This document shows positions 1 to 64,000 of a stretch of DNA of 64,000 nucleotides, piece after piece (the first letter of the stretch is position 1; the number at the start of each line of letters is the position of its first letter). The translations under genes and the position numbers were made by a program. The notes beneath the pieces were generated by a model that made no database searches, had not been told where the DNA came from, and saw nothing but the letters and a program-made list of their open reading frames with translations. This stretch comes from Candidatus Hydrogenedentota bacterium. GTDB taxonomy: Bacteria > Hydrogenedentota > Hydrogenedentia > Hydrogenedentales > SLHB01. Where the stretch lies: the NCBI GenBank assembly GCA_029552745.1, contig JAKPDK010000158.1, forward strand, positions 62,001-126,000, read 5' to 3'.

Positions 1-1
1 G

Positions 2-1108
2 GTTGTTTTGAATGCCCTCATGGAGTTTTGGCGGGAAGAGCACCGAAAACGCGGTTATGGCGAAGTACGTACGCCGATCGTTCTAGACCGCGTGCTCTGG
101 GAACAATCGGGACATTGGGATCATTACAAAGAAAATATGTATTTCACCGTGATTGACGATCGCGACTTCGCCATTAAACCCATGAACTGTCCCGGCGGCA
201 TGTTGATATACAAATCTGCCTTGCGTAGTTATCGCGACTTGCCCCTCCGCCTTGCGGAAGTGGGTACCGTCCACCGCCATGAAAAATCGGGCGTCTTGCA
301 CGGGTTGACACGCGTTCGCATGTTCACTCAAGACGACGCCCATATCTTTATGACTCCTGACCAGATTCAGAGCGAGGTCACAAGTCTGATTGACTTCGTG
401 GATTCGGTTTATGCTGTTTTTGGGTTGGAATATAGTATCGAGTTAAGCACCCGTCCCGAAAAGTCTATCGGCACGGACGAAATGTGGAACACCGCCACAG
501 ACGCGTTAAAAAACGCCCTCGATCATAAGGGCGTCGCCTATAAGATCAACGAAGGCGACGGGGCATTTTATGGACCCAAGATCGATTTTCACGTCCGCGA
601 CTGTCTAAAAAGGTCGTGGCAATGCGCGACAATCCAACTCGATTTCGCCATGCCGGAAAAGTTCGACCTAGAGTATACCGGAGCTGACGGGGAACGGCAT
701 AGACCTGTTGTTATTCATCGCGTCATCTACGGCGCTATTGAACGCTTCTTCGGTATCTTGATCGAACATTTCGGCGGGGCATTCCCTGCGTGGCTCGCCC
801 CCGTACAAACGACGGTCATTCCCGTATCTCCGGCATTCGAGGAATATGGCCGGTCAGTACTCGATCGACTCACCCAACAAGGGTTCCGAGTTGAAATGAA
901 TTGCAGTTCTGAAACGTTAAATTATCGGATTCGGTCTGCTCAGACCCAACAAATACCCTATATGTTGGTCGTCGGCGAGCGTGAACGCGAGAACGACAGC
1001 GTTTCCGTGCGTCACCGGCGTAAGGGTAATATTGGCACAATGACTGTGGTAGAATTCTTGCAGCGGCTCCAGAATGAAGTTCAATCAAAGGCATTGGACA
1101 CGGCGTAA
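2..1108 (+). CDS. thrS: Threonyl-tRNA synthetase, C-terminal part
   Basis: Class II threonyl-tRNA synthetase, which charges tRNA-Thr with threonine in the cytoplasm. The reading frame is open to the left edge (codons from base 2), so the start and the N-terminal TGS and editing domains lie outside the window. What is visible is the catalytic core: the PMNCPGG zinc/threonine-site cysteine region, the motif 2 area (RHEKSGVLHGLTRVRMF followed by TQDDAHIF), the GEGAFYGPKIDF-like stretch written here as GDGAFYGPKIDF, the motif 3 region around IHRVIYGAIERF, and the anticodon-binding domain from WLAPVQ onward. The match to the Escherichia coli protein runs to the C-terminus with no frame break. It heads a + strand run with three small downstream genes, the first 32 bases away. 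Confidence 0.97.
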   Translation, partial: VVLNALMEFWREEHRKRGYGEVRTPIVLDRVLWEQSGHWDHYKENMYFTVIDDRDFAIKPMNCPGGMLIYKSALRSYRDLPLRLAEVGTVHRHEKSGVLHGLTRVRMFTQDDAHIFMTPDQIQSEVTSLIDFVDSVYAVFGLEYSIELSTRPEKSIGTDEMWNTATDALKNALDHKGVAYKINEGDGAFYGPKIDFHVRDCLKRSWQCATIQLDFAMPEKFDLEYTGADGERHRPVVIHRVIYGAIERFFGILIEHFGGAFPAWLAPVQTTVIPVSPAFEEYGRSVLDRLTQQGFRVEMNCSSETLNYRIRSAQTQQIPYMLVVGERERENDSVSVRHRRKGNIGTMTVVEFLQRLQNEVQSKALDTA

Positions 1109-1140
1109 AACGGAAATCATAAGTGTAAAGGGGAGAACTT

Positions 1141-1488
1141 ATGGGCGGCGGTCGTGAAAAAAAACCAGTTTACAGCGAGGTAGACGTCATTGGGCGCTGC
1201 AAACAATGCGGCGGTCCCGTGACGCAATATGACAAGGTCACGGGGGTCATGGGCATTTTCTGCAGCGAAACGTGTCGAGAACGTTTTGAAACCTTTGCCC
1301 AACGCGCCGCAGCGCTGGATGCATCAAAACGTCCCCGTCTCGGATTGGGATTCCGCATAAAAACCCTCATCGGCAGACTTATCATTTTAATTTTGGCTAT
1401 TGCGGTGATCGGCGCCGCGTCCATTCTGTTCCGGATTCCTGTGCTCGCACCTATTTTTATCCGAATACTTCGTATGGTAGGTTTTTAA
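1141..1488 (+). CDS. Small zinc-ribbon protein with C-terminal membrane segment
   Basis: A 115-residue protein of unknown function. It has four cysteines spaced as a zinc ribbon (C20, C23, C41, C45; CxxC then CxxxC), followed by a basic linker and one strongly hydrophobic segment at about residues 76-98, so it is probably a tail-anchored membrane protein with a cytoplasmic metal-binding head. The ATG follows the purine-rich AGGGGAGA ribosome site. It lies 32 bases after thrS and 15 bases before the next gene, so it is probably co-transcribed with both. No specific family was recognised. The zinc binding is inferred from cysteine spacing only. Confidence 0.8.
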   Translation: MGGGREKKPVYSEVDVIGRCKQCGGPVTQYDKVTGVMGIFCSETCRERFETFAQRAAALDASKRPRLGLGFRIKTLIGRLIILILAIAVIGAASILFRIPVLAPIFIRILRMVGF

Positions 1489-1503
1489 AAAGGACTGCAT
1501 ACT

Positions 1504-1947
1504 ATGGATCTAAGTCGTGTCAAATGGGTTGCATTGGCAGCGCTCGTCGTGTTGCTGGGTTGGCTCTTTACGGAACCAGGAATTAGTTACCTTCATCGAA
1601 AGTTCACCTCCGACCCGGGCGGAGACCCGAAACAAGCCGAACTGAATGAACTAGGACTCTCCCGTCTTGGCGGGTTCCTTTTGCGCACGCTGCGTTACGA
1701 GTGGGCGGAACGCGTCTTCGAAGATGCACTCCGCCTCTATCCCGACGGCAAAAACTCCCGATATGTCTTGTATCGACTCGCAAAAGTTAAGGAAAAACGC
1801 GGCGATTACCGTGCCGCGGTCGCCATCCTGGAACGATTAATGTACGAAAACGCCCATGCTATCGACGACCGAGTGCCCAACAACGACGTCTTAAACTTGC
1901 GACGTAACAAACTGGTAGAAACTCACGAGTTGGGTACCGTCAGGTAA
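1504..1947 (+). CDS. Membrane-anchored TPR protein
   Basis: A 147-residue protein with an N-terminal hydrophobic segment (about residues 8-24) and then a soluble region with tetratricopeptide-like helices. One clear TPR-type pair is RTLRYEWAERVFEDALRLYP followed by a KVKEKRGDYRAAVAILERL-like repeat. It probably sits in the inner membrane with the TPR region acting as a protein-protein contact surface. The partner is unknown. The gene starts 15 bases after the zinc-ribbon gene and ends 9 bases before the rRNA methyltransferase gene, which suggests one operon. It is too short and too generic for a functional name. Confidence 0.75.
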   Translation: MDLSRVKWVALAALVVLLGWLFTEPGISYLHRKFTSDPGGDPKQAELNELGLSRLGGFLLRTLRYEWAERVFEDALRLYPDGKNSRYVLYRLAKVKEKRGDYRAAVAILERLMYENAHAIDDRVPNNDVLNLRRNKLVETHELGTVR

Positions 1948-1956
1948 CGAGGTTCT

Positions 1957-2685
1957 GTGACAGAGTGGGTTGCAGGGAGAATCCCGGTCCTGGAATGTCT
2001 GCGCGCACGCAAGCGGCAGGCGAGAAGGCTTTTCCTGCTCTCCGAAGCCAAGGGCATTGAAGCCATAAAAGCCGCTGCAGGAAATCTTCCCATCCAATAC
2101 TGTTCCCGTCAGGAACTCAATAAAATCTTGCCCGATGCGCTTCATCAAGGCGTCATTCTGGAAGCCGACCCCCTCCCCGTCTGGGACATTCAAGACTGGA
2201 TTCGCCAACCTCATGCACCCTCCACAACCTTAGTCGCGCTAGACGAAATCTCGGACCCGCACAACTTCGGCGCTATCGTGCGGAATGCAGAAGCGTGCGG
2301 CGCGAACGCAGTCCTGTTCTGTGTGAGGCATGCCGCACCCATCACACCCGTCGTTTTGAAAAGCGCCGCCGGCGCCATGGAACACATCGACCTCATCGCT
2401 GTAACCAATCTCGTCCGCGCCTTAAAAAAACTCAAAGAAACCGGCTTTTGGATTATTGCCCTAGACCCTTCCGGCCCGAAAACCCTTTGGGAGACTGACC
2501 TGACAGGAAAAACCGTCTTTGTCGTCGGAAGCGAAGGGAAAGGTGTACGACGGCTTGTCCGGGAAACATGCGACACAGCGGTCCGCATTCCGTTGGTCGG
2601 TGCAACGTCGTCTCTCAATGCGTCCGTGAGCGCTGGGATTGTTCTCGCCGAATGTCTGCGGCAAAAAACTGGCAAAACGTTATAA
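1957..2685 (+). CDS. rlmB: 23S rRNA (guanosine-2'-O-)methyltransferase RlmB-like (SpoU family)
   Basis: SpoU/TrmH-type knotted methyltransferase of 242 residues that transfers a methyl group from S-adenosylmethionine to a ribose 2'-OH of RNA. All three family motifs are visible: motif 1 around DEISDPHNFGAIVRNAEACG, motif 2 around VVGSEGKGVRRLV, and motif 3 around SLNASVSAGI near the C-terminus. The N-terminal 75 residues (GRIPVLECLRA onward) match the RlmB/TrmH substrate-binding domain and point to the 23S rRNA enzyme rather than a tRNA enzyme. The start is GTG, 9 bases after the preceding stop. It is the last gene of the thrS run and is followed by a convergent gene after 57 bases. Confidence 0.9.
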   Translation: MTEWVAGRIPVLECLRARKRQARRLFLLSEAKGIEAIKAAAGNLPIQYCSRQELNKILPDALHQGVILEADPLPVWDIQDWIRQPHAPSTTLVALDEISDPHNFGAIVRNAEACGANAVLFCVRHAAPITPVVLKSAAGAMEHIDLIAVTNLVRALKKLKETGFWIIALDPSGPKTLWETDLTGKTVFVVGSEGKGVRRLVRETCDTAVRIPLVGATSSLNASVSAGIVLAECLRQKTGKTL

Positions 2686-2742
2686 TTTCTTCCGCCCTGG
2701 GACTCTGTCCGGACGGGAGACCTGATTAGGCGTTCTGGCTCG

Positions 2743-5325
2743 TCACAGAGACGTACTCTTCTCCTGTTTCAACACTTCCGATATCTTGGCGGTAAACTCG
2801 CTCAAAGTGAACGGCTTTTGAATGAAAGGGACCCCTGGGTCTACCACGCCGTGGTGCACAATAGCATTGTCCGTATACCCCGACATGAAAAGCGCTTTCA
2901 AATTGGGTAGGAATTCGCGAAGCCGCCGAACGATATCCGCCCCGCTCATTCCGGGCAACACGACATCCGTCACTACTATATCTGGCTTTATGCCTTCGCG
3001 TTCTACCAACTGAAGTGCCTGGTTTCCGCTCTCCGCAACAGTGACATGATAACCAAACTCCGATAGCCCCATCTCGAACAATCGGCGCAAAGACGGCTCA
3101 TCTTCGATCAAAAGGATGCATACCTCACTTGGAAGAGACGGTGTCGCCTTTTCTTCTTTCACCGCCTTGTAGGTCGGCTCAGCAAATACACGCGGCAAAT
3201 ACACCTTGAACGTCGCACCGTGACCCGGTTCCGAATAAACGCGAATATGGCCGCCGGACTGTTTCACGATGCCGTACACCGTGGAAAGACCCAAACCGGA
3301 GGCGCGTCCTTTTTCTTTGGTCGAGAAAAACGGCTCGAATATCTTTTCTTGTACGGCTTTATCCATGCCATGTCCCGTATCAGAAACGGCAATCATAATA
3401 TAGCTGCCCGGAGCCACATCGGGACGCAGCTCAACGTATTCCCCGCTTAATTCCACATTTGATGTCTCGATGAGGAGCTTGCCGCCCTGTGGCATTGCCT
3501 CCCGTGCATTTACAGCGAGGTTCATAATCACCTGCTCGATCTGGCTTGGATCCACATTTACACAGCCCATATCATCAGCCAAAATCATATGAAACTCGAT
3601 ATCTTCCCCCAAAAGACGCCGCAACATATTCTCCATGTTTCGCAGTAGATCATTAACATTAAGCACTTCATTCTGAAACATCTGTTTGCGACTGAATGCC
3701 AAAAGCTGACGGGTCAAAAGAGCGGCGTGCCGCGCGGCATTCAGAATCTCTTTAACGTCGGAACGGCGCGGGTCAGTAGCCTCGAGTCGCTCTAGTAAAT
3801 CCTCACCAAACCCCAAGATAACGCTAAGCATGTTATTGAAATCGTGAGCAATGCCGCCCGCAAGCCGCCCTATCGCCTCCATCTTGTTCGTATGAAGTTG
3901 ATGCTCTTCAGCCCTTTTCTGGGCGGTAATGTCCATCCCAAACTCGACTACATTGACCACGTGCTCTTTTTCTCGTATGGGTACTGCGCGTAAGCTCCAG
4001 ATCCTGCCATCGGGCGTCGTAACAACTTCAGTTTCTACCTTCCCGGTCTGGAAGCATCGTTTGACGGGACAAGGGTCGCAGGGCGTAAGCCGCGAATGCC
4101 ACAAAACATGACAGTACTCGCCGATCAACTCGTCCACCTTCTTGCCAAGCCCCTCTGCCGCAGCACGATTCGCCCAAAGGACTCGCAAGTCCGGCGATTG
4201 CAACGTCAAATTAGCCGGTACGGCTTCCAGAAGGGCGTTGAGCTGGGCATTAAGTGTTCGCTGCTCTTTCCCGCGAGCCCATAACTCTTGTTCCAACAGT
4301 ACCTGATCCGTGATATCACGCGCGATGCCTTGGATGCCCACCAAGCCGTTCTGCTCGTCGTATATCGGCACATTACGTTGTTCCGTATAAATCGTTTTAC
4401 CGTTTTTTCGAATCCATCTGAGAACCACCGGATCGGAATTGGGACTTCGTAAGATATCTTTCAAAAGTTCTTGATCTTCGGGATGGACCAGCTTCAGACC
4501 TAGATCGGGATCGTTGTAATGTTCTTCTGGACTGTACCCCGTAATCCTCGAAGCCGAAGGGCTCACATATACGAACCCCCGCGTCGGATACAATTGATAC
4601 ACATAGATGAGATCATTTACCACATGGTCAGCAATAAAGCGCAGTTCCTTTTCCGCTTCTGCATGCTTTCGGCGGCATCTCTCCAAAACTGCCATAAAAT
4701 GCGTCAACTCGTTTTCTGGCGTAAATGCCGCTGGCTGTTCTACCCCCGTATAGCCGAGATTCTCGCAAACGGCTCCCTTTACAAAAACCCACGGGTGCGC
4801 CCGCAGAATCCGTAGCAACAACCAGGGCTCTACTGCCGCTCGGTCATACATGCAAAACCCGATACACCGACTAGAGGGGAAAAAGGAATTCAACTCGTTT
4901 TCATATTCGAATAGTCTTTCGGGGTCTGCTCCGCGGCTCAGAACACCCACCATTTGCCCGCAAACAGAAAGCGCGCTCCAACCGTCCGCCAGAGCCTTTT
5001 CCGTCTCGCTGCTCAAGAACGCAATCATCGCACGGGATGAAAAACCCCCAGACTTGAAATAGGCGTCTTCGTGAGTAAGGAACTGCAATTGACCCGAAGC
5101 AAGTGCCTTCTCCGAGTCAATTCCACGTTCTGCAAGAGATTCCCTAAGGAGAGAGTGTGTATCTCCCTCCGAGATACATATGGCACGGTGGTGGCGCTTC
5201 AGCGCATGCGCAAGAAACTCTGATGTCGCTTGAAAACGTTCTTGGGCATTGTCGAAAATGCCACATAGATGAGTGCCCGGCGCGGCTGACTCTAACCCGT
5301 CAAGTAACACGGAATAATCGGACAT
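2743..5325 (-). CDS. Hybrid histidine kinase: MEDS-PAS-PAS-HisKA-HATPase-REC
   Basis: An 860-residue soluble sensor kinase. Residues about 1-200 match the MEDS domain (named from the methanogen/methylotroph DcmR sensor, related to KaiC-like folds). A PAS domain follows at about 225-345 and a second at about 365-470. The second PAS holds a cysteine cluster (C416, C419, C424; CDPC then CF). The kinase core has an intact H-box (GGIAHDFNN, H494), an N-box (NLAVNAREAM), G-boxes (DTGHGM, GLGLSTVYG) and a C-terminal receiver with phosphoacceptor D787 (VVTDVVLPGMSG) and the KP lysine. It is monocistronic on the - strand with GAGGAG before the ATG. No DNA-binding output domain is present, so the phosphate is probably relayed elsewhere. 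The signal is unknown; small ligand or redox sensing through the cysteines is an inference. Confidence 0.92.
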   Translation of the reverse strand: MSDYSVLLDGLESAAPGTHLCGIFDNAQERFQATSEFLAHALKRHHRAICISEGDTHSLLRESLAERGIDSEKALASGQLQFLTHEDAYFKSGGFSSRAMIAFLSSETEKALADGWSALSVCGQMVGVLSRGADPERLFEYENELNSFFPSSRCIGFCMYDRAAVEPWLLLRILRAHPWVFVKGAVCENLGYTGVEQPAAFTPENELTHFMAVLERCRRKHAEAEKELRFIADHVVNDLIYVYQLYPTRGFVYVSPSASRITGYSPEEHYNDPDLGLKLVHPEDQELLKDILRSPNSDPVVLRWIRKNGKTIYTEQRNVPIYDEQNGLVGIQGIARDITDQVLLEQELWARGKEQRTLNAQLNALLEAVPANLTLQSPDLRVLWANRAAAEGLGKKVDELIGEYCHVLWHSRLTPCDPCPVKRCFQTGKVETEVVTTPDGRIWSLRAVPIREKEHVVNVVEFGMDITAQKRAEEHQLHTNKMEAIGRLAGGIAHDFNNMLSVILGFGEDLLERLEATDPRRSDVKEILNAARHAALLTRQLLAFSRKQMFQNEVLNVNDLLRNMENMLRRLLGEDIEFHMILADDMGCVNVDPSQIEQVIMNLAVNAREAMPQGGKLLIETSNVELSGEYVELRPDVAPGSYIMIAVSDTGHGMDKAVQEKIFEPFFSTKEKGRASGLGLSTVYGIVKQSGGHIRVYSEPGHGATFKVYLPRVFAEPTYKAVKEEKATPSLPSEVCILLIEDEPSLRRLFEMGLSEFGYHVTVAESGNQALQLVEREGIKPDIVVTDVVLPGMSGADIVRRLREFLPNLKALFMSGYTDNAIVHHGVVDPGVPFIQKPFTLSEFTAKISEVLKQEKSTSL

Positions 5326-5593
5326 ATGTTAGCTCCTCGCGCAAAAGGCGCCAGTATGCCTTGTTAACCACAAGTCTTGCCAAGAAAACCTTTGCAGAGA
5401 CAAAAGACGAAGGCACTTGATGTTAATGGTACCAGTCTATTAGCAACCCAATATATGACTATAGCAAAAAAAAAACGGAAAAACACATTATTTTGTACCC
5501 GTCCCGTACTTTTAATAGTTTTATCATAAGGAGTGATGAATTGAAAGGAAATTCTATAAAGAGATGCCGGTTCTTGCCTATGATTAGACAACC

Positions 5594-5678
5594 CCCCTTC
5601 GGGCACCCGGGGATGAGGATCAGATCTGGGATATTGCGGTACATTGATAAACAGCCCCTTCGAGCACCCCGGGATGAG
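5594..5678. repeat. Pair of 24-base direct repeats
   Basis: Two copies of a GC-rich 24-mer (CCCCTTCG-GCACC-GGGATGAG core) lie at 5594-5617 and 5655-5678, 61 bases apart, with 22 of 24 positions identical. Each copy can fold on itself through its CCCC and GGGG or GGG ends. Their role is unknown. They lie just upstream of a copy of the larger dispersed element. Confidence 0.75.
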
Positions 5679-5720
5679 CCTGACTTCGTAGTACTACCTC
5701 ACCTTGTCGCACGCCCCCGC

Positions 5721-5870
5721 TGTCATTGCGAGGAGCCCCGAAGGGGCGACGTGGCAATCCCCTCAGGAAGTCGGGGATGACCCGAACCTTGTCTTGCCCA
5801 GGGTTCTCTTGCGCTGCGCGGTCGATGGGATTGCTTCGTCGCGTCGAAGACTCCGCTCCTCGCAATGACA
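5721..5870. repeat. Dispersed inverted-end element, copy A
   Basis: A 150-base element bounded by TGTCATTGCGAGGAG on the left and its exact reverse complement CTCCTCGCAATGACA on the right. Inside each end is a second conserved block (CGACGTGGCAATCCC on the left; GGGATTGCTTCGTCG on the right), so the arms together form about 40 bases of imperfect inverted repeat. The middle is unique. No target-site duplication is apparent. The sequence right after it (about 5877-5900, including AAGCCCAGGTCTACCTCCTC) recurs next to copy D. Confidence 0.9.
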
Positions 5871-6056
5871 ACCTTGCGTATAAGCCCAGGTCTACCTCCT
5901 CGATGCGGTACCAAAGGTCTCTGCTCTTAAACGCCCTACAAGAGACACTTCTTAAGGAGCAACACAGTGAGAAATTGCAGCAATTGATTACTGCATGGAT
6001 GTTTTTCTTTCCAGAGTGTGATAGACTTTTTTCGTGTAGCAAAGGGGAGATGGTTC

Positions 6057-6527
6057 ATGGAAACGGTCATGGCTCATCTGCAACAGTATTGGATTCTTTA
6101 CAGTCTAGGCGCGCTCTGTCTGATATTTTTTGTATATTTCACGCAGAAGTACACCTTGCCCATTCTCCAATGGGGCGTGGAACTAGTCATCTACTGCAGC
6201 ATCTTCCACGTTGTCCTGCACTACTTCGTCCGACTTGTCAAATGGTTCAAACTGAATACAACGATGTATTGGCATGACAAAGTCGACCCCGGTTGGCAGA
6301 CCCCGCTCCAGCGGTTTTGGGACCGTGCTGAATATAATCCACTATGGTTGTTTTATGCTGAAGTAATCGTAGCGGTACTGATGTTGGCAGCCATGTTGCG
6401 TTACCGCCCCATGAAGGTGCAAAAGATCAAACCCCGTCGGGAACCGGTACGGAAAGGTGCCGTACCGGAGTCGCTGCGCGTGCGATACAGCGGGGGCAAA
6501 CTTCCCGGTAGTGGTTTGCGAAAATAG
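6057..6527 (+). CDS. Small membrane protein of unknown function
   Basis: A 156-residue protein with at least two, possibly three, transmembrane segments: about residues 10-28 (YSLGALCLIFFVYF), a moderately hydrophobic stretch at about 33-53 (WGVELVIYCSIFHVVLHYFVRLV), and about 98-116 (FYAEVIVAVLMLAAML). It ends in a basic, arginine- and lysine-rich tail that is probably cytoplasmic. The start was set at 6057 because AAAGGGGAGA lies just upstream; a longer in-frame start at 6018 has no such site. It is transcribed alone and converges on the PfkB gene 40 bases away. No family was recognised. Confidence 0.75.
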   Translation: METVMAHLQQYWILYSLGALCLIFFVYFTQKYTLPILQWGVELVIYCSIFHVVLHYFVRLVKWFKLNTTMYWHDKVDPGWQTPLQRFWDRAEYNPLWLFYAEVIVAVLMLAAMLRYRPMKVQKIKPRREPVRKGAVPESLRVRYSGGKLPGSGLRK

Positions 6528-6567
6528 TCCCGCTTTTCGTTTTGCACAACAACAGTTTCCGTTTCTT

Positions 6568-7467
6568 CTAAAGTTGGGTCATCGCGCGCAATTGTTGGTA
6601 TCTTCTCTCGATGTCTTGGATGCCAATTTCCACCAGACGAGCGGGACCAAACGCCTCGCAAGTAAATGAAGCGGTTACCGTGCCATAGGCAGCGCCATGA
6701 CAAAGCGTAGGGAAATCAACAATACCTTTACGGGCAAGGAATCCCATAAACCCGCCGGCAAAAGAGTCTCCGGCGCCTGTCGGGTCAACCACGTTCTCGA
6801 GCGGATACGCCGGTAACAGGAAAATTTCATCTTCCTGGACTAGCACACACCCGTGCTCGCCTTTTTTGATGATCACCGTTTGCGGTCCGAGCTCACACAC
6901 GGCACGTGCCGCTTTGATGAGACTCTCCTCGCCGGTGAGTAGCCTTGCCTCTGCATCGTTGATGATCAAGACATGCACCCTTTCCAGGACCGATCGTAAC
7001 AAGTCCGACGTAGTGCGAATCCATAAATCCATCGTATCCAAGCCGACAAAAGAGGCTTCCGATTGATTCAACACATCCAATTGCAGCGCCGGATGTATAT
7101 TCGCTAAAAACAGGAAAGGGGCTTTGCGTGCCGTTTCGGGCAATTGAGGACGAAACGTTTCAAACACGTTGAGTTGCGTGTCTAATGTGTCCCGCTGGTT
7201 TACATCGCGGTGATAACGCCCGGTCCAACGAAACGTGCGTCCACCGGGTACTTGTTCGAGGCCTTCGACGTCTACGCCGCGACGCCGAAGTAATGCCACA
7301 TGCTCCGGTGGGAAATCTTCGCCAATGACACCGATCATGCCGACACGGGCATACAAAGACGCCGCAAAAGAAAAATACGTGGCGGCACCCCCGAGACATT
7401 CTTCGGCTTTTCCCCATGGGGTTTCTACTGTGTCCAATGCTACGGAACCTACGACAGCAACATCCAT
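6568..7467 (-). CDS. PfkB-family carbohydrate kinase
   Basis: A 299-residue ribokinase-fold kinase that phosphorylates a sugar or nucleoside using ATP. The C-terminal signature is intact (DPTGAGDSFAGGFMG, catalytic base D234), and the N-terminal GG signature appears as ECLGGAATYFSFAAS. The substrate cannot be read from sequence. The protein begins VVGSVALDTVETPWGK, a form seen in PfkB proteins of several environmental phyla. The ATG follows AAGGAGAGG and lies 5 bases after the stop of the sigma-54 regulator, so it is the last gene of the signalling operon. This is an unusual place for a sugar kinase. Confidence 0.92.
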   Translation of the reverse strand: MDVAVVGSVALDTVETPWGKAEECLGGAATYFSFAASLYARVGMIGVIGEDFPPEHVALLRRRGVDVEGLEQVPGGRTFRWTGRYHRDVNQRDTLDTQLNVFETFRPQLPETARKAPFLFLANIHPALQLDVLNQSEASFVGLDTMDLWIRTTSDLLRSVLERVHVLIINDAEARLLTGEESLIKAARAVCELGPQTVIIKKGEHGCVLVQEDEIFLLPAYPLENVVDPTGAGDSFAGGFMGFLARKGIVDFPTLCHGAAYGTVTASFTCEAFGPARLVEIGIQDIERRYQQLRAMTQL

Positions 7468-7472
7468 GCTTC

Positions 7473-8906
7473 TTACCTCTCCTTTTTCCTTTCTTCGTGA
7501 CTGAAAAATGCAACCGAGTTTTTATCGTTTTCTCGTACCTCGTCTGGAGGCTTATCGGCGATACCCAATTGATCCATCTTGTATTTCAAAATCCGCCGCG
7601 TGGTGCCAAGAAGTTCCGCCGCACGCAGCTGCACGTAATTCGCCCGTTGCAAAGCTCGCAGGATAAGGTGACGCTCCAAGCGCCGCGTGGCTTCTTCCAA
7701 CGGCAGACCTTCCAGTTCACTCCATACGAACGGCTGTGAATGACCGTTCGTTGGCAGCAACGTCTTTACTTGCGTTTCCGAGATAACCTCAACGTCATTG
7801 TGATGTACCAAGACCCGTTCGATAAGGTTTTCTAACTCGCGTACATTTCCGGGCCAGTCATAAGCGGCTAAAGCGGCAAGGGCATCGGACCGAAAACCTT
7901 TGGCGCGTGCATGTACCCGCGGGGCATGTTTTTCAAGGAAATGTTGGGCAAGCAACGGTATATCTTCGCGCCGCCGTCGTAACGGAGGTATTTCTATAGC
8001 AAGCACATTGATACGGTAGTACAAATCTTCGCGGAATATACCGGCGGCAACCGCCTCTTCCAAATTGCGGTTTGTGGCACAAATATACCGGACATCCAGC
8101 TCGATGCTTTTGGTACTCCCCACCGGAAAAATCTGGCGTTCTTGAACGGCGCGCAACAGTTTGGCTTGCGTTTCCCGAGGCATTTCACCGATCTCGTCTA
8201 AAAACAACGTCCCCTTGTCCGCTATCTGGATACGCCCGATATGGCGTTCGCGCGCATCCGTAAAAGCACCCTTCTCATAACCAAAAAGCTCACTTTCGAA
8301 GAGGGTAGCCGGTATCGCACAACACGACACTGTCACGAAGGGCCCGTTTGACCGTCTGCCGGCATAGTGGATTGCCCGAGCCAATAGATCTTTACCGGTA
8401 CCACTCTCGCCGGTGATCAACACGGTCGAGTCCACATCGGCTGCACGTCGTGCCAGACCCAAAACCTCCTTGAGAGCCGGGCTATTGCCCACAATATCTT
8501 CAAACGTGCAGGCTTCCGATGCACGGCGCGCACGCAACTCTCGCGAAAGCTGCTCCTCTTTCAACGTGCGCTCAATGACGCTTTGAAGTTCCTCCACATC
8601 AAACGGTTTGATCAAAAACTCGCGCGCGCCGCTTTTCATGGCTTCAACGGCAGTGGGCACCGAACGTAGTGCCGTCACGATGACAATAGGCGCGTCGGTG
8701 TACGACCTCAATTTCTTCAGCAAAGGAATGCCACTGAGCCCCGGCATCATCAAATCCAGCAAGATCAAATCCACGTGGGTGGTATCTAACACACGAAAGG
8801 CGGCGTCGGCATGTTCGGCAAGCAGAACCCGATAGTTTTCCGATAGGATGAGCCGATAAGATTCACGGACGCTGCGTTCGTCATCAATGGCTAGGACGGT
8901 CGGCAT
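7473..8906 (-). CDS. Sigma-54-dependent response regulator (NtrC family)
   Basis: A 477-residue transcription activator: receiver domain with phosphoacceptor D51 (LILLDLMMPGLSG) and the KP lysine near 100; AAA+ domain with Walker A GESGTGKD at 166-173; the sigma-54 contact loop reads GAFTDA (213-218) instead of the textbook GAFTGA, a substitution seen in many family members; Walker B region TLFLDEIGEM; and a Fis-type helix-turn-helix at the C-terminus (LRAAELLGTTRRILKYKMDQLGI). The start was placed at the ATG of MPTVLAIDDE, which overlaps the end of the upstream kinase gene by 23 bases and suggests translational coupling. A longer frame to 9002 is only kinase-overlap sequence. It is the likely phosphorylation target of the two kinases upstream. 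Confidence 0.95.
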   Translation of the reverse strand: MPTVLAIDDERSVRESYRLILSENYRVLLAEHADAAFRVLDTTHVDLILLDLMMPGLSGIPLLKKLRSYTDAPIVIVTALRSVPTAVEAMKSGAREFLIKPFDVEELQSVIERTLKEEQLSRELRARRASEACTFEDIVGNSPALKEVLGLARRAADVDSTVLITGESGTGKDLLARAIHYAGRRSNGPFVTVSCCAIPATLFESELFGYEKGAFTDARERHIGRIQIADKGTLFLDEIGEMPRETQAKLLRAVQERQIFPVGSTKSIELDVRYICATNRNLEEAVAAGIFREDLYYRINVLAIEIPPLRRRREDIPLLAQHFLEKHAPRVHARAKGFRSDALAALAAYDWPGNVRELENLIERVLVHHNDVEVISETQVKTLLPTNGHSQPFVWSELEGLPLEEATRRLERHLILRALQRANYVQLRAAELLGTTRRILKYKMDQLGIADKPPDEVRENDKNSVAFFSHEERKKER

Positions 8907-10809
8907 CTTGTTTCTCAGCAAGCGGCAGGCGGAACTGGAACACCCCTCCCTCACCCTCACGTCCAGGCACAAGACGCAGGTCGCCGTCGTGCTGACGCGC
9001 AATACGATGCGCCACCGTCAGCCCCAATCCCATGCCCTGTTCTTTTGTACTGAAAAACGGCATAAAGATATGCGGCGCATCCTGTTCCGCAATACCCGGA
9101 CCGGAGTCGGCTATTACAATTTCGCACCCGTTCTCGTCTTTGCGCGTATTGACCCGCAGCACACCGCCGGAAGGCATGGCTTCGATGGAGTTTTGGAGCA
9201 CATTGTGTAATGCCTGTGACATGTACTCCACGTCAATATTGGCTTCGGGACGATTGGGATCCCACGTAGCCTCTAGCTTGATCTGTCTTTCGCGAAGTTC
9301 CTCTTCGAACGACCGCAGCACGTTCTGTACCGTTTCGTTTAAGTCGACCCGTTTCAAAATAAGCCGCGGATGTCGGGCAAAATCAAAAAGGGTCTCCACC
9401 ACACTATTGATGCGATTTACTTCCTTCTGAACCACATCGCTGAATGCCTCCCGAAAGTCCGGAGAATCATATTTTTTGGGCAGCAATTGGGCAAATGTGT
9501 TTACAGCGACCAACGGGTTCTTAATTTCTTGCGCCACCCGCGAAGCCAGATATTCCCAGAAGGGGCTGTAAGCAATTTCTTCTGCAGACGCCCGTTCCTC
9601 CGGTAGCCGAGAGAAGAGCACTGCAACGCCGTGTTGCCCCAGTGGCGTCGTGCTCAAACCCAACGTCGCATGAATCGCGGGGTCATGAATCTCTTGGCGG
9701 ATACGGGGCTTACCGTCCGCCATGGTACGCAATACCACATCCGCAAAAGCAGACCCGAGTTTCTGCACGCTGCGCCCCAATACGTCTTCGGCACGCACCT
9801 GCAATAGTCGCTCCGCACTACCGTTCAACAATCGCACATTCTTGTCAGCACCTACCACAACCACGCCACTAGAAACGTTCGACAGAATGACATCCAATTG
9901 CTGCTGTTCGACTACCAGCTGGTGATAACGGTGTGCGTTGTCTATGGCAATGGAAGCAGTCCGCGCGATCATCGACAACAATTCGGTTTCTTCGGGAACA
10001 TACTCGCCGCCCGACGCCTTCTCGCCGAGCAACAACGCGCCGCACACTCTGCCTCCCCGCACCAAAGGCACGCCAATTTTCGCCCCTAATATCGCCATTT
10101 GTTTGCGGGCATCGGGGTCTGAAGCCGCAGCGGAATCGAAGATGCACGCGTTCGACTCGAACCATCTCATTAGACCATAGTTAAAACGGAAGCGCGCGGA
10201 TTCCTTTACGGCATCCGGGATGCCGTGACTCGCCGTGATACCGACGCCCCGCCCGTCTTCCTCAAGTAATACCGCACATCGCGTCACATTGAACACGTCA
10301 ATTAAGGCGTCAATGAGCGACTCGCTCAGCCGTCTTGTATCGGCTATATAACTGGATATTCGTCCCAACCAGCGAAGCGCCGTCTGATATTGAATCAGAT
10401 TCGGCGTTCGACGACTGACATCCCCCCCATTTTCTCTTTGCGGTGAGACAGGTCGTACCGGCAACGGGATCATCCCTTCCAAAATCCGCCGCAGCGCATC
10501 ACACCCAAACGGTTTCACCAGATAACCGGTCGCGCCGGCAAGGGCAATAGATGCCAAGGTCTCCGTATCACTTCGACTGGTCAACATCAGAATAGGTAAA
10601 TACGGATACGATTCACGGATTCGTTTGACAGCCGGTAAACCGAGATTCGGCGTATCGTCTACGATAACCGCGTCCGCCTTCATGCTAATAAGTCGCCGCA
10701 GGGCGTCTTCTGCCTTTGATTCGCATAGCGACAACGAGGTGTCCCCCAACGCGGTACGAAGCGACTCGCACAGGGAACGGTCGTCGGCAACGATAAGAAT
10801 CACTTCCAC
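8884..10809 (-). CDS. Receiver-GAF-PAS-histidine-kinase-like protein lacking the phosphoacceptor histidine
   Basis: A 641-residue soluble protein: N-terminal receiver (D51/D52 in VIVDDTPN, lysine in LVKPF), a GAF domain at about 150-305, a PAS domain at about 315-415, then a dimerisation and ATPase core. The H-box reads VAQEIKNPL: the histidine expected at residue 427 is glutamine (codon CAA at 9529-9531), while the neighbouring Glu and Asn are kept. The ATP-binding lobe is intact (NVLQNSIEAM, DSGPGIAE, GMGLGLTVAH). It probably cannot autophosphorylate at the normal site but could act as phosphatase or allosteric partner for the adjacent kinase and regulator. It starts 6 bases after the upstream kinase and overlaps the regulator gene by 23 bases. 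Confidence 0.93.
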   Translation of the reverse strand: MEVILIVADDRSLCESLRTALGDTSLSLCESKAEDALRRLISMKADAVIVDDTPNLGLPAVKRIRESYPYLPILMLTSRSDTETLASIALAGATGYLVKPFGCDALRRILEGMIPLPVRPVSPQRENGGDVSRRTPNLIQYQTALRWLGRISSYIADTRRLSESLIDALIDVFNVTRCAVLLEEDGRGVGITASHGIPDAVKESARFRFNYGLMRWFESNACIFDSAAASDPDARKQMAILGAKIGVPLVRGGRVCGALLLGEKASGGEYVPEETELLSMIARTASIAIDNAHRYHQLVVEQQQLDVILSNVSSGVVVVGADKNVRLLNGSAERLLQVRAEDVLGRSVQKLGSAFADVVLRTMADGKPRIRQEIHDPAIHATLGLSTTPLGQHGVAVLFSRLPEERASAEEIAYSPFWEYLASRVAQEIKNPLVAVNTFAQLLPKKYDSPDFREAFSDVVQKEVNRINSVVETLFDFARHPRLILKRVDLNETVQNVLRSFEEELRERQIKLEATWDPNRPEANIDVEYMSQALHNVLQNSIEAMPSGGVLRVNTRKDENGCEIVIADSGPGIAEQDAPHIFMPFFSTKEQGMGLGLTVAHRIARQHDGDLRLVPGREGEGGVFQFRLPLAEKQDADRPSH

Positions 10810-10815
10810 GGATCA

Positions 10816-13317
10816 TCACTCCCCAATTGCGACCAGGTTCTCTGCTGCAGGCAGTGAAAGCGTAAAGGTGGTTCCCTTGCCGACAGCACTCTCAAAGTCT
10901 ATGTGCCCTCCATGGTCTGTTACAATCCCATGCACCACCGAGAGCCCCAAGCCCGTACCCGACTCTTTGGTCGTGAAGAACGGACTGAAAATCCCTTCAT
11001 ATTCTTCAGGGGCAATCCCGCATCCCGTGTCGGTAACGCTGACCTTGATACACGCTATCATCCCCAGCTTAAAATAACCCTCCCGACGTAACGACTCGTT
11101 CTCTCGCCAAGCGCGAATGTTCAAACACCGAGTGTCCATGCCCTTCATGGCATCAATCGCATTTAAAATAAGGTTTAGAAACACCTGGTGCAATTGCTGC
11201 TCGTCTCCTCGAACCATAAGAGGCTCTTCCCCATAATCGGTGCAAACTTGAATCCTTTCGCTCCGAATCTGATTGTCCACAAGCAACAAGACCTTGTCGA
11301 TGATGGTACGAATATCGTGCCTACCGTAACGCGATGGTTTGGGGCGCGCAAAGTCCAGAAGACGACTTACAATGGCATCGATACGATCTACTTCTGCAGG
11401 AACCACTTCACTGAACGTGGCACGAAAATCTGCATCATCAAATCGTTTCAAAAGCAATTGCGACATGCTTTTAATAGACACCAACGGATTCTTGATCTCG
11501 TGCGCCATACCTGCTGCCAGCGTGCCGACCGACGACAATTTATGCGCGCGCTGGACGTTCCGCTCGAGACGTTTGATTTGAGTAAGGTCATACACCATCA
11601 CCATGGCGCCCGAGTGTTCTTCCCCGCCTGTGGCAGGCAAGGGAGCTGAAGACAGGGCTACAGGAACCTCTTCTCCATCTTTCGTTGTAACCAACGCCTC
11701 AAATCCCTGGACGGCTTGATGCTCGCGTAATGTTCTTTTTAAAAGATAGGATATAGGTGCGGGTAGAGTTTCGAGGGATTGTCCCATCTCAATCACCCCT
11801 AAAATATTCCGCGCTGCATGATTAACGGTCGTGATTCGCCCTTCCGAGTCTACTGCAATGACGCCGCTTTGCATGGTCGTGAGAATGCGTTCTCGGTGAA
11901 GGGTTGCTTCCTCCAACTTCTGATACAGTCGGGCGTTCTCAATCGCCGCCGCCACCGGACTCGCCAATGCGGAAAACACCACAGCATCTTGTGAGATGTA
12001 CATGTCCCGGGAGACCCTCTCGCCGAGCGTCAGAATCCCCGAAAGACCAAATTTACTCACAAGCGGGACACAAAGGTGGGCATCCAATTCGGCAAGATAT
12101 TCCGCCAACCGAATACGTTCCGGATTCGGTCTGCCGTGGATCAGCTGCTCTAAAATCACGGGAGCGGGACGCTTCTCAAAATAGTCTAATAATTCTCGAT
12201 ATTCATCAAATTGCTGTCCCTTTTCTTCCCGGTTTGTTGAATAAGCAACAAACAAGGTTGTGCTGTTTTTTTCGTCCCGCAGAAGCACACGCACGCACTT
12301 TACGCCGATTGTCCGTTCGATATCCTGGCATACCGTCTCCAATAACTCGTCCAATTGAACCGTCCGAGCTGCATTCCGGCTGACACGGGCGAGAAACTCA
12401 TGGCTGTTATAGCGTCGTTTCAACAAGGTACGATCGAGGATCAGTTGAAGTCGTTCTTTCAAAGGCTCCAGCACCAACACAACGATCACTGCCGCAACAA
12501 AGGTGGGAACAAGAGCACTGGTGTTTTTCCCAGCGCGGGTTAACCAATGCGTCACCGTCACGGCGACGGAAAAGGCGGTTACAACGAATCCTAGCGCGGC
12601 GGCATATACGGCCGTGCGAGACACGATCAGACGCACGTCCATTAAGTGATAACGCACCATAGAATACGCAAAAATGACCATCATGCCGGCGCCAGCAATA
12701 GGACCGTAGGCTTGCGAATCACTGAATCCCAAAGCCGGCAAAACAACGTTGGTAATCGTTGCTGTGACGGTGCATACCGAAATGCCAAGTATGACGTGCT
12801 CGACCTGTCGTCTCTCCAAACCGACGCGTCCCCGCCGTTTCGAAAACAACATCGGGAATGACCAAAACATGGTAGCGGCAATCAACGTACCATAAAGATA
12901 AAACACAGGACCATACACGGTCACGGGCGGACGCCCCTCAATGATCTCGATCGAACCGATATACCAAGGGGTAAACGCCAACGGTATCAGAAACACCGGC
13001 GCTACCGTGAGCAAATATAAGAACCATCTGGGACCTTCGTAGTCTGACCGTGGGAAAACGCCAACAAAGTAATGAAACGCTGCGGGCAACCACGCCACAG
13101 CAAGGAACGTGGCACGGACCCAAAACAGGGCGTCTTCCACAGTCCTGGACCGGACGATGAAAATCACCCCGAGTGACCATAGACCTAACAGACCCGCGAG
13201 CAGCGAGAAAGCGACATGACTCCTACGATACGGATTTCTAAGCAACACCAGCACGGCGAGTGCGGCGCACGTGATTGCGCCCAAACCGTGCAAGACTATT
13301 AGAATGGAATAATGCAT
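10816..13317 (-). CDS. Membrane histidine kinase: multi-TM, GAF, PAS, HisKA, HATPase
   Basis: An 833-residue sensor kinase. The first 270 residues hold about seven to eight hydrophobic segments, like the 7TM sensor modules of histidine kinases, followed by a GAF domain (about 310-480), a PAS domain (about 485-590) and a full kinase core. The H-box is canonical (AHEIKNPLVSIKSM, H606), with N-box NLILNAIDAM, DTGCGIAPEE and GTGLGLSVVHG. Its ATG immediately follows the stop codon of the ketoacyl synthase gene (TAG then ATG), and it ends 6 bases before the second kinase. The phosphoacceptor and the sigma-54 regulator downstream indicate that this is the active kinase of a three-protein phosphorelay. 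The signal is probably membrane-associated or intramembrane; this is inferred. Confidence 0.93.
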   Translation of the reverse strand: MHYSILIVLHGLGAITCAALAVLVLLRNPYRRSHVAFSLLAGLLGLWSLGVIFIVRSRTVEDALFWVRATFLAVAWLPAAFHYFVGVFPRSDYEGPRWFLYLLTVAPVFLIPLAFTPWYIGSIEIIEGRPPVTVYGPVFYLYGTLIAATMFWSFPMLFSKRRGRVGLERRQVEHVILGISVCTVTATITNVVLPALGFSDSQAYGPIAGAGMMVIFAYSMVRYHLMDVRLIVSRTAVYAAALGFVVTAFSVAVTVTHWLTRAGKNTSALVPTFVAAVIVVLVLEPLKERLQLILDRTLLKRRYNSHEFLARVSRNAARTVQLDELLETVCQDIERTIGVKCVRVLLRDEKNSTTLFVAYSTNREEKGQQFDEYRELLDYFEKRPAPVILEQLIHGRPNPERIRLAEYLAELDAHLCVPLVSKFGLSGILTLGERVSRDMYISQDAVVFSALASPVAAAIENARLYQKLEEATLHRERILTTMQSGVIAVDSEGRITTVNHAARNILGVIEMGQSLETLPAPISYLLKRTLREHQAVQGFEALVTTKDGEEVPVALSSAPLPATGGEEHSGAMVMVYDLTQIKRLERNVQRAHKLSSVGTLAAGMAHEIKNPLVSIKSMSQLLLKRFDDADFRATFSEVVPAEVDRIDAIVSRLLDFARPKPSRYGRHDIRTIIDKVLLLVDNQIRSERIQVCTDYGEEPLMVRGDEQQLHQVFLNLILNAIDAMKGMDTRCLNIRAWRENESLRREGYFKLGMIACIKVSVTDTGCGIAPEEYEGIFSPFFTTKESGTGLGLSVVHGIVTDHGGHIDFESAVGKGTTFTLSLPAAENLVAIGE

Positions 13318-14562
13318 CTAATTCATCCGACCCAATACCACTGCCGTATGGGTTCCTCCAAAACTCATCGCGCTCACCAACGCCGTCCGTACATCATTCA
13401 GACGTGCCGTTTGCGGCACGTAATCCAAGTCGCAAAGCGGATCGGGGTCTTCTAAATTCACCGTCGGGGAAATGATGCCCGTTTCGAAACTCATCAGAGC
13501 AGCCGCCACCCCAAATAAGCCCCCCGCGGCGTACGGTTGACCAATCATGGACTTCACAGCAGATATTGGTATCCGATACGCCGATGCCCCTAACGCCCGC
13601 TTGTATGCTGCCGTCTCACTACGATCATACATTTCCAAGGAAACCCCGTGGGCTTCTATCAAGTCGATATCTTGAGGTTGTATTCCAGCATTCTTCAATG
13701 CGGCAGATACCGCCCCACCAAGTCCCGTGCCCTCCGGATCCATAATGAGAGCGCTACGGGCTTCGGCAGCAGCGCCAAACCCCAGGATCTCACCAAAGAT
13801 CTTGGCGCCTCGCGCCAGGGCGCAACTCCTCCGTTCCAAAACAAGGGCGACTGCCCCCTCACTCAAGACAATTCCATCGCGGTGTTTGTCAAACGGCCGC
13901 ATGGCTTTTTCCGGAGCGTCGTTGCGTTTCGAGAGGATGCCCAACGAACAGCCCGCCGCAAGTGACATCGGAAAAATCGGAGACTCTGTGGCTCCGACGA
14001 GTGCACAGTCCACCGCGCCCGAACGTATCTGGGAAACACCCCACGTCAAGACGTCTAACCCTGTCGCACAACCACTGGCAATGGTGATCGCTGGACCACG
14101 AAAGCCAAAGTCTATCGTCACATGGACAGTGGCAGAATGTCCCGAAAACTTCGAAGAAGCCAATTTTCCGACTTTACGGTAGCCACCCGATTCGTAAGCC
14201 TCTTGGTGGGCTTGATATTGCTCGTTAGGGCCACCGATGCTCGTCCCAATGCCTGTAGCAATCCGTTCTGGATCGTAACCCGCTGTTTTCAACGCCGCAT
14301 CTTCCACAGCAAGCTTAGAACAAGCCAATGCCTGGTGAACATGCCGACACCACGTCTGCACAATATTCTTTTTCATGAAATCTTCGGGGTTAAAGTCCCA
14401 CAATTCGCCGGCTATCTGACAGGGTAAACCACTGGCATCAAAACGACGAATCGTACGTATTCCCGACCGCCCTTCTTGGATCGCCTGCCAGAAAGCTTCC
14501 CGACCCAAACCGTTGCAGGCAAGTACCCCGACGCCAGTTATGACAATCGGATCTCGATTCAT
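13318..14562 (-). CDS. Beta-ketoacyl synthase (FabF-like) with altered catalytic triad
   Basis: A thiolase-fold condensing enzyme that would extend acyl chains by decarboxylative condensation, about 414 residues from the preferred ATG (an in-frame GTG at 14586 gives 422; numbering here uses the longer form). The nucleophile is present (C173 in ASGCATGLD), and the first histidine is present (H313 in EAHG). The second histidine of the usual GH-x-x-GAAG motif is glutamine (Q350 in KSMIGQPYAAGG, codon CAA). The acyl-carrier protein and other fatty acid genes are absent nearby. The gene abuts the membrane kinase gene and lies 116 bases after a radical SAM gene, so it may belong to a specialised lipid or polyketide pathway. 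Housekeeping FabF is less likely. Confidence 0.88.
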   Translation of the reverse strand: MNRDPIVITGVGVLACNGLGREAFWQAIQEGRSGIRTIRRFDASGLPCQIAGELWDFNPEDFMKKNIVQTWCRHVHQALACSKLAVEDAALKTAGYDPERIATGIGTSIGGPNEQYQAHQEAYESGGYRKVGKLASSKFSGHSATVHVTIDFGFRGPAITIASGCATGLDVLTWGVSQIRSGAVDCALVGATESPIFPMSLAAGCSLGILSKRNDAPEKAMRPFDKHRDGIVLSEGAVALVLERRSCALARGAKIFGEILGFGAAAEARSALIMDPEGTGLGGAVSAALKNAGIQPQDIDLIEAHGVSLEMYDRSETAAYKRALGASAYRIPISAVKSMIGQPYAAGGLFGVAAALMSFETGIISPTVNLEDPDPLCDLDYVPQTARLNDVRTALVSAMSFGGTHTAVVLGRMN

Positions 14563-14678
14563 AGAACCGTTCTCAATGTTGACCACTGTGCAAAACCCGT
14601 TTCTGGTTTTCTAGATCAAGCTTTCACTTTTATTGTACACGCCGCCGCGGGTTCAAAGAAATGCCGGCGCGACACATG

Positions 14679-16367
14679 TCAAGGTTCGCCCACCGCCGGA
14701 CGCAACGGTTTTGCAGAACGTCCCGCCGCAGGAACCATGAGCACCTCGTTCACCTTTCGTAACCAATCTTGAAGCGATTCGACATCGCCGCTAAACATCC
14801 GCGTGATAAGCTCTGCTCTCACAGCACTTGGAGTTTGACCCAACATATGGCCTGCAAGCGCATAGACTTCCGTGACTCCGGTCGGAATACCCATCCCTTC
14901 CACAGCCGCTAATAGACTCTCCTGTTCTTGGACTACCTGGCTGGATGCAAAGGAACCCACTCGATACGGTAGATTTTGCCAACGCCCCACAGGTAGCGGG
15001 AAGCGTGTCCTGCTTTGAGCCCAGGGTTGCTCCAAATACTTAGCCGGGATCCAAAATCCAAAGCGAGTCGCGTGTCCAAACCAAACCGAGCGCGGATGCA
15101 TCTCAGGCAGAACGACGCAAGCAAAATCGGGTTTCGTACGAGTAAGGAACCGTAGGGTCTCCTCCCTGGTGTGGTAATCATCTCCCGGGCTCGGATACGT
15201 CAGTCGCACAATCGTGCGCAGTCCAGCCCTTTTCGCTTCCCGTAACAAGGTCTCCATATGCGTCACGCACGTGTTTTTGCCGAAACAGTCTTCCAAAAGC
15301 CGCTGACTGCCCGTGTCTACATTAAACGTTACCACATGACATCCAGACGCATGTAGCGACTGAAACACGTCAGACGATGCAGAACAAACATGGATCCGTC
15401 GCGCCGAAACAGTCACCAAACCTTGCCGCAAAAGAGCAAGCGCTACACTGCCCGAATGGGCGGCTCCCGATGCGGTCGTGTCCGAAAATCGGAATGCAAT
15501 CGTGCTATACACGGCCTGCAATCGTCGAATTTCATCACACACCGAACGAACTGGTCGAGGACGCATCCACCGCTCCGTTGTCATTCGTGAACAGGAGTAA
15601 CACAAACGAGGACAACCCCGACTTTCTTCAATTTCGAAGATGCGCAGCTTGTTTCCCTTGTCCTCCAAGCAGGGATAAACCTCAGGGTCATACAGGGGGA
15701 CAGGCATACGGGTTAGGTCGGCAGGCTCCGCTACGGTCCGACGGATTTTGCCGTTCTCACGGAAAATCAAGTTCGGTAGTTCGGACCAATCATACCTAGA
15801 GGAAAGTCGGTCCGCCCAAGATGGCACCACCGACTCTCCGTCGCCGCGGAAAATACAATCGATCGCTTCGCTTGCCCCTGCGAGCATTTCGCCATATAAA
15901 TCCGCATACCTGCCGATAAGAGCCACTTTTCGTTGCGGACAGAGCTCGCGTAATTCACCCGCTATCTGAAAAATGGGTTCCACGTCATCCGCACCCTGCA
16001 CCGAAAAAACGACAAAATCCGACGAACGCTGCGCCAACTGCTCGGCAATCTCGCGACATTTTTTCGCCATTGCAGAACGAAACGCCCTGTCGGTGGAATG
16101 GACAGTCCACATCATATGAAGTGCGGAAAAGGGATTGTTGACTTCTCCGGCGGCGTCAAGTCGTTTTACCAACGTAATTACAGATTCTCTCAGAGAGCCG
16201 GGTATCAAACTTGTTAAAAATACGGGCGTGCCAAAATCAATAATTTCCGCTTCAATGCCGGCTTCCTTCAGGTAACCTGCGACAGTGGCAAGCTTGCGGT
16301 CAGGCAAAAAACTATCAATCTGTGTGGGATATCCGGGCACTCGAACAAGCAAACCGCGGGTTTTCAT
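14679..16367 (-). CDS. Radical SAM protein with B12-binding-like N-terminal domain
   Basis: A 562-residue protein. The radical SAM cluster motif is CxxxCxxC (C252, C256, C259 in GCPRLCYSC), followed by the barrel region. The first 200 residues have the Rossmann-like layout of cobalamin-binding domains that precede such barrels, but the DxHxxG cobalamin ligand motif is not visible, so any B12 would bind without that histidine. Reaction and substrate are unknown. The family includes methyltransferases and cyclases acting on lipids and peptides. The ATG follows GGGAG. It is upstream of the ketoacyl synthase on the same strand, which suggests a joint role in an unusual lipid or natural product. 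Confidence 0.85.
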   Translation of the reverse strand: MKTRGLLVRVPGYPTQIDSFLPDRKLATVAGYLKEAGIEAEIIDFGTPVFLTSLIPGSLRESVITLVKRLDAAGEVNNPFSALHMMWTVHSTDRAFRSAMAKKCREIAEQLAQRSSDFVVFSVQGADDVEPIFQIAGELRELCPQRKVALIGRYADLYGEMLAGASEAIDCIFRGDGESVVPSWADRLSSRYDWSELPNLIFRENGKIRRTVAEPADLTRMPVPLYDPEVYPCLEDKGNKLRIFEIEESRGCPRLCYSCSRMTTERWMRPRPVRSVCDEIRRLQAVYSTIAFRFSDTTASGAAHSGSVALALLRQGLVTVSARRIHVCSASSDVFQSLHASGCHVVTFNVDTGSQRLLEDCFGKNTCVTHMETLLREAKRAGLRTIVRLTYPSPGDDYHTREETLRFLTRTKPDFACVVLPEMHPRSVWFGHATRFGFWIPAKYLEQPWAQSRTRFPLPVGRWQNLPYRVGSFASSQVVQEQESLLAAVEGMGIPTGVTEVYALAGHMLGQTPSAVRAELITRMFSGDVESLQDWLRKVNEVLMVPAAGRSAKPLRPAVGEP

Positions 16368-16533
16368 TTATTGCGATCTCCCACCGATCCCCATAATCGG
16401 TGTTATTTATTTCTGGCACCACATTTTGTGGCCCCATTTGCATTACGAAATCCCACAGAACACAATATAATGACGCTATACTATCATAAACGCAATATAT
16501 ATGCAAGCCAGATCTAACGTTCTACAATATATA

Positions 16534-16555
16534 GAGGTGACATTTATTTCACCTC
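16534..16555. promoter_or_regulatory. Perfect inverted repeat, possible operator or hairpin
   Basis: GAGGTGA and TCACCTC form perfect 7-base arms around an 8-base AT-rich spacer. The site lies about 170 bases upstream of the - strand radical SAM gene in very AT-rich DNA. It has no following T tract, so an operator or leader hairpin is more likely than a terminator. The role is inferred from symmetry alone. Confidence 0.45.
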
Positions 16556-16697
16556 AATAAATCGTGAAAAGTGCGTAGGTGTGTCTTTTGTTTCGTTTCT
16601 ATGACGCTTATGCGGACATCGCTCGGTTCCGAACATGCCTCGCCTCTACCGCGTCCGTAGGTGTGGAGAATCCCCGTCCAGCACATTGTCCCCTGGT

Positions 16698-16955
16698 TGT
16701 CATTGCGAGGAGCGATTCTTCGAGCGACGAAGCGATCCCCTCATCTTTGTTTTAGGGGGCACAGCAGGTTGCGTCCTATTCTGCCCCCGGGTTATCCACC
16801 CGGCACCTAAGGGGATTGCCACGTCGCCCCTTCGGGGCCCCTCGCAATGACAGCCGGGTAGCGAAGCGCAATAGGATACCGCACAAAAACGGAGACTTTC
16901 CGGACTTCCTGAGGGGATTGCCACGGGGTGCCTGGCAGCACTCCTCGCAATGACA
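16698..16955. repeat. Dispersed inverted-end element, composite copy B
   Basis: A full element (16698-16852) with TGTCATTGCGAGGAG on the left and a slightly altered right end (CCCCTCGCAATGACA), followed about 60 bases later by a second right-type end (16911-16955, ending CTCCTCGCAATGACA). Read on the - strand it is two left ends and one right end. The unique middle contains further hairpins, for example CCGGGT paired with ACCCGG and GGGGGCA paired with TGCCCCC. The outer right end shares its inner sequence (CAGGAAGTC next to GGCAATCCCCT) with copy A. Confidence 0.88.
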
Positions 16956-16976
16956 AGGTATTACGAAAACATACCC

Positions 16977-17006
16977 TTGACACATCTTAGACGTACGTGG
17001 TAGACT
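16977..17006 (+). promoter_or_regulatory. Sigma-70 promoter of the tetR operon
   Basis: A perfect -35 box TTGACA (16977-16982), an 18-base spacer and a -10 box TAGACT (17001-17006, 4 of 6). Transcription would start near 17013, inside the palindromic operator. Confidence 0.7.
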
Positions 17007-17011
17007 TTAAC

Positions 17012-17033
17012 TAAATAACTAACTGGTTATTTA
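17012..17033. promoter_or_regulatory. Palindromic operator, probable TetR autoregulatory site
   Basis: TAAATAAC and GTTATTTA form perfect 8-base arms around a 6-base spacer. The palindrome begins 6 bases after the -10 box and ends 14 bases before the tetR start codon, where a bound repressor would block transcription. This placement is typical for autoregulated TetR genes. Binding by the adjacent TetR protein is an inference. Confidence 0.65.
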
Positions 17034-17047
17034 TAAAGGAGCCGAAG

Positions 17048-17680
17048 GTGAGCTCAAAGGCATGGAAAAGACAACCAGAAAAACGACCCGCCCAAATCAT
17101 GGAAGCGGCAATACGCGTGTTTTCCGAAAAAGGATTCCGCGCCGCGACTATGGACGAGGTGGCTGACGCCGCCGGAATTACTAAGGGGACTATTTACCTC
17201 TATTTCGAAAGCAAAACGGAACTTTTCGTCGAGGCCGTCCGTGCGCAGCTCCAGGAAGTTTTGGATTTGCTTCCCAGCATCCAGTATGAACCCGGAGCGG
17301 ACCCGGAAAAGCTCACCAAAGAGCTCGGGGTGAAGTTTTTGGATGTTCTAATGTCCGAAAAAGTCGCCCAGGTCATCCCGCTGATTATCGCGGAATTTAA
17401 GAACATCCCGGTGTTGAAGCAAATCTATTTTAGCGAAATATTGAGCAAATCAGATTTTCAGGTGGCTAATTTAATTGAAATGGGCAAAGCGCTGGGACTG
17501 GTGCGAGACGTCGAGCCGATGATCGCAACCCGATTGTTGCTTGGATCCTTTTTCCTTTTCGCTCTGACACAAGAAGTACTTGGCGCTAAAGAGGTTACTC
17601 CCATGAATCCGGGGGACATCGCCGCTACCATTGCAACAGTTTGTTTTCGCGGCCTGATGAAAACGGAGGCACTCCCTTGA
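17048..17680 (+). CDS. TetR/AcrR-family transcriptional repressor
   Basis: A 210-residue regulator with an N-terminal TetR helix-turn-helix at about residues 10-60 (IMEAAIRVFSEKGFRAATMDE, then ITKGTIYLYFESK) and a helical ligand-binding C-terminal domain. It starts with GTG after AAAGGAG. Its stop overlaps the TTG start of the HlyD gene, and the order tetR-hlyD-ABC ATPase-ABC permease matches the ybiH-ybhGFSR type of export operon. It probably represses its own operon through the palindrome at 17012-17033 and is released by a toxic or lipophilic ligand. The ligand is unknown. Confidence 0.93.
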   Translation: MSSKAWKRQPEKRPAQIMEAAIRVFSEKGFRAATMDEVADAAGITKGTIYLYFESKTELFVEAVRAQLQEVLDLLPSIQYEPGADPEKLTKELGVKFLDVLMSEKVAQVIPLIIAEFKNIPVLKQIYFSEILSKSDFQVANLIEMGKALGLVRDVEPMIATRLLLGSFFLFALTQEVLGAKEVTPMNPGDIAATIATVCFRGLMKTEALP

Positions 17681-18798
17681 AACGATTGCCATGGATTTTT
17701 CTTTTTCTGCTTCCCGTAGGGTGTTCCGGAAACCACTCGGGTATCTTGGAAGTTGCTGGTAGAGTCGAAGCCATATCTGTGGATGTGGGTTCCAAAATCG
17801 GGGGACGTGTCGCAGATGTGTTCTTCGAGGAAGGCGACACCGTACACGCCGGGGATATCCTCGTAAAACTGGAATCCGAAGAACTGGAAGCCATGGTACA
17901 GGCTGCCATGGCAAAACTGGCGCAAGCAGAAGCCCAATACCAAAAAGCTGAGAATGGGGCTCGCCCGGAGGAAATTGAACAGGCGGAAGCAGAATTGCGC
18001 CGTTTGGACGAACAGTACCAGATGGCTGTGCGGGGCGCCCGCGTGCAGGAAGAAAATGCAGCCCGCGCAGCAGTACGCGCCGCCGAGGCACAATGGGAGG
18101 CAGCCTCTCGTGATTTTCACCGGGCGGAACGCCTTGTGGATAAAGCATTGGCGCGAAGAGATTACGATATGGCAAAGGCACGTTATGAAGCCGCAGAAGC
18201 GCAGTTACGCACGGCACGGGAACAGCTAAGCATGGTTCTGGAGGGACCGCGTTCAGAAGAAGTCGCCATGGCGAAAGCCGCCCGCGACCAGGCAGAAGCC
18301 GCTGTGCGGGCATTGAAAACCGGTGTTCGCGAAGAAGATAAAGCCACCGCGCGGGCACTGAGAGATGAAGCGGCCTCTGCCCTGCGACTCGCCGAAAATA
18401 ATCTGCGGGAAACGGAGATTCGAGCCCCCATGGATGGAGTCATCGAATCCCTAGACCTTCATCCGGGCGATCTCGTCCGTCCTGGAGCCGTCGCCCGCAT
18501 TGTCAGACCCGACGATCTGGAACTACGCGTGTATGTGAGTGCTTTCGCTCTGGGCCACATCCGTCTGGGTGATACGGTTGCCGTCGAAGCCGATTCCTAC
18601 CCCGGTACGCTTTTCCAAGGGACTGTGACCTATATCGCAAGCGAAGGAGAATACACCCCGCGAAATCTCCAAACCCGAGAAGAACGTGTCCATCAGATGT
18701 TTGCCGTCAAAATTAAACTCAACAGTTCCGGCGGCAAACTGCGCAGCGGGATGACGGCAACAGCGCGCTTTCCTGTTCCACGCAAGGAGACCCCCTGA
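17677..18798 (+). CDS. HlyD-type membrane fusion protein (efflux adaptor)
   Basis: A 373-residue periplasmic adaptor. The N-terminus MKRLPWIFLFLLPVGC is a signal sequence ending in a lipobox-like cysteine (PVGC; the proline is not ideal), so it may be a lipoprotein. Next come a biotinyl-lipoyl half (EVAGRVEAISVDVGSKIGGRV), a long Ala/Glu-rich coiled-coil hairpin (about residues 75-225), the second lipoyl half (ETEIRAPMDGVIESL) and a beta-barrel domain. The start is TTG at 17677, preceded by CGGAGG and overlapping the tetR stop by four bases; no in-frame ATG fits better. It links the downstream ABC transporter to the outer membrane and resembles YbhG. Confidence 0.9.
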   Translation: MKRLPWIFLFLLPVGCSGNHSGILEVAGRVEAISVDVGSKIGGRVADVFFEEGDTVHAGDILVKLESEELEAMVQAAMAKLAQAEAQYQKAENGARPEEIEQAEAELRRLDEQYQMAVRGARVQEENAARAAVRAAEAQWEAASRDFHRAERLVDKALARRDYDMAKARYEAAEAQLRTAREQLSMVLEGPRSEEVAMAKAARDQAEAAVRALKTGVREEDKATARALRDEAASALRLAENNLRETEIRAPMDGVIESLDLHPGDLVRPGAVARIVRPDDLELRVYVSAFALGHIRLGDTVAVEADSYPGTLFQGTVTYIASEGEYTPRNLQTREERVHQMFAVKIKLNSSGGKLRSGMTATARFPVPRKETP

Positions 18799-19733
18799 TG
18801 GCCGTAATCGAGGTCGATAATCTCACCCGCCGATTTGGCAATTTCACCGCTGTCGATTCCATTTCATTCGCTATCGAACAGGGAGACATTTTTGGATTTC
18901 TGGGACCCAATGGTTCCGGCAAGTCCACTGTGATCCGCATGTTGTGCGGTTTGCTACGTCCTACTTCAGGGCGAGCCGTCATTCTAGGTCATGATGTAGC
19001 GCGTGAAGCAGAAGCAGTCAAACGCAGTATCGGCTACATGTCCCAGCAGTTCAGTCTCTACAACGATCTGACCGTATTCGAAAACATCAGTTTTTATGCC
19101 CGTATTTACGGAATCCCTCGCGATCGCATTTCAGACGCCATTGAAGAGTCTATTCGGACGGTGGGTATCGCACCGTATCGCAAGCGACTAGCACGACATC
19201 TTTCCGGTGGGTGGAAACAACGGCTGGCTTTGGCATGCGCCCTGGTGCACCGTCCTAAACTGCTGTTTCTGGATGAACCCACAGCGGGCATTGATCCTGT
19301 AGCACGCCGCGATTTGTGGAACTTACTGTTTGACCTATCTGGAAGAGGGGTAACGTTTTTCGTCACCACACACTACATGGACGAAGCAGAACGTTGTAGC
19401 CGCATTGGGTACATCTATTTCTCGAAACTTATTGTCTGTGGTTCTCCAAACGAACTCAAGCAACTCCCTGAAGTGACCCCCAAGGACACGGTACGTCTTG
19501 AATTGCGTTGTGACCGTCTCTCGGCGGCGATGAGATATGCGTCCACGTTACCTTATGTTCGCGATGCCACTATTTTCGGGGATTCGATGCACGTTTTGGT
19601 AGATGTGTCAGGAGCGGGAAATCTTGTCGAGGCGATGGAATCCGCTGGATTCGGAAATGCGACGATGGCTTCTATCGATCCCTCGCTAGAAGATGTGTTT
19701 GTAACATTGACTCGGAATAGGGAGGCTGCGTAG
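18798..19733 (+). CDS. ABC transporter ATP-binding protein (drug/lipid export type)
   Basis: A 311-residue single-NBD ATPase: Walker A GPNGSGKST, Q-loop in SQQFSLYNDLTVFEN, signature LSGGWKQR, Walker B LLFLDEPTAGIDP and the switch histidine in TTHYMDEAE. It has the C-terminal extension typical of ABC-2 exporters. Its ATG overlaps the final base of the hlyD stop (TGATG), and the permease GTG overlaps its own stop. Escherichia coli YbhF of the related operon carries two NBDs, while this one carries one, so it presumably works as a dimer with the single permease downstream. Confidence 0.95.
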   Translation: MAVIEVDNLTRRFGNFTAVDSISFAIEQGDIFGFLGPNGSGKSTVIRMLCGLLRPTSGRAVILGHDVAREAEAVKRSIGYMSQQFSLYNDLTVFENISFYARIYGIPRDRISDAIEESIRTVGIAPYRKRLARHLSGGWKQRLALACALVHRPKLLFLDEPTAGIDPVARRDLWNLLFDLSGRGVTFFVTTHYMDEAERCSRIGYIYFSKLIVCGSPNELKQLPEVTPKDTVRLELRCDRLSAAMRYASTLPYVRDATIFGDSMHVLVDVSGAGNLVEAMESAGFGNATMASIDPSLEDVFVTLTRNREAA

Positions 19734-20848
19734 TGTTTCGCGGTTTGTTTTCCGTTATCTATAAGGAAATTTTCCATATCACGCGGGATACGCGAACCCT
19801 CTTTCTCATGTTTCTCATCCCCGCGATGGACATGATCATTTTCGGCTATGCCATCGACCTGGAGGTACGAAATATTGCCACAGCAGTCTATAACATGGAC
19901 GGAAGACAAGAGAGTCGTGAATTGCTCGACATGTTTGCCAACACTGGTTTTTTCCGGATAAAGGAACTTGTGCACTCCGAAGCGGAATTAAACGCCGCCA
20001 TCATGCAAGGACGCGTTAAAACGGCTATCAAGATCCCACCTGACTACACGGATCAATTGGTGAAAGGCGGAAGTGCCACGTTTCAAGTCCTCCTGGATGG
20101 CACCGACGGCACTGTCGCCATGCAGGCCCTTCAGGTCGTGAATGCCATCGCGCTTCAAAAATCGTTGCACGTGATTACGCAGACTATTCAAACACCTGAA
20201 AAACTGCCGGTCGAGGCGCGCCCCCGCGTTCTGTTCAATCCCGACATGAAAACCCCGAACTTCATGATTCCAGGATTGGTCGTGGTCACGATGCAACAGG
20301 TCACCCTGATGCTCACGGCGCTTTCGATTGTGAGAGAAAAGGAGCAAGGCACCTTGGAACAACTCATGGTGACGCCGGTGGCACGTCTAGCATTGATGCT
20401 TGGAAAACTCCTGCCTTGTGCAGTCATCGGATTCGCAGAAACCGTCCTTGTCACCATTATTATGGTGGCATGGTTCCACGTACCTATAACGGGTAGCCCA
20501 GTCCTACTGGCGTTCTACTCCCTCCCGTTTCTTTTTGCGGCGTTGGGGATGGGACTCCTCACTTCCACAATTGCGAACAACCAGATGCAAGCTGTACAAC
20601 TGGCGTTTATCTTCATCTTGCCTTCTGTGTTGCTCTCGGGATTCATGTTTCCGCAAGAATCTATGCCTACCGTCATCTACTGGCTGGGACAACTGATCCC
20701 CGCCACCTATTTTATCCGTATCATGCGCGGTATTGTGCTGCGGGGCGCCGGCGTGTGGGATCTCTTGCCTCAAGCCGCTATTCTCACGGTCATGGGAGTG
20801 ACCCTCTTGACGCTGGCGGCTTCTCGTTTTCATAAAACGTTGGACTAA
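19733..20848 (+). CDS. ABC-2 type permease (YbhS/YbhR-like)
   Basis: A 371-residue inner-membrane exporter subunit. It has the ABC-2 layout: a first transmembrane helix (residues about 20-42), a large extracytoplasmic domain (about 45-170), and five further helices from about 180 to the end. The REKEQGTLEQLMVTP motif, which couples to the ATPase, is present. The GTG start overlaps the upstream stop, so translation is coupled. It completes the TetR-HlyD-ABC operon and probably exports a drug, lipid or other amphiphile. It ends 7 bases before a convergent gene. Confidence 0.94.
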   Translation: MFRGLFSVIYKEIFHITRDTRTLFLMFLIPAMDMIIFGYAIDLEVRNIATAVYNMDGRQESRELLDMFANTGFFRIKELVHSEAELNAAIMQGRVKTAIKIPPDYTDQLVKGGSATFQVLLDGTDGTVAMQALQVVNAIALQKSLHVITQTIQTPEKLPVEARPRVLFNPDMKTPNFMIPGLVVVTMQQVTLMLTALSIVREKEQGTLEQLMVTPVARLALMLGKLLPCAVIGFAETVLVTIIMVAWFHVPITGSPVLLAFYSLPFLFAALGMGLLTSTIANNQMQAVQLAFIFILPSVLLSGFMFPQESMPTVIYWLGQLIPATYFIRIMRGIVLRGAGVWDLLPQAAILTVMGVTLLTLAASRFHKTLD

Positions 20849-20855
20849 AGCGAAG

Positions 20856-22403
20856 TCACATGTCCGGTGAGAGGAGAGCAGCGACTTCCTCCGCAGAAAA
20901 GCCCGGCACCTGCAGTTCTGAGAAGGTTTCGTATACGATGTCGCGTACCCGGCGGGTCCACTTGCGGGCGGTTACAATCCAGGAACCTTCCCCGGCGGCA
21001 TAAGTAAAGGTGACATGAAACCCCTGCTTCAAAAAAGCTTTCTTCAACGACTCCGTCGATACGCTTGTCTCTTTTGCCCAACGACAGAATTCTTTGGAAG
21101 AAACTCGCGCAACTAGAGTCCCGCCTGGCGCAAGCACGCGAAAGGCGTGATTCAAAGAATGCGGCATGCCCTCCAAATCCCGCTCATCGGAAATGAATAC
21201 CGTGTCGGCGGAAGCGTCTTCCAAAGCGTCAACACTGTCCCAAACGGTGTCGTAGGAACCGCGGCGACGCTGCACGTGAACGAAATCGCGCGACACACCC
21301 ATGAATCGAGACACGTTGAACCGCCGAGCCGCATGACGCGAGATTTCCAGCTGCATGCCAAAATCCACCACCACTCCCGGTATTCTGGGCAACCAATCAC
21401 TCAAGCGACTCGACGGAAGGCGAAAAGACGGGCGTTGTAAGGTCCCGAGTTGTGGGAAAAGCGAACGTACCTGCTCCAGCATGGATTCCACACGATGCTC
21501 ATAGGTATGTTTCTGGAGCACCTCTGCCCGTCCCGCCTGGGCAATCCGCCGACGAGCGCGATCGTCTTCCAGATATTCCCGCGTCTTACGGAGCAAATCG
21601 CCGTCATCCCTGTAAACGATCACATGTTTACCGTCTTCAAAGAGGTCGAGAAGTCCATTAAACGCGCTGTCCTTATTCGTTAGCAGAGGCCGCCCCATGC
21701 TTAAGACTTCAAAAATCCTCATGTTCAGGTCTCGCACGGCAGAGTGATTGAAGGCGAGGCGTCCCCGAGCAAACAGACGGCACATCTCCAAACCGTGGAC
21801 ACGTTCTGCTGAAAGCACCGAAAAATGTTGAGCCAGCAAACGCAACAACCGCGCCCGTTCCGCATGAACCGACAGACTCGACGCGCCGACAAACGCCACA
21901 TCATGCGTTTCCGACTCCTCAAACACAGGAACATGGGCTTCCGGATTGCATGCCAACGGCAACCAATACACATAGCGCGAACCGCTATCGTGCAAATGAC
22001 TCACGTATTCTCGCTGGGCAGCAAAAACGATATCGTAGTAACGCGCTTCCACATGGTCCGCGAAGCATTGCCATGTGTCGATACTCAAAAAGACGGTGGG
22101 ACATGGCAGCGAAACGGTGTTAAGGAACATCGGAATACCCCCGCCCGAAATGGCAACAACGAGATCGGGCGTCCAACCCGCAGGAAGAATTCCCGTCAAA
22201 TCGGCGATTTTGTCCAAGGAAATCTCGATATCACACGGTTGAACCATATCGGCGAGGTCGGTTCGCTTCCACTCGCGCAGCCTCGCCAGATCCGGCATGG
22301 GACCGACCGTGATCACCTCGCAACGTTTCCGAAACGCTGCGACATAATGACACATCCAAGCGAAGGGATTAGCTTGCCCCAAGATACAAACGCGCAATGC
22401 CAT
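20856..22403 (-). CDS. CgeB-like glycosyltransferase fused to methyltransferase-like domain
   Basis: A 515-residue protein. The N-terminal 335 residues look like a GT-B glycosyltransferase of the CgeB/spore-maturation type, with the donor-site stretch ARGRLAFNHSAVRDLNMRIFEVLSMGRPLLTN. The C-terminal 150 residues resemble a class I methyltransferase (VVVDFGMQLEISRHAA, then a HVLAPGG-like stretch written FRVLAPGGTLVARV), but the glycine-rich SAM loop is poor, so this half may not be catalytic. The start was placed at the ATG of MALRVCILGQANPF. The longer frame to 22520 adds an unrelated 39 residues with no clear ribosome site. It probably decorates a surface glycan. Confidence 0.78.
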   Translation of the reverse strand: MALRVCILGQANPFAWMCHYVAAFRKRCEVITVGPMPDLARLREWKRTDLADMVQPCDIEISLDKIADLTGILPAGWTPDLVVAISGGGIPMFLNTVSLPCPTVFLSIDTWQCFADHVEARYYDIVFAAQREYVSHLHDSGSRYVYWLPLACNPEAHVPVFEESETHDVAFVGASSLSVHAERARLLRLLAQHFSVLSAERVHGLEMCRLFARGRLAFNHSAVRDLNMRIFEVLSMGRPLLTNKDSAFNGLLDLFEDGKHVIVYRDDGDLLRKTREYLEDDRARRRIAQAGRAEVLQKHTYEHRVESMLEQVRSLFPQLGTLQRPSFRLPSSRLSDWLPRIPGVVVDFGMQLEISRHAARRFNVSRFMGVSRDFVHVQRRRGSYDTVWDSVDALEDASADTVFISDERDLEGMPHSLNHAFRVLAPGGTLVARVSSKEFCRWAKETSVSTESLKKAFLKQGFHVTFTYAAGEGSWIVTARKWTRRVRDIVYETFSELQVPGFSAEEVAALLSPDM

Positions 22404-22573
22404 AAAAAACCACTCCAACAACGTCGACAACGGGATTATGACAACTCGCCAAACAAATGGCAATTCTCCAAAACAAATCCAGCTTCCCCTCAGCTCACTT
22501 GTTTTGATCCAACCTGTCAAAACATCTCATCAGATAAACCTTGCCCCACGCATCCACCCAATCTACCCACGTG

Positions 22574-22582
22574 TGTTATAGT
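22574..22582 (+). promoter_or_regulatory. Extended -10 promoter for the sulfatase gene
   Basis: TG, one base, then TATAGT (5 of 6) forms an extended -10 element about 70 bases before the sulfatase start. No good -35 box is present, as expected for extended -10 promoters. It lies in the 250-base spacer between two divergent genes. Confidence 0.5.
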
Positions 22583-22651
22583 AGAAAAGAGCAGAGGCAA
22601 CCGCTTTGTACACGTATGGAGCGGCTGCTTGTATCTCGGAGGAATGCGACC

Positions 22652-24088
22652 ATGGCTCTTGTGGACCCAGAACATCTCCCCAACATACTCATCATCATGG
22701 CTGACGATTTAGGACCTTGGGCACTGCATTGTGCGGAAACCCCGGAACTGATTACGCCCAACATTGACCGAATCGCTGCCGAAGGAACCCGTTTTGAAAA
22801 CTGTTTCTGTGCCTCTCCGGTCTGCTCACCGGCAAGGGCAACTTTCTTGACGAGACGGATTCCGTCGTGTCACGGCGTTCATGATTGGTTGCGAGGCGGA
22901 AACATCGCGACAGATCAACCACAAGGTTGGAGTGGTAAAGATCGGCCGATTGAATATCTTAGTGGTTTGACAGGATTCACGGATGTCCTCGCGGTAAATG
23001 GTTACTTATGCGGTCTTTCGGGCAAATGGCATTTGGGAGCAAGCCATTTACCTCAGAAGAGCCATGGATATTGGTGTGCGTATGCCCTTGGAGGGGGTAG
23101 CTATGTGAACTATCATTTTTTTGATAATGCCCCAGAGTTGAAACATAGCACGCAATACGTGACTGACTTATTTACAGATCGCGCTCTACAATTTCTGCAA
23201 ACCCACGGGAATAAAAAGCAACCTTTTTGTTTAAGCGTGCACTACACGGCGCCCCATTCGCCATGGATCGAGTCGGAGCAGCCTCCTGAAATCTGGAGCC
23301 TCTACAACGAATCCGTGTTCTCGTCGTTGCCGGTCGTTCCACCCCATCCTTGGCAAGGTTGGAATCCCTCTCAAGAAGAAAGACGCCGCACAATTCAAGG
23401 GTATTTTACAACGATAACCGCTATGGATCGTGCCATTGGACGCATTCTTGGGACTCTGGATGAACTGAACATCGCAGATAAAACGCTGGTAATTTTTACG
23501 AGTGACAATGGTTTTAATGTAGGTCACCACGGTATTTTGGGCAAGGGCAATGGGACCTATCCTCTGAATATGTATGAAGAGTCCGTCAAAGTGCCGTTCG
23601 TAGCACGCTATCCCCAAAAAATTCCTGCGGGAGTTGTTCGCAAGGAGCTTATCAGCCACTACGATTTCTTCCCTACGCTTTTGGATTTTCTTGGACTGGA
23701 AAACCCGATTCAAGACCAACTTCCCGGCAAAAGCTTTGCCCCTTTGCTCCGTGGAGAGTCTGGGGGGCACGAGACGGTTGTTGTACATGACGAATACGGT
23801 CCCGTACGCATGATTCGCGACGCCCATTGGAAGTACATTCACCGCTTCCCGTGTGGTCCTCACGAATTGTATAACCTTGAGGAAGATCCAAGAGAAACTG
23901 TCAATCGAATACAGGACCTGAGTTGCCGAGAAGTTGTGGAACAACTTCGGGAGAAATTGGAACAGTGGTTTCGAATGTATGCCCTTCCAGAAAGAGACGG
24001 CGCCTCGCTCCCCGTAACGGGTAAGGGACAGATTGACGCAATCGGTGGAAACAAGAATGTACGCGAGTGTTTCATGCCCTATAAATGA
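22652..24088 (+). CDS. Formylglycine-dependent sulfatase, Cys type
   Basis: A 478-residue arylsulfatase-like hydrolase that removes sulfate esters. The active-site motif CSPAR is present at C58-R62, where the cysteine is oxidised to formylglycine. Metal ligands appear in ADDLG near the N-terminus and in TSDNGFNVGHHG. The start was set at 22652 because of CGGAGGA upstream and the family's usual N-terminus (NILIIMADD). A longer frame back to 22541 is not supported. No signal peptide is seen, so the enzyme may be cytoplasmic and act on already imported sulfated sugars. The next gene, 46 bases on, is a radical SAM protein, but not of the sulfatase-maturase type. Confidence 0.94.
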   Translation: MALVDPEHLPNILIIMADDLGPWALHCAETPELITPNIDRIAAEGTRFENCFCASPVCSPARATFLTRRIPSCHGVHDWLRGGNIATDQPQGWSGKDRPIEYLSGLTGFTDVLAVNGYLCGLSGKWHLGASHLPQKSHGYWCAYALGGGSYVNYHFFDNAPELKHSTQYVTDLFTDRALQFLQTHGNKKQPFCLSVHYTAPHSPWIESEQPPEIWSLYNESVFSSLPVVPPHPWQGWNPSQEERRRTIQGYFTTITAMDRAIGRILGTLDELNIADKTLVIFTSDNGFNVGHHGILGKGNGTYPLNMYEESVKVPFVARYPQKIPAGVVRKELISHYDFFPTLLDFLGLENPIQDQLPGKSFAPLLRGESGGHETVVVHDEYGPVRMIRDAHWKYIHRFPCGPHELYNLEEDPRETVNRIQDLSCREVVEQLREKLEQWFRMYALPERDGASLPVTGKGQIDAIGGNKNVRECFMPYK

Positions 24089-24134
24089 AGAGTGAGAGGA
24101 GACAACTCGCCTTTCAATAAGCCGCGGTGGTACG

Positions 24135-25016
24135 GTGCTCAACGACAATCCACATATTGAAAAACCTCCCCTTCCTTCTATGCCAGCTGGTGTAGTTGTG
24201 AGAGAGACCATCTGCAAAACGCTTCTCACGGTCAGTCGGTTGGGTGATTATTCCATGAATTGTTACGTCGGATGCCAACATGCCTGCGCCTATTGCTACG
24301 CGAGATTCATACAGCGGTTTAAGCCCCATGAAGAACCCTGGGGTACGTTTGTTGATGTAAAAATTAACGCGGTCGAAGCCCTGGAACGCCAACTACGAAG
24401 AGCGAAACCGGGAGCCGTATTTGTCAGCAGCGCTTGTGATGGTTGGCAACCTCTTGAAGAACGGTTTTGTCTCACACGGGAATGTTGCCGTCTTCTTATA
24501 GAGAAGGGATTTACCGTCCATGCACTGACCAAAGGTGCGTTGATTCTTCGAGATCTTGACGTTTTGGCACGAGGTCCATCCCGGGTAGCCGTAACACTCA
24601 CGTGTCTGGACGAATCCCTACGAAAAATCTGGGAACCCCAAGCGACGCCCATTCAACAACGTATTGAGGTTCTCCGTGCCGCGCGTCTTGCGGGTATCGA
24701 AACGGGAGTTATGTTGGGTCCTCTGCTTCCGTTTCTGACCGACTCCCAGGACTACGTTGATCGACTCTTGGAACGGGTTGCCGAAGAGGACGTAGACGTC
24801 ATTTGGGTAGACGCGTTGAATCCTCGACCCAAGGTATGGGAAAGTCTTGTCGTGGTGCTGCGTCGGCACTACCCGGAGTTGTTAAGCCGCTATCGTGCGG
24901 TGTTATTTTCTCCGCTGGTACGCGAGGCGTACTGCCAGGCACTACACGAACGAGTTAAACGCGCTGCAGAGCGCTTGGGCATAGCAGACCGTGTTGTCGC
25001 GTGCATGAAACAATAA
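24135..25016 (+). CDS. SPL-like radical SAM protein (Rv2578c type)
   Basis: A 293-residue radical SAM enzyme. The iron-sulfur motif is CxxxCxxC (C47, C51, C54 in GCQHACAYCY), and the GxxHACxYCYA context and the downstream TKGALILRDLDVL stretch match the spore-photoproduct-lyase-like group found in many non-sporulating bacteria. Its substrate is not known. There is no SPASM or second cluster domain. The GTG start at 24135 is uncertain: no strong ribosome site is visible, and an in-frame ATG at 24180 is possible. It follows the sulfatase gene by 46 bases and may be co-transcribed. Confidence 0.87.
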   Translation: MLNDNPHIEKPPLPSMPAGVVVRETICKTLLTVSRLGDYSMNCYVGCQHACAYCYARFIQRFKPHEEPWGTFVDVKINAVEALERQLRRAKPGAVFVSSACDGWQPLEERFCLTRECCRLLIEKGFTVHALTKGALILRDLDVLARGPSRVAVTLTCLDESLRKIWEPQATPIQQRIEVLRAARLAGIETGVMLGPLLPFLTDSQDYVDRLLERVAEEDVDVIWVDALNPRPKVWESLVVVLRRHYPELLSRYRAVLFSPLVREAYCQALHERVKRAAERLGIADRVVACMKQ

Positions 25017-25064
25017 TCTCCGATATACTTAACAGATATGCTCGTAAGGCCAAGTAGGCCTATA

Positions 25065-25093
25065 TTGACAGCGGCGCTTTAGTGTCTTCTAAG
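25065..25093 (+). promoter_or_regulatory. Sigma-70 promoter of the NAD kinase gene
   Basis: TTGACA (25065-25070), a 17-base spacer and TCTAAG (25088-25093, 4 of 6), 15 bases before the start codon. Transcription would begin near 25100, leaving a very short leader with little room for a ribosome site. Confidence 0.5.
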
Positions 25094-25108
25094 ATTTAGT
25101 CCTCAAAC

Positions 25109-25864
25109 ATGACAAAAGAACAAAAACCCATAAGAGTAGTTTTGATGGGAACAGACTCCGCGGGGTTGAAAACCCACATTGCCGGGCATAGCGACCTTGT
25201 TTTAGTTGACGACGATCCCGATGTCGTCATTTGCTTCGGCGGAGATGGTACCTTACTAACGGCAGAGCTTCAGTACCCCGGCGTTCCGAAAGTACCTTTG
25301 AGAAATAGCCGCCGCGGTATACGGTGCATGCCTCATCCGCCGGAAGAGGTGATCCGAAGGCTTGCAGAAAAATCGTTGTTCGCCAACTCGTTTGTCAAAC
25401 TGGAAGGCACTCTTAAAAGCAAGCGATGGTCTCGCCCCTTACAGCACTGGGTGGCAATGAATGAGTTCAACGTGCACATGGCGCGGATAAACTCGGCGGT
25501 GCGTTTTCAGCTATGGGTGAACGATATTCCTTATCAGGACAGTTTGGAAATTGTCGGAGATGGGTTTGTGGTAGCCACTCCTTTTGGCAGCACCGCCTAT
25601 TACCATCAAATTACACACGGGGTGTTCTACTCAGGCATTGGCATCGCTTTCAAATACAGTACAGAACACACCAGCCATCTTGTTGTTCCAGAGTCCTCGA
25701 CGGTACGTTTTCTCATTACCCGAGGTCCCGCCGTACTTGCCTATGATAATGCCCCCGAATATTACGATTTGGAAGAAGGAGATGAATTAATCGTTTGCCA
25801 ACATAACAAACCGGCAACCATACTGACCTGGGAGCCGATACGACATCCTTGTGACGCGTTTTAA
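25109..25864 (+). CDS. NAD kinase-like protein
   Basis: A 251-residue member of the NAD/diacylglycerol kinase superfamily that would make NADP from NAD. The signature GGDGT is at residues 44-48, with the NE motif in AMNEFNV and the glycine-rich GDGFVVATPFGSTAY loop. Between them the usual GxNxGxLGF segment is replaced by PLRNSRRGIRCMP, so it belongs to a divergent subgroup. The family is short and lacks N-terminal extensions, as here. It has its own probable promoter and is followed by the carbohydrate group after 38 bases. The housekeeping NAD kinase may be elsewhere. Confidence 0.85.
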   Translation: MTKEQKPIRVVLMGTDSAGLKTHIAGHSDLVLVDDDPDVVICFGGDGTLLTAELQYPGVPKVPLRNSRRGIRCMPHPPEEVIRRLAEKSLFANSFVKLEGTLKSKRWSRPLQHWVAMNEFNVHMARINSAVRFQLWVNDIPYQDSLEIVGDGFVVATPFGSTAYYHQITHGVFYSGIGIAFKYSTEHTSHLVVPESSTVRFLITRGPAVLAYDNAPEYYDLEEGDELIVCQHNKPATILTWEPIRHPCDAF

Positions 25865-25902
25865 CCCCACAAAAACACTAAAAAAAGGAGAAAAGAGACT
25901 GT

Positions 25903-27948
25903 ATGCAATTGGAAAATGACCATGTCCGGCTGATTTTGGATGAAAACACGGGAGGTCTAGTTTCTATCTTTGATAAGTCCTTATCCTACGAATATGTAGC
26001 TGCACCGGAACGTGCGCTACTGATGCGCGTTATGATCCCAACGCCAGAAAATCCCTCTCAACATTGGGATGCATGCCAAGCCACCATTGCCCTTGAACAA
26101 AATCGCGCGATCGTACGTTTTGAAAACACCGAACTGACGGCGGAAGTCTCGCTACGGTTAGAGAACGACGCGTTATGGGTCAGCGCACGCATCACGAATC
26201 ATTCCCCCTTGCCTATCGAAGAAATTATCTTGCCCTACATCCGTGGATTACGTCCGGTTGACGATGCGAGCATCGTCTGGCCGTGCTTCTGGTATCGTCG
26301 GATTGAAAATCCGTTTTCACCGAAAGCCAAAGGGTTTCCCCACGGCTTGGGCGGTGATCACCGGACCTGGAATGAACTGCTCCAAAAAGTGACGGCACGA
26401 TATCCCGCTCATTTGACGAGTGCATGGGCTGACTACGGAAATACCAAACAGGGAATTGCAATAGAAGGACGTCATACGGATTTTTCTATCATGGATTTCT
26501 TTTTTCACAAGGTGCTGGAAAAAGATTATGCTCCGGAAGCCGATGACCCCGTGCGACGTACCCTCGACATGGCGATCAGCCATCCACGACGTATACGCAC
26601 AGGGGAGACATGGGAAAGTCCGCCTATTCGCATCCTAATTCATCGAGGCGATTGGCATGTACCCGCGGAAGAACACCGCGAATGGCTCGAAACCTGGGTT
26701 CAAAAACCAGAACGGCCCGCAAAATTCGCAGAAGCAATCGGTTGGCATTTCTTCTTTCTGAAACATCAGGACGGATATGCCGCCCACACATATGACGAAT
26801 TGCCCCAGATGGCAGACGCCGCACGCGAAGCGGGTTGTCCTTACCTTATGGTATTCGGTTGGCAGGAAGGGGGCCACGACAACAATTATTTCTATCGGTA
26901 TGTGCCCAATGGCGCTTGGGGTGGCGAAGAGGCTTTGCAGCGCGCCTTGGCTGCGGTGCGCGCTCGCGGGGTTGAAGTTATACCTTTCTTTAATGGCACG
27001 CTTGCCAATATAGAAATGCCCGAACACAAGCGGTTCGGACACCGTTGGGAAGCCAAAACACGAGCAGGCCACCCGTACTACGCCGGAGACTGGGCACGTC
27101 ACAATTTTGACGTGCCTACCCGAAACCGTTCCATGCTGCATTACGAAATTGCACCCTGCCGGGAGCATCGCGCTTACTTTTTGGAGACGGTAAAACGAAT
27201 CGTATCAAGGTACGGTTTCGGCAACCTGCAACTTGATCAAATCTCGGAGAAAATGTTTGTAGATTACAACGAAGACCATGTGGAAACCACGCCTGACAGA
27301 GTATATGTCGACGGTTTGGGTGCCCTGCTTCCGCGGGTACGAGAAATCGTTCGAATGGAGAACCCGGACGGGGTGATGGTCTCGGAGGTGCTCAACGATT
27401 TTACCGGGCAGTGGTGTGACAGTTCCTGGGACTGGGGCATCCTCTTTCCCTTCCCGGAGCCCATTCTGTTCACGCTACCCTGGCTGTATGCAAGCCATGA
27501 GATTGATGCATTGGAATATGGAGAAGCAAACAAAGCCTTCGCTTATCGGATGCACTTTGATATGAAAATCGATGGGGGCGACACGCTCATCACGCGGTAT
27601 CCGAAATTCGCAAAGCATGTACGGTCTTTGGCGGACTTGCGGAAACGTACGGCACCCTATTCCGTGTATGTTGATTTCCGCGATCAAGAGGGAGTCTCCA
27701 CCGATGCGCCCTCCCACGTGATTGTAAAAGCATTTCGAAACAACCATACAAGAAAAGCTGCCGTAATTGCCGCGGAGACCGAGGGGAAATCAGCCGAGTT
27801 TCATGTTACGTATCAAGGGCAATCTGTGCATCCCGAGATAGTCATTGAGTCCAACCTCTCGGAGCCGCGCAAAGTCAACGCCCCGGCGAATGTGGTCTTG
27901 CAATTACAGCCCTACGAAGTGAATGTGCTCTGTTTTGACCTCGTTTGA
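25903..27948 (+). CDS. DUF6259-like predicted glycoside hydrolase
   Basis: A 681-residue protein of the large uncharacterised glycosidase-like group often labelled DUF6259. The first 240 residues form a beta-rich domain, as in galactose-mutarotase-like N-terminal modules (DHVRLILDENTGGLVSIFDK). The middle looks like a (beta/alpha)8 barrel, with D445 (FGNLQLDQIS) and E495 (GVMVSEVLND) as candidate nucleophile and acid/base. A beta-sandwich closes the C-terminus. There is no signal peptide, so it is probably cytoplasmic. The ATG follows AAAGGAGA. The catalytic assignment is by analogy to retaining alpha-glycosidases; the family label is from memory. It precedes the GH13-like gene on the same strand. 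Confidence 0.65.
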   Translation: MQLENDHVRLILDENTGGLVSIFDKSLSYEYVAAPERALLMRVMIPTPENPSQHWDACQATIALEQNRAIVRFENTELTAEVSLRLENDALWVSARITNHSPLPIEEIILPYIRGLRPVDDASIVWPCFWYRRIENPFSPKAKGFPHGLGGDHRTWNELLQKVTARYPAHLTSAWADYGNTKQGIAIEGRHTDFSIMDFFFHKVLEKDYAPEADDPVRRTLDMAISHPRRIRTGETWESPPIRILIHRGDWHVPAEEHREWLETWVQKPERPAKFAEAIGWHFFFLKHQDGYAAHTYDELPQMADAAREAGCPYLMVFGWQEGGHDNNYFYRYVPNGAWGGEEALQRALAAVRARGVEVIPFFNGTLANIEMPEHKRFGHRWEAKTRAGHPYYAGDWARHNFDVPTRNRSMLHYEIAPCREHRAYFLETVKRIVSRYGFGNLQLDQISEKMFVDYNEDHVETTPDRVYVDGLGALLPRVREIVRMENPDGVMVSEVLNDFTGQWCDSSWDWGILFPFPEPILFTLPWLYASHEIDALEYGEANKAFAYRMHFDMKIDGGDTLITRYPKFAKHVRSLADLRKRTAPYSVYVDFRDQEGVSTDAPSHVIVKAFRNNHTRKAAVIAAETEGKSAEFHVTYQGQSVHPEIVIESNLSEPRKVNAPANVVLQLQPYEVNVLCFDLV

Positions 27949-28132
27949 GATTGTACCGAGCAGATGGAAACGACAGCCCACTTCAGGTACCTCTGAGGGG
28001 TGCCCAAATGTTTTGAATGCACACGATTTTTAATGCGATGCCCTACCGTTTATTCGAGAATGCCCCGGCTGATGGTGTATTCTTTGCGCTCTAACAGTAT
28101 GCATAAGGAAAGAAAAGCAAGTTTTCCACACA

Positions 28133-31100
28133 ATGACTACGATGAGTTCGGAATCAGATTGGTGGGATGAAATCCCGCGCGAATACCGTGTCAGATCGTA
28201 CTTCCCCACCAGTTTTCCTCTGTCGCGGGAGGCATGGGAGTTTTTTGGTTTGGAGGAAGTCCTTGCGGGTGCGGATTTGATGTCGGTGCCGAATCCCGCA
28301 GAGTTTGTTCGACGGGTGGCGTTTCACAGCGAGCAAGTACGCCGCGCGAAATTGCCCAATAGCGAGCCGATTCAAGCCGGACAACTTCTTGCCTACGGGC
28401 TACTTGCGGAGGCGTTCCGTTTTGTTTTTGACTTTTATTGGAAAGAGCAAAACCCGCATCTCCTCGAAAAGGCGCTCGAATATGCCGCGTCCCGTAGCAG
28501 TTTGAAAAAACTCAATCACACGATTGAGGCATTCGTAGAACACTTCCCGCCCCGTAAAAAAACGGACGTCCATCCAAAATCTTTCCTGGAAGAAGAAACC
28601 GCGGGAGATTCGAACCGACATCTTGCTGCACGCGAGCTTCTGTTGTTGACTTTGTTCCACGAAAACCCTGCCTTGAATCCGTTGAAAATATTCTTTGACG
28701 ACTCTGCGCTGCAGCAAGAGACGCTCTATCGGGCACTGGCAAAGACAATGGAGGCGTTTGTAGAAACCCAATCTCCCGTTGATCCTTTAGGCACGCCGCT
28801 GGTCTCCACCTTGCGTGCTCCGATACTTGCGGCGCCCAATTCGTTGGAAGGGCAAATCGAGTTTATTCGAACCCATTGGGCTCTAATCTTGCCGAAATGG
28901 CTTCTTAGACGTCTTTTGACGGCGCGCGATGTGATCCGTGAAGAGACCTGGATGCGAGGATTCGGTCCCGGACCCGTGGAAGTCCTTCGTTTTGGGCGGG
29001 AATCGGGCGAATACGGTTACCCCGAGCCGGAACGTTTCACGGCAGACGCTGACTGGATGTCCACTGTCGTCATCATGGCCAAAGTGGTATATGTGTGGTT
29101 GGATCAACTGTCAAAACGCTACAGCCGACCCATCCGCCGATTGGATGAAATCCCTGACGAGGAGCTTGACCGCCTAGCGAGGTGGGGATTCAGTGGACTT
29201 TGGTTAATAGGTATTTGGGAACGATCGATCGCCTCTCAACTGATCAAGCAGCGCACGGGCAATCCCGAGGCGGCTGCGTCCGCATACTCCCTCTATGATT
29301 ACATCGTCGCTGGAGACCTCGGCGGAGAACCTGCCTTAATTCGACTGCGGGACCGTGCTGCCAAACGAGGCTTACGGCTAGCCACGGATATGGTTCCCAA
29401 CCACGTGGGCATTTATTCTCGATGGGTGATGGAACATCCCGATTGGTTCATTCAATGCAAGACCCCCCCTTTCCCTGGCTACCGTTTTACGGGACCGGAT
29501 CTCTGCCCAGAAGACCGAGTTTCCATCCGAATCGAAGACGGATATTGGGACAAACGCGACGCAGCCGTGGTGTTCCAGCGCGTGGACAACTGGACAGGCG
29601 AGGTACGTTACATTTATCACGGCAACGATGGCACCAATATGCCATGGAACGACACCGCACAGCTGAATTATTTGCTACCTGAAGTGCGAGAAGCCGTCAT
29701 TCAAACAATTCTACGAGTGGCACGTGACTTCCCTATCATCCGGTTCGACGCCGCCATGACCCTCGCCAAACGCCATTACCAACGACTTTGGTTCCCATTA
29801 CCCGGCGAAGGCGGAGCCATCCCATCGCGAAGTACTTACAGTATGACCCGAGCCGAGTTCGATGCCGCGATGCCGGAAGAGTTCTGGCGTCAGGTTGTCG
29901 ACCGTGTCACCGCAGAAGCACCGGACACACTCTTGCTCGCAGAAGCGTTTTGGCTCATGGAGGGTTATTTTGTCCGGACCCTAGGCATGCATCGCGTTTA
30001 CAATAGCGCTTTCATGAACATGCTGAAGATGGAGGATAACCTCAAATACCGTATGACGGTAAAGAATGTCCTTGAATTCAGCCCGGAAGTCCTCAAACGT
30101 TTCGTCAATTTTATGAATAACCCTGACGAGCTCACCGCAGTGGAACAGTTCGGCAAAGGAGACAAATACTTCGGCGTCGCCATGATGATGGTGACCATGC
30201 CGGGACTCCCCATGTTTGGGCATGGCCAAATCGAAGGGTTTCGTGAAAAATATGGCATGGAGTACAGGCGCGCTTATTGGGACGAACCGATTGATGAGGA
30301 ATTGGTCCGACGGCACGAGCGGGAGATTTTTTCCTTAATGCGCCGTAGGCGGCTCTTCAGTGGGGTAGAGCATTTTGCTTTTTACGATTTCATACACAGA
30401 AACCAGTACGTAGACGAGAATGTCTTCGCCTATTCGAATCGATTGGGTAATCAACGGGTTATTGTGATCTACAACAACTCGTACAATAGCACCGAAGGCC
30501 ATATCCATACCTCGACTGCCATCAACGTGGGACCCGCCGAGGCGCCTCAGTTCATCCACCGGACTTTGACCGAAGCGTTAGGACTTCGTACAGACCCGAA
30601 CGTTTTCTATATTTTCAAAGACCACCGGGAGAATCGTTACTACATCCGAGAAGGGGCTCAGCTGGAACACTTGGGACTATACTGCGTGTTGCAAGGCTAT
30701 CAATATCATGTCTTTCTGGATTTCGAAGAAATCGTCGACACCACAGGCGTTTGGCGAAAAGTGATGGATAAACTCAACGGCGCTGGCACGCCGGACATTC
30801 GGCGGGTATTCCGCGAAGTCTTATTGTCCCCCACGGTCGAACCGTTAAAACATGTTTTTGATCCTACCTTGATTGCCGCACTAGCGCCCACGCCTCGCAG
30901 AAACCCCCGGAAAGAACAGCGTATTCGGAAAAAACTGCTATCCGCTTTTGAAAGCTACTTGCAAGAAGCGGAAAATGTCATGGAGATTTCTTTTGACCGG
31001 GATCCGCTCCTTGAAGGCGTGGAACATGATGTCTCCACCATACAAAACATCCAACGATTACTGAAAACAACGCGGGTTCCCGCACCCATTCAAAAATTAG

Positions 31101-31669
31101 TTCTAGACGGCATGAAGAGTCCTTCCGCATGGGCACAACTTGCTGTCTGGGCGGTCTTGCGACATCTGGAGGAGGTTCTTTCCGTCAGTATCGTGGACGG
31201 TTCCACTGCGTGGATGCACGAGTGGCTAATTGATTACGCTGTCGCGGACGTATTTCAAGCACTGGGCGAAACGGCGGAGCAAGCCGATCAACGGACCACT
31301 TTAACCGCCATTTTGGTGCGACACACTCCCGAACTCATGGGCACCGATGAAAAGGCTCTCGGCACTTTCTTCGACGCCTTGCTCGAGGACGAAACCACAC
31401 GGCGTTTTCTTCGCGTCAATGAATACGGAGGCGAATGGTGGCTCGGCAAAGAACAATTGGAAGAAGCACTCACATGGTTGCTTCGCACGGCTGCGGTTGT
31501 AATCCTTGGCGATCGCGATCTGACGAAATCGCAACAAAATGCCCTTCTCGAAACTTGCCATAGGTGTATTCAAACGACCATCGAAACGGCGGTATCGTGC
31601 GGGTATCGCATTCGTAGCATTTCACATCAACTTCGACAAAAGGATAATCATCAAATCGAAGTGTGCTAG
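28133..31669 (+). CDS. Very large GH13-like alpha-amylase family protein
   Basis: A 1178-residue protein with a GH13 barrel at about 340-800. Region I reads DMVPNHVG, region II has nucleophile D539 (IRFDAAM), and region III has acid/base E604 (LLAEAFW). Region IV reads NNPDE where GH13 enzymes normally have NHD, so the transition-state histidine is replaced by proline. This looks like a distinct uncharacterised subgroup. The first 330 residues and the last 300 are helical and match no domain I recognise. There is no signal peptide. The ATG follows a weak AAGGAAAG site. It probably acts on intracellular alpha-glucans such as glycogen or maltodextrin; this is inferred. It converges on the PHP gene. 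Confidence 0.85.
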   Translation: MTTMSSESDWWDEIPREYRVRSYFPTSFPLSREAWEFFGLEEVLAGADLMSVPNPAEFVRRVAFHSEQVRRAKLPNSEPIQAGQLLAYGLLAEAFRFVFDFYWKEQNPHLLEKALEYAASRSSLKKLNHTIEAFVEHFPPRKKTDVHPKSFLEEETAGDSNRHLAARELLLLTLFHENPALNPLKIFFDDSALQQETLYRALAKTMEAFVETQSPVDPLGTPLVSTLRAPILAAPNSLEGQIEFIRTHWALILPKWLLRRLLTARDVIREETWMRGFGPGPVEVLRFGRESGEYGYPEPERFTADADWMSTVVIMAKVVYVWLDQLSKRYSRPIRRLDEIPDEELDRLARWGFSGLWLIGIWERSIASQLIKQRTGNPEAAASAYSLYDYIVAGDLGGEPALIRLRDRAAKRGLRLATDMVPNHVGIYSRWVMEHPDWFIQCKTPPFPGYRFTGPDLCPEDRVSIRIEDGYWDKRDAAVVFQRVDNWTGEVRYIYHGNDGTNMPWNDTAQLNYLLPEVREAVIQTILRVARDFPIIRFDAAMTLAKRHYQRLWFPLPGEGGAIPSRSTYSMTRAEFDAAMPEEFWRQVVDRVTAEAPDTLLLAEAFWLMEGYFVRTLGMHRVYNSAFMNMLKMEDNLKYRMTVKNVLEFSPEVLKRFVNFMNNPDELTAVEQFGKGDKYFGVAMMMVTMPGLPMFGHGQIEGFREKYGMEYRRAYWDEPIDEELVRRHEREIFSLMRRRRLFSGVEHFAFYDFIHRNQYVDENVFAYSNRLGNQRVIVIYNNSYNSTEGHIHTSTAINVGPAEAPQFIHRTLTEALGLRTDPNVFYIFKDHRENRYYIREGAQLEHLGLYCVLQGYQYHVFLDFEEIVDTTGVWRKVMDKLNGAGTPDIRRVFREVLLSPTVEPLKHVFDPTLIAALAPTPRRNPRKEQRIRKKLLSAFESYLQEAENVMEISFDRDPLLEGVEHDVSTIQNIQRLLKTTRVPAPIQKLVLDGMKSPSAWAQLAVWAVLRHLEEVLSVSIVDGSTAWMHEWLIDYAVADVFQALGETAEQADQRTTLTAILVRHTPELMGTDEKALGTFFDALLEDETTRRFLRVNEYGGEWWLGKEQLEEALTWLLRTAAVVILGDRDLTKSQQNALLETCHRCIQTTIETAVSCGYRIRSISHQLRQKDNHQIEVC

Positions 31670-31678
31670 TTCCTTCCC

Positions 31679-32977
31679 TCAACCTTGAGCGAATTGACGT
31701 CGCATGTGCGCTGCGGTTCTGCCTTTTAACGAATACAAGGCTTCCGCCGCACCTTTTGCGCCCGCGAGATATTCCAGCATCTGACGCCCTTCTTCCTGAC
31801 ACAGCTCATCATGTTGCGGAAATACTTCGCGCATCAAGAACAAAGCATACTTGACAAGCCGAAACGGACCATAGGCTCTTGGAATCTCATTGGGCAAAGC
31901 TTCTACTGCAACAGAATACAGGTCAAGTACACTTTGCCGCAGATCACACCAATCCAATGTAGGAGAGAATACAATCGTGTAGTACCATCCGAACAACTCC
32001 CCGCGCTCGCAGCCATGGGAGTCACTTGCTCCGACAATCGGAATCGGACGTCCCCTCAAGCGCTCTTCGTGGTACCGCGCTACTTGCAGTGTATTGGAGT
32101 CCGCCTCAAACCGATGAAAACCTCCGATGATCTCAAATGCGTCAAATGGGGACGTCTCAAAAAGATACGACGTGAGTGCGCCCGGCGGCGTATATCGGTG
32201 ATTGGTGAACCAATAGGGATGGCAAAAAATACCCAACCCGCCTGACTCACGAATTTTCTGAAAACACCACACACAAGAAGCATACTGGTAGGGGTTGATT
32301 CCGGAAGGAGCTTTCGGCAAGGTCCGTTGCAGCTTCCGTACAGAACTCCGATAAGCCTTTTCATCCTGGAAGAGCGCACTCATGTTCACCGTACCAGCAA
32401 AGTTGATGATATGAACGGGATTATCCGGGGGGTGGACCTCCTCTCCGGCAAAAATGCGTAGATCAATAGGTACATCGGCGAACGCCTGTTGTGCTTCCAA
32501 AGAGGGTTCATACCGACGGTGATCCGTGACGGCCATGAAATCCATCCCGATGCGTCTTGATGCCCCCGCTACGTAAGCGGGCGCCTCTCTCCCATCTGAC
32601 CGGCAACTATGGAGATGAAAGTCCCCTTTGAACGGCAAACGGCGAAACAGATCATCCTGAAGCGAATACACGCGGAAGTCACCGACGGGCTTTTTCTCTT
32701 CTCCTTCCAGTTGTTCCACCCATAACACGTGTTCCTGTTCCTCATCAAAAAAGGGCGCAAACGTCAACACCCCGTTTGTTGCACGTACACGAAATGTAAA
32801 AGGGATTTTCCCAGAACGACGCTTCAATAATTCCTCCGCAGGAAAATGAGAAATCACGTACTCCGCGCCGTCCCTGAAAACACTGTGTTCGTACCGCGGA
32901 CGGATAGTTATCGGAGTACGCCGGTTTGCGGGGACAATCCGTGGAGAAACGTCAAAAGAAATGTTTTCCGTGCGCAT
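31679..32977 (-). CDS. PHP-domain metal-dependent phosphoesterase
   Basis: A 432-residue protein. A beta-rich N-terminal domain (about 1-115, Ig-like) leads into a PHP barrel with all its metal motifs: HLHSCRSDG (H121, H123, D128), AVTDHRRY (D152, H153), AGEEVHP, FCHPYW, and the closing GASDSHG. The family hydrolyses phosphate esters of nucleotides, sugars or histidinol phosphate with a trinuclear metal centre. An N-terminal beta domain before PHP is typical of CehA/McbA-type hydrolases. No signal peptide is seen. It is divergent from the GH-A gene and convergent with the GH13 gene, inside the carbohydrate group. Confidence 0.88.
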   Translation of the reverse strand: MRTENISFDVSPRIVPANRRTPITIRPRYEHSVFRDGAEYVISHFPAEELLKRRSGKIPFTFRVRATNGVLTFAPFFDEEQEHVLWVEQLEGEEKKPVGDFRVYSLQDDLFRRLPFKGDFHLHSCRSDGREAPAYVAGASRRIGMDFMAVTDHRRYEPSLEAQQAFADVPIDLRIFAGEEVHPPDNPVHIINFAGTVNMSALFQDEKAYRSSVRKLQRTLPKAPSGINPYQYASCVWCFQKIRESGGLGIFCHPYWFTNHRYTPPGALTSYLFETSPFDAFEIIGGFHRFEADSNTLQVARYHEERLRGRPIPIVGASDSHGCERGELFGWYYTIVFSPTLDWCDLRQSVLDLYSVAVEALPNEIPRAYGPFRLVKYALFLMREVFPQHDELCQEEGRQMLEYLAGAKGAAEALYSLKGRTAAHMRRQFAQG

Positions 32978-33104
32978 GTCGACTCCTTAAAACCATAAAA
33001 TCTTAGTTTGTTCAAGATTTTTCCGTGTTAGTGGCGATGATGCCCATTGCAATGATGTATCCCGTGTTGTAATCTGACTGCTGAACCTGTAGGAGGCTAT
33101 TTTT

Positions 33105-34571
33105 ATGAATCGCCCGATTCACATCCACCCCAATAATTCAAAATGTTTTGAATTCCGTGACAAACCCATCTCCCTTATTACCGCCACGGAACACTACGGT
33201 GCTGTAATCAATCGCCCTTTTCGCTTTGAGAAGTATCTGAATGACGCTGCGGAAAAAGCACAGACACTTACACGATTGTTCATCCTTTTCCGCGAACAAC
33301 AACACTCGCACAATCCCTACTCCACATGCAAACCGGAGTCCACAGACTATATCTCCCCCTATCCACGGACGGGACCAGGAAAGGCTATAGATGGTCTTCC
33401 CAAATACGACTTAGACCAATGGAACCCGGAATTCTTTGATCGGTTGCATCGGTTTCTGTCGCTGGCTTCAGAGCGGGGGATCATTGTCGAGGTGGTTATT
33501 TTGAGTAATACCTATAATGACGACATTTGGATGCTGAATCCCCTCCATCCCCAAAACAATATCAACCATACGGAAGCTATTCGTTACCCCGAGTATCTTT
33601 CTATGCGCCATCCGAATATCTTTGAACGGCAAAAGGCGCTCGTCCGCAAGATCGTCGAAGAAACCCATCGCTACGACAACATCTTTTACGAAATTTGTAA
33701 TGAGCCTACCGGAGCAACCCCATGGGTCGAAAACGCACCAACCCTGGAAGAAGTAAATGAGTGGTTGGTAGCTCTTGCTGAGGTTATCAGAGAGACAGAA
33801 CACTCTTTGCCCTATAAACACCTGATTGCGGGACAAGAAGCCTATCGTCACGACGGTTATTGCCAGGGACTAGACGCGTCCTTCTCGCGTATGTTTTTCG
33901 ATGTCGTAAATGTGCACCCGCTGCCGAATACTCAATACCAAAATGTTACGTACGATCTGGGTGGCTTTATGTCCAAGCAACTACGTCTCCGCGCCCTGCG
34001 GGACTTCTGCCTCGCGACCTATCACGAACGCAAACCTTTGAACTGCGATGAAGATAACATCGCCAGTCGTTTCCGAGATTACGAAGGCTGGACCATCCAT
34101 CGCAAACGTGCGTGGACGGCGTTGATGTGTGGCGCCCATTACGACTACATCGATTTCTCCATTTGGCCTAACCTGGAAACAGGCACACCTGATTCCCAAC
34201 GATATATTCGCACGTGGATGAAACACCTGTCCGTTTTCATTCACAGTTTGGATCTCGCTCGTGCAACGCCCCTTTCCGATATTATCCGCCGCACCCCACC
34301 GAACGTCTTGGAATGTGTATTTGCTGTGCCCCCTCATGATTATGCTGTCTATCTCGCAGATGAGCGGGAACTGGAAAATCCTCATGCAGGAGAGCCCATT
34401 CATGGTGAACTGGAAATTGAGCTCCCGAAAGATTCGTACGAGGTGGCTGCTTATTCGCCGGAAACGGGGCTATATTCTCCTGCCATGCCTTTTTCAGGAG
34501 GACAGGCCGTTGCCTTGACCATTCCTGAATTTCGTCATGACATCGTTCTACGTTTCCGCAAGACAAAATAA
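33105..34571 (+). CDS. GH-A clan glycoside hydrolase (cellulase/GH5-like)
   Basis: A 488-residue (beta/alpha)8-barrel enzyme. The acid/base glutamate is E200 in YEICNEPTG, the clan GH-A NEP motif. The candidate nucleophile is near LNCDEDN in the second half. The last 80 residues form a small beta domain. There is no signal peptide. The ATG follows TAGGAGG. Family assignment below clan level is not possible from sequence alone; it is closer to cellulase-fold orphan families than to characterised GH5 enzymes. It lies divergently from the PHP gene with a 127-base spacer. Confidence 0.8.
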   Translation: MNRPIHIHPNNSKCFEFRDKPISLITATEHYGAVINRPFRFEKYLNDAAEKAQTLTRLFILFREQQHSHNPYSTCKPESTDYISPYPRTGPGKAIDGLPKYDLDQWNPEFFDRLHRFLSLASERGIIVEVVILSNTYNDDIWMLNPLHPQNNINHTEAIRYPEYLSMRHPNIFERQKALVRKIVEETHRYDNIFYEICNEPTGATPWVENAPTLEEVNEWLVALAEVIRETEHSLPYKHLIAGQEAYRHDGYCQGLDASFSRMFFDVVNVHPLPNTQYQNVTYDLGGFMSKQLRLRALRDFCLATYHERKPLNCDEDNIASRFRDYEGWTIHRKRAWTALMCGAHYDYIDFSIWPNLETGTPDSQRYIRTWMKHLSVFIHSLDLARATPLSDIIRRTPPNVLECVFAVPPHDYAVYLADERELENPHAGEPIHGELEIELPKDSYEVAAYSPETGLYSPAMPFSGGQAVALTIPEFRHDIVLRFRKTK

Positions 34572-34619
34572 GAGCGAAAAATCGGGCGGATTCAACGCAT
34601 TCCACCCACGATAAGGGAA

Positions 34620-36185
34620 CTACTCCCACTCGATTGTGGCGGGAGGCTTGGACGTGATGTCGTAAAGGACTCGGTTGATTCCTCTGACTTCGTTGCAAAT
34701 ACGGCTGGCAACCCGTTGAAGTACGTCGGGCGGGAAGCGATACCAGTCGGCAGTCATCGCGTCCTCCGACGTGACCGCCCTCAACGCGCAGACCTCTTCG
34801 TACGTGCGCTCGTCCCCTTGAACCCCCACACTGCGTACAGGCAACAACACAGCAAGGGCTTGCCAGATCTCATCGTAAAGTCCTGCGCGGCGAATCTCTT
34901 CGATGAAGATGGCCTCCGCCTCGCGCAGCGTATCCAGCCGTGGTTTCGTCACTTCCCCCACGCAGCGTACCCCCAGCCCCGGGCCTGGGAACGGATGGCG
35001 GTGCACAATCTCATCCGGAAGCCCCAAATCTTTACCCACCTGCCTCACTTCATCCTTGAATAACTCACGGAGAGGCTCAATCAGTTTCAGATTCATCTTC
35101 TCCGGCAACCCGCCAACATTGTGGTGACTCTTGATCGTGGCAGAAGGACCGCCCGTGGCGGACACACTCTCAATCACATCCGGATATAAAGTCCCCTGCG
35201 CCAAGAAATCAATTTTCCCCAGTTGATGAGACTCTTCTTCGAATACATCAATAAACAGGGCACCTATTCGTTTTCTTTTTTCCTCCGGGTCCGTAACTCC
35301 TTTTAAGGCATCGAGAAAACGTCGTTCTGCATCTACATAGCGAAGGTCCAAGCGAAAATGTTCGCGGAAAACTTGTTGCACCATCTCCGGTTCGCCTTTG
35401 CGCAACAAGCCGTTGTTTACAAACACACAGGTCAGCCGATCGCCAATAGCCTTATGTACCAACATAGCGACGACGCTGGAGTCCACGCCACCACTCAACG
35501 CACATAACACCCTGCCGTCGCCCACGCGCGCCCGGATATCTGCCACCGCATGTTCCACGAACGAACCCATATTCCAACCGGCAGAACATCCACAAATCTT
35601 GTGGACGAAATTCGACAGGATTCTTGTCCCTTGCCTTGTGTGTACTACCTCCGGATGAAATTGTACGCCGTATAGTTTTGTACGGGGATTCGCAATCGCC
35701 GCATGGGGACAGTTCTCGGTTCGTCCAATCGTTTCGAAGCCCGGCGGCATAGCGGATATCGCATCGCCATGGCTCATCCAGACCTCCGTCTTCTCATCTA
35801 CTCCTTCAAACAGACCGGATGCATCCCGATGCTCCAAGTGGGCAATTCCATACTCGCGCTTGTCGGACCGTTCCACTTTACCGCCAAGCATGTGCGCTAG
35901 CAATTGCAGCCCATAACAAATACCGAGTATAGGCACACCCAGCTTAAAGACTTCGGGATCGGGCAAAGGCGCCCCTTGCATATGGACGCTGCTGGGTCCA
36001 CCCGTGAATACAATTCCCGAAGGTTTATATTTTCGGATGGTGTCGATAGAAACGTTGTAAGGCAGGATTAGGCTGAATACTTGGGCTTCGCGAATACGCC
36101 GCGCGATCAATTTGCTATATTGCCCGCCAAAATCCAGAACAAGGATCAGTTCTCCAACATGGGAAACGTCTAAACTCAAGGGCAC
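34620..36185 (-). CDS. guaA: GMP synthase (glutamine-hydrolysing)
   Basis: A 521-residue two-domain enzyme that aminates XMP to GMP. The glutamine amidotransferase domain has C90 (GICYG), H177 and E179 (QFHPE). The ATP pyrophosphatase domain has the P-loop SGGVDSS (231-237) and the C-terminal dimerisation domain ending KPPATIEWE, which is typical. The start is GTG, 11 bases after the guaB stop with GAAGAG upstream, so guaB and guaA form an operon. It acts in the cytoplasm in the last step of guanine nucleotide synthesis. Confidence 0.97.
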
Positions 36186-36196
36186 CTCTTCGCTGA

Positions 36197-37705
36197 TTAC
36201 GGTTCGTCCACCCGGTTGCTTTCTTTCAAAACGACGTCATGCGCACCCCCCTCTCGAATACTCGTAGCAGAAACGAGAGTTAGGCGCGCTGTCTCCTGGA
36301 GCACTCGTATCGAGCGCGCTCCACAATTACACATGGTCGCCTTAATTTTCGCCACCGACAATTCCACATTATCTTTCAACCGCCCCGCATAGGGCACATA
36401 GGCGTCCACGCCTTCTTCAAACGACATACCTTCTTCATTCCCCAGTGTGTAGCGCTGCCAGTTGCGGGCACGGTCCGAGCCCTCTCCCCAATATTCCTTC
36501 ATCATGCGTCCGCCGACAGAAATCTTACGTCCAGGGCTCTCATCAAACCGCGCAAAATACCGCCCCATCATCACAAAATCAGCGCCCATCGCCAACGCCA
36601 AAACGATGTGGTAGTCGTGAAGAATGCCGCCATCGGCGCAAATCGGAACATATACACCAGTTTCTTTCAAATAAGCATTGCGCGCCTTCGCCGTTTCAAT
36701 CACAGCGGTCGCTTGCCCCCGGCCAATCCCTTTCTGTTCCCGCGTGATACAAATGGAACCGGGACCGACACCCACTTTTACAAAATCCGCCCCCGCATCG
36801 GCAAGATACCGAAATCCCCTATCTTCGACGATGTTGCCCCCGCCGACTCGTACATTTTCTCCAAACGTCTCTTTGATATACCGAATGGTGTCGTATTGCC
36901 ATTCCGTGTATCCATCGGATGAATCCACACACAAAATATCCGCACCGGCTTCAAGAAGAGCGGGGACTCTCTCCTTATAGTCCCGTGTGTTGATTCCAGC
37001 TCCAACCAAAAGACGCTTGTGACTATCCACCAGTTCTAAGGGATGTTCCCTATGCTGATCGTAGTCCTTGCGAAAAACCAGATACACCAATTCCTGCTTA
37101 TCATTAATAATAGGCAGACAGTTAAGCTTATGTTCCCAAATTAGTTCATTCGCCTCGCTTAAAGTCGTCCCCTCCTTGGCATAGACCAATTGGTCAAACG
37201 GCGTCATCAAGGCGCTGACCGGCGTATGGAGAGGCGTTTTGTGGGGTCGAAAATCCCGGTCGGTGAGAATACCCATAAGCCGACCATTTGGGGAGCCATC
37301 ATGCGTAATCGGTATAGTGGAATGCCCTGTTCGTTGGGTTACTTCAAGCACATCCCGCACGGTGCTATCAGGTCGAAGGTTCGCATCGCTGACGACGAAG
37401 CCTGCCTTGAACTTTTTCACCCGCCGAACCATTTCCGCCTGACTTTCTATACTCTGAGAGGCGTAAATAAACGAGATACCGCCGCAACGCGCTAACGCGA
37501 TAGCAAGCGTGTCATTCGATACAGCTTGCATGATGGCGGACGCAAACGGAATGTTTAGATAGAGGGGTGCGCTCATCCCCTCGCGGTGTCGGACCAGCGG
37601 CGTGCGCAAATCCACGTTCGCGGGCGTACAATCTTTCGGCGTCAAGTTCGGAACTAGCAAGTACTCGCTAAACGTCCGCGAGGGTTCGTCGTAAATGAAC
37701 GCCAT
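36197..37705 (-). CDS. guaB: IMP dehydrogenase, Tritrichomonas-like type
   Basis: A 502-residue enzyme oxidising IMP to XMP with NAD, the first committed step to GMP. It has the barrel with an inserted CBS pair (about residues 105-220), the catalytic cysteine C319 in [10 protein letters not shown], and the mobile flap RNWQRY (the catalytic Arg-Tyr). The stretches [32 protein letters not shown] and MKEYWGEGS, the length of 502 and the ending GGAHDVV closely match the Tritrichomonas foetus enzyme as I remember it, rather than the Escherichia coli enzyme. It is the first gene of guaBA behind a perfect consensus promoter. Confidence 0.97.
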
Positions 37706-37806
37706 GATCCACTCTTCCTTACACCGTTAACGGCCTAAGCCGAAAAATAAAGACACCGAGACCCGTACAGCCTCTCGTAGCCGGCACAACTCTGCTGGAA
37801 ACGAAA

Positions 37807-37835
37807 ATTATAGAATTCATTTGCCCACGTGTCAA
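37807..37835 (-). promoter_or_regulatory. Perfect sigma-70 consensus promoter of guaBA
   Basis: On the - strand: TTGACA (37830-37835), exactly 17 bases, then TATAAT (37807-37812). Both boxes match the consensus in all six positions. The start would be near 37800, giving a leader of about 95 bases that can form small hairpins (for example CGGC-TTAG-GCCG and CGAGA paired with TCTCG) but does not show a known purine riboswitch core. Confidence 0.85.
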
Positions 37836-37933
37836 CCAGTTGTAGTCATTCAGTACTTTGGCAAGTTGTTTTCCATTTTGTTTCGGATTCCTGTAAGGGA
37901 TCTCCTTATAAGAAGAAGGCAATCGTCCTACCC

Positions 37934-38089
37934 TGACATTGCGAGGAGTGCCGTCAGGCACGACGTGGCAATCCCCTCGGGCAATCAGGGGGACAACCCA
38001 GAGGACGGGAAGGGCGCACAGCAGTGCGCCCCTACAAAAACGCGAGAGGATTGCTTCGTCGCGGCGAAAACCCGCTCCTCGCAATGACA
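37934..38089. repeat. Dispersed inverted-end element, copy C
   Basis: The left end is TGACATTGCGAGGAG (one base from the consensus), then CACGACGTGGCAATCCCC. The right end has GGATTGCTTCGTCGCG, then GCTCCTCGCAATGACA. The middle is unique and includes a CAGTGCG stretch with a GGGCGCAC/GTGCGCCC hairpin. It lies between the divergent guaBA promoter and the lipoprotein gene. Confidence 0.9.
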
Positions 38090-38236
38090 AACGCCGTGTC
38101 CGGTATTTCAAACCCTGTCTATTGTCCTGGAGGAAAAATTGAATATGGAAAAGTTCATTACGATTTGTCAATACGCGCTTTTGAGGTTAGAATGCTGAAA
38201 CCATTTCTGATCCCACCTAACATGGAGGAGGCAGCC

Positions 38237-40822
38237 ATGCATAGAATATTTGTCGTAACGCTTGCAGTGATTTTCTTCGCGGGCTGCGCAGGATTGCATC
38301 GGGAAGTTTCCAGCCGCGCTGAACGTATCCTGCAGCAAGCCGCCGTGGGACCACTGGGACAGGGCGCCTATGTGGTTGCTACGACGCAGATTGTTTCTCC
38401 TGCCGGCAAAACGGTGGAGTTCCCCGGAAGACCGGTCGACCTAGCATTGAGTCCGGACGGAAAAACACTCGCTGTAAAAAGTCGCCGCGAACTTGTGTTT
38501 ATCAACACGGATAATTTAACCATCCAGCAGACCTTGCCGATTAAGGAAGGGGCAAGTTTTCATGGTGTTGTTTGGGGAGCTGACGGTAGCCACGTATGGA
38601 CCACCACCTCGGGCAAGTTTCTTGTTTGCGCCGCGCAAGGAAAAGACGGCACATTTGTCTGGTCAAAGGAAATCCCCTTGCAAGGTCCCGGTGAAAAAGG
38701 AACGAGCGCGCCCGGCGGCTTTTTCTTGGACGAATCCCAACAAGTCGCTTACGTGGCGCTGAGCCGCAACAATACAGTCGGAGTCGTGGATTTGAAAAGG
38801 GGAGTCCTCTCTCAGGAGATCAACGTCGGCATTGCGCCTTTTAAAATACTGCGACAAGGAGACCGTGCCTGGGTGACCAACTGGGGTGGAAGAAGGCCGC
38901 AGCCGGGCGACTTGACCGGGCCCACATCCGGCAGTGAAGCCGTTATTGACGAAACGGGCATCGCGGCGTCAGGAACGGTGTCTGTTATCGATTTACGATC
39001 ACATGCTGTACTGGCAGAAATCCCTGTGGGACTTCACCCAAGCGGCATGACACTGTCACCTGACGGCACGCGGCTCTATGTGGCCAATGCCAACAGCGAC
39101 ACCGTAAGCGTTATTGACACCTCATCGTTACAGGTCGTGGCGACCTGGGATACAAGGCCTACCCCTGAATTACCTTTTGGCAGTGCGCCAAATGCCCTGG
39201 CGATATCGCCCGACGGTGCAAGGCTTTTCGTCGCAAATGGAGGCAACAACTGTGTTGCCGTTTTAGATACAAACACGGGAAAGGTGCAAGGTTTGATCCC
39301 GTCAGGATGGTACCCGGGAGAATTGCTTCTGATTTCGGAGAGTTCCACGCTATGTGTTGCTAACACAAAAGGAGCGGGAAGCCGCGCCAATGTCGCTCGC
39401 ACCGAGTCGAAACGTTTTGGAGAAAACCAAAACGCCCCTGCCTTTAACTCTCACGACCACCTGGGCTCCGTCTCGTTTGTGCAAATACCCGACGAGGGAC
39501 AACTCGAAGAATATACGTGGCGTGTAGCCGAAAACATGCGCTTGCCCATGATGCAACGTCTCCTACGACAAAAACAGGCAAAACCACGTTCCGTGCCCGT
39601 GCCCACACGTCCGGGCGAAACGTCCGTTTTTCGCCATGTGCTTTATATCATCAAAGAAAACCGTACATACGACCAGGTGTTCGGCGATTTACCACAGGGA
39701 AACGGCGACCCTTCGCTGTGCCTGTTTGATAAAGAAGTGACTCCTAACCACCATGCCTTGGCCGAAGAATTTGTTTTATTGGATAACTTCTATTGCAACG
39801 GGGTTTTGAGCGCCGATGGACATCAGTGGACCGACGAAGGCTTTGTCACCGACTATTTGGAAAAGAGCTTCGGTGGCTTTACACGAAGTTATCCCTACGA
39901 TGGGGACGACGCGCTGGCGTACGCCTCGAGCGGTTTCATCTGGGACCACGTTCGACGCGCCGGATTCACCTTTCGAGACTATGGTGAAATGGTGAAAGCA
40001 GTTATCGAGCCACGAGACGCAACATGGCAACAAATTTATAACGACTACTTGAACAAGACAGAAACCGTGCGAATTGAAGCCAAAACCCTCGTGCGCGGCC
40101 TGGAAGATGCTATCTGTAAACGCTTTATCGGCTTTCCGGGGGTGATGCAAGACGTCTACCGTGCAGAACGCTTTCTTGAAGAATTCCGAGAATGCGAGAA
40201 AAAAGGCGAGTGGCACAACTTCATAATCATGCTGTTACCCAATGACCACACCGTAGGAACCCGCCCAGGCTTTCCCACACCGCGTGCCATGGTTGCGGAT
40301 AACGATTTGGCGCTGGGCAAAATCGTGGAAGCGGTGTCAAAAAGTCAGTTCTGGCCCGAAACCGTTATTTTCGTAGTGGAAGACGACCCACAAGCCGGCT
40401 TCGACCACGTGGACGGACATCGCACCGTGGCGCTGTGTATAAGCCCGTACACGAAGCGTCATCACGTCGAGAGTACCTATTACAATCAAACCAGCATACT
40501 GCGCACGATCGAACTGATCTTTGGACTCGCGCCAATGAATCAGTTCACGTTGGGTGCAAATCCCATGGTCGAATGTTTTCAGGAAAGCCCGGATTACAAC
40601 CCTTACACATGCAAGCCCAACCAAGTGCCGCTTGATGAGATGAATCCTCAGGTTTCTGAACTACAAGGAAAACAAAGATACTTTGCAAAAAAATCTCTGG
40701 AATTGCCCCTTGATAACATTGACGAAGCCGATGAAGATATGTTGAATCGTATTTTGTGGCACTCTGTCAAAGGATATCGAGCACCCTATCCTAAACTTGC
40801 CCGTGCCCACGGAACGTTTTGA
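38237..40822 (+). CDS. Lipoprotein with YVTN beta-propeller and phosphoesterase domain
   Basis: An 861-residue exported protein. The signal sequence ends in lipobox FAGC, so it is probably lipid-anchored. Residues about 50-430 carry YncE/YVTN-type beta-propeller repeats (LSPDGTRLYVANANSDTVSVID and related copies). The rest is an alkaline-phosphatase-superfamily phosphoesterase with IIKENRTYDQVFGDL, the metal-site region DNFYCNG and VEDDPQAGFDHVDGHR. This two-domain arrangement is known in environmental bacteria. The start was set at 38237 with GGAGGAG just upstream. It probably releases phosphate or cleaves phosphodiesters outside the inner membrane. Confidence 0.9.
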   Translation: MHRIFVVTLAVIFFAGCAGLHREVSSRAERILQQAAVGPLGQGAYVVATTQIVSPAGKTVEFPGRPVDLALSPDGKTLAVKSRRELVFINTDNLTIQQTLPIKEGASFHGVVWGADGSHVWTTTSGKFLVCAAQGKDGTFVWSKEIPLQGPGEKGTSAPGGFFLDESQQVAYVALSRNNTVGVVDLKRGVLSQEINVGIAPFKILRQGDRAWVTNWGGRRPQPGDLTGPTSGSEAVIDETGIAASGTVSVIDLRSHAVLAEIPVGLHPSGMTLSPDGTRLYVANANSDTVSVIDTSSLQVVATWDTRPTPELPFGSAPNALAISPDGARLFVANGGNNCVAVLDTNTGKVQGLIPSGWYPGELLLISESSTLCVANTKGAGSRANVARTESKRFGENQNAPAFNSHDHLGSVSFVQIPDEGQLEEYTWRVAENMRLPMMQRLLRQKQAKPRSVPVPTRPGETSVFRHVLYIIKENRTYDQVFGDLPQGNGDPSLCLFDKEVTPNHHALAEEFVLLDNFYCNGVLSADGHQWTDEGFVTDYLEKSFGGFTRSYPYDGDDALAYASSGFIWDHVRRAGFTFRDYGEMVKAVIEPRDATWQQIYNDYLNKTETVRIEAKTLVRGLEDAICKRFIGFPGVMQDVYRAERFLEEFRECEKKGEWHNFIIMLLPNDHTVGTRPGFPTPRAMVADNDLALGKIVEAVSKSQFWPETVIFVVEDDPQAGFDHVDGHRTVALCISPYTKRHHVESTYYNQTSILRTIELIFGLAPMNQFTLGANPMVECFQESPDYNPYTCKPNQVPLDEMNPQVSELQGKQRYFAKKSLELPLDNIDEADEDMLNRILWHSVKGYRAPYPKLARAHGTF

Positions 40823-40846
40823 TGCCGGAAAAGGAGGTTTTTTTCT

Positions 40847-41761
40847 ATGCCGCTGTGGGGTGGAGTTGAAGCAGGCGGAACAAAGTTTGTTTGCGCGATA
40901 GGCGAAAATCCAGGCCTTGTCCTGGCGGTGACCCGCTTCCCGACAAAAGATCCGACAACAACGCTCGAACAGGTCATCAAATTCTTCAGGGAACAAGAAA
41001 AGAAATTTGGACCGATCGCCGCCGTAGGTGTAAGTTCGTTTGGCCCGGTAGATCCCGACCCACAATCCCCCACATTCGGCTATATTACGACGACACCTAA
41101 ACCCGGTTGGGCATCCACCGACGTGGCGGGCTATCTTCGTCGCGAGCTGGAAGTGCCGGTTGGCTTCGACACAGACGTAAATGGCGCGGCACTGGGGGAG
41201 TTTCGCTGGGGAGCTGCTGAAGAACTCGATACGTTTATCTATCTGACCATCGGCACAGGAATCGGAGGAGGCGGACTTGTCAACGGAAAACTCATGCATG
41301 GTCTTGTTCATCCCGAAATGGGACATATGCGAATCCCTCACAACACAAATGATGACCCGTTCCCGGGCATTTGTCCTTACCACGGCGATTGTTGGGAAGG
41401 GCTCGCCTCCGGTCCGGCGATGGAACAGCGTTGGGGAAAACCAGCAACGGAACTACCAGATGATCACCCCGCGTGGCGACTCGAAGCAGAGTATCTGGCG
41501 CTCGCTTTGCACAACCTAATTCTCGCAATTTCTCCGCAGCGGATTATTATGGGTGGCGGCGTCATGCAACGCACTGCGTTATTCCCCTTGGTGCGGCAAC
41601 GAGTACAAGAACTGCTCCATTCTTATGTGAAGCATCCGCAGATTATCTCCAAAATAGACGAATACATTGTGCCGCCTGCCTTGGGAAACCGTTCTGGAGT
41701 GTTGGGCGCTTTCGCCTTGGCAGAAGCCGCGTGGCAATCGGAGAAACAGAATGAAGCCTGA
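40847..41761 (+). CDS. ROK-family sugar kinase, probable fructokinase
   Basis: A 304-residue ATP-dependent sugar kinase. The N-terminal phosphate loop is GGVEAGGTK, the catalytic base is D110 ([12 protein letters not shown]), and the ROK zinc site is complete (H160, C176, H179, C182 in HPEMGH and [10 protein letters not shown]). The full-length pattern matches ROK fructokinases of the ScrK/GmuE type. The ATG follows AAAGGAGG. It is 24 bases after the lipoprotein gene and convergent with the esterase gene. It would phosphorylate fructose or a related hexose released by the surrounding hydrolases. Confidence 0.92.
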
Positions 41762-41766
41762 AATCG

Positions 41767-43569
41767 TCAAGGCTTGGTTAGCGCCTGTGCCATAAAACGA
41801 TATGCCATCGCGCCGTTCCATGCATGTCCTCCAGGGAAGACGTGGCGTCGCACCTTGTCTGCGGCCAAAAACGCTTGATAGCCTTTCACCACCGCACCGT
41901 ACGCGTCTTCCGTACAGGAAATAGGAAAACATTCGTCTGCAATCGCACTCTCGAAAAGAAGAGGACGGGGTGCAATCAGCATGTGTACTTCAGCAATATC
42001 ACAGAGAGACAAGAGTCCCGGCGTCATCCAACATGGGCAATTGTGAATCGAAAGTACCCCCTCCGTAGAGCATAACCAACCGCTTACCACAGCGGCGCGT
42101 ACACGCCTATCCATGGCAGTTAGCCACATGGTCCATTCGCCACCCATACTGAGCCCGGCACATCCAATCCGGTTTCGATCTACTTCCGGTAGAGTTTCCA
42201 AAACATCGACCAAACGCATCAAGTTCCACAACTGATTGGAGGCATACTCACAATGCCAAAGTGATGGCGAAAGGGTGACAAAACCGCGCTTGGCAAACTC
42301 GGACGCAAACCCTCGATAAATCGTGCCAGGGTCATGCACGGCTTCGCGACTCCCACCGTGCCCGTGAATACAAATGACCGCAGGAAATGGCCCCGTGCCG
42401 GCGGGAATAGTGAGGGTCGCTTCAATCGGGCGCTGCTCATTGCCCGTAAACGTGAGTGTCCGCTCGGTATAGCCTTGCCGGAGGGTAGTTTCTCCCAGTG
42501 TGACATGTAACGGATTGTCCTGTCGTGCATTTTGACGACTCACGAGAGCAAAGAGGCGCTCCCGCATGCATTCTTGCCACTCTTTGGCACGGCTTGGCTC
42601 GAAAGGCATCTCAAAACCGGATGGAGGTTCGGGAGTGGGTGGCATTCGAAGAACCACTGCATCAGGCGTTCCTCTACCGAAACGTGGAAAGAAACGATGT
42701 TCCCCTACTCTTACCTCGTAGTCGCCCGGTATCCCACCGAGTAAAAATGTCCCCGTCTTGTCGGTGTAGCCTTGGATTGCAGGCTGTTGCACAACAGACT
42801 CGGAATGTGACAAACGTTTGTCCACAAAGATACCCGCTAAAGTGCGCGACAACGTTGCCGAACCTAAATAGGCCGACAGGCTTAATTCCGGCAAATTCGA
42901 CAAGACGATCGGGAGGCTTCTCGAGACACGCGTCATATCCATGAAGTTTCTGTCCGCATTCTCTACGCCGAGTTCTAAGCCAATAGCATCTGGGCACACA
43001 TGTGCCTCACTCCACGCGGAGAGGACATCGTCCAGATGGGTTATTGGATCAAACTCCGAACTCCGACGCACCGTGAAAATAACTAACGTTCCAGGAAGCG
43101 CTTCGCGTATTTGCCGCACAAGCTGGGACAGGGATTCTAGTTCGTGTTGGTTAAAATCCGTCACAAGCTCCACGGCAAAAACCTTGCCCACGAAAAGACT
43201 TAACCTATTCAGGATTTCCGACGTGTTACCACCGAAAGGCATACGCAAGACCACGCGCCATCCCTCCGCTTCCGCGGATGCTACGGCATTCGGCAACCGT
43301 TGCCACGTTGTGTCGATTGGCAAGACCACGCTGTTGAAGAACGAGCCGAAACGTCCCGGAATCTCATCATCTAGTGCCTCCAGTGGAAAGCCCACCATGC
43401 ACTCTCTCTTTCGCAAACGGAACTCGACTGGAGCGTCCTGGATCGGCTCTCCATCCTTGTCTTCAAACCGCACCTTCCAGGTCGGCGGTGCAGCGAAGGC
43501 AACTTTTGAACCCGACGTTGGGACATCTTCTGCCGCCATTAGCATTACTCCCATGACCATCAGCCACAT
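41767..43569 (-). CDS. Exported fusion: degenerate GH10-like domain plus alpha/beta-hydrolase esterase
   Basis: A 600-residue protein with a short hydrophobic signal-like N-terminus. Residues about 30-300 resemble the GH10 xylanase fold (FGSFFNSVVLPIDTTWQRLP is a typical GH10 opening), but neither catalytic glutamate of GH10 is convincingly present. Residues about 340-600 form an alpha/beta-hydrolase of the dienelactone hydrolase/acetyl xylan esterase type: HGHGGSREA oxyanion region, nucleophile S474 (GLSMGGEW), Asp in IADECFP and His in GGHAWNG. The ATG follows TAGGAG, located inside the end of the upstream gene, so it is probably in an operon with it. It may deacylate a plant or algal polysaccharide, with the GH10-like part used for binding. 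Confidence 0.78.
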   Translation of the reverse strand: MWLMVMGVMLMAAEDVPTSGSKVAFAAPPTWKVRFEDKDGEPIQDAPVEFRLRKRECMVGFPLEALDDEIPGRFGSFFNSVVLPIDTTWQRLPNAVASAEAEGWRVVLRMPFGGNTSEILNRLSLFVGKVFAVELVTDFNQHELESLSQLVRQIREALPGTLVIFTVRRSSEFDPITHLDDVLSAWSEAHVCPDAIGLELGVENADRNFMDMTRVSRSLPIVLSNLPELSLSAYLGSATLSRTLAGIFVDKRLSHSESVVQQPAIQGYTDKTGTFLLGGIPGDYEVRVGEHRFFPRFGRGTPDAVVLRMPPTPEPPSGFEMPFEPSRAKEWQECMRERLFALVSRQNARQDNPLHVTLGETTLRQGYTERTLTFTGNEQRPIEATLTIPAGTGPFPAVICIHGHGGSREAVHDPGTIYRGFASEFAKRGFVTLSPSLWHCEYASNQLWNLMRLVDVLETLPEVDRNRIGCAGLSMGGEWTMWLTAMDRRVRAAVVSGWLCSTEGVLSIHNCPCWMTPGLLSLCDIAEVHMLIAPRPLLFESAIADECFPISCTEDAYGAVVKGYQAFLAADKVRRHVFPGGHAWNGAMAYRFMAQALTKP

Positions 43570-43584
43570 CGAACCGGCTCCTAT

Positions 43585-46500
43585 TTATTTAGGAAGAGAT
43601 GCTTCCCGACGCACCACGCCTATTTTCTCTATTTGAATACAGTGCACCTCGTTTTCATGCCCAGGATATAACCATGCGCCAAAACAGACATGGACGGCTG
43701 CAAGTTTGCCTGGATTCAATCTGTCGTCAGACCCGCCTCGGTGCGCCGGCACAAAGTCCCAGTGTCGGTAAAGTTTAAGCTCCCTCAGAGGAAGACACAC
43801 CTCATCCCATGAATGAGACAACGGAACAACGGTACCCCATGGGGAACCATCCTCTTCAATCAGCGTGATTTCGATTTTGTCCGTGTTCGGCGTAACACCG
43901 CGCGCCCGAACAAACAAATGGGTGACATCCCCAAGCAACTCCCTCACAGGATTGAGGTCTCCGCCTGCCTCGTTTCGGAACCCCACCGCGTTGGGCGCCG
44001 GCCCAAAACCATCGACTCGCATACAAAACACCTTTTGCGAAGACGTTTGCGCAGAAGCCAGCCAGCTCCGACAGGGTACGGGTCCCTCAGGGTGAGGATA
44101 ATGTCGCGCTGCATCAAACAGGGGGATTGGGTCGCCTTGTTGCAACGCCTCACTCTGCCAAAAAGGTTCTGGTGACACGAGCCAGACAGCGGCGATATCG
44201 GCAACGTGTTCTTGGCTCGCGTAAGGAGTGAGATTCCACGTGCCAAACGTGAACTGTAGCTGCTCCAGTTTGTCTAGGCTCGGCCTTTGCCTCACCGTTG
44301 TCCACAATGCTTGCAAACGGGAAGTGGATAAGTATACATCTTGCCATTCCGGTAAAAGCGGCACGTCTATCCCGTAAGCATTACCATCATTTTGAACTAG
44401 GGCAACCTGACAAACGGGCGTACGGTAATCCTTGCTCCGCACGCGACACACTAGGATAGCGTCTGTTCCCAAACGGCTCACATCTGCCCCGGAAGAAACA
44501 GGAACCCGCGCTGCCACAGACTCGCCTTGTTGAGAAAAACCGCTGTGGCGCAACCGCAAGAAGGGCGGCGCATCATTGCCTTCTGAGAGCACCTCCACAT
44601 CTCGACTTCCGTCGGGTAACGGCTCTCCGTTCTGAAAAGCACGCAGGGTAACGTTCGCGGAATTTGCGGAAAACACGTTAATAAAAGTCGAGGACGCAGG
44701 CGCATCTTCTGAGATGCTTATCTCCTCTGGACGTAAGAAACACCGTGTTCCTTTCGCTCTGGCTTCTATCAGCCATACGAATGTCCCCGACATCAGGAAG
44801 CCGTCTGTGATGTGCGCCACATGAGTGTACGGACCTATTGATGTCATTGGAAACCTCCGAAAACCTGCCTGTCCGTCCACATAACGTGCCAATAAAGAAA
44901 AACGCGTTTTATCCCGGAACCCAGCCGTGTTGATCCGAATATCGGCGGGTGCCCCCGCCCGGACATAGTACGGTGCTCTGACCCAATACGCGGGAGTGGA
45001 GGGCTCGTCCTCGTGGGGAGCAAGAAATCTCTCATGAGGGAACGCAACACTTTTCATGCTATCTTCATCCCGGTGAAGATAATAAACACCCGGTTGTATA
45101 CGAACCGTTCCGCCGCGCGCCCTGCGGGTTTTTTCTTGCGAGGTAACCCAAAAATGGGTACCCAAATCGGGAAGTTTGACTTCCATGTCGTGGTCTCGCC
45201 AATAGACTCTGGCAACACGCCGATCGCCGAAAGGGTCATATCCAAAAGGATCGGCAATCCAGACCACATCAGGGTACACTTCCAAACGCCACAACCCCGA
45301 CTCGCATTTCTCCAAAAAATAGGCGCCTGTGCCGGAATACGAAATCAGCGGTGACGAACCACAACCGATGATCTTCTCCAAGGCGCTCGGATTAGGCGGT
45401 TTTCGCGTCGTCGTATTCGAATGATAGAATTGGGAATCTGTACAAAAGTCAGCGAGGTCTTTTTCATAATTCACCGAGGCGGCACCAAACGTTGTATTCT
45501 CGGGGTAGTGCCCCCATTGCTTGCCACGTGGTAAGGTACGAAATACTTCTCCAGCGATGATCATTGCCACAGCACGGTTCGGGGTATACACCAGATTGAG
45601 ATAGTGAGTCATCCAACCCCGATTGAATGGGGCAAGAGGGAGCGGGTCATATTGGAACTGAGTGGCAATTTGGGCGCCGCCGCTACGAAACGCCCGCGCC
45701 ATTGCCGGATACATATAGCCACCCGGCACATCGGCGGCGTCAAATTCATAGACGATCTTCGCTTTGTGCGCCAATTCGGGAGAACGCATGGTGGGATAAT
45801 CGTCAAGTCGCGGGAGAAAATTACCCATCAGCGCCCGGCCTGCAACCAAGCCACTTGGATACCACACGAAGGATGCCCCTTCCACGCGAGCGTCACGAAC
45901 CGCGGCAGCAAATCCGTTCCAACAGTTGTAAAAAAGAGGTTTTTGGCATCCACACCCCCGTACCGCGTCAACAAGCGTATTAATATAATTCTGAACGAGC
46001 TCTTGGGACGTATTCGGCGGATAGTGCGGTTCGTTAATCAATTCCAGCACCGCTATTGCCGGCTCGTCCTTGTACGCAAGTCCCGTGTATGCATTCCTGT
46101 GATTCAAGAACGATTGCAGGTACGTCTTTTGCACTTCCCACGCCCGCGGGTCGGTTGTCATTTCATGCATCGTGAAATCGTTCGAGAATCCGTCATTGGG
46201 ATTTACCGTAGGCCACCAAGCAACTGGGGTGAGAACCACATAGAGACCATGTCCCTTAGCCCGGAAGATAAGGTAATCCAACAATCGCAGATGGTCGTTT
46301 TCGATCAAATGACCGCCGCGGTCACTGATCTCCCGGTCAAAAACATGGACTCGAATCACATCCATATCCATGCGCACAAAATGTTCGAGGTCCGTGTCGA
46401 TCGTCTCTTCTATGGAAATCCCCAACGATTTCAGATCGGCATAGTTTGAGTAATGCGGAGGATAATAGTTCACACCGAAAAGGGCGACTTCCTCCCCCGT

Positions 46501-46638
46501 ATCGATCCAACACAGCCGCCCATCCTCGCCAAGTTTCATGAGGCGCCCCGATGGAACCTTCTCCGCCGAAGAGGCAAATGAACAGACTGCATGCGCACAC
46601 ACGACTACGATCAAAACAAGCGCCGGTATCCGTTTCAT
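43585..46638 (-). CDS. Exported GH5-like (GH-A clan) glycoside hydrolase
   Basis: A 1017-residue protein with a clear signal peptide (MKRIPALVLIVVVCAHAVCS). The (beta/alpha)8 barrel is at about residues 35-420, with acid/base E203 (VLELINEPHYP) and candidate nucleophile E298 (AKIVYEFDAA), the GH5/mannanase-like pattern. The remaining 550 residues are beta-rich, probably several carbohydrate-binding or Ig-like modules. The start was moved to 46638 because the signal peptide begins there. It is divergent from the GHL/beta-helix gene (139-base spacer) and 15 bases upstream of the esterase gene, so it forms an operon with it. Confidence 0.85.
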   Translation of the reverse strand: MKRIPALVLIVVVCAHAVCSFASSAEKVPSGRLMKLGEDGRLCWIDTGEEVALFGVNYYPPHYSNYADLKSLGISIEETIDTDLEHFVRMDMDVIRVHVFDREISDRGGHLIENDHLRLLDYLIFRAKGHGLYVVLTPVAWWPTVNPNDGFSNDFTMHEMTTDPRAWEVQKTYLQSFLNHRNAYTGLAYKDEPAIAVLELINEPHYPPNTSQELVQNYINTLVDAVRGCGCQKPLFYNCWNGFAAAVRDARVEGASFVWYPSGLVAGRALMGNFLPRLDDYPTMRSPELAHKAKIVYEFDAADVPGGYMYPAMARAFRSGGAQIATQFQYDPLPLAPFNRGWMTHYLNLVYTPNRAVAMIIAGEVFRTLPRGKQWGHYPENTTFGAASVNYEKDLADFCTDSQFYHSNTTTRKPPNPSALEKIIGCGSSPLISYSGTGAYFLEKCESGLWRLEVYPDVVWIADPFGYDPFGDRRVARVYWRDHDMEVKLPDLGTHFWVTSQEKTRRARGGTVRIQPGVYYLHRDEDSMKSVAFPHERFLAPHEDEPSTPAYWVRAPYYVRAGAPADIRINTAGFRDKTRFSLLARYVDGQAGFRRFPMTSIGPYTHVAHITDGFLMSGTFVWLIEARAKGTRCFLRPEEISISEDAPASSTFINVFSANSANVTLRAFQNGEPLPDGSRDVEVLSEGNDAPPFLRLRHSGFSQQGESVAARVPVSSGADVSRLGTDAILVCRVRSKDYRTPVCQVALVQNDGNAYGIDVPLLPEWQDVYLSTSRLQALWTTVRQRPSLDKLEQLQFTFGTWNLTPYASQEHVADIAAVWLVSPEPFWQSEALQQGDPIPLFDAARHYPHPEGPVPCRSWLASAQTSSQKVFCMRVDGFGPAPNAVGFRNEAGGDLNPVRELLGDVTHLFVRARGVTPNTDKIEITLIEEDGSPWGTVVPLSHSWDEVCLPLRELKLYRHWDFVPAHRGGSDDRLNPGKLAAVHVCFGAWLYPGHENEVHCIQIEKIGVVRREASLPK

Positions 46639-46777
46639 AGCACACCACTTTCCCAACTTTGTTTCACAAGTTCTCCATGGCAATTTGCCGCGTCTTGTTT
46701 TGAGTGTAAGAGTTTGTTATACAAGCCTGGGTAGTCAAGATACCGCATTCGCAGACGAAACTAAAGGATCCTTGCTC

Positions 46778-49700
46778 ATGACACCTCTCGTAGTTATGGC
46801 AATTTGGACAGCCGCCCTGCATGCAGACACTTCCGGAGACACCACGATGGACAAAACTTTTCACGAAACTCTTGCCCCAACGCACCGATTCCTTGTCAAC
46901 AACGACGGGACAAACCTATTCTGGCGAGATGACCTCAGTTTAGACATGGTACGACGTCACGCGGCGGAATGTCCGGATGTCGTTACTACATATCTCTTAT
47001 GTCCGAATGGTATTCAAAAAATGTTATATCCCAGTCAATACGAAGAACTGACCGCACGCGGCGGTTTACGCCGTTTGGTAGAGGCAGGAGAAGACCCCTT
47101 CGGTCTCTTTATTGAGGAGCTGCGACGTCGCGGTTTCGAAGTCTTTATCACGTTTCGGATGAATGAGGTACATAACGTCGACAACCCAGATGACCCCGAT
47201 TTGAGCGCCTTCTGGCGCGAACACCCCGAGTACCGCGTGGAACGCGGTTCGAATCCCAAAGATTGGTTGGCACAATGTCTCGACTATTCGCTAGAACCTG
47301 TCCGAAAACGTTCCTTAGCGTTGATCTTCGAGTTGATGGAGAAGTACCAGCCTGACGGCATCGAATTAGACTGGATACGGTTTCCGCGCCATCTCAGTGG
47401 CACTCCTGAGGAAGTCTGGAACCAGCGAGACCATTTGACTACCGTCATGTCCGCCGTGCATCAAAAAGCCCTCGAGATGGCGCAAAAAACAGGGAAGACT
47501 ATGCAGGTAGCGGCACGAATTCCCAGTAGCTTGGCCGGTTGCCGATATGTTGGATTGGACGTGGCACAATGGACAGCGCTAGGCATCGTCGATTTTCTGA
47601 CAATGGCGCCCTTCCTCTCCTCAGATTTTCGAATGCCGATCGCTGAGCTGCGTGAAGCCCTGGGAGACCGTCCTGTTCCCATATACGCGTGCATCGAGGT
47701 GGGGTATAGCGCCTTGCACCATTCGGAACAGACCCTTTGCGGCGCCGCCCTAGGCCTACTGGACTCCGGAGCTGACGGCATTTACCTGTTTAATTTCCCT
47801 TGTTGGCGTGAAATGTTGCCGCATCCGCCCTGGGCGTGGGTGACCTCTTTGCATAACCCTGAACTTCTTTTGCACAAAGAACTTGGATTCGCGCTCTTAA
47901 ACCAATCACATCGGATTCCCCATGTGGATCTGCCGACGCCTTTGCCTGTGCGGCTGGCGCCGGGTCAAAAAGCCGATTTGACAATGGACCTGCCAAGAAT
48001 CCTTTTTTCAGGAAACCGCCGCCCCGTTAGGGCTCGAGTCACGACGACACCCGCCAACATAACCTTACAGTGGAACGGTCAAAACGTAGACGATACCGGC
48101 AGCGTTGCCGTTGCAGCACTTCAAAGCGGCGCAAACACACTGACGGTCGAAAATAAAACGCAAGAGACCGTTGACTTGACACAACTCGCCGTGTACGTTA
48201 CCCCACCCTTGTTCACGCCGATCCAAACGGAGCCTGTTCCTTCTTCTGTTTCTTTTGTCGTATCACCCAGCGGATCGGATGAAAACCCGGGTACCGAGTC
48301 CGCGCCTTTTAAGACGTTGGCGCGGGCACAACGTGCTGTAAGGCAGGTACTGCAAGTGCAAAAACCCACGTCCGTCACCGTTCTTTTACGCGGGGGAACG
48401 TACCGGCTGAACGAACCGCTGGTCTTTACTCCGGAAGATTCTTCGGGTCCCGAAACGTGCGTAATCTTCCATGCTTGGGAAGGAGAAAAACCCGTCATAA
48501 GTGGAGGTCGGGTCCTTTCGAACTGGCAACAGGACGACAGCGGCAAATGGCAAACCACCGCGGAACTCGACCGATTCCGACACTTTTTTGTAAATGGCAA
48601 ACGTGCCGTCCGCGCCAGTAGAGATTGTACGGGGGAGGCAACCCGAATCGGGGACTGGGATCATGTGGACGGGCTCGCAGGATTCGCCATCAACAAGCCG
48701 GAAATGGCGCATTGGCGGAATCCTCAAGATATCGAATTGGGATTCTTCACGGTGTGGGCACACATGATCGTCAAGGTCGATAAAATACTGCCCGGAGATA
48801 ACGGCACGGCACAGGTTTATCTGAGACAACCCCAATTGTACTTAGCCGCACACAAAGAAGGAGTGCAAATCCAGCAACCTGCCTATATCGAAAATGCCCT
48901 TGAGTTACTGGACGAACCCGGCGAGTGGTACGTGGATCCAACAACCAGAACCTTGCACTATCTGCCTCACCCCGGAGAAGACATGGCTTCTGCAGAAACG
49001 GTCGTGCCCGTATTGGAACAATTGGTTCGCATAGAGGGTGAGCCTTCCCGGCCAGTGCACCATATAATTTTCCAAGGAATCGCATTCGCCGAAACGACAT
49101 GGCTTCGTCCCGAACAGGAGGGACATATTGACGTTCAGGCAAACTTCACTATCACCCCAGACAATGTGTTTTCACGCAACGGAAACCTGGCTGCCGTCCA
49201 TAACGAATACCGAAAAAGTCCCGGAGCAATTGTATTGCGACATGCGGTCGGATGCAGATTTGAGGACTGTACATTTACTAAATTGGGCGGCGCGGGACTC
49301 GACATAGAAAGCGGGTGCATCAATAATCTCATCGCCTCGTGTCGTTTTGAGGATATTTCCGGAACTGCCATCCAGATCGGAGATGTTACGGCGGAAGACC
49401 ACCATCCCAGCGACGCACGGATGAGCATTCGTAATACGCATGTACTTGCAAACGCCATAAGCCGTTGTGGAGTAGAGTTCGAAGGAAGCGTCGGCATTTT
49501 TGTCGGCTATGCCAACGGCACGGTTTTAGCACACAACGAAATTTCTCATTTACCTTATTCTGGGATATCCATGGGATGGGGATGGGGTGAAGAAGATGCA
49601 GGAGGGGGCGCATACGAAGAAATCCCTTATCGCTTCGCCAAACCGACCCCTGCTGGAAACAACCGCATCCTATACAACCACATCCACCACGTCATGCTAC

Positions 49701-50011
49701 GCCGCGATGACGGCGGGGCAATTTACACGTTGGGCAACCAACCCGGTTCTGTCATTCGTGCCAACTATATTCACGATTGTGGTCCCGGTAGACCCGGCGG
49801 AATCTATCTGGATGAGGGTAGCGGTTTCATTGAAATAACGGAAAATGTCGTTCACAACGTTGCTACGGCGATGAACTACAACAACCGGGCGCAAGATCGC
49901 ATCACCACCTGTTTTGAACATGACAACTTTTTCGACACGTCGCCAGAGGCAAACGACCTCGCCCTAAAAATTGCACAGGCTGCTGGGCCGGGCGGCATCG
50001 GTTCGCTTTAG
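46778..50011 (+). CDS. Exported fusion: GHL-type glycosidase plus right-handed beta-helix (GH141-like)
   Basis: A 1077-residue protein with a probable signal peptide. Residues about 25-360 resemble glycosidase-like proteins of the GHL10/DUF187 type, a barrel with GIELDWIRFP as the likely active-site strand. A small beta domain follows (about 390-480). From about 490 (VSPSGSDENPGTESAPFKTLARAQRAV) to near the end is a right-handed parallel beta-helix with the WYVDPTTRTLHYLP stretch typical of GH141-like enzymes. The start was set at 46778 (TAAAGGA upstream); a longer frame to 46538 overlaps the divergent gene and is not supported. Two glycosidase modules in one exported chain suggest processing of a complex polysaccharide. 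Confidence 0.8.
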   Translation: MTPLVVMAIWTAALHADTSGDTTMDKTFHETLAPTHRFLVNNDGTNLFWRDDLSLDMVRRHAAECPDVVTTYLLCPNGIQKMLYPSQYEELTARGGLRRLVEAGEDPFGLFIEELRRRGFEVFITFRMNEVHNVDNPDDPDLSAFWREHPEYRVERGSNPKDWLAQCLDYSLEPVRKRSLALIFELMEKYQPDGIELDWIRFPRHLSGTPEEVWNQRDHLTTVMSAVHQKALEMAQKTGKTMQVAARIPSSLAGCRYVGLDVAQWTALGIVDFLTMAPFLSSDFRMPIAELREALGDRPVPIYACIEVGYSALHHSEQTLCGAALGLLDSGADGIYLFNFPCWREMLPHPPWAWVTSLHNPELLLHKELGFALLNQSHRIPHVDLPTPLPVRLAPGQKADLTMDLPRILFSGNRRPVRARVTTTPANITLQWNGQNVDDTGSVAVAALQSGANTLTVENKTQETVDLTQLAVYVTPPLFTPIQTEPVPSSVSFVVSPSGSDENPGTESAPFKTLARAQRAVRQVLQVQKPTSVTVLLRGGTYRLNEPLVFTPEDSSGPETCVIFHAWEGEKPVISGGRVLSNWQQDDSGKWQTTAELDRFRHFFVNGKRAVRASRDCTGEATRIGDWDHVDGLAGFAINKPEMAHWRNPQDIELGFFTVWAHMIVKVDKILPGDNGTAQVYLRQPQLYLAAHKEGVQIQQPAYIENALELLDEPGEWYVDPTTRTLHYLPHPGEDMASAETVVPVLEQLVRIEGEPSRPVHHIIFQGIAFAETTWLRPEQEGHIDVQANFTITPDNVFSRNGNLAAVHNEYRKSPGAIVLRHAVGCRFEDCTFTKLGGAGLDIESGCINNLIASCRFEDISGTAIQIGDVTAEDHHPSDARMSIRNTHVLANAISRCGVEFEGSVGIFVGYANGTVLAHNEISHLPYSGISMGWGWGEEDAGGGAYEEIPYRFAKPTPAGNNRILYNHIHHVMLRRDDGGAIYTLGNQPGSVIRANYIHDCGPGRPGGIYLDEGSGFIEITENVVHNVATAMNYNNRAQDRITTCFEHDNFFDTSPEANDLALKIAQAAGPGGIGSL

Positions 50012-50028
50012 AATCTGGGCAGGAACTT

Positions 50029-51213
50029 TTACGAGCTTACTCGGCCTTCACGCAGGGCGGTCTGGTATACGGTTTCACAATTTTGCAATCGCGCACAAGG
50101 CGGGAGATTATTGCCTTCTTGTAGAATGAATCGTCCGCCCTCGAGAATTCCGGAGCGAAGTATCCTTCGAGTTTCTTCTTCGATAACCTTTGTGTCGTCT
50201 TGTAGAAAATTGTACGCTGCAGGACCGCCGGACACCAAGACATCCGGTCCCAAATCACGGCGCAATCTGGAAAAATCGATGGGAAATCCTGTATCGAACT
50301 GAGACACCCCCAAAACATCACGTATTTTCACAAAGTGGCGCTGAGCATCACCGCACAGATGCATTCCCCGATTTTTGTCTGTTCCAAGCGCGTCAAAATA
50401 TCGCACATGAAAAGGCAAAACAAACTCCTCATAAGCCTCAGTCGAAATCAATTCGATGGCATCATCTGCAGCCCCAAATCCGTCTATCTTTTCCGGTATG
50501 CCCAAGACATGACGCCATGCCTTAATTCGAGATATCAATGCCTCACAAATGTATTTCAAGAGTTCCCGCACATAGTCAGGATCAGTTATCAAGTCTGTAC
50601 AAAGGTCCGTGGCACCCCTGAGACTGGCAGCTAATGTAAAGATCCCGTCACTACTCGCAAAAGGCAAATACCCACCGAAACGCACCGGACGCCCCAAAAA
50701 ACTCGCGCCGGATTCCGATTTCTTTTTGAATAACTCCAAATAGCGAAGGGCGCGTTGAGGCCATTCTCCCTCAAAAGGTTCCGGCAAACCTCGATCAAAT
50801 AATAGGTACTTTTTGCCATTACCGAGTATAGGCAACGTATCGGGAACCTGACGTTCTCGGTAGTGGACGGGGCAGCCGAACCATGCGGCGTCATAGAAGT
50901 TCTGGAAATCTATGTTCACTGTCCAACAGTCCGGAAGTCCTTTCTCGTGATCGCCCGGCAAGTAGTAACGCACCCAGTATTGCCATTCGAGCTGTACGTT
51001 CCACATGGTTTCTGGGTCCGTCATATAGGCTTCATACGAAATATTGCGTACGTTATACTCGGGATTGAGCAGCAGGATTCTCGGGTTGGTGTTGAACCGC
51101 ACCGGCACTCGTAAATGACGCCGCGCATGAAAATCCGCCCACAAAGCCTTTGCTTGTTCGTTGTGCGCCGCGAAATCTTCGCGGGTCCTGTCTTCTAGAC
51201 GGAAAAGCTTCAT
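50029..51213 (-). CDS. Uroporphyrinogen decarboxylase-like protein
   Basis: A 394-residue member of the UroD/MtaA/CmuA superfamily barrel. Family features include the MHLCGDAQRH motif and the Gly-Pro-rich end, but the substrate is likely a methylated or other small compound rather than uroporphyrinogen, since true HemE signatures are absent. Many environmental PVC/FCB-type genomes carry large numbers of such paralogs. The ATG follows GGGAGAG. It converges on the GHL gene with 17 bases between the stops. No methyltransferase corrinoid protein is visible nearby, so its role is open. Confidence 0.85.
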   Translation of the reverse strand: MKLFRLEDRTREDFAAHNEQAKALWADFHARRHLRVPVRFNTNPRILLLNPEYNVRNISYEAYMTDPETMWNVQLEWQYWVRYYLPGDHEKGLPDCWTVNIDFQNFYDAAWFGCPVHYRERQVPDTLPILGNGKKYLLFDRGLPEPFEGEWPQRALRYLELFKKKSESGASFLGRPVRFGGYLPFASSDGIFTLAASLRGATDLCTDLITDPDYVRELLKYICEALISRIKAWRHVLGIPEKIDGFGAADDAIELISTEAYEEFVLPFHVRYFDALGTDKNRGMHLCGDAQRHFVKIRDVLGVSQFDTGFPIDFSRLRRDLGPDVLVSGGPAAYNFLQDDTKVIEEETRRILRSGILEGGRFILQEGNNLPPCARLQNCETVYQTALREGRVSS

Positions 51214-52139
51214 CGCTCACTCTCCCTGGGTTGTCTTCGATTCGCCGTAACCAAGCGATCATAGCACTTTTTCCCACAAACATAACCGCGGATTTCGCAC
51301 GGGAGCAGCAAAAAGACGTATATCTACCGTAGCACGAGCGTAATTATTATATGAGTTCATAAAAGTATGGCGTTGTATCGACGAGGTCGACCTGGGCTTT
51401 ATCCCCCCAATGTCATTGCGAGGAGTGCCGACAGGTACGACGTGGCAATCCCTTCGGGTACCCAACAACGACCCTGAACTTGCCCTTAGTCCTCTTGCGC
51501 TGTGGTTGTGGGGATTGCTTCGTCTCGTCGAAGACTCGCTCCTCGCAATGATAACAGGACGGGCATTAGACAAAAGAGGCTCTCCTGAACAAGGGAGGGA
51601 CAACCCCCTGTGATCGCCCGACCGATCAATGCCTCTCTTTTCAGGGTGTGTCGGAAGTGTGCGAAGAAATGGGTCGAGAGGAGGGACGGGAAAGGATGAA
51701 ACTTGCCTCGCCCCCACAAGAACACGAGGAGAATTATTCGGTTGCGCTCACAAACAAAACTGGAAACTTGTGTAGCCGATCGAAGAATAACAATTTATTA
51801 AGCCCGATTGTGAAAGACAGCAAAGGACGCTGTATCAATACAACCTTACGACCTCAAAAGAGGAGCCAGTGTCGCAAATGAGGACGCCAGGTAGTTTTGT
51901 TGTATCCAGGTTAACAAACCTTTGCTTTGTAGATGCTTGAAATTCTTGAGGTTATGGTGTTAATCTCATTAGATATCACATTCTGAAATTGGGCATAAAT
52001 CTTGCTGCCCTATGGCGGGGCGTTTTGTGCTCGATAATGCTCATACATGCTCATTTCTTCGTACCGACCCTATCGCGGTTGGTACGCTGTGTCCGGACAA
52101 CATAGAACCCATGGGTCGCCAAGACGGAGTTTAGGAGAG
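51214..52139. other. Largest intergenic gap, with repeat copy D
   Basis: About 925 bases between the UroD-like gene and the GldA-like ATPase gene. It holds copy D of the dispersed element (51411-51553), preceded by the flank shared with copy A. The rest (51554-52100) contains no credible gene. An open frame at 51648-51881 has a weak start and no recognisable protein. An imperfect hairpin (AAAAGAGGC paired with GCCTCTCTTTT) spans about 51572-51639. The ABC operon promoter should lie in 51900-52100, but no strong box pair was found. Confidence 0.75.
51411..51553. repeat. Dispersed inverted-end element, copy D
   Basis: A 143-base element with left end TGTCATTGCGAGGAG and CGACGTGGCAATCCC, and right end GGGATTGCTTCGTCTCGTCG and GCTCCTCGCAATGATA (one base from the consensus). 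The sequence just outside its left end (about 51380-51402, including GAGGTCGACCTGGGCTTT) matches, in reverse complement, the sequence outside the right end of copy A. Confidence 0.9.
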
Positions 52140-53087
52140 ATGATTAAAGCAGAGAAACTGACCATGCACTACGGCCCTGTGGTGGCGCTGGAAAACGTGT
52201 CCTTCGAGGTGAAACAAGGCGAAATCGTCGGCTTGTTAGGTCCCAACGGTGCCGGCAAGTCGACGACGATGAAGATTCTCACCACGTATCTGCGCCCCAC
52301 ATCGGGCACCGCCAAAGTGGACGGACTGGATGTGTTGGAACAGCCTGTCGAGGTTCGCAAGCGTATCGGCTATCTTCCCGAAGTTTTGCCTCTTTATATG
52401 GACATGGAAGTTGCCGAATACTTGGATTTCGTCGGTAAAGCGCGGGGACTTTCGGGCAACCGTCTCAAAGAACGGACAGAATTGGTTTTGGAAGAGTGTG
52501 GCTTACGCCCTATGTACCGTCGTGTGATCCGAGAGCTGTCCAAAGGATTCAAACAGCGTACTGCACTTGCGCAAGCTTTAATTCACGACCCAAACATCAT
52601 CATTCTCGACGAACCCACTTCGGGTTTAGACCCTCATCAAATCATCGAAATCCGCATGTTGATCCGCAAACTGGCGCAAGGACGCACTGTCATCCTTTCC
52701 ACGCATATATTGCATGAGGTTGAATCTACAGCCGACCGCATCGTAATTATCAATCGGGGACGCATTGTAGGGGACGGGACAATCGAAGAACTCCGCGAAC
52801 GCGCCAAACAGTTCGAACGGGTTTCTGTCTCGATTGTCGGAGAACGTGAAACGCTGGAACGCCTCCTTTCGGGGTGCGATGGCGTTCGCAAGGTCGAGTA
52901 CACGGGAGAACGAGACGGTTTTGTTTCGTTTCTTCTTTATGGGCATCCGGGTTCGGAACTCTGGCGCGAAATCGGAAAACTCGCCCGACTCAAGAGCTGG
53001 GAAATATGCGAACTCAGTAATAGACCTTTAACACTTGAAGAAACCTTCCTAGCGTTGACCGAGAAAGTCGAAGGGGTTCGGGAATAG
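52140..53087 (+). CDS. ABC transporter ATP-binding protein, GldA-like
   Basis: A 315-residue ATPase with Walker A GPNGAGKST, signature LSKGFKQR, Walker B NIIILDEPTSGLDP and switch His in STHILHE. It has a C-terminal extension like gliding-motility GldA and Nos/copper-type exporters. The ATG follows TAGGAGAG; the longer frame to 52047 is not supported. It is 15 bases before a GldF-GldG fusion gene, and the three genes plus the protease form one operon. It probably powers export or surface assembly in a non-gliding context as well. Confidence 0.93.
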   Translation: MIKAEKLTMHYGPVVALENVSFEVKQGEIVGLLGPNGAGKSTTMKILTTYLRPTSGTAKVDGLDVLEQPVEVRKRIGYLPEVLPLYMDMEVAEYLDFVGKARGLSGNRLKERTELVLEECGLRPMYRRVIRELSKGFKQRTALAQALIHDPNIIILDEPTSGLDPHQIIEIRMLIRKLAQGRTVILSTHILHEVESTADRIVIINRGRIVGDGTIEELRERAKQFERVSVSIVGERETLERLLSGCDGVRKVEYTGERDGFVSFLLYGHPGSELWREIGKLARLKSWEICELSNRPLTLEETFLALTEKVEGVRE

Positions 53088-53102
53088 GTGAGGAGAGCAT
53101 AG

Positions 53103-55631
53103 ATGAACAACGTGTTGACGATATTCCGGAGAGACTTGAAAGCCTTTTATACCTCGCCCATCGGCTATATCTTCATGATCGTGTTCTTACTGATCAGCGT
53201 GGGCTTGTACATGACGACCTTTTTCGCATTTCCCGTAGCGGATATGCGGAATTTCTTCGGCAACCTTCCGATTCTGCTGTGCGTCTTCATCCCAGCGGTT
53301 ACCATGCGGGTTTGGGCAGAAGAACGCAAAGAAAACACATGGGAAATGCTGCTTACTTTTCCTATGCGCGCTTGGGAACTGTCGCTAGGCAAATTTCTAG
53401 CCACTTTTGCCTTCTTCGTGGCAACCCTAGCTGCAACATTGACGGTGCCTATCATGCTTGCCCGATTGGGCAATCCCGACAACGGGGCTGTCCTCGGTGG
53501 TTACATTGGCACCTGTCTGCTCGGCGCGTTCTTCCTATCCATCGGTATTTTCGTCTCCGGTTTCTGCAAGGATCAGATCGTAGCGTTTGTGGTGACCCTG
53601 CTGGTCTGTTTTGCCATCTTCTTACTGGGCACGGACTTCGTCGCTTCGTACATTGATGGTGTCTTTCCACGCCTCGGGACAATCCTTTCAACAGCAGTAG
53701 GCGTCGTCAGCCATTACACAGCGTTCACACGCGGTGTTATTGAGATAACGGATGTCTTGTATTTTGTGGTTTGGACCGCCCTCTTTTTGGGGCTTAATGT
53801 CATGTACATTGACGGACGCAACCGGCCAGGGGCACGCCTGAATTTCAGCACGGCGACTGCGTTGTGCGCGGCAATCGGTCTCCTGTTCAACTGGCTGGTG
53901 GCAGGGCAAAGTTTCGGCCGGTTCGACCTTACTGAAAACAAAATCTACACAGTGTCCCAAGCAACTCGGAACATCCTTGCCTCACTCGATGCCCCCGTCC
54001 AGGTGAAAGTCTATATCACGCCCAAAAACGAAATGCCCGCGAGCATGAGTAAACTCGAACAGGATATCACCGACAAACTCGACGAACTTCGTGTCGCCTC
54101 GGGTGGAAAACTCCAGTTCTCAACCGTATATCTGCGGGCGGCTAATGTGGTAGCAAAAGCGCAAGACTTGGGATTGGAAGAAAAGGAAGAGAAAAAGGAC
54201 GAGTCAAAAGTCATCGAGGAACGCATGCTGGATAAAGGCGTCGTTCCGTTCCAAGTGCAAACCATGGAAGCTGACCAAGTATCGAACAAACTGATTTATT
54301 CCAGTATCGGGGTTGGTTATCGCGATAAAAAAGAAGAAATTATCCCGCAGATCATTCCCGATAACCTCAATGAACTTGAATACCGACTCATGAATATCGT
54401 CTTCAAACTTACGCGCGAAAAAGCCCCCGTTGTGGCGCTGGTCGCCCCTCGAGACACAGTCCCTCCCGAAATGCGTCAGCTCTATATGCAAATGGGACAA
54501 CCCGTACCCGAGAGCATGGACCCGTTCTCTCTCGTCCAGAAATGGTTAGAACATGAAAAATACGATGTGCGTCGCGTAGACCTGACGAAAACGAGCAAAC
54601 TGCCTGACGAATATGATGTTTTGGTCGTCTTGAATCCTCGCGAATTGAACGATCGTCAACGATACGAGATAAATCGCGCCCTTGTGTCTGGCAAATCGGT
54701 TGTCATGGCGGTTCAGCAATACGACTGGGATTACCGCGTCACTCGAAACCGCCTAAGCTTATCGCAAAACGATAATCGGCCTGAAGTAAACCCGTTGCTG
54801 GAAGCTTACGGACTCGGCGTGTCAAAAGATATTCTGATGGATGTGAACCACGTCCCGCTGAACATCTCGACGGGATCGCTGGCGGATCTGCTGGGCTTAG
54901 GACAGCCCGTCAATCTCCCCACGCATATTGTGGTTACCTCGAGTACCATGAATCAGGATGTTTCAATTACCAATTGGCTGGCGACGGTGCTGTATCTCTG
55001 GGGGACTGCTATCAACTTGGACAAGGACAAGCTGGCATCGCTCGGATTGAACTATCAGGTATTGATGTCCACTACCGACCGCGCGTGGACAGTTGCGGGC
55101 GATGCCCCATCGGAAGCCTTGAACACAGCCTTGACCCAAGAACCTCCGGAAAAAGGCACCCAGTACCCCTTAATGGTCATGGTGACGGGTCAGTTCCCCG
55201 ACGCGTACAAAGACAAACCAAGGCCTGCCTGGCCTCCCGTACAACCGCGTCCGGGAATGCCGCCCATACCTGACGACGACAAAGAAGAGGCTCCCGCTAC
55301 GCCCGTCACGCCCGCACCAGGTAAACTCATCCTGATCGGTTGTGCGCAAGCCTTTACGGACAACCTGCTTCGCAGCGTGGATAACAAAGACTTGTTGCTC
55401 AACAGCATTGACGCCGCTGCGTTAGGAGACGAGTTGGTCAACATTCGTGGCAAGAAGCCCGTCAATCGCGCGATCGAGCGGCCTGACACGGGCACCCGTT
55501 TCTTCTGGAAAGCCGTAAACTATGTCGGGATCAACGCACTGGTAGCTGCCGTGGGTGTTGCTGTCGCTATCCTGCGCCGGCGCAGCCGCATCCGGTATGA
55601 ACTCGCTTACGCGGTAGCTTCAAAACAATAA
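53103..55631 (+). CDS. GldF-GldG fusion: ABC-2 permease with auxiliary periplasmic domain
   Basis: An 842-residue membrane protein that joins two Bacteroidetes gliding proteins in one chain. Residues 1-240 have six transmembrane helices of an ABC-2 permease (GldF-like), and another helix lies near 255-275. The rest (about 280-790) is the large extracytoplasmic GldG/ABC_transp_aux domain with repeated strand-helix units, and a final transmembrane helix near 810-830 is followed by a basic tail. The ATG follows GAGGAG. It works with the GldA-like ATPase just upstream. Such fusions are known in several phyla where gliding is not established. Confidence 0.9.
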   Translation: MNNVLTIFRRDLKAFYTSPIGYIFMIVFLLISVGLYMTTFFAFPVADMRNFFGNLPILLCVFIPAVTMRVWAEERKENTWEMLLTFPMRAWELSLGKFLATFAFFVATLAATLTVPIMLARLGNPDNGAVLGGYIGTCLLGAFFLSIGIFVSGFCKDQIVAFVVTLLVCFAIFLLGTDFVASYIDGVFPRLGTILSTAVGVVSHYTAFTRGVIEITDVLYFVVWTALFLGLNVMYIDGRNRPGARLNFSTATALCAAIGLLFNWLVAGQSFGRFDLTENKIYTVSQATRNILASLDAPVQVKVYITPKNEMPASMSKLEQDITDKLDELRVASGGKLQFSTVYLRAANVVAKAQDLGLEEKEEKKDESKVIEERMLDKGVVPFQVQTMEADQVSNKLIYSSIGVGYRDKKEEIIPQIIPDNLNELEYRLMNIVFKLTREKAPVVALVAPRDTVPPEMRQLYMQMGQPVPESMDPFSLVQKWLEHEKYDVRRVDLTKTSKLPDEYDVLVVLNPRELNDRQRYEINRALVSGKSVVMAVQQYDWDYRVTRNRLSLSQNDNRPEVNPLLEAYGLGVSKDILMDVNHVPLNISTGSLADLLGLGQPVNLPTHIVVTSSTMNQDVSITNWLATVLYLWGTAINLDKDKLASLGLNYQVLMSTTDRAWTVAGDAPSEALNTALTQEPPEKGTQYPLMVMVTGQFPDAYKDKPRPAWPPVQPRPGMPPIPDDDKEEAPATPVTPAPGKLILIGCAQAFTDNLLRSVDNKDLLLNSIDAAALGDELVNIRGKKPVNRAIERPDTGTRFFWKAVNYVGINALVAAVGVAVAILRRRSRIRYELAYAVASKQ

Positions 55632-55683
55632 CGTGTAGGTTAGAACCATGGGAATAAGATGAGAAAGGATTGGAGATAACGCG

Positions 55684-57816
55684 ATGAAACCGAGGACGTT
55701 GGTGGCTTTGGCGGTGATACTAGTCGTATTAGTCGTTTTGGTGGTCATCAAGCAAGTAAAAGAAACTCCCCCGCCCTTGGAGGAATCCGTAAAACTATCC
55801 GAACTCATGCCGTCCGGATTGGGCAAAGCGGATGTGGCTCGTCTGGAACTATATAGTGGAGGAAAGGCGGATGAAAAGGTCTTGCTTTCCCGCTTGCCGG
55901 ATGATCCGGAATCATGGCAAATCGATAATCATTTCAACGCTCCCGTGGATGCCAAAAAAATCGGTGATTTCCTCGATATGTTGCTTCTGCTCAAGGGAGA
56001 AGTCCGTCATGAAAATGTCTCTGCAGACGCACTGAAGCAATATAATCTCGCGGATGACCAAGCCTTCCATGTCGTGGGGTACAAGAAAGACGACACGAAC
56101 CCCGCGTTTCATATTCTTGTGGGTAAGCAAGCGGACTATAAGCAAGTCTTTGCCCGCACCGCTGATGGGAACACCGTGTTTGTCATAGATAAGAGCCCGC
56201 GCCGCGATGCCGGCATGTGGCAAGAAGAAACCGACAAAGCGCCCGAAGCCTCCGTATGGGTTGACAAGACCATTGCAAAAGTAGAACAAGACAAGATCAC
56301 AAAAATTGAACTACAGACACCGAACCGTCGGTTGGTCTTGGAAAAACGCGAAAAGCCAAAGCCAGCCGAGGAACAAAAAGCGGAAGGCGAATCGAAAGAA
56401 GGCGAAGAAGCCAAAAAAGAAGAGACCAAACCCGAGTATGAGTGGGTTCTGGCAGAAGGAGGGCCAGCGGGCAAAACCTTCAAACAGACCAGTCTGGATT
56501 CCTTCCTTCGCGTATTTGACAACTTCATGGCAGTCGACGTGGTCGATCCCGCCAAAAAAGCGGAATGGGGCCTGGAGCCGCCCGCGTTTGTCTGTAAGGT
56601 CACCCGGAGTGATGTAACAGAACCTCTGGTTCTTGAAGGAGGTAGGCCTGACCCTGGGAAGGATGGATATGTTCGTGTTTCCGGGAAGTCACGGGAAATT
56701 ATATACAGTGTTTCCCAGTATAATTTCGACCGCTTGTACGCCTTAGGGAAATCTTCCGGCTTGTTTGATCTGGATGGATTGACCCTTACCAAAGATGATA
56801 TCGAACGAATCGAGATTGTGCGCCCTGAAGGCGAAACTGTCCTTGTCAAGGTCGACAACAAGTGGTCAGTGGAAAAACCAAAACTCGACCTCGAGACACA
56901 AAATTACACCTTGGACACCGTAGCCAGCACGCTGGCTTCCTGGAAACCTGCGGACTATGCGGACTCCGCCACAGGAACAGGGCTGGATGCTCCCACGCGC
57001 AGGGTCGTGCTACGTCTTAAATCGGGAGAGACCCATACGTTGGAATTCGGCAATGATTCACCCGCCCTGGACGGTGTCTATGCACGGCTCGATGGTGCCG
57101 CACTGACTACAGTGATAGCGCGGACAGATTTCAATAAAATATTCGTCGGTCCCAAAGATATTTACCAGAGAAAAATCGCCGACGTAAGTGAAGATGAAAT
57201 CACGTCCGTGGAGGTACAGCGCCCCGAAAATGCTTTCACGCTAACCCACAAAAAAGCCGATTCCGGCGGTGAAGATACCTTCGAACTGACCCTGGCTGGA
57301 GCAACCACGCCCGCCGATAAGAACGCAGTTGAGTCTTTTCTGACTTCTATTACGGGGTTCGAGGCAGCAGACATCTTGCCTAATGAGAAACAATTGTCCA
57401 GCTCATCTCAGGAGTTGTTACGGATAACCCTAGACAATGGCAAACAGATAACCCTACAGTTCGGAGTTGCCCAAGAAGAAAAACGTCCCGTCTTTTTCGT
57501 GGAAAAAGGCATCGTTTTCGTAGCAGAAAACGACGATGTTGCCACGCTCATGATAGACCCCAATACATTGAAACTAGCAGCGACGGAACCTCCTGCAGAA
57601 AAACAAGAGACTCCGACTGAATCACAACAAAACGTGACGGATGCATCGCCCGCAAGTACACCCGAGACTCCTGCCGAACCAACGGCTTCGGGCGGCACCG
57701 AGACAACAAAAGATAGCGCCACAGTGCAAGTAACGCAACAGCCGGAACCCGTTTCGACAGCAAACGAAAACCCGGCACCGGATAACACCGAAAAGGCATT
57801 TGAAAGCCCCAAGTAA
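55684..57816 (+). CDS. DUF4340-domain membrane-anchored protein
   Basis: A 710-residue protein with one N-terminal transmembrane helix (residues about 5-23), then several DUF4340-like repeats of beta-rich units (about 50-230, 290-470 and 490-620), each with an I/V-E-I/L-type strand followed by an LE(G/F)G motif. A Lys/Glu-rich linker sits near 210-255, and a Pro/Thr/Glu-rich disordered tail ends the protein. DUF4340 proteins are commonly encoded next to Gld-type ABC systems, as here. The bulk is predicted periplasmic. It probably forms part of the same transport or assembly machine. The exact role is unknown. Confidence 0.88.
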   Translation: MKPRTLVALAVILVVLVVLVVIKQVKETPPPLEESVKLSELMPSGLGKADVARLELYSGGKADEKVLLSRLPDDPESWQIDNHFNAPVDAKKIGDFLDMLLLLKGEVRHENVSADALKQYNLADDQAFHVVGYKKDDTNPAFHILVGKQADYKQVFARTADGNTVFVIDKSPRRDAGMWQEETDKAPEASVWVDKTIAKVEQDKITKIELQTPNRRLVLEKREKPKPAEEQKAEGESKEGEEAKKEETKPEYEWVLAEGGPAGKTFKQTSLDSFLRVFDNFMAVDVVDPAKKAEWGLEPPAFVCKVTRSDVTEPLVLEGGRPDPGKDGYVRVSGKSREIIYSVSQYNFDRLYALGKSSGLFDLDGLTLTKDDIERIEIVRPEGETVLVKVDNKWSVEKPKLDLETQNYTLDTVASTLASWKPADYADSATGTGLDAPTRRVVLRLKSGETHTLEFGNDSPALDGVYARLDGAALTTVIARTDFNKIFVGPKDIYQRKIADVSEDEITSVEVQRPENAFTLTHKKADSGGEDTFELTLAGATTPADKNAVESFLTSITGFEAADILPNEKQLSSSSQELLRITLDNGKQITLQFGVAQEEKRPVFFVEKGIVFVAENDDVATLMIDPNTLKLAATEPPAEKQETPTESQQNVTDASPASTPETPAEPTASGGTETTKDSATVQVTQQPEPVSTANENPAPDNTEKAFESPK

Positions 57817-57837
57817 TTGGTGAATGGACACAATTAT

Positions 57838-58938
57838 ATGTTCTTGAAACGGATGCCCAGACCAATTTTGTTCTGCGTCTCTGTCGCCCTGTGCGCGGCG
57901 GCTTTGGCGCAGCAACCGGAGATCGCCGATTCGCGCCGCAATGCGATCGTCCGCGCCATCGAGCGTGCGGCTCCCGCCGTGGTGTCCATCAACGTGATCG
58001 TAGAACAACGACCTAACCCGTTTGGATCAGACTTTTGGGACCTGTTTGCCCTACCGGTGCCCCGCTATCGCAAGGTAGACTCGATTGGAAGTGGTTTTAT
58101 TTTTGACCGAGAGGGGCATATCCTCACAAATTACCATGTAGTCGAAGGCGCCGATTACCTAGATTCCGTCACTTTACCGGACGGCAGAACGCTCAAAGTC
58201 CAGCTCGTAGGAGCAGATAAACGCACGGACTTGGCTGTGCTAAAAGCAGAGGGGAGCGGTTTTCCTTATGTCGAGTTAGGCGATTCATCAGATTTGATTA
58301 TCGGGGAATGGGTGATCGCCATCGGAAATCCTTACGGGGGATTAATCCGCGATCCGGTGCCCTCGGTTACTGTCGGAGTGATTTCCGCTACCAACCGTCG
58401 GGTAAGCCCCAAAGTGGGCGATGGGGAACGTCTTTACCAAAACATGATTCAAACTGACGCGGCGATAAACCCAGGCAACAGCGGCGGTCCGCTCGTCAAT
58501 GCCAAAGGACAGGTGATCGGAGTAAACACGATGATCTTCAGTCCTAGCGGCGGTAGCATCGGTTTGGGATTCGCTATACCCATCAACCGGGCACGCCGAG
58601 TTGCAGAAGAAATCATCCGATTTGGCAGAAGAAGAGAGCCCTGGCCCGGATTTCATGTACAGGATGTAGCTGCTATGCCCGAGGCATTACGCAGAGTGGG
58701 TCCCCAGTCCGATTCGGGGTGCGTCGTCACAGAGATTCTCAAGAATTCTCCAGCGTATCAAGCCGGATTACGTCCGGGAGACGTCATCGTGTCCGTCAAC
58801 GGCGAACCCATTCGAACCGCAGTGGAAATTGACTATGCTATTTGGGATTTGTTCATAGGCGACACCGCCACGTTGACCGTGTACCGCGATGGAAAAACAA
58901 TGACGATTTCTTTTCCGATCATTGAACTCACCAAATAA
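57838..58938 (+). CDS. HtrA/DegP-like serine protease with one PDZ domain
   Basis: A 366-residue periplasmic protease with signal peptide (MFLKRMPRPILFCVSVALCAAALAQ). The catalytic triad is H100 (LTNYHVV), D131 (KRTDLAVLK) and S215 (NPGNSGGPL). One PDZ domain follows at about 280-360, as in DegS and short HtrA proteins. In-frame TTG (57817) and GTG (57820) codons exist, but the ATG at 57838 begins the signal peptide. It is 21 bases after the DUF4340 gene and probably acts in quality control of the same envelope system. Confidence 0.93.
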   Translation: MFLKRMPRPILFCVSVALCAAALAQQPEIADSRRNAIVRAIERAAPAVVSINVIVEQRPNPFGSDFWDLFALPVPRYRKVDSIGSGFIFDREGHILTNYHVVEGADYLDSVTLPDGRTLKVQLVGADKRTDLAVLKAEGSGFPYVELGDSSDLIIGEWVIAIGNPYGGLIRDPVPSVTVGVISATNRRVSPKVGDGERLYQNMIQTDAAINPGNSGGPLVNAKGQVIGVNTMIFSPSGGSIGLGFAIPINRARRVAEEIIRFGRRREPWPGFHVQDVAAMPEALRRVGPQSDSGCVVTEILKNSPAYQAGLRPGDVIVSVNGEPIRTAVEIDYAIWDLFIGDTATLTVYRDGKTMTISFPIIELTK

Positions 58939-59022
58939 CCCCAATTGTTCGGTAGCTCACCCTAAGTCTTCCCTGCCACGAAACCATCTCCTTAACCGCG
59001 TAGTTCGAGGAAAACCATTCCC

Positions 59023-59072
59023 CCATTCCTGAGGAAATTGCCCCATCGTGCCTAAGGGACTTCTCGTAATGG
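59023..59072. repeat. Dispersed element, decayed right half (copy E)
   Basis: CCATTCCTGAGGAAATTGCC, then CATCGTGCC and ACTTCTCGTAATGG, align with the right end of copy B (TTCCTGAGGGGATTGCC, then CTCCTCGCAATGAC) with several changes and no matching left end. It appears to be a relic. Confidence 0.6.
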
Positions 59073-59267
59073 AAGTTGTAGGAAGGTGCGGAAGATACCT
59101 CGTACGGGAAAAAAGACGTTCCTAATCCGGGAGGAGGATAACGAGAAGAAAACGTTCTTGGCACTTTTTCGGGACTGCTTGGCTTCTTCCTGGGGAAACA
59201 GGCCGCGACAATATTCGTACTACGTTCTACAAAAACATACTTGCATAACCCGGGCTCTTGCATCAGT

Positions 59268-59296
59268 TTGACTGAGAGACAATTGCCCCGTAACAT
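59268..59296 (+). promoter_or_regulatory. Sigma-70 promoter of the cupin gene
   Basis: TTGACT (59268-59273, 5 of 6), a 17-base spacer and TAACAT (59291-59296, 4 of 6), leaving a leader of about 68 bases before the start codon. Confidence 0.5.
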
Positions 59297-59370
59297 AATA
59301 GGTTAGAATCTTTTGTAGACCGTCTTTCAGAAATATCTCTAGTCGGGTAAAATCTCAGGAAGGACTTTCC

Positions 59371-60573
59371 ATGACACACGATCACAGCAAGATTGCCGCT
59401 TTGGAAAAGGCGCTGTCCGATGGAAACGGAATCCTCCGACTTGAACCAGCCTGGGTAGCTCGCGATTTCTTAGCGCCAGCATTTCGTCTGGGACTCACGC
59501 GCGAACAGGCAGACCGCGGGCCTCGTGGCTTCATCTGCGAACGTTGGCTAGCGTCCGAAACGCCCGCCGATAACACCATCCCTCTCGAAGGCGAAGGACT
59601 CAGTTTCCTTGCCGGTGTCGACGTGCGCATTAGCCTGGCAGAAGCCGTCCGAACTCTACCGGAGATCATTTTGGGAAAAGAGTATTATCAAAAATATGGG
59701 GCGGGTCTGCACCGATTGGCAAAGCTGTTCGAATACAGTGACCGCTTACCCTACCATATTCACCAACAACAACACGACGCCCAGAAAGTCGGAGCGAATG
59801 CCAAAGAAGAAGCGTACTATTTTCCATCTGGAGTGGATATGGGACCCCATCCGGAGACGTTTCTTGGGTGTCACCCGTATATCGTCCGGCAAGGGCTCCA
59901 GGAGAAAATCTTCCTCCCTTACTTGGAAAAATGGGATAGCGATCTCATTCTGCAACATGCGCCGGCGTTCAAACAGATCCCGGGAGACGGATTCCATGTG
60001 CCTGCTGGGGTATTACATGCCCCGGGTACTGCAGTGACCTTTGAGCTTCAAGAAAACTCCGACGTGTTTTCTATGTGGCAGGCGAAATGTGGCGGCAAGA
60101 TCATCTCGAAAGAATTACTGTTCAAGGACATCTCCGAGGAAGACCGCACTCGGGATGGAGAACGCGCAGCGCTCAAACAGGTGAACTGGGAGTTGTGCGG
60201 CGATCCCTACATATACGAGAATAGACACACGCCGCCGGTTTTCTTGCGTGGAAACGATGCCGGCACAGAAGATTGGATCTTCTACAATACGGATAAGTTC
60301 AGCGGGATACGGTTGATTGTGCACCCTGGATGCACGTATATTTCCAAAGATAACGGGGTTTATTCTCTTTTCGTTTGGCGCGGTAAAGGTACCATCGGCG
60401 GGTTGGACGTCGCAGGCGGCGATCCGAACCGTGATGAATTACTTGTTACGCATGATTCGGCAGTGAAAGGTGTACCGGTAGTAAATACGGGCAACGAACC
60501 TTTGGAAATTTGGAAAGTTTTCGGGCTCGGAGTAAATCCTGAATGCCCGCGGCTCCACGTGTACAAAGGATGA
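59371..60573 (+). CDS. Cupin protein, mannose-6-phosphate isomerase-like
   Basis: A 400-residue protein with a double-cupin layout like class I mannose-6-phosphate isomerases. Metal ligands are visible: H139 and H141 (LPYHIHQ), a glutamate in AKEEAYYF near 156, and a histidine in DGFHVPAGVLHAPG near 205-210. It lacks the exact YSDxNHKPE hallmark of the classic enzyme, so the substrate may differ. The ATG follows AGGAAGGA. It is 88 bases before lpxA and may be transcribed with it. A role in sugar-phosphate supply for surface glycans is an inference. Confidence 0.75.
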   Translation: MTHDHSKIAALEKALSDGNGILRLEPAWVARDFLAPAFRLGLTREQADRGPRGFICERWLASETPADNTIPLEGEGLSFLAGVDVRISLAEAVRTLPEIILGKEYYQKYGAGLHRLAKLFEYSDRLPYHIHQQQHDAQKVGANAKEEAYYFPSGVDMGPHPETFLGCHPYIVRQGLQEKIFLPYLEKWDSDLILQHAPAFKQIPGDGFHVPAGVLHAPGTAVTFELQENSDVFSMWQAKCGGKIISKELLFKDISEEDRTRDGERAALKQVNWELCGDPYIYENRHTPPVFLRGNDAGTEDWIFYNTDKFSGIRLIVHPGCTYISKDNGVYSLFVWRGKGTIGGLDVAGGDPNRDELLVTHDSAVKGVPVVNTGNEPLEIWKVFGLGVNPECPRLHVYKG

Positions 60574-60661
60574 TAATCCCCTTTCCCCTTTCCAGAGTGG
60601 ATGAGACGATTTCTCACGCGTACGGAACCTAGAGGTGTGGATGTAAAGGAGTAGTTTTTCG

Positions 60662-61450
60662 ATGAAGATCCATCCTACGGCGATTGTTGATCCCAAAGCG
60701 GAATTGGCAGAAGATGTGGAAGTGCAAGCTTTTACTATCATTGGACCGCATGTCAAAATAGGCCGCGGCACGGTAGTCGGTCCCCATTGTGTCATCACGG
60801 GAAGAACCGTGATTGGGGAGTTCAACGAAATCTTCAGCGGCGCCCAAATCGGTATACTATGCCAAGACAAGAAGCATAAGCCGGGTCTGATTGGCCGCGT
60901 CCAAATGGGTAATCGCAACCAAGTCCGGGAGCATGTCACTATCAGCGCAAGTACCATGACGAGTTACGACGATGACCATCGCGTGACCTCTATCGGGGAT
61001 GGGTGTATGTTTATGGCGTACTCACATGTTGCCCACGATTGCCACGTGGGCAATAACGTCATTATGGCTAACTGCGCTTCGCTTTCGGGGCATGTCGAAG
61101 TTGAAGACAACGCCATCTTCGGCGGTTTGAGTGGCGTCCATCAGGAATGTGTTATCGGAAAATTGGCGTTCATCGGCGGCATGACCCGAGTAACCAAAGA
61201 TGTTGCACCTTATATGATCGTCGAAGGCAACCCGGCTCGTTGCTATGGGCCTAATACCGTAGGTCTCAAACGATATGGCATGAGTGATGAAACCCGCGCT
61301 CGTATAAAAGCCATGTATAAAATCATGTTTCGTTCCAATTTAAACACCACGCAGGCGTTACATGAAATCGAGGCAAAAGTCGAAGATTGTGAGGAGCGTA
61401 CTCATTTTCTGGAATTTTTCCGCAATTCCTTGCGCGGCGTCACCATGTAA
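60662..61450 (+). CDS. lpxA: UDP-GlcNAc acyltransferase LpxA
   Basis: A 262-residue left-handed beta-helix acyltransferase, first step of lipid A synthesis. Hexapeptide repeats run from residue 3 (HPTAIVDPKAEL) to about 190. The catalytic H125 (SHVAHDC) has the same number as in Escherichia coli, as do H122, H144 and H160. G173 (AFIGGM) is conserved, which in E. coli favours a 14-carbon 3-hydroxyacyl chain. The C-terminal helical domain is present. The ATG follows AAAGGAG. It is 66 bases before the oxidoreductase and heads the lpxA-oxidoreductase-lpxB run. Confidence 0.96.
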   Translation: MKIHPTAIVDPKAELAEDVEVQAFTIIGPHVKIGRGTVVGPHCVITGRTVIGEFNEIFSGAQIGILCQDKKHKPGLIGRVQMGNRNQVREHVTISASTMTSYDDDHRVTSIGDGCMFMAYSHVAHDCHVGNNVIMANCASLSGHVEVEDNAIFGGLSGVHQECVIGKLAFIGGMTRVTKDVAPYMIVEGNPARCYGPNTVGLKRYGMSDETRARIKAMYKIMFRSNLNTTQALHEIEAKVEDCEERTHFLEFFRNSLRGVTM

Positions 61451-61516
61451 TTTCAAAGGCAACACATCATGCCGGCACGCCGCCTGTGAAGCCGAAAGTC
61501 TTCTGGGGAGTTCTCT

Positions 61517-62503
61517 ATGACAACTGTTCGTGTCGCCGTGTTAGGGGTAGGACATCTCGGCTACCACCATGCACGTATCTATTCCACTCTGGAAGACGTC
61601 GAACTGGTTGGCGTGATTGATCCCAACCCCGAAAGGGCAAATCGCGCCGCAGCCGATTTTTGTGCCGGCCGTGTATTTTCTTCGGTGAAAGAAGTGGTTG
61701 CGCAAGGCATTCATGCGGCGTCTGTGGCTGTCCCGACCACTCTGCATCACGATCTGACCTTAGAATTATTGGAAGCGGGTGTGGATGTTCTAGTGGAAAA
61801 ACCCCTTGCAGCAACTATATCCCAAGCCGAAAACATGGTACAGACGGCCGCCAAAAAGAACCGTATCTTACAAGTAGGCCACATAGAGCGGTTTAACGGT
61901 GCGGTCATCGCCCTCCTTCAAGCGGTCAAACGTCCACGCTTTATAGAATGCCACCGACTCAGCCCTTACCCCATGCGAGGAGACGACGTGAGCGTTGTAC
62001 TGGACCTTATGATTCATGATTTGGAAATCGTACAAGCACTCGACGCTTCCCCGGTCGTCTCGTTGGATGCAATCGGAGTGCCCGTTTTTTCATCCACAGA
62101 AGATATCGCCAATGCAAGGATCCATTTTGCTTCCGGCTGCGTTGCCAACATCACAGCAAGCCGTGTTTCGATGGATAGAATGAGAAAAATTCGCATTTTT
62201 GAACCCGACGCCTATATGTCAACGGATTACAGCGAACAGGAGGTACGCGTGTACCGGAAGAAGCCGGGTCCTTTACCGCCGGGTGCCTCGCCTATGGAGT
62301 GTATCTCTATAGAAAGCCTCCCTGTGACACGAGAAGAACCTTTGAAACGCGAGCTGTCTTCGTTTATTGAATGCGTGCGGGAACGGAAAAAACCTGTGGT
62401 TTCGGGAGAAAATGCCCTTGCCGCCATGTTACTTGCACAACAAGTCATGGAGACTATCCGCTTAACCACGGGAAAGCAAACAATCGACTCATCTGCGCAT
62501 TGA
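61517..62503 (+). CDS. Gfo/Idh/MocA-family oxidoreductase (GnnA-like position)
   Basis: A 328-residue NAD(P)-dependent sugar oxidoreductase: Rossmann motif VLGVGHLGYHHARIYS, the EKP motif (DVLVEKPLA) and the downstream HIERFN and DLMIHDLEIV regions. It is placed between lpxA and lpxB. In some bacteria, GnnA, a member of this family, lies there and oxidises UDP-GlcNAc for 3-amino sugar lipid A, together with the aminotransferase GnnB. No GnnB is present in this window. Similar lone oxidoreductases are also known beside lpx genes in other bacteria, so the exact role is uncertain. The ATG follows GGGGAG. Confidence 0.88.
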   Translation: MTTVRVAVLGVGHLGYHHARIYSTLEDVELVGVIDPNPERANRAAADFCAGRVFSSVKEVVAQGIHAASVAVPTTLHHDLTLELLEAGVDVLVEKPLAATISQAENMVQTAAKKNRILQVGHIERFNGAVIALLQAVKRPRFIECHRLSPYPMRGDDVSVVLDLMIHDLEIVQALDASPVVSLDAIGVPVFSSTEDIANARIHFASGCVANITASRVSMDRMRKIRIFEPDAYMSTDYSEQEVRVYRKKPGPLPPGASPMECISIESLPVTREEPLKRELSSFIECVRERKKPVVSGENALAAMLLAQQVMETIRLTTGKQTIDSSAH

Positions 62504-62543
62504 CCCATTGGGACTGACTCAAACAACGGGGTGAACATCATTC

Positions 62544-63656
62544 GTGACTAGAATTTTCCTAGTTGCAGGAGAATCTTCCGGCGACATTCACGGCGCAAAC
62601 TTGGTCAGAGCCCTACATGCTCTGGAACCCACCGTGGTTTGCGAGGGACTGGGCGGACAACGTATGGCCCTAGCGGGCATGAACTTGCGATACGACCTTG
62701 CCGGAAAAGCCATCATGGGCTTCGCGGAGGTGGTGCGGTCTTTCCCATTCATCCGTCGCTTGTTTTACGAAACGGTGGACTATCTAAAAAAGTCGAAGCC
62801 TGACGTACTGGTATTGATTGACTATCCGGGATTTAATATACGTCTGGCAGGTGAAGCCAAGCGTTTGGGTATCCCCGTCGTCTATTATATTGCGCCGCAG
62901 GTATGGGCATGGAAACCGGGCCGAATTCACGTTTTGGCGGAACGTGTCACAAAAGTACTTGTGATTTTTCCTTTTGAAGAACAATTGTACAAAGAAGCAG
63001 GAGTTGATTGTACCTACGTAGGACACCCCCTCATAGACCATCTGACTTCTTTGTCCGTGCAACAACCACCGACGGATAAATGGGTCACCGCCTTGCTGCC
63101 GGGAAGCCGAGAGCAGGAAATTCGCCGTATCGCGCCCGTCATGTTTGACGTAGCACGAGAACTTCGAACGTGTTATCCTGAAATGGAGCTGGTTGTCCCC
63201 TGTGTTGACATAGAACGGGAACGCCAGGTAAAGTCTTTGGCGGGCGACTTGCCGCTACGCACGACGGTGGGCAATTCTTACGAGGTTCTTGCTTCCGCGC
63301 GTTTCTGCCTCGTGGCTTCGGGCACGGCAACTCTGGAAGCGGCTTTCTTTGGCGTCCCCATGATCATTCTGTATCGCGTGGCTACGGTCAGCTACCTTCT
63401 GGCGCGTCTCTTGGTACAAATTGAATATATCGGGATGGTCAATATCATCGCCGGGAAGAGCATTGTTCCCGAATTCATTCAGCACAACGCCACGCCCGAA
63501 AACGTTCTTCCCGTTGCCTTGGAGTTAATGCAAGACTCGAATGCGCGAAAGCAGATGATCCAAAACCTGGAAGAAGTAAAAAGAAAGTTAGGCGAAACAG
63601 GTGCCTCTCAAAAAGCGGCTAAAGAAATACTCGCAGTGACCGGCAAACAGGCATGA
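62544..63656 (+). CDS. lpxB: Lipid-A-disaccharide synthase LpxB
   Basis: A 370-residue GT19 glycosyltransferase that joins UDP-2,3-diacylglucosamine and lipid X. The N-terminal motif (LVAGESSGDIHGANLVRAL), the PDVLVLIDYPGFNIRLA stretch, YYIAPQVWAWKPGR and the SGTATLEAAFFGVPMIILYR donor-site region are all typical. The start is GTG. It acts at the inner membrane. It is followed after one base by polA, an unusual but tight junction. Confidence 0.96.
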   Translation: MTRIFLVAGESSGDIHGANLVRALHALEPTVVCEGLGGQRMALAGMNLRYDLAGKAIMGFAEVVRSFPFIRRLFYETVDYLKKSKPDVLVLIDYPGFNIRLAGEAKRLGIPVVYYIAPQVWAWKPGRIHVLAERVTKVLVIFPFEEQLYKEAGVDCTYVGHPLIDHLTSLSVQQPPTDKWVTALLPGSREQEIRRIAPVMFDVARELRTCYPEMELVVPCVDIERERQVKSLAGDLPLRTTVGNSYEVLASARFCLVASGTATLEAAFFGVPMIILYRVATVSYLLARLLVQIEYIGMVNIIAGKSIVPEFIQHNATPENVLPVALELMQDSNARKQMIQNLEEVKRKLGETGASQKAAKEILAVTGKQA

Positions 63657-63657
63657 C

Positions 63658-64000
63658 ATGAATCAAAAACTGTATTTGATCGACGGAAGCGCATACGCAT
63701 ATCGGTCATTTCACGCTATACAACGGCTCACAAATTCGAAAGGCGAGCCCACAAACGCCGTCTACGGTTTCGCGCGTATTTTGCTGAAAATCCTGAGAGA
63801 ACACGATCCCAGCCATATCGCCGTCGTATTCGACGCCCCCGGGAAGACCTTTCGCGAAGATATATACCCTGCTTACAAAGCGACCCGTCCCGAAACCCCC
63901 GAAGAACTTGTCGCTCAAATGCCCTGGATCGATGAATTGGTACACGCACTGAACCTTCCCCTTATTCGTGTTCCAGGCGTGGAGGCAGACGACGTGATGG
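63658..64000 (+). CDS. polA: DNA polymerase I, N-terminal fragment
   Basis: The first 114 codons of DNA polymerase I run off the right edge. The 5'-3' exonuclease domain starts with LYLIDGSAYAYRSFHAI and contains NAVYGFARIL, VVFDAPGKTFREDIYPAYKATRP and the metal-binding VEADDV region. The ATG at 63658 begins one base after the lpxB stop. The remaining exonuclease, proofreading and polymerase domains are outside the window. Confidence 0.95.
   Translation, partial: MNQKLYLIDGSAYAYRSFHAIQRLTNSKGEPTNAVYGFARILLKILREHDPSHIAVVFDAPGKTFREDIYPAYKATRPETPEELVAQMPWIDELVHALNLPLIRVPGVEADDVM

What the first reader, a model, noticed from the sequence alone, without database searches (positions are those of the whole stretch)
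13318..14562. Ketoacyl synthase with Cys-His-Gln instead of Cys-His-His
C173 and H313 are present, but the lysine-linked motif reads KSMIGQPYAAGG, so the second catalytic histidine is Gln350 (codon CAA). In FabF-type enzymes this histidine helps stabilise the decarboxylation step. The gene lies beside a radical SAM gene and fused in order with a signalling operon, and no acyl-carrier gene is near, so it may serve a specialised pathway with a changed mechanism.
Basis: partly seen in the sequence, partly recalled or inferred. Interest (0 to 1): 0.55.

Follow-up and report, generated by a model that had tools for sequence, protein, structure and literature searches.

The report
Altered ketosynthase tied to sensor kinase
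The odd active-site glutamine is real and belongs to a family of fatty-acid-type enzymes that, in four bacterial phyla sampled, sit beside a membrane sensor kinase, which suggests an undescribed chemical signalling system that still has to be tested.

Summary
In detail: the minus-strand KS has Cys173, His313, Lys345 and Gln350 (codon CAA) where FabF has His340. It is no private mutation or read error: 34 of 34 distinct Hydrogenedentota sequences read have Gln. With relatives from three more phyla they form one clade, marked by Tyr at FabF Gly310, and mostly Glu at Asp265 and a non-Asn residue at Asn404, all gate positions of FabF. Gln occurs in 59 of 64 clade members and 0 of 68 other KSs; Cys, His and Lys are kept in 64 of 64.

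The larger finding is context. Of 64 clade members, 61 have at least 600 nt of downstream flank, and 61 of 61 are followed on the same strand by a kinase of one N-terminal type; KS and kinase distances track each other (r = 0.90). In Hydrogenedentota the order radical SAM-KS-HK1-HK2-NtrC is kept in 17 of 17 stretches.

Best reading, inferred: an active, short-substrate KS makes a ligand, or its precursor, for the adjacent kinase. Rivals: specialised lipid or polyketide synthesis under its own two-component control, or a KS acting as acyl-ACP sensor. No biochemistry exists.

The parts
13318..14586 (-). FabF-fold ketosynthase with Cys-His-Gln and Tyr at the FabF Gly310 position (the ATG at 14562 is the likelier start: most orthologue matches begin at about that residue)
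13537..13548 (-). codons 347-350 (M-I-G-Q); the Gln350 codon CAA is 13537-13539
14679..16367 (-). radical SAM protein with a weak B12-binding-like match; CxxxCxxC seen by eye
   Evidence: Pfam PF04055 38.9 bits; PF02310 22.7 bits, below its cut-off; relative at the same place in 17 of 17 Hydrogenedentota stretches
10816..13317 (-). HK1: sensor kinase with HisKA_7TM, GAF, PAS, HisKA, HATPase; its ATG follows the KS stop codon with no gap
   Evidence: downstream partner type in 61 of 61
8884..10809 (-). HK2: receiver, GAF, PAS, histidine kinase
7473..8906 (-). NtrC/AtoC-type sigma-54 response regulator (listed ORF starts upstream at 9002)
6568..7467 (-). PfkB-type carbohydrate kinase at the end of the run; matched in 11 of 17 relatives' stretches (in L033 only partly and further away)

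Best explanation
The gene belongs to a distinct FabF-fold ketosynthase clade that works as the biosynthetic arm of a dedicated two-component signalling island. Shown: the clade, its changed active site and gate positions, its kept Cys-His-Lys, and its constant pairing with a kinase that has a 7TM/GAF N-terminal half. Inferred: Cys173 takes a short acyl group from an ACP encoded elsewhere; Gln350 stands in for His340 as a neutral hydrogen-bond donor, as Asn does in Cys-His-Asn condensing enzymes; Tyr320 fills the pocket into which the FabF gate residue Phe400 swings, so long acyl chains are disfavoured; the enzyme condenses or transfers the acyl unit, the radical SAM enzyme modifies it, and the product is sensed by the membrane half of the neighbouring kinase, which drives the NtrC-type regulator. 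This would be a synthase-receptor pair built on ketosynthase chemistry.
For: Gln in 59 of 64 Tyr310 KSs and 0 of 68 others; Thr305 and Thr307 both replaced in 64 of 64. Cys163, His303, Lys335 kept in 64 of 64. Tyr310 rows form one clade, SH-aLRT 96, columns 305, 307, 310 and 340 left out. HK1-type kinase downstream on the same strand in 61 of 61 Tyr310 KSs with at least 600 nt of flank; of the 67 other KSs (E. coli aside) 61 have such flank and 9 hit: 7 in the sister clade, 2 elsewhere. All seven kinases scanned with Pfam carry HisKA_7TM. KS and kinase distances correlate, r = 0.90, 57 pairs, 0 of 2000 permutations. KS stop and HK1 start abut in the window. Biosynthetic company inside the Tyr310 clade: radical SAM genes in Hydrogenedentota (17 of 17), in the Planctomycetota-type phylum and in L182; ACP with one or two further KSs in L142, L209, L211. 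In the sister clade: polyketide-cyclase fold, SDR, methyltransferases, B12 radical SAM. FabF G310F/M mutants keep short-probe but lose most long-probe crosslinking (PMC7138838, passages). Model pLDDT 91; best PDB match T. thermophilus FabF, TM 0.94.
Against: No product, ligand or activity is known. In 13 of 13 stretches of the Rokubacteria phylum no relative of the window's radical SAM protein was found, so that step is not general, and most of the clearly polyketide-like tailoring genes come from the sister clade, whose active site is an ordinary Cys-His-His. The sister clade has the same kinase partner, so Gln and Tyr310 are not needed for the pairing. Five Tyr310 members have His. Position 265 is Asp in 8 of 64 and otherwise Glu, a mild change unlike the D265A/N mutants; Phe400 is another residue in 24 of 64, so the gate argument is uneven. 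Other genes recur too: a divergent PfkB-type gene in Rokubacteria stretches. No sigma-54 promoter excess in the window (28 against 30.6 expected). Adjacency cannot tell ligand synthesis from co-regulation.
Confidence: 0.4

Rival explanations
1. Specialised lipid or polyketide synthesis whose genes are merely controlled by the adjacent two-component system; the product is a membrane or secreted metabolite, not the kinase's ligand.
For: Two further KSs, an ACP and a radical SAM gene beside the KS in 2 of 7 stretches of the Planctomycetota-type phylum (L209, L211); ACP and a second KS in L142; tailoring genes in sister-clade islands.
Against: The kinase, not any tailoring gene, is the constant neighbour (61 of 61); no ACP in the window and no radical SAM relative in 13 of 13 Rokubacteria-phylum stretches.
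Confidence: 0.32
2. The KS is a sensor subunit: it is acylated at Cys by short acyl- or malonyl-ACP but does not condense, and reports acyl-ACP status to HK1 by contact.
For: Changed second His and gate positions; Thr305 and Thr307 both replaced in 64 of 64; Cys kept in 64 of 64; KS-HK co-inheritance.
Against: Biosynthetic genes in many islands; His present in 5 members without loss of the pairing; no contact data.
Confidence: 0.2
3. Ordinary FabF in which one residue drifted neutrally, placed by chance near signalling genes.
For: FabF fold and 41% identity to a solved FabF.
Against: 352.2 bits against the FabF cut-off of 493.75; separate clade; pairing kept across four phyla; another KS with the usual His in the same genome.
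Confidence: 0.05
4. Sequencing or assembly error at the codon.
For: The genome is a draft of 188 contigs.
Against: Gln at the column in 34 of 34 distinct Hydrogenedentota sequences.
Confidence: 0.01

Closest known systems
FabF (KAS II), e.g. T. thermophilus and E. coli
   Same: Fold over the whole length, active Cys, first His, Lys.
   Different: Second His is Gln, Gly310 is Tyr, Thr305/Thr307 are Val/Leu, Asp265 is Glu, Asn404 is His in the window; NCBIfam FabF cut-off not reached.
Phc quorum sensing of Ralstonia (PhcB methyltransferase, PhcS kinase, phcBSR operon; starts of abstracts, passages of PMC11960443)
   Same: Gene for an acyl-modifying enzyme in one operon with a sensor kinase and response regulator; ICMT-type methyltransferases occur in three sister-clade islands.
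   Different: The enzyme here is a ketosynthase; sequence relation to Phc proteins not tested; regulator is NtrC-type; no methyltransferase seen in the window's island; signal unknown.
PpyS photopyrone synthase with receptor PluR (PMC4578411: start of abstract, one passage)
   Same: A condensing enzyme that makes a cell-cell signal; triad C129-H281-N310, so an amide side chain serves at the third place there.
   Different: Another branch of the thiolase fold (recalled); receptor is LuxR-type (listing), not a kinase.
Divergent FabF paralogues of anammox bacteria (PMC2649909: abstract and passages)
   Same: FabF relatives with changed active-site residues in clusters with radical SAM genes.
   Different: All six rows of Table 2 that I saw lose the active Cys; the words sensor, two-component and response regulator have 0 occurrences in that main text.

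Membership tests
FabF / KAS II | whole-protein score above the curated cut-off of TIGR03150 | tested here: not met
   352.2 bits against 493.75
FabF / KAS II | Cys-His-His active site | tested here: not met
   Cys-His-Gln
FabF / KAS II | FabF fold | tested here: met
   model pLDDT 91, TM 0.94 to 1j3n
FabF / KAS II | elongates long acyl-ACP by decarboxylative condensation | not testable with these tools
   needs an assay
KS-beta / chain length factor | active Cys lost (recalled definition) | tested here: not met
   Cys kept in 64 of 64
KSQ decarboxylase | Gln in place of the active Cys (recalled definition) | tested here: not met
   Cys present; the Gln is at the second His
Cys-His-Asn condensing enzymes (KAS III, PpyS) | Asn at the third catalytic place | tested here: not met
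   Gln there; protein matches ketoacyl-synt PF00109/PF02801
PEP-CTERM PrsK/PrsR | kinase and regulator above NCBIfam cut-offs TIGR02916/TIGR02915 | tested here: not met
   115.4 against 300 and 378.2 against 502.6 bits
Phc-type autoinducer system | PhcB-like methyltransferase in the operon | not tested
   no Phc sequence was compared; none recognised by eye among the ORFs
Phc-type autoinducer system | diffusible acyl-derived signal sensed by the adjacent kinase | not testable with these tools
   no chemistry available
KS-HK island (defined in this report) | Tyr310-clade KS followed on the same strand by a 7TM/GAF kinase | tested here: met
   PF16927 65.7 bits in the window's kinase

The most novel reading that the evidence does not exclude
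A widespread but undescribed family of synthase-receptor signalling systems in mostly uncultivated phyla: a ketosynthase with a Cys-His-Gln site and a filled gate pocket makes a short acyl-derived autoinducer that is read by its own 7TM histidine kinase and an NtrC-type regulator, with different tailoring enzymes giving different dialects.
Probability: 0.33. Interest if true: 0.85.

Novelty: new variant of a known kind. Interest (0 to 1): 0.62.

Why it matters
It gives a natural set of 64 enzymes in which the gate pocket, and in 59 of them the second catalytic His, of FabF are changed together: a test of the published gating model. It also predicts a signalling chemistry in phyla where no cell-cell signal is known to me. 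The unbroken KS-kinase pairing makes the idea directly testable with a few cloned genes.

Tried and rejected
Rejected: read error (34 of 34); private drift; chain length factor or KSQ (Cys kept); PrsK/PrsR membership (below cut-offs); defence system (PADLOC at E 1e-10: no match for KS, radical SAM, both kinases and PfkB; the regulator matches RtcR-type models only).

Led nowhere: sigma-54 consensus in the window, 28 matches against 30.6 expected; promoter-like scan of 13000-17100, 1 against 3.1; plasmid protein search, 123 records, all under 60% identity, not followed; phylum of G068, 199 genomes, one match at E <= 1e-138, an ordinary FabF by its motifs. One search returned the same matched genomes as but for the centre, because both centres lie in one phylum. 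Paper searches returned nothing; 53 (7 listed), 60 (3 listed) and 44 (15 of 150 listed) showed nothing on this pairing in titles and abstract starts. No tRNA in the window.

Limits: the tree is a quick one with SH-aLRT only; the branch joining the Tyr310 clade and its sister has 81, and L203 and others hang unresolved near it. For one search, 223 hits were cut to 217 (at least 360 aa) and 131 distinct, plus E. coli; for the tree two divergent rows were dropped and 130 thinned to 106. The profile was built from five kinases that belong to the islands it was tested on. The correlation includes sister-clade rows, and shared descent alone gives part of it. Of the 38 Hydrogenedentota genomes with a match, the places in G006, G040 and G045 were not read and G053 only in pieces. 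In some searches and 36 loci were given for only the best matches, so members of the clade may have been missed. Phyla are named after MAG titles, not by a classification of mine.

Full report
Observation. The ORF is on the minus strand, 13318-14586 (GTG) or from the ATG at 14562. It carries the Pfam ketoacyl-synt N and C domains. Gln350 is coded by CAA at 13537-13539 and aligns with His340 of E. coli FabF; Cys173, His313 and Lys345 align with Cys163, His303 and Lys335.

Relatives in the same phylum. The genome (4.36 Mb, 188 contigs) groups with MAGs titled Candidatus Hydrogenedentota (a few relatives bear other titles). A protein search matched 38 of 68 genomes of the phylum at E <= 1e-95; 0 of 17 genomes of family f10 and 0 of 4 of family f6 matched. 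All 30 family members first read, window included, have Gln, as have all 34 distinct sequences of the final set.

Wider clade. Searches of the phylum of a Rokubacteria MAG (95 genomes), of a phylum with MAGs titled Deltaproteobacteria (247 genomes) and of the phylum of a Planctomycetota MAG (199 genomes) gave KSs with the same signature, Tyr-Asp after the first His motif. In the phylum of an Aminicenantes MAG, 199 genomes gave one match at E <= 1e-138, an ordinary FabF by its motifs. In a set of 131 distinct KSs plus E. coli FabF, 64 have Tyr at position 310: Gln340 in 59, His in 5. Of the other 68, 64 have His, 2 Phe, 1 Asp, 1 Arg and none Gln. Glu265 is in 56 of 64 against 1 of 68; Asn404 is kept in 2 of 64 against 64 of 68; Thr305 and Thr307 are both replaced in 64 of 64. 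Cys163, His303 and Lys335 are in 64 of 64. On a tree built without columns 305, 307, 310 and 340 the Tyr310 rows are one clade (53 rows, SH-aLRT 96), and Gln/His needs 4 changes, most simply one gain and three returns (the direction is my reading).

What the changes may mean. In crosslinked E. coli FabF the carbonyl of the substrate mimic meets His303 and His340, and Asp265, Asn404 and the pocket at Gly310 belong to a gate (PMC7138838, passages). There G310F/M keep 70-85% crosslinking with C2/C3 probes but 1-33% with C8/C12; D265A/N fall to 1-2% with C8 but only to 51-64% with C12. Here nature has Tyr at 310 and mostly Glu at 265. I infer a preference for short acyl groups. Gln can still give a hydrogen bond, as Asn may in Cys-His-Asn enzymes such as PpyS; whether decarboxylation survives is unknown.

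Neighbours. In the window the KS stop codon abuts the ATG of HK1 (833 aa; HisKA_7TM, GAF, PAS, HisKA, HATPase), followed by a receiver-GAF-PAS-kinase, an NtrC-type regulator and a PfkB kinase, with a radical SAM gene upstream. No ACP match lies in the 64 kb. In 17 of 17 Hydrogenedentota stretches the order radical SAM-KS-HK1-HK2-NtrC recurs on one strand; PfkB was matched in 11 of 17, in one of them partly and further off. In the Planctomycetota-type phylum HK1 follows in 7 of 7 and a distant relative (about 21-23% identity) of the window's radical SAM protein stands upstream in 7 of 7 by one or other; two of these proteins were scanned with Pfam: both are radical SAM, one passes and one just misses the B12-binding cut-off. 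In the Rokubacteria phylum HK1 follows in 13 of 13 and no relative of the radical SAM protein was found; there a divergent PfkB-type gene, a secreted-looking protein and a UvrD-type gene recur upstream (two PfkB and one UvrD checked).

Control for the pairing. A profile of five HK1 N-terminal halves was run on translated flanks. Of 64 Tyr310 KSs, 61 have at least 600 nt downstream and 61 of 61 hit on the same strand. Of 67 others, 61 have flank and 9 hit: 7 lie in the sister clade (11 rows, Cys-His-His) and 2 among the other 56 rows, namely L142_5716, which stands in a KS-HK island, and L203, unresolved near the base. Of the four sister rows without a hit, L161 has a kinase further down behind a B12 radical SAM gene; L151, L154 and L158 end within 400 nt at contig ends. 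So the pairing is older than the Gln. All seven kinases scanned with Pfam, from both clades, carry HisKA_7TM. KS and kinase distances correlate at 0.90 over 57 pairs, sister rows included (0 of 2000 permutations; 0.66 within 25 Hydrogenedentota rows); shared descent gives part of this.

Biosynthetic company. In the Tyr310 clade: radical SAM genes as above and a B12 radical SAM gene in L182; ACP in L142, L209 and L211 with one or two further KSs. In the sister clade: polyketide-cyclase fold (L192), SDR (L183, L184), methyltransferase (L183), ICMT-type methyltransferases (L184, L192) and B12 radical SAM (L193); an ICMT-type gene also precedes the unresolved KS of L212, the same gene as L203. Varied tailoring genes around a constant KS-kinase core look like ligand synthesis plus receptor. 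The nearest known layout is phcBSR of Ralstonia, where PhcB makes a fatty acid methyl ester read by the kinase PhcS (starts of abstracts, passages). The likeness is of arrangement only.

Literature. Searches for the triad, for KS with sensor-kinase neighbourhoods and for Hydrogenedentes with kinase and ketoacyl terms showed nothing on this pairing (empty; 44, 60 by listing); the library lacks most subscription papers. A 2009 paper on anammox FabF paralogues has no occurrence of sensor or two-component in its main text.

Verdict. The synthase-receptor reading is inference, at about 0.4.

Noticed in passing
L209:2485-3711 and L211:12565-13869: KS-beta-like partner proteins beside an ordinary KS and an ACP in KS-HK islands: Ala falls at the active Cys in the alignment (a Cys stands one residue on) and both His are replaced.
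   Followed up: partly
L139:10210-14202 (also the 1508-aa ORF of L076): UvrD-type helicase with a PD-(D/E)XK end and an intein/Hint match inside, divergent from the KS island in the Rokubacteria phylum.
   Followed up: partly
L065, L075, L083: MAG records titled Nitrospiraceae, Rhodothermaeota and Bifidobacterium breve; the first two hold KSs that fall inside the Hydrogenedentota group, so the titles may not fit the bins.
   Followed up: no
window 5620-6042: Overlapping Arg/Gly/Pro-rich ORFs on both strands between the PfkB gene and the large hybrid kinase; may be a non-coding interspersed repeat.
   Followed up: no
window 2743-5325: Another large PAS/receiver hybrid kinase (CckA-like by NCBIfam, below cut-off) on the same strand about 1.2 kb downstream of the island.
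   Followed up: no
window 16382-16555: Terminator-like hairpins on both strands upstream of the radical SAM gene; 8 such sites in 13000-17100 against 4.7 in shuffles.
   Followed up: no
L183, L184, L192, L194, L212: KSs with an ordinary Cys-His-His site that also precede 7TM-type kinases, several with tailoring genes between or beside; a second branch of the same kind of island.
   Followed up: partly
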